NCBI GenBank assembly: GCA_903921965.1 | Contig: CAIXSE010000600.1 | Span: 1-11,958, forward strand | DNA: 11,958 bases | DNA from: an uncultured Thermoleophilia bacterium | Lineage (GTDB): Bacteria; Actinomycetota; Thermoleophilia; UBA2241 | Reading direction: 5' to 3' | Shown here: piece after piece, positions 1 through 11,958 of the stretch | Numbering within the stretch: position 1 is the stretch's first letter | Layout: the number at the start of each line of letters is the position of its first letter | Position numbers and translations under genes: made by a program | Notes under the pieces: generated by a model | Told to the model about the DNA's origin: nothing | The model's database searches: none | The model's input: only the letters and a program-made list of their open reading frames with translations

Positions 1-197
1 ACCTCAACCTGCGCGAGATCGTCACGCTCGTCCCGCTGGTGGCACTGGTCATCTGGGTGGGCGTCTATCCGACGACGCTGCTGAACTACCTGCACGTGCC
101 CGTCGACATGATCATGCTGCGCGTCACGCCTGCCCTGAGCAGCGAGCACGCCAACGCGCTGGCCCAGCTCGTGGATACTGCGAAAGGTCTCTTCTGA
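1..197 (+). CDS. nuoM: NADH-quinone oxidoreductase subunit M, C-terminal fragment
   Basis: This is the 3' end of a gene that begins left of the window. The reading frame starts at base 3 and gives about 64 residues before TGA at 195-197. The readable part contains a hydrophobic helix (VTLVPLVALVIWVGVYPTTL) followed by a short polar tail ending in AKGLF. The WVGVYPTTLL pattern is typical of the last transmembrane helix of NuoM, an antiporter-like proton-pumping subunit of respiratory complex I. The stop codon overlaps the ATG of the next gene (TGATG, sharing base 197), the usual translationally coupled nuoM-nuoN arrangement. The assignment rests on the short C-terminal match and on the neighbour. 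NuoL is related, but gene order favours NuoM. Confidence 0.9.
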   Translation, partial: LNLREIVTLVPLVALVIWVGVYPTTLLNYLHVPVDMIMLRVTPALSSEHANALAQLVDTAKGLF

Positions 198-1837
198 TGG
201 GTGCCGCCAACAACGCCATCGTCGTGATCCTGCCCGGCGTTGTGCTCGCCGCGGCGGCCGCGCTGGTCCTCGTCGTCGACCTCTTCACCGCGCGCAAGGC
301 CGTGCTCGCCTGGCTCGCGGCCGCCGGCTTCATCGCCACCGCGGCCGTCGCGGCGGGGCAGTGGGTGCGCTTCGCGGACGGCGGCATCCTGTTCAACGCG
401 CGGAAGCCCGAGACCGGGTTCGCGGGTATGGTCTCGCTCGATAAGTACGCGCTCTTCTGCACCGTGCTGTTCTGCGCGATCGGCCTCGCCACGGTCATGC
501 TGTCCGACTCGTTCCTCGCCCGGCGGCGCGCCGCGCGCGGGGAGTTCTACGTGCTGCTGATGCTCATCGTGACCGGCATGATCGGCATGGTCATCAGCAC
601 CGACCTCATCGCCTTCTTCGTCTCGTTCGAGCTGATGTCGCTGCCGACCTACGTGCTGGCCGGCTACCTGCTGCGTGAGGAGCGCTCCGGCGAGGCCGCG
701 ATCAAGTACCTCATCACGGGCGCGTTCTCCTCGGCGATCCTCGCCTTCGGGATGGCCCTGCTGTACGCGGCCACCGGCCAGACCAGCTACGTGGGCATCG
801 CCCACGGGCTGGCCGCGCTCGACGCGCACGGCCTCGACGCCCGTGGCCTGCTGGTCGTGGCCTTCGTCCTGCTCGTCACCGGCTACGGCTTCAAGATCTC
901 GGCCGTGCCGTTCCACAGCTGGGCGCCCGACGTGTACGAGGGTGCCCCGACGCCGGTCACCGCGTTCATGTCCACCGGCGTGAAGGCGGCCGCCTTCGCC
1001 GGCTTCGCCAAGCTCTTCATGCTCGCGGCCGGGGTCCAGTGGCAGCTCTGGGTCCACACCATGACCATCCTCGCCGTCATCACGATGGTGGTCGGCAACG
1101 TGCTGGCCCTGCCTCAGCGCAACATCAAGCGCATGCTCGCGTACTCGAGCATCGCGCACGCCGGTTACCTCACCCTGGGCCTCATCGCCGCAGGTACGTC
1201 GGGCACGTGGGAGGGCATCTCCGCGATCCTCTTCTACCTGGTCACGTACGCGCTCATGAACCTCGGCGCGTTCGGGGTGCTCGTCTGGATCCGCAACAAG
1301 CGGGCGTTCGACTACTCGCTCGACGGGATCGCCGGCCTCGGCCGCACGATGCCCTGGCCGGCGATGCTCATGGGCGTCCTCATGGTCTCGCTCACCGGCA
1401 TCCCGCCGACCGCCGGTTTCTGGGGCAAGTTCTACCTGTTCACGGCGGTCATCAACGCCGACCTCACGTGGCTCGCGATCATCGCGGTCGTCATGAGTGC
1501 CGTCTCCGCCTACTACTACCTGCGCGTGGTGTGGTTCATGTACTTCCGCGAGGCCGAGCCGGCCGCGGCCGGCAGCGCCGTCGCGGCGGCCCCCGGGGCG
1601 CCCAGCGGCGCGGCGGTGCCCGGCGCCGTGTTCGCCACGGCACCCGGCGACTCGGCCTCGTACCCGGGCACGTCCGGCGCGCCGGTAGAACCCCGGACAG
1701 CCGCACCCCGGCAGCCGGGCCAGGCCGGAGTGGTCTGGGCCGTCAGCTTGTGCGCCTTCGGCGTGATCGCCGTCGGCATGTTCCCGGCGCCGCTGCTGCG
1801 GTTCGCGGAAGGCGCCCTCCGGCTCATCCTGGGCTAG
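197..1837 (+). CDS. nuoN: NADH-quinone oxidoreductase subunit N (complex I proton-pumping subunit)
   Basis: A 546-residue polytopic membrane protein of the antiporter-like family (proton-conducting membrane transporter domain). It is one of the three subunits thought to move protons when complex I transfers electrons to quinone. Recognisable blocks are the conserved Glu helix with FVSFELMSLPTYVLAGY (about residues 140-160), the PFHSWAPDVYEGAPTPVTAF block (about 237-256) with the downstream STGVKAA lysine, and NIKRMLAYSSIAHAGY (about 307-322). The ATG overlaps the nuoM stop, which fixes the start. It is longer than the usual roughly 480-490 residues because an Ala/Pro/Gly-rich, low-complexity stretch (about 452-511) lies between the penultimate and last helices. 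The protein ends with a final helix (GVVWAVSLCAFGVIAVGMFPAPLL). A 56-nt gap separates it from the next gene. Confidence 0.97.
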   Translation: MGAANNAIVVILPGVVLAAAAALVLVVDLFTARKAVLAWLAAAGFIATAAVAAGQWVRFADGGILFNARKPETGFAGMVSLDKYALFCTVLFCAIGLATVMLSDSFLARRRAARGEFYVLLMLIVTGMIGMVISTDLIAFFVSFELMSLPTYVLAGYLLREERSGEAAIKYLITGAFSSAILAFGMALLYAATGQTSYVGIAHGLAALDAHGLDARGLLVVAFVLLVTGYGFKISAVPFHSWAPDVYEGAPTPVTAFMSTGVKAAAFAGFAKLFMLAAGVQWQLWVHTMTILAVITMVVGNVLALPQRNIKRMLAYSSIAHAGYLTLGLIAAGTSGTWEGISAILFYLVTYALMNLGAFGVLVWIRNKRAFDYSLDGIAGLGRTMPWPAMLMGVLMVSLTGIPPTAGFWGKFYLFTAVINADLTWLAIIAVVMSAVSAYYYLRVVWFMYFREAEPAAAGSAVAAAPGAPSGAAVPGAVFATAPGDSASYPGTSGAPVEPRTAAPRQPGQAGVVWAVSLCAFGVIAVGMFPAPLLRFAEGALRLILG

Positions 1838-1893
1838 GCCCCGCCTGACCCCGCGGCCAGACTGCGGACGCGGCGCGGAGGAGGGAGACTCCG

Positions 1894-2670
1894 GTGCGCA
1901 TCCTTTTCGTCGGTGACGTCTTCGGGCAGCCGGGGCGGGACGCCCTGTTGAAGTGGCTGCCCGGCTACCGCGCGGAGCACGGCGTCGGCTTCGTCATCGT
2001 GAACGCAGAGAACGCGGCCAACGGCGCGGGCATCACGTCCAAGATCGCCCTGAAGCTGCTCGGCGGCGGCGTGGACGTGCTCACGACCGGCAACCACGTC
2101 TGGCGGCAGAAGGAAGTCTTCTCCTTCCTGTCGGCCGACGACCGGATCGTGCGGCCGGCCAACTATCCGGAGGGCGCACCCGGCCGTGGGCTTACCGTGC
2201 GCCCGGCGGCCGACGGCAGCCCGGTCGCGGTGATCGACCTGGCCGGCGAGCTCTTCATGAACACCGGCCTCTCGCCGTTCCGCATCGTCGACGCCCTCGT
2301 GGACGAGGCCCGGCGGCGCGCCGACACCGTCGTCGTCGACCTGCACGCCGAGGCGACGAGCGAGAAGGTCGCCATGGGTCACCACCTGGACGGGCGCGTG
2401 ACCGCCGTACTCGGGACGCACACGCACGTGCAGACGTCCGACGCGCGAGTCCTGCCCGGAGGCACGGCGTACATGACCGACGTCGGCATGACGGGGCCGC
2501 TCGAGTCCGTCATCGGCGTCAGGACCGACATCATCGTGCGCCGGTTCCTGACCGAGTTGCCGGCCCAGTTCGAGGTGGGCGACGGCCCTGTGCGGCTCGA
2601 CGCCGCTCTCATCGAGGCCGAGGGCGGGCGCGCCCTGTCGATCGCCGGATTCGAGGTCGTCCTCCCGTAG
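1894..2670 (+). CDS. ymdB: YmdB-family metallophosphoesterase (TIGR00282 type)
   Basis: A 258-residue soluble protein matching the YmdB family of calcineurin-like dinuclear-metal phosphoesterases over its whole length. Bacillus subtilis YmdB has 2',3'-cyclic nucleotide phosphodiesterase activity and affects biofilm and motility decisions. Metal-site motifs are all present: GDVFG with D8, NAENAANG with E39 and N40, TTGNHVW with N67 and H68, DLHAEATSEK with H151, and GTHTHVQT with H176 and H178. These are followed by the family's LPGGTAYMTDVGMTGP block. The start is GTG at 1894, preceded by a strong purine-rich ribosome binding site (GGAGGAGGG, about 7 nt upstream). No signal peptide is seen. 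In many bacteria this gene sits beside the RNase Y gene; here it follows nuoN and precedes a polysaccharide gene. The exact substrate in this organism is unknown. Confidence 0.95.
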   Translation: MRILFVGDVFGQPGRDALLKWLPGYRAEHGVGFVIVNAENAANGAGITSKIALKLLGGGVDVLTTGNHVWRQKEVFSFLSADDRIVRPANYPEGAPGRGLTVRPAADGSPVAVIDLAGELFMNTGLSPFRIVDALVDEARRRADTVVVDLHAEATSEKVAMGHHLDGRVTAVLGTHTHVQTSDARVLPGGTAYMTDVGMTGPLESVIGVRTDIIVRRFLTELPAQFEVGDGPVRLDAALIEAEGGRALSIAGFEVVLP

Positions 2671-2801
2671 GGTCTGCGTGATCGGCCGAGTCGGCCGGCG
2701 CGGGAGCGGGTAGGCTTCAGGCAGGCGCAGCGCGGGCAGCCGGACGAGGTGCGGGGCGGTGCTCTCTTGAGCACGCGCGCCGAGTTGCCGATGGAGACGC
2801 C

Positions 2802-4325
2802 ATGGAAGGTAGTACACGGAGCGGAGGAGAGCGAGGTCTTGTCGCTTCGCTTGGGGCAGACAGGGCCGGGGCGGCCGAGGCCGTCCGCGTGAACCCCTTC
2901 AAGCGCCGCGTCGCTGCCGCGCTCGTCTCCGACGTCGTGGCGGTCACGGCGGCGTCCCTGCTCGCCGTGCAGCTCACGCGGGCGCTGGATGCGGTGCCCG
3001 TGGCCGGCCGCGTCGTCCGCTCGTTCGAGGTGGAGCCCAGTCTGGGCGCCTACGCCTTCCTGCTGCTCATCCCGCTGTGGATCGCCGCGCTGTGGGCCTT
3101 CGGCCTGTATCGCGAACCGGGCCGGAGCCTTGGCGGGGGCACTTTCGTCCAGACGTTCTCCGGCCTCACCGCGGTGACCGCGACCGCCTGGATCGTCCTC
3201 ATCGGCATGGTCCTCCTCCGCGGTGAGCACGCGCCCGTGGCGAGCCTCATCACGTTCTGGGCCCTCGCCGTCGTGCTGCTGCCTCTGGGCCGGTGGCTCA
3301 CCAAGGCGCTGGTGTGGTCGCGAGGCACGTTCTGCGAGAGGGTGCTCATCATCGGTGCCGGCGACGTGGGGTACACCGTCGCCGACAAGATCGCCAAGCA
3401 CCCCCGCCTTCGTGTGAAGCTCGTGGGGTTCCTCGACGACGGCGAGCCGCGGGGTCACGAGGGCGGCTCCGGGGCCCGGGTGCCGGTCCTGGGCGTCCTG
3501 GGCGACCTGCCGCGAGTCATCGCCGAGCAGGGCGTCGACCGGGTGATCATCGCCTTCTCGCGCGCTCGCCACAACGACTTCCTGCGCGTGGTGCGCGCCT
3601 GCGCCGACACCGCCGTACAGGTCAACATCGTGCCGCGGCTCTTCGAGGTCGTCAGCTCCCGGGCCCTCGTGGACGACGTCGAGGGCATCCCTCTGCTCGA
3701 CGTCGGTCACGTGGAGCTCGGGCGGTTCAACATGGCCGCCAAGCGCGTGTTCGACCTCATCGTCGGCGGCGCCATCTGCGTCGTCGCGCTCCCGGTCATC
3801 GGTGTGGTGGCGGTGCTCATCAAGCTCGAGTCACGGGGTCCGGTGTTCTTCCGCCAGGAGCGCATGGGCAAGGGCGGCAGGACGTTCATGATCCTGAAGT
3901 TCCGCTCGATGTACGAGGGCGCCGAGCGCCTGCGCGACGACCTGTCCGGTCAGAACGAGTACTCGGGGCCCATGTTCAAGATGAAGCGCGATCCCCGGGT
4001 CACGCGCATCGGCGGCTGGCTGAGGCGCTGGAGCGTGGACGAGCTTCCCCAGCTGCTCAACGTGATGAAGGGGGACATGAGCCTCGTCGGGCCGCGGCCG
4101 CTCTGGGTCGAGGAGGCCAGGCAGTGTCGCGGGTGGACCCAGAAGCGGCTGGACATCACCCCCGGCATGACCGGGCTGTGGCAGGTCCTGGGGCGCAACG
4201 ACATCCCGTTCGAGGAGATGGTCAAGCTCGACTACATGTACGTCACCGGCTGGAGCCTGGGCTGGGACGTGAAGCTGCTCCTGCAGACGGCCGGCGCCGT
4301 GTTCGACAAGCGCGGCGCGTACTGA
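2802..4325 (+). CDS. Polyprenyl-phosphate hexose-1-phosphate transferase (exopolysaccharide-initiating sugar transferase)
   Basis: A 507-residue membrane enzyme of the WbaP/WcaJ type. It moves a sugar-1-phosphate from a nucleotide sugar to undecaprenyl phosphate, the first step of a surface polysaccharide repeat unit. Four hydrophobic helices occupy about residues 37-58, 83-103, 121-139 and 146-163. A Rossmann-like segment follows (VLIIGAGDVGYTVADKI, 181-197). The C-terminal bacterial sugar transferase domain (PF02397) starts at about 312 with KRVFDLIVGG, includes a membrane-dipping helix (319-340), LKFRSM (365-370), the catalytic Asp-Glu pair of DELPQLLNVMKGDMSLVGPRP (D413, E414) and DITPGMTGLWQVLGR (451-465). 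The length is slightly above the usual 460-490 because of a 30-residue polar N-terminus. It lies 131 nt after ymdB and converges on the - strand operon. The actual sugar cannot be read from sequence. Confidence 0.95.
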   Translation: MEGSTRSGGERGLVASLGADRAGAAEAVRVNPFKRRVAAALVSDVVAVTAASLLAVQLTRALDAVPVAGRVVRSFEVEPSLGAYAFLLLIPLWIAALWAFGLYREPGRSLGGGTFVQTFSGLTAVTATAWIVLIGMVLLRGEHAPVASLITFWALAVVLLPLGRWLTKALVWSRGTFCERVLIIGAGDVGYTVADKIAKHPRLRVKLVGFLDDGEPRGHEGGSGARVPVLGVLGDLPRVIAEQGVDRVIIAFSRARHNDFLRVVRACADTAVQVNIVPRLFEVVSSRALVDDVEGIPLLDVGHVELGRFNMAAKRVFDLIVGGAICVVALPVIGVVAVLIKLESRGPVFFRQERMGKGGRTFMILKFRSMYEGAERLRDDLSGQNEYSGPMFKMKRDPRVTRIGGWLRRWSVDELPQLLNVMKGDMSLVGPRPLWVEEARQCRGWTQKRLDITPGMTGLWQVLGRNDIPFEEMVKLDYMYVTGWSLGWDVKLLLQTAGAVFDKRGAY

Positions 4326-4384
4326 CGCGAGAGCGGCGGAGCCGCGGGAGCCTGGACGGCACGTGCGGGCACCAGTCCGCAACG

Positions 4385-4425
4385 ACGACGGCCCCCGGAG
4401 GCGCTGCGCCTCCGGGGGCCGTCGT
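4385..4425. terminator. Perfect 20-bp inverted repeat, probable bidirectional terminator
   Basis: Two perfectly complementary 20-nt arms (4385-4404 and 4406-4425) are separated by one formal base at 4405, so the real hairpin loop would open to 3-5 nt. The arms are GC-rich (core GGCCCCCGGAGGCG). The repeat lies in the 121-nt gap between two converging genes, the sugar transferase stop (4325) and the small peptide gene stop (4447). That position fits a terminator shared by both strands. There is no T-tract on either side, so it is not a textbook intrinsic terminator. High-GC organisms often use such hairpins without U-runs. Confidence 0.75.
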
Positions 4426-4446
4426 GTGAGACTCCTCGGTCCGGCC

Positions 4447-4617
4447 TCAGGTGCCGGTGACGCCGCGGCAGACTCCCGGATTGCCCGACGGATCCCAGCC
4501 GCACTTGTCGCCGGTGACGGTGTTGTAGCCGCCGTCGTGGTTCTTGCACACCAGAAGAACAGCTTCTTCAGGCCGGCCGCGGGTGAGCACGAAGAGCTTC
4601 GGCTCTGTCCACTTCAT
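4447..4617 (-). CDS. Candidate RiPP precursor peptide, 56 residues, three cysteines
   Basis: A small gene at the end of the - strand operon. Its protein begins MKWTEPKLFVLTRGRPEEAV, continues with LLVCK (C24) and has a Gly/Asn/Asp-rich tail with C39 and C50, ending VCRGVTGT. The start at 4617 is chosen because GGGGG lies 7 nt upstream, and because the 27-residue upstream extension of the frame (from 4698) would run through the likely promoter. The layout, a compact conserved-looking N-terminus (PKLFVL, RPEEAVLLVCK) followed by a low-complexity, Cys-containing tail, is that of a leader plus core peptide. The genes immediately upstream encode radical SAM/SPASM enzymes, a PqqD-like protein and a peptidase, which supports a role as their substrate. 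No signal peptide is visible. I do not recognise a named family. It could be a short metal-binding protein instead. Confidence 0.75.
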   Translation of the reverse strand: MKWTEPKLFVLTRGRPEEAVLLVCKNHDGGYNTVTGDKCGWDPSGNPGVCRGVTGT

Positions 4618-4624
4618 CGTGATA

Positions 4625-4694
4625 CCCCCAAGCTGTGGTTGAGACCACGTAGTCAGTTGTGTGTACGATACTACCCTTGTAGCGGTTCTGTCGA
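4625..4694 (-). promoter_or_regulatory. Candidate promoter, leader hairpin and ribosome binding site for the precursor peptide gene
   Basis: On the - strand a TCGACA box (4694-4689, one mismatch from TTGACA) is followed after 18 nt by TATCGT (4670-4665, four of six matches to TATAAT). A small hairpin with 5-bp arms GTGGT/ACCAC (4635-4648) lies in the predicted leader. GGGGG (4629-4625) then precedes the ATG by 7 nt. The whole 91-nt gap is visibly richer in A/T than its surroundings. This suggests the peptide is transcribed at its own level in addition to read-through from the upstream operon. The promoter call is by eye only; the -10 match is moderate. Confidence 0.45.
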
Positions 4695-4708
4695 CCATCT
4701 ATCTGTTG

Positions 4709-5845
4709 TCAGGGCTGCATACTGTTGCCGTCTGGTGACTCTTCCTTGACCAGCGCGGCCCGTGCGTGCGCCACGGAGCAGAAGTACGACACGTCGCCGT
4801 CGAGCGCGCCCGTCTCGAGGTACGAGTGGGCCGGGCACCACAGGCAGAGGTTGAAGACCTCGCACGCGCCGCAGCCCTCGACGTACTCCTGCTTGTCGGT
4901 GGTCATCTCCCACACGCGCGGCACCAGCGAGGTCCACGCCTCGGCGAGCGTTCCTCTGCGCAGGTCGTAGACGCAGTCCGGGTGGTGCAGCGAGGCGCAC
5001 GGGCGGAAGAGCCCCTCGGGGCCGACGGTGAAGCTGTCTTTCCCAGGGCGGCAGCGGAAGAGGCGGCGCGAACGCACGCCGCTCGCCTGGGGGATGAGGA
5101 GACCGTCGCGGTGCTCGCGCATCGCCGCGCAGCGCTCCTCGTCGGTCTCTTCGAGGCGGGCGATCTGCTCGGGCGACAGGCGCTCCGCGCGGATCAGCGC
5201 GTTTCTCGTCTCGTCGCCGTCGTAGCGCAGGTGCAGCTGCGGGTCGAAGCGGAAGAAGTCCTTGGTCCGCGCCCGGCAGAAGGCGGCGATCGCGTCCAGT
5301 TCGTGCACGTTGGCGCGCAGCGCCATGGCCTTCAGACGGACGGGGATGCGCGCCTCTTCGAGGAGCGCCAGGCCGCGGCGGAATGCGTCGTAGGAGCCGG
5401 GTCTGCGGGTGACGGCCTCGTACGTCTCGCGCGTGGCGCCGTAGACGGTCACCTCGATGTTGCGCGGCGGGACGTCCTTGAACAGGCGGACGTGGCGCTC
5501 CTTCACGAGGCACGCGTTGGTGAACACCGAGACGACGAACCCCTTGCGCCGGAGCAGCAGGTAGGCGTCTTCGAAGTCCTCGCGGAGCAGGGGCTCGCCG
5601 CCCGTGACGAGGCACCACAGGGCGCCGAGCTCTCGTGCCTCGCCGGCGATGCGGTCCAGCTCCTCCAGCGTGAGCTCGGCCTGCAGGGCCCGGCGGTCGC
5701 CCGCGGGCAGGTTGATGTAGCAGTGCGCGCAGTCGTTGTTGCAGCGGGCGGTCAGCTCCAGCTCGAAGCTCACCGGCAGGCGCTTGCGGCGCATGTCGTC
5801 CCAGAGCGGGAGCGAGGCGATCGGCAGTTCCTCGACGGTGCTCAC
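4709..5845 (-). CDS. Radical SAM/SPASM peptide-modifying enzyme (copy next to the precursor)
   Basis: A 378-residue protein. The radical SAM cluster motif is C35-N-N-D-C39-A-H-C42, followed by YINLPAGDRRAL and the SAM-binding TGGEP (81-85). The C-terminal SPASM domain shows seven well-placed cysteines: C265, C283 (with the G-x4-C spacing), C325 and C328, C334 and C337, and C356. It should therefore bind two auxiliary iron-sulfur clusters as well as the SAM cluster. Such enzymes form carbon-carbon, thioether or similar cross-links, or epimerise residues, in ribosomal peptides. The GTG start at 5845 overlaps the stop of the upstream peptidase gene (GTGA), which decides the start; longer in-frame extension upstream is a shadow of that gene. 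It is paralogous to the enzyme at 6619-7782. The reaction cannot be predicted from sequence alone. Confidence 0.93.
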   Translation of the reverse strand: MSTVEELPIASLPLWDDMRRKRLPVSFELELTARCNNDCAHCYINLPAGDRRALQAELTLEELDRIAGEARELGALWCLVTGGEPLLREDFEDAYLLLRRKGFVVSVFTNACLVKERHVRLFKDVPPRNIEVTVYGATRETYEAVTRRPGSYDAFRRGLALLEEARIPVRLKAMALRANVHELDAIAAFCRARTKDFFRFDPQLHLRYDGDETRNALIRAERLSPEQIARLEETDEERCAAMREHRDGLLIPQASGVRSRRLFRCRPGKDSFTVGPEGLFRPCASLHHPDCVYDLRRGTLAEAWTSLVPRVWEMTTDKQEYVEGCGACEVFNLCLWCPAHSYLETGALDGDVSYFCSVAHARAALVKEESPDGNSMQP

Positions 5846-6339
5846 CGCAGCCTCCTCCACGCCGCCTCGAGCTTGCGTCCCGCGGCGACGAGCGGGGTGA
5901 GCAGGCCGTGGCGCGAGAGCGCGGCGAGCAGCAGCCGCTCGGGGCGCCGCCCCAGCCGGACCTCGTGGACGCCGCGTTCGACGCGCGTGACGCGGCCCAG
6001 GAGGAGCCCCGCGGCGATGGGCCCGTCGGGCTCCAGGGCGGCGTCCCCGCGCGTCACGAAGCACCCCGGCGCGCCGGCTACGATACGGTGGACAAGGAGC
6101 CTGTCGTCGCCGGAGCGGCGGAACGCGACGACGTCGCCGAGCTTCGGTCCGCGGCCCGCGAACGGGCTCACCGTGAGCACGTCGCCGTCCCTGATGAACG
6201 GGTGCATGCTGCAGCCCCCCGCGCGGAAGCGCACCGACTCGCGGCGCCCGAGGATGTCCTCCATGAGGCCGCGGAACGCGGCGGCCGGCAAGACGATGCC
6301 GTCTTCAGCCTCCGCGAACGGTCTAGGCTCCGGCGACAT
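5842..6339 (-). CDS. Signal peptidase I (S24/S26)-like protein, candidate leader peptidase
   Basis: A 165-residue protein with the boxes of the S26 serine peptidase family. AGGCSMHPFIRDGDVL carries the nucleophile box (S44), GPKLGDVVAFRR is the second box, and LLVHRIV has H84 where bacterial leader peptidases normally use a Lys. TRGDAALEPDGP is the last conserved box. A Ser/His pair is the form seen in SipW/archaeal/eukaryotic-type signal peptidases. No clear N-terminal transmembrane anchor is visible; only a modest hydrophobic stretch near the C-terminus (LLLAALSRHGLLTPLVAAG) could touch the membrane. The ATG at 6339 overlaps the end of the PqqD-like gene by 17 nt, and its TGA overlaps the next gene's GTG. 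S26-like proteins of this kind often accompany PqqD and HprK-like genes; cleavage of the precursor leader is the likely, unproven role. Confidence 0.82.
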   Translation of the reverse strand: MSPEPRPFAEAEDGIVLPAAAFRGLMEDILGRRESVRFRAGGCSMHPFIRDGDVLTVSPFAGRGPKLGDVVAFRRSGDDRLLVHRIVAGAPGCFVTRGDAALEPDGPIAAGLLLGRVTRVERGVHEVRLGRRPERLLLAALSRHGLLTPLVAAGRKLEAAWRRLR

Positions 6340-6634
6340 CCACGACCATGCCGCGCGCGGCCAGCTCGGTGAGCAGCGCTCCGACGTGGCCCGGGATCTC
6401 CCCGTCCGGGTCTTCGTACTCGGCCTGCAGACCGGCGATGACCTCGTCGACCGAGCGCTTTCCGTCGAGGTGCTCCCAGACGGCCTTGCCCGTCTCGTTC
6501 AGGCTGAAGAGCTCGGCCTCGAGGTCGCCGACCCCGGAGGTGAGAGGGACGAGCACGATCTGCCCCTCGATGTCGCGGACCACGAGGTCCGGCGAGGGTT
6601 CGAACACCTGTGCGCCGCTCACTCCTTCAGACAT
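6323..6634 (-). CDS. PqqD-like peptide-binding (RRE) protein
   Basis: A 103-residue protein with the PqqD fold signature: an N-terminal beta-rich part (FEPSPDLVVRDIEGQIVLVPL), the sequence LFSLNETGKAVWEHLDGKRSVDEVIAGLQAEY (about 42-73) typical of the family, and a helical C-terminus ending in LLTELAARGMVVDV. PqqD-type domains bind the leader of a precursor peptide and present it to the radical SAM enzyme. The ATG at 6634 is chosen because AGGAG lies 8 nt upstream; the gene overlaps the radical SAM gene before it by 16 nt and the peptidase gene after it by 17 nt. It is a free-standing protein here, shared in principle by both radical SAM enzymes. An alternative is a recognition partner of the HprK-like kinase, as PqqD-like proteins also occur beside HprK-like genes in other loci. 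Confidence 0.9.
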   Translation of the reverse strand: MSEGVSGAQVFEPSPDLVVRDIEGQIVLVPLTSGVGDLEAELFSLNETGKAVWEHLDGKRSVDEVIAGLQAEYEDPDGEIPGHVGALLTELAARGMVVDVAGA

Positions 6635-7782
6635 GCGATGCGCTCCTTCCAGTCGGTGACTTCCCATGGATGTTCTCCGGCGGCCAGCAGGCCTAACCGC
6701 CGGGCTTGCTCCTGCGCGATACGGCACTGGTACTCTACGGGCCGGTCGAGGACGCCGTGCTCGGCGTACGAACGTGCCGGGCACTGTTCGCAGTACCCCG
6801 CCAGGAAGCACCTGGCGCAGCGCTCGAGGTAGGCGGGGTCGGTGGCCTTCATCTCCCTCAAGCGCGGGAACGCCTCGGTGACCGCCTCTCGCAGCGATCC
6901 GGTCGAGAGGTCGTACGCGAGGGCGGGGTCGCGCAGCACCGAGCAGGCGTGCAGGATGCCGTAGGGGTCGAGCGCGGGGCGCTTGCCGATGTCGCAGGCG
7001 AAGAGCGTGTCGCCGGAGGGTCCGCAGAAGGCGCGGCAGAACTCGGCGGAGACGGCCTCGTGCCCCGCCGCCTCCGCGGCGGCGGGGAGGACCTCCGCGG
7101 GATCGGCGCGTACGTCTTCGATGCTTCGGTTGCGGCGGCTGGAGTCGCGCCGCCTCCTGAGGTCGTAGAACATCACCTGCGAGGGCGCGTCGACGACCGT
7201 CGGCAGCCCGGCCGCCCAGGCCGCGAGCTCCTTCATCTCGCCGGTGTAGGGCGGCCTGAAGGCTCCGCTGAGCTTGAGCGGTACGCCGGCCTGCCCGAGG
7301 AGGTCGACGCCGCGCCGGAACTCCGCGTACGACCCCCTGCGCCGCGTCATCGCCTCGTAGGTGGCCGCCGACATCCCGTAGACGGTGACCTCGGCGGGGC
7401 TGCGCGGCGGGATCTCCGACAGCAGGGCGGCGAGCTCCGGGGTGACGCGGCGGGCGTTGGTGGCCAGCGTGACGGTGATCCCCAGGCGCCGCGTGTACTC
7501 GTAGAGCTCCGCGAAGTCGTCGCGGACGAGCGGTTCGCCTCCCGTGAAGCGGATGCGCAGGAGGCCGAGCTCGGCGGCCTCGGCGAGGATCTCCCGCGCC
7601 CGTTGCGTCGAGACCTCGGCGGCGAGAGCGCGGGCGTCGTCGAGCGGCAGGTTGACGCAGCAGTGGCGACAGTCGTTGTCGCAACGTTCGGTGAGCTCGA
7701 AGTCCATCTGCGCGAGCAGCGGCCGCGGGATGACGGCGCCGGGGCCGGAGACGACCACGGAGGATGGCCGGGGCTCGCTCAC
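6619..7782 (-). CDS. Radical SAM/SPASM peptide-modifying enzyme (second, upstream copy)
   Basis: A 387-residue protein. The cluster motif C34-D-N-D-C38-R-H-C41 is followed by CVNLPLDDARAL; the SAM-binding GGEP is at 81-84. SPASM cysteines are C263, C280 (G-x4-C), C322 and C325, C331 and C334, and C353, with two extra cysteines at C249 and C253. It closely parallels the other enzyme: both share NDC-x-HC-x2-NLP, EVTVYG, TYEA-x-TRR-x-GSY and FRRG at the same places, so they look like an old tandem duplication. The GTG at 7782 is chosen because it starts 14 nt after the HprK-like stop and gives the same N-terminal length as the paralogue. Its ribosome binding site is weak, so upstream alternative starts inside the HprK-like gene cannot be excluded. 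The target residue is unknown. Confidence 0.92.
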   Translation of the reverse strand: MSEPRPSSVVVSGPGAVIPRPLLAQMDFELTERCDNDCRHCCVNLPLDDARALAAEVSTQRAREILAEAAELGLLRIRFTGGEPLVRDDFAELYEYTRRLGITVTLATNARRVTPELAALLSEIPPRSPAEVTVYGMSAATYEAMTRRRGSYAEFRRGVDLLGQAGVPLKLSGAFRPPYTGEMKELAAWAAGLPTVVDAPSQVMFYDLRRRRDSSRRNRSIEDVRADPAEVLPAAAEAAGHEAVSAEFCRAFCGPSGDTLFACDIGKRPALDPYGILHACSVLRDPALAYDLSTGSLREAVTEAFPRLREMKATDPAYLERCARCFLAGYCEQCPARSYAEHGVLDRPVEYQCRIAQEQARRLGLLAAGEHPWEVTDWKERIACLKE

Positions 7783-7796
7783 GGGGTGCGGCTCAG

Positions 7797-8837
7797 TCAG
7801 TCGCCGGCGCCGTTCGCGCACAGCTCGCACAGCACCGGCACGATCGCCCCGCTCCTGTCGAACTCCATCGTGTACACCGGCACCGAGACGGCGATGTGCT
7901 CCACGATCGCCAGCGTCTGGCGCCACCACGCGGCGGTGACCACCGGCTTGATGACGCAGCCCAGCAGCGTCGCGAGCGAGGCGACCGGCTCCATGCGGGT
8001 GAGGCGGTTGTCGGCCGACTGCTTGAGCAGGAGCACGGCGCGCAGCGGCGCCGACTGCGGCGAGACGATCGGCACCTGCCCGTGGCTCCAGGTGCCGTGG
8101 ATGCGGTGTCCGTCGGGCCAGCGGCGGATGATGTTGCGGTCGTCGCACAGGGGTACGGCGACGTCCTTCAGGAGTTCGAGGATCGTGGACTTGCCGGCCT
8201 CGGAGTGGCCGACGAACACCAGGCCCGCCTCGTCGAGGACGACGGCGCTGGAGTGGAAGTAGCAGGCGTCGCGGGCGGCCAGCGCCGGCGCCACGACGAC
8301 CTGGTCGGTGGGGAACAGCGTGAGCGCGTTCTGGTTGCCGCGGAGGAAGCCCTCTTCGAGGCGGGGACCGTTGAGGATGCGCCCGCGCGTGTGCGCCTCG
8401 TTGAAGACGGCGATGCGGTCGAGGGTGTGACCCGGACCCATGAGGCCGCGGTAGATGTAGTGGCCGTCGCGGTGCGAGATGACCCAGTTCACCGCCCGGT
8501 GGACCTCGTCGCCGTAGTCGCCCTCGGTGTCGGCAGGGAGGCCGAAGTGATGCCTGAACAGGAGCGTGTCGGCGCCCGGGCTGATGACCTCGAACGCGTC
8601 GAACTTGCGGGAGAACGTGCGCTCGGCGAACGGGAGGTCGGACTCGACGGCGACGGTGAGCCCCGCGAGCTGGTAGAAGCGGCGGCGGGTGCGGTCGACC
8701 GCGGGGAGCGCGTCCACCGGCGTGAGGAGGGCATCGGGGAGCCGCACGTCGTCTCGCCCGGTCCACGGCCCGAAGGTATCTCCCGGATGTGCTGTCACGT
8801 GCACCTCGCTGTCCGCGGGCCCCAAGGCTGTGCTCAT
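7797..8837 (-). CDS. HprK-related P-loop kinase-like protein
   Basis: A 346-residue protein with the nucleotide-binding region of the HPr kinase/phosphorylase superfamily. HSSAVVLDEAGLVFVG (195-210) leads into the P-loop GHSEAGKST (210-218), followed by the acidic pair of LCDDRNIIRR (D232, D233). The roughly 190-residue N-terminal half is unlike classical HPr kinase and is not recognised beyond its occurrence in such HprK-related proteins. There is no nearby HPr or PTS gene, so a role in carbon catabolite control is unlikely. HprK-like kinases in lasso peptide clusters (paeninodin type) phosphorylate the precursor peptide's C-terminal hydroxyl residue. HprK-related proteins also occur with PqqD-like and nucleotidyltransferase genes in exopolysaccharide loci. 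Its ATG overlaps the stop of the nucleotidyltransferase (ATGA, 8834-8837), indicating coupled translation with it. Confidence 0.88.
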   Translation of the reverse strand: MSTALGPADSEVHVTAHPGDTFGPWTGRDDVRLPDALLTPVDALPAVDRTRRRFYQLAGLTVAVESDLPFAERTFSRKFDAFEVISPGADTLLFRHHFGLPADTEGDYGDEVHRAVNWVISHRDGHYIYRGLMGPGHTLDRIAVFNEAHTRGRILNGPRLEEGFLRGNQNALTLFPTDQVVVAPALAARDACYFHSSAVVLDEAGLVFVGHSEAGKSTILELLKDVAVPLCDDRNIIRRWPDGHRIHGTWSHGQVPIVSPQSAPLRAVLLLKQSADNRLTRMEPVASLATLLGCVIKPVVTAAWWRQTLAIVEHIAVSVPVYTMEFDRSGAIVPVLCELCANGAGD

Positions 8838-10009
8838 CGCCTTCTCAGGGACTTCTGCAGGTAGCGGACCCGCTGGAAGATCTCCCAGGCGACGGGCTGG
8901 TTCGACTCACCGTGGTCCATCATACCTTGGTCCCGGGGCGCGAAGACCTGCAGCGCCGCCAGACGGGCGCCGTCCCACCGGCGGTCCAGCGAACGCGCGC
9001 GCCACAGCGTGCTGATGAGACGGGTGTCGCCGAGGTCGTCGGACGTCTCGATGAGCTCCGCGGCCTTGCGTGCCAGAGCGCAGGCCCCGGCGTCTGCCGC
9101 GAGAGCCTCGGTGAACTCCGGCGGCAGCGGGGCGCCGGCGAGGTCTCTCGCCAGGGCGAAGCCCACCAGGCAGCGGCGCAGCGCCCCCCGCGCCCGCGCC
9201 CGCCGGACGAAGCGGTCCGGGCGGCCGTAGGCGCCCCCGGCGAGCACGCGGGCGAGCGTGGCCACGTGCTCCAGCTGCGCCCAGCGGTGGGCGTCGCCGT
9301 GGACGCACAGCGCCAGGAGGTCGTCGGACGGGCGGAGCACGAAGATGGGGTGGCCGAGGAGCGTCCCCGGCTGCGCCCGCCGGAGGAGCTCCTCGGCGTC
9401 GAAGACGGCGGGGACGAAGGCAGGCCCAGTGCGCCAGTGCACTTCGACCAGGAGGTCGTGGCCCTCGAGGATGTCGTGGAACTGCCCGTCGCGGGTGTGT
9501 GCGTCGTCGGCCGGCCGGCGGGTGGCGGCGATGCCCAGGCCCGCGAGGACCTCACAGGCCTCGGCGACCTGAGACCTGGCGACGAACAGGTCGAGGTCCT
9601 GGAAGTAGCGCATGGTGATCTCGCCGTAGGCGCGTTCGGAGAGGACGGGTCCTTTGTACGGCAGAGCGGTGATGTGCCTGGCGCCGAGGGCGGTGATGAT
9701 GCGGAGGAGCGCGACGGCCTGCCGCAGCGAGCGTTCGGCGTTGGCCTGGTTGATGAGCCGCACTTCTTCGAAGAGGGCCTGAGGAACCAGGTCGCGGTGC
9801 GGCGACAGCGTCGTGAAGAACAGGGGGAGGACCGACTGGTGGATGGCGAGGTCCCGCAGGCGGGGCCAGTCGGTGACGCGGGCGAGCGCCGCCCGGAGGT
9901 CGTCCGCGGCGACGCCGAGCCGGGTGCACGCCAGCAGCGCCGCGTACTCTGGGCTCGTGGAGCGGGTGTCGCGGCGAGCCGGCGCCGGATCAGGCGTAGT
10001 AGTGGCCAT
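8834..10009 (-). CDS. Nucleotidyltransferase family protein (PF14907 type)
   Basis: A 391-residue protein. Landmarks of the family are LPYKGPVLSERAYGE (K119, G120), the Pol-beta-like acidic motif RYFQDLDLFV (R134, D138, D140), a third acidic block LLVEVHWR (E189, H191, W192), and LLALCVHGDAHRWAQL (H237, H241, W243). The pattern is that of the uncharacterised nucleotidyltransferases found in RiPP clusters next to HprK-like kinases and in polysaccharide loci. One proposed role, from lasso peptide work, is further modification of a phosphorylated peptide. The donor nucleotide and acceptor cannot be inferred here. The gene overlaps the end of the BY-kinase gene by 20 nt and the HprK-like gene by 4 nt. 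The ATG at 10009 has only a distant GGAG upstream; the first 20 residues are Pro/Arg/Thr-rich and may be poorly conserved. Confidence 0.88.
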   Translation of the reverse strand: MATTTPDPAPARRDTRSTSPEYAALLACTRLGVAADDLRAALARVTDWPRLRDLAIHQSVLPLFFTTLSPHRDLVPQALFEEVRLINQANAERSLRQAVALLRIITALGARHITALPYKGPVLSERAYGEITMRYFQDLDLFVARSQVAEACEVLAGLGIAATRRPADDAHTRDGQFHDILEGHDLLVEVHWRTGPAFVPAVFDAEELLRRAQPGTLLGHPIFVLRPSDDLLALCVHGDAHRWAQLEHVATLARVLAGGAYGRPDRFVRRARARGALRRCLVGFALARDLAGAPLPPEFTEALAADAGACALARKAAELIETSDDLGDTRLISTLWRARSLDRRWDGARLAALQVFAPRDQGMMDHGESNQPVAWEIFQRVRYLQKSLRRR

Positions 10010-11639
10010 AGCTGGACGAGCGGCTCCTGGCCTTGACCAGTACGGCGCCGAGCTGCTTGCAGGGCAGCGGCCTGAGGAGGTCGCGCATCTCGACGAGCGT
10101 CGTGTGCTGCGCCCTCTTGATGTCGACCACGACGACCAGCGCGTCGATCTGTGCCGCGAGCGCCGCCGCGTCGCCGACCTCGAGCAGCGCCGGCGAGTCG
10201 ACGAGCACGAGGTCGGCGCCGTTGCCCTTGAGGTCGCGGATGACCTCGCCGAACCTGCTGGACGCCACGAGCTCGCCGGGGTCCGGGACCTGGCGGCCGG
10301 CGGTCAGGACGTACAGGGCCGGCTCCGTCGCCGTGCGCCGGCCCGCCGCCGTCTCGGGGCCGACGTCGGCGGTCCGGGCGACCACCACGGGGATGCGCAC
10401 GCCGGCGGTGGCTGCGCCGGCCTGCTGCGAGCCGTCGCCGGCCGGCGCCTGCAGGGTGCTGCGCAGCTCGACGTGCTGGATGACGTCGATGAGCGACTTG
10501 TCGTCGGCGAGGACGTCGGAGAGCCCCGCCTCGTTGGGCAGGCCGAAGTACTCGTGCACGCGCGGGCGGCGGATGTCGCCGTCGACGACGACGACCTTCT
10601 TGCCCGCGAGGGCCAGGGTGATGGCGAGGTTGCACACCATGGTGCTCTTGCCTTCGCCGGCGCGGGCGCTCGTGACCATCAGTGAGGAGTGTCCGTCGGG
10701 GTTGAAGTAGTCGAGGTTGGCACGCAGCAGCCGGAGTGCTTCGGCCATCTTTCCGCGCGGCTCGTTCAGCACGACGAGGCGGCCCGCTCCGAGGCTGCGC
10801 CGGTCGATCTCGGGGAGGGTGCCCACCACGGGGAGCCCCAGGACCGCCGCCGCCTCCTGCTTGCCGCTCACCCTGGCGGTGAGCGGCTCCAGGATGAACG
10901 CGAGGGCGACGCCCAGGAGGATCCCGACGCCGAGGCCCAGGAACGCGGCCTGACGCGGCTGCGGCGCGAACGGATCGTTCGGCGGCACGGCCTGCGTGAT
11001 CTGCTCGAAGTCGCCGGCCGCGGTCGTCTCGAGCAGCTTCAGGCTCTGCAGCCGCTGCTGCAGCAGGGCGTAGTCGGCGGACTGCTGCTGCTCGGGCGTC
11101 GTGAAGGCCTCCATGTTGGCCTTCACGGCCTGCTCGGCGGCCGTGATGCGCTTGAGCTGCTGGTCCTTGCGCCACTGCACGATGGCCGCCGCGTAGGCGT
11201 TGGCGGCTGCTGCTGCGACAGCGGGGTCGCCGCTGGTCGCGGTGACGTCGACCACGCCGCTCGTGCCGCCGCTGCCGGACGTGCTCTCCCTCGCCGAAGC
11301 CGACACGGTGAAGTCGCCGCCGAGCGGTGCCTCGGCGGTCTTCTGTGCGAGGTCGTAGATCTCGGTGCTGTCGGCCAGGTCGAGGATGTTCTCCACGGCC
11401 AGGTCGCGGGCCTCGCCCGCGTAGTAGGACCCGCCGAGCGGGTCGGACGGGTCCACCGGTTCCACGTACAGCAGGGACGCCGTGGCGGCGTACTGGGGCG
11501 CCTGCTGCCACGAGTAGACGAAGGCGCCCGCGGTCGACGCGCACACCACGATGAGGATGACCCACTTCCAGCGCCAGAGGACGCGCAGGTAATCACTGAG
11601 CGACATGCCGCCGCTCTTGCCGGACGGGCCTTGGGCCAT
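9990..11639 (-). CDS. Polysaccharide co-polymerase / tyrosine autokinase (Wzz plus BY-kinase)
   Basis: A 549-residue protein. An N-terminal Wzz domain starts with SDYLRVLWRWKWVILIVV and has transmembrane helices at about 26-44 and 232-250 flanking an extracytoplasmic part rich in coiled-coil residues (about 155-215). The cytoplasmic BY-kinase domain has Walker A SARAGEGKST (324-333), Walker A' VVVVDGDIRRPR (D353, D355) and Walker B LVLVDSP (D481). It ends SYGHYYA, a short tyrosine cluster (Y544, Y547, Y548) for autophosphorylation. Such proteins control chain length and export of capsule or exopolysaccharide. A roughly 50-residue Ala/Gly/Thr-rich insert (391-440) separates Walker A' from Walker B. 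GGAGGT lies just upstream of the ATG at 11639; M12 is an alternative start. It is the first gene of the operon that includes the peptide-modification genes. Confidence 0.95.
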   Translation of the reverse strand: MAQGPSGKSGGMSLSDYLRVLWRWKWVILIVVCASTAGAFVYSWQQAPQYAATASLLYVEPVDPSDPLGGSYYAGEARDLAVENILDLADSTEIYDLAQKTAEAPLGGDFTVSASARESTSGSGGTSGVVDVTATSGDPAVAAAAANAYAAAIVQWRKDQQLKRITAAEQAVKANMEAFTTPEQQQSADYALLQQRLQSLKLLETTAAGDFEQITQAVPPNDPFAPQPRQAAFLGLGVGILLGVALAFILEPLTARVSGKQEAAAVLGLPVVGTLPEIDRRSLGAGRLVVLNEPRGKMAEALRLLRANLDYFNPDGHSSLMVTSARAGEGKSTMVCNLAITLALAGKKVVVVDGDIRRPRVHEYFGLPNEAGLSDVLADDKSLIDVIQHVELRSTLQAPAGDGSQQAGAATAGVRIPVVVARTADVGPETAAGRRTATEPALYVLTAGRQVPDPGELVASSRFGEVIRDLKGNGADLVLVDSPALLEVGDAAALAAQIDALVVVVDIKRAQHTTLVEMRDLLRPLPCKQLGAVLVKARSRSSSYGHYYA

Positions 11640-11781
11640 GTGACCTCCAGTAGAGCCTGAAGCAATCGTAGGGGCGGGAGCCTGTCGCGGGCAAGTTCCG
11701 AGGAGGCGCCCGCCCACGGCTGAATATACTATCGACGTTCTCAGTACGACCTTGACGGTCTTCGAGCTGACGTCTGGCACC
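11640..11781. promoter_or_regulatory. Divergent intergenic region with AT-rich promoter core
   Basis: This 142-nt region separates the divergent BY-kinase (-) and WecG-type (+) genes. Its only A/T-rich patch, around 11722-11733, reads TATACT on the + strand (11725-11730, five of six matches to TATAAT) and TAGTAT/TATATT on the - strand. Either or both could be -10 elements for the two divergent transcripts. I see no good TTGACA-like -35 at the correct distance on either strand. No operator-like inverted repeat longer than 4-5 bp stands out. Confidence 0.35.
11643..11648 (-). promoter_or_regulatory. Ribosome binding site of the BY-kinase gene
   Basis: GGAGGT on the - strand, three bases before the ATG at 11639. 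The match to the anti-Shine-Dalgarno sequence is excellent although the spacing is short. It supports the chosen start over the internal methionine at residue 12, which lacks a comparable site, and over the much longer upstream frame. Confidence 0.65.
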
Positions 11782-11958
11782 TTGAGTACCTTCATCGCAG
11801 ACACGCGCGCCATCGGTCGCGTCCTCGGTGTCCCCGTGGACCTGGTCTCGTGCGGGTTCGCGGCGGAGCGCGTGTGCGACTGGGCCGCCCGGCGCGCGTC
11901 CCGCTCGGTCCTGGTCGCGAACGTCCACATGACCATGGAGGCCGTGGACGACCCCTCG
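11782..11958 (+). CDS. WecG/TagA/CpsF-family glycosyltransferase, N-terminal fragment
   Basis: The gene runs off the right edge; 59 codons are visible. The readable protein includes RVLGVPVDLVSCGFAAERV and, at the edge, VLVANVHMTMEAVDDPS. These correspond to the N-terminal blocks of the WecG/TagA/CpsF family: the short beta strand with GVPVD, and the strand followed by the asparagine and MxMEA segment. These enzymes transfer N-acetylmannosamine, N-acetylmannosaminuronic acid or similar sugars onto a lipid-linked acceptor in wall teichoic acid, enterobacterial common antigen or exopolysaccharide synthesis. No ATG or GTG lies in frame at the expected place; TTG at 11782 is the best start, with TTG at 11752 as an alternative, and neither has a strong ribosome binding site. 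The gene fits the sugar transferase and co-polymerase in the same window. Confidence 0.8.
   Translation, partial: MSTFIADTRAIGRVLGVPVDLVSCGFAAERVCDWAARRASRSVLVANVHMTMEAVDDPS

Follow-up and report, generated by a model that had tools for sequence, protein, structure and literature searches.

A candidate RiPP cassette combining radical SAM/SPASM enzymes and an HprK-like kinase in an uncultured Thermoleophilia bacterium

Seven consecutive genes in an uncultured Thermoleophilia bacterium rather likely form a single RiPP cassette, in which an RRE-held precursor would be modified in its core by radical SAM (rSAM) enzymes, phosphorylated at its C-terminus, decorated by an NTP_transf_5 protein and relieved of its leader by an S26-like peptidase. 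The gene set is real and is also present in other bacteria and in some archaeal genomes. It probably makes a small Cys-containing peptide that is reworked by radical enzymes and phosphorylated at its last residue; we infer each reaction, the reaction order and the product by analogy. The nearest systems are the SynChlorMet cassettes, which have the same parts, and LPP, which is without radical SAM enzymes. No described family for the cassette was found in NCBIfam and Pfam scans or in the literature searched, outside which most subscription papers lie; for the peptides, the scans covered the window peptide (Pfam, NCBIfam) and those of L004 and three Scm loci (NCBIfam). The cassette would join two RiPP chemistries that stand apart in that literature, namely maturation by radical SAM enzymes and C-terminal phosphorylation combined with RRE-assisted, signal-peptidase-like leader cleavage.

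Gene run and precursor peptide

The window, i.e., the whole stretch of 11,958 nt analyzed here (GCA_903921965.1, contig CAIXSE010000600.1), contains the following features, in the 5' to 3' order of the minus-strand genes:

9990–11639, minus strand: polysaccharide tyrosine autokinase gene, context (TIGR01007, 120.6 bits; cut-off 108.05)
8834–10009, minus strand: NTP_transf_5 nucleotidyltransferase-like protein (PF14907, 3.5e-44)
7797–8837, minus strand: HprK-like kinase, standalone in the window (His-Lys-Asp-Asp residues; HPr kinase/PEPCK fold)
6619–7782, minus strand: rSAM1, radical SAM/SPASM enzyme, GTG start (PF04055, 1.2e-18; seven-Cys SPASM pattern)
6323–6634, minus strand: PqqD-like discrete RRE (PF05402, 7.4e-15)
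5842–6339, minus strand: S26-like (archaeal-type signal peptidase-like) protein, predicted leader peptidase (TIGR02228, 43.2 bits; cut-off 51.85)
4709–5845, minus strand: rSAM2, radical SAM/SPASM enzyme, GTG start overlapping the S26 stop (PF04055, 7e-20; seven-Cys SPASM pattern)
4665–4694, minus strand: promoter-like site in the gap 5' of the precursor gene (TCGACA-18-TATCGT, 9/12, a consensus match only; shuffles mean 0.0)
4447–4617, minus strand: 56-aa precursor peptide
4594–4611, minus strand: WTEPKL, predicted RRE-binding WxxPxL motif of the leader, a motif of lasso and LPP leaders in the excerpts of PMC13381572
4450–4470, minus strand: CRGVTGT, C-terminal signature C-x5-T, with the last residue as predicted phospho-acceptor
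4382–4427, no strand: GC-rich hairpin 3' of the precursor, between convergent genes (−54.9 kcal/mol for 4370–4446, z −4.69)
2802–4325, plus strand: exopolysaccharide polyprenyl glycosylphosphotransferase, convergent neighbor, context (TIGR03025, 393.2 bits; cut-off 295.55)

None of the seven frames contains an internal stop. Neighboring genes overlap by 4 nt (NTP_transf_5/HprK-like, S26-like/rSAM2), 16 nt (rSAM1/PqqD-like) or 17 nt (PqqD-like/S26-like), the HprK-like and rSAM1 genes are 14 nt apart, and the peptide gene follows rSAM2 after 91 nt. These coordinates confirm the run described in an earlier note on this DNA, with its overlaps, its 14-nt gap and its detached last gene; the terminal 56-residue peptide does carry the three cysteines described there (residues 24, 39 and 50). 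The upstream tyrosine autokinase gene overlaps the NTP_transf_5 start by 20 nt, and the run therefore comprises eight genes. At the other end, the GC-rich hairpin is a probable terminator; it was not among the matches of a T-run terminator scan. The G+C content of the window is 71%. The peptide start was placed at 4617 rather than at 4698, which would give a longer peptide, because GGGGG precedes 4617 and 4698 lies upstream of the promoter-like site.

The peptide has a WxxPxL...PEExVLxxCK leader, a core with two further cysteines and a C-terminal Thr. A leader profile of 42 relatives, with the window left out, matched it at 43.6 bits (E 1.1e-11), its sole match among 90 small window ORFs; the test is leave-one-out rather than blind, because the window peptide had first served to find the relatives. 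An accidental ORF, with the enzymes serving another substrate, can practically be dismissed: the peptide is short and lies apart from the run, but the 13,566 small ORFs of 68 control loci (L012–L079, distant paralogues of 23–32% identity) gave a top score of 8.2 bits, and homologues of the peptide adjoin the same enzymes in many groups. Judged on its sequence, the window peptide is a real precursor. Precursor homologues occur on nine of the eleven named relative contigs, with none found on L003 and L007; 11 of 42 pieces have no precursor by the criteria used, which we count against the cassette reading. Conserved precursors, leaders and synteny nevertheless bear out, at the level of sequence, the RiPP-type cassette proposed in the earlier note, and the homologue search that the note had offered as a means of refutation returned syntenic homologues with a conserved leader.

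Full-length similarity to the window peptide first brought up ten precursors, from which the leader profile was seeded, and that profile then recovered the remainder; the resulting 43 are not independent of each other, and binomial figures on them were therefore disregarded. The set leaves out a chance match inside the Wzc gene (window position 9990), three matches in the Scm loci L168 and L171, and relaxed ORFs in L137 (two), L176 and L177 (one each). It takes in L008:2528, which was taken manually from the full-length search and ends in P, against the C-terminal Ser/Thr reading, and two weak members, L175:1457 (leader E 0.18) and the L009 peptide (0.019). In the tally per piece, L137 and L176 count as having precursors and L177 does not. 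The window row carries a wrong upstream start, which leaves the tail counts unaffected.

The relatives bear eleven different group names, one archaeal; L172–L177 were obtained by an Scm search in Chlorobiales. This scatter suggests horizontal transfer of the cassette. Nearly all of the relatives are MAGs, which we count against the cassette reading, as we do the lack of an exporter in the window. Plasmid carriage was rejected, since a tblastn search with rSAM2 at E 1e-40 gave no match in 72,556 plasmid records.

Cassette enzymes and the C-terminal tail

In the proposed pathway, the PqqD-like RRE would hold the precursor by its WxxPxL leader, and rSAM1 and rSAM2, joined by a third SPASM radical SAM enzyme in most relatives, would modify the Cys-containing core. 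On the C-terminal Ser/Thr, six residues past the fixed Cys, the HprK-like kinase would place a phosphate (compare PadeK in paeninodin), to which the NTP_transf_5 protein may add a sugar or nucleotide (compare PsmN). The S26-like Ser-His-Asp peptidase, together with the RRE, would remove the leader (compare LppS in LPP).

Both window radical SAM enzymes have complete CxxxCxxC and seven-Cys SPASM patterns, which recur across the rSAM sets (rSAM1 36/36, rSAM2 37/38, rSAM3 27/28); by Pfam, SPASM is below cut-off in rSAM2 and without a match in rSAM1. Their best matches among solved structures include PqqE and SkfB. In a tree of 44 of 111 rows (35 of the 102 cassette rSAM rows and 9 Scm rows, with a long-branch warning), rSAM2 groups with 12 relatives and rSAM1 with 11, one group each. 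The two radical SAM enzymes counted in the earlier note hold for the window but not for most relatives, which have three, the third (rSAM3, 30 ORFs) being fused to the HprK-like domain that is unfused in the window.

The family profile of the PqqD-like protein matches PqqD, TbiB1, TfuB1, 9x90 (PbaB1) and 9x8z (LppB); on the Trp-pocket versus Tyr-pocket rule for RREs, as worded in the excerpts of PMC13381572, the alignments gave no clear answer. Pfam S26 and S24 matches of the S26-like protein are below cut-off, and it was so assigned from a profile comparison with signal peptidases of solved structure. Its Ser44, His84 and Asp99 are invariant in all 19 aligned rows, including the window, and by the precedent of LPP (PMC13381572, excerpts) it is probably the leader peptidase. 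No HprK family scored above cut-off in Pfam/NCBIfam scans of the kinase, which was assigned as HprK-like because its AlphaFold model (residues 49–346, pLDDT 93.6) shows the HPr kinase/PEPCK fold. In a profile search, ABC P-loops came first and HPr kinases matched weakly (E 0.02), which we count against the cassette reading. Membership in HprK-related kinase B was rejected, the score being far below cut-off.

The precursors share a C-terminal tail on otherwise variable cores: 38 of the 43 end in Ser/Thr, 35 have a Cys at −7, and 31 show C-x5-[S/T], as against 62 of 13,566 control ORFs. By analogy, this terminal Ser/Thr is probably the kinase target. Several observations count against C-terminal phosphorylation. 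Five precursors have a last residue other than Ser/Thr (two in L001, that of L144, the first of L008 and the second of L175), and kinases are present in their genomes; the L006 precursor still ends in Cx5S with a degraded kinase motif (SKAE), and the L177 candidate peptide is still Ser-ended with the motif TQDR. In addition, the kinase site in LPP and BsfK is core Ser3, not the C-terminus. Covariation of kinase and tail was rejected as a proof of phosphorylation, since it is not clean (L006, L001, L144, L008, L175).

Within the same cassette, the C-terminal Ser/Thr might instead be a radical SAM site, with the kinase acting elsewhere in the core; an example would be a thioether linking the Cys to the C-terminal residue over the constant C-x5-[S/T] distance. 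The conserved Cys at −7 resembles a ring-forming spacing, and the tail retained in L006 and the Ser3 sites of LPP and Bsf point the same way. However, a terminal Ser/Thr in so many precursors fits a kinase acceptor, 22 of the 29 aligned kinases (alignment A1, drawn from about 40; A1–A6 are all hand-picked subsets) have the exact kinase motif, and a C-terminal Ser is the target of PadeK, ThcoK, SyanK and PsmK, so we consider this alternative doubtful. The fixed tail makes the kinase site directly testable, as the rSAM3::HprK fusions do for the coupling of steps.

Relation to known RiPP systems and polysaccharide loci

SynChlorMet (Scm; TIGR04248–TIGR04251), on which the literature searched, again outside most subscription papers, held no paper, shares with the window a set of PqqD-like (ScmD), HprK-like (ScmC) and two rSAM/SPASM (ScmE, ScmF) genes. 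Scm models rank first in NCBIfam for the window kinase, second for both radical SAM enzymes and third for the PqqD-like protein. In Chlorobiales, four loci in which ScmE exceeds its cut-off (L168–L171) also have an HprK-like and an S26-like protein; three of the four carry ABC matches, and three (L168, L170, L171) carry WxKP peptides, with two of four candidates ending in Thr. That the window holds a divergent Scm cassette is still unlikely. Its proteins score 78.9 (ScmF) and 70.8 bits (ScmE) against a cut-off of 400 each, 23.0 against 125 (ScmC) and 24.6 against 100 (ScmD); the positive control L168 reached 603.7, 628.5, 270.8 and 129.5 bits, respectively. Nor do ten proteins from L006, L008 and L009 come any closer: at 1e-5, neither the kinases nor the PqqD-like proteins among them match an Scm model. 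Moreover, rSAM1, rSAM2, rSAM3, ScmE and ScmF form five separate groups in the 44-row tree, subject to its long-branch warning. PEExVLxxCK is absent from the Scm peptides, and none of them ends in Cx5[ST], the spacings being different; unlike most window relatives, the four loci have no rSAM::HprK fusion. SynChlorMet cassettes nonetheless gain precursor candidates from the same comparison. GeoRSP, named as a relative in the earlier note, is not the nearest named system: its rSAM model is outside the best 25 for both window enzymes, where SynChlorMet is second. GeoRSP membership was rejected (PqqD model TIGR04302, 23.1 bits; cut-off 100).

LPP, as described in the excerpts of Popov et al. 2026 (PMC13381572), shares with the window an archaeal-type signal peptidase-like leader peptidase with Ser/His/Asp, a discrete RRE, HprK-like kinase and NTP transferase (at domain, not subfamily, level), a [Y/W]xxPx[hydrophobic] leader and a polysaccharide-locus setting; an ABC exporter is shared with some relatives. 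That text nowhere uses the terms "radical SAM" or "SPASM", whereas the window has two such enzymes. The LPP leader YxxPxVLxHQxIxFETxxS is not matched by the window leader, WTEPKLFVLTRGRPEEAVL; the LPP phosphate is on core Ser3, and the authors limit the system to Bacillota in the same excerpts. Paeninodin-type lasso systems (PadeK, PsmN; PMC9266682, excerpts) share the His-Lys-Asp-Asp kinase, there acting on a C-terminal Ser, the NTP transferase and the discrete RRE, and their leader has WxxP as in the window (PMC13381572, excerpts). Their macrolactam synthetase and B2 peptidase are not among the window proteins scanned, which include radical SAM enzymes instead. An excerpt of PMC4289311 mentions HPr kinase together with lasso clusters. 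PQQ (PqqD/PqqE) and other rSAM/SPASM peptide maturases such as SkfB share a SPASM radical SAM maturase and a PqqD-like partner; in contrast, the cassette pairs a kinase with two or three paralogous maturases, and the cores are unrelated.

The run might alternatively be an accessory of a polysaccharide locus, its peptide not being released free but regulating a surface polysaccharide or becoming attached to it. Consistent with this, the run overlaps the Wzc-like gene and faces the glycosylphosphotransferase gene, capsule loci often house LPP and paeninodin loci too, and no exporter or MsbA-like transporter was found in the window, which is truncated at its upstream end. Nevertheless, 16 of 42 pieces have an ABC-exporter match, and among the few flanking genes typed (such as those for methyltransferases, HflX-like and MocA-like proteins and a histidine kinase) none is a polysaccharide gene, which makes this account improbable. 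Returning to the cassette reading, one extension of it is a long shot: a C-terminal phosphate extended by the NTP_transf_5 protein could join a radical-crosslinked peptide to a sugar or surface polysaccharide, with the rSAM3::HprK fusion of most relatives coupling a radical SAM step to this phosphorylation in a single protein. If true, such a phosphate handle and coupling fusion would define a new RiPP class common to bacteria and archaea.

Gene run and precursor peptide in the window

The seven minus-strand genes described in the earlier note (4447–10009) were all present in open frames with tight packing, and neighboring genes overlapped throughout, as claimed, except that 14 nt separate the kinase gene from rSAM1 and 91 nt lie ahead of the peptide gene. 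The first cassette gene is overlapped by a gene for a polysaccharide tyrosine autokinase (scoring above the TIGR01007 cut-off), which couples the run to a polysaccharide locus; at the opposite end lies a glycosylphosphotransferase gene in convergent orientation. Immediately beyond the 3′ end of this gene lies a highly stable hairpin (−54.9 kcal/mol, z −4.69), which was not among the calls of a T-run terminator scan. A promoter-like match, by consensus only, precedes the peptide gene. The frame 5′ of the precursor start is open up to an earlier ATG (window 4618–4698) and encodes a second WxxPxL motif (WSQPQL); this extension is probably untranslated.

The 56-aa peptide was scored with a leader profile of 42 relatives that omitted the window; since the relatives had initially been found with this peptide, the test is a leave-one-out check. 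Of the 90 small ORFs in the window, only the peptide matched (43.6 bits, E 1.1e-11), and the ceiling among 13,566 small ORFs from 68 control loci was 8.2 bits. No NCBIfam or Pfam family matched it, nor did any NCBIfam family match the precursor of the relative locus L004. Homologues beside HprK, PqqD and radical SAM genes and a conserved leader, the checks proposed in the earlier note, were both found: precursors occurred on 31 of 42 contig pieces carrying rSAM2, and 43 distinct precursors share the consensus W-x-x-P-x-L ... PEE-x-VL-x-x-CK.

The cores are divergent, yet two positions counted from the end are conserved, namely −1 (Ser in 34/43, Thr in 4/43) and −7 (Cys in 35/43); elsewhere in the last eight residues the top residue reached at most 12/43. 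A Cx5[ST] terminus, C-RGVTG-T in the window peptide, was present in 31 of 43 precursors versus 62 of 13,566 control ORFs. Beyond ten seeds recruited by full-length similarity, precursors were selected by leader profile, and thus the tail was not selected for; the one precursor added by hand lacks it.

Cassette anatomy and distribution

The most frequent order in relatives is rSAM3::HprK, rSAM1, PqqD, S26, rSAM2, where rSAM3 is a third radical SAM/SPASM enzyme fused to the kinase domain; the window has none. Counted anywhere on the 42 contig pieces, PqqD occurred in 40, S26 in 39, HprK in 35, rSAM1 in 34, the fusion in 28, an ABC match in 16 and NTP_transf_5 in 12. rSAM3 and HprK shared one frame in 30 ORFs, and the kinase stood alone in the window, L008, L144, L146, L147, L149 and a few other loci. 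One to five precursor genes lie 5′ of, between or 3′ of the enzyme genes, and an ABC exporter frequently follows (Pfam ABC_tran in L006). rSAM1, rSAM2 and rSAM3 formed three well-supported tree groups separate from ScmE and ScmF (44 rows, with a long-branch warning).

The kinase domain has degraded catalytic residues in L006 (6597–7490, SKAE) and L177 (7134–8003, TQDR), both still fused to rSAM3. L175 (1241–3080) carries five distinct precursor-like genes in tandem beside one enzyme set (weakest leader E-value 0.18). Extra radical SAM-like genes lie amid the cassettes of L147 (7654–8562, by CxxxCxxC motif only) and L002 (8522–9976, by Pfam), and the L007 cassette is followed by an ORF (11171–12754) that combines a GNAT acetyltransferase domain with an ADP-ribosylglycohydrolase domain.

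A single rSAM2 scan of genome contigs yielded 11 loci (52–60% identity), titled Poribacteria, Lentisphaerae, a deltaproteobacterium, Aminicenantes, Calditrichaeota, Geobacteraceae, Chloroflexi, Chlorobiaceae, a Methanotrichaceae archaeon, Actinomycetota and Omnitrophota; so far as titles show, the relatives are MAGs, whose single contigs may carry binning errors. Eight whole-genome searches, counting the genomes of the query loci themselves, gave 1/296 (E 1e-70) and, at 1e-80, 8/199, 7/193, 1/84, 4/39 (including one 43% relative, L141), 5/247, 2/251 and 3/199 positive genomes. This rare, scattered distribution may reflect transfer between lineages. L141 (1682–3957; rSAM2 42–43%, HprK 30%, S26 and PqqD adjoining) is more remote and perhaps represents a second subfamily.

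Comparison with known systems

SynChlorMet is similar in composition: the true locus L168 has the same parts, together with WxKP peptides and a protein resembling S26. The cassette S26 profile is matched (48–66 bits) at each of the four loci where ScmE passes its cut-off (L168–L171), with an HprK-like gene adjoining. Membership was rejected by score, as the window reached 79 (ScmF), 71 (ScmE), 24.6 (ScmD) and 23.0 (ScmC) bits against cut-offs of 400, 400, 100 and 125; L168 reached 604, 628, 130 and 271. Near SynChlorMet genes lie several Cys-rich peptides that begin with W[QE]KP and are, judged by sequence, candidate SynChlorMet precursors:

L168, 11786–11986 and 13664–13942, + strand: two peptides; leader profile weak (E about 0.9)
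L170, 8032–8316, − strand: pattern only; ends in Thr
L171, 9073–9354, − strand: leader profile weak (E about 0.9); ends in Thr

No such candidate was found in L169. Two of the four end in Thr, but with spacings other than those of the cassette tail.

Membership in the linear polyphosphorylated peptides (LPP) is ruled out by the cassette's radical SAM enzymes and different leader, and in GeoRSP by NCBIfam model scores; no lasso enzymes were found within the window. The literature searched yielded no description of such a gene set. We assign the cassette to a new radical SAM RiPP class with predicted LPP/paeninodin-type tailoring.

Predicted maturation

LPP is the nearest worked example: its YxxP leader is bound by a discrete RRE, a signal-peptidase-like enzyme needs that RRE in order to cleave the leader, and a kinase phosphorylates the core, with an NTP transferase also present (PMC13381572). 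Counted from the first aromatic residue, the PEE of cassette leaders aligns with the FET that precedes the LPP cut (positions 14–16; PMC13381572), and hence cleavage would be expected near PEE.

In paeninodin-type peptides, a related kinase targets the C-terminal Ser and PsmN adds a hexose (PMC9266682). Since the precursor end is conserved as Ser/Thr, our best guess is that the HprK-like kinase would likewise phosphorylate this residue. Against this reading, L006 keeps the tail beside a degraded kinase, five precursors end in a residue other than Ser or Thr, and in LPP and Bsf the kinase targets a region near the core start.

Cys thioethers are a frequent product of SPASM enzymes acting on Cys-rich cores. 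The radical SAM enzymes here may install such thioethers, C–C bonds or other core changes.
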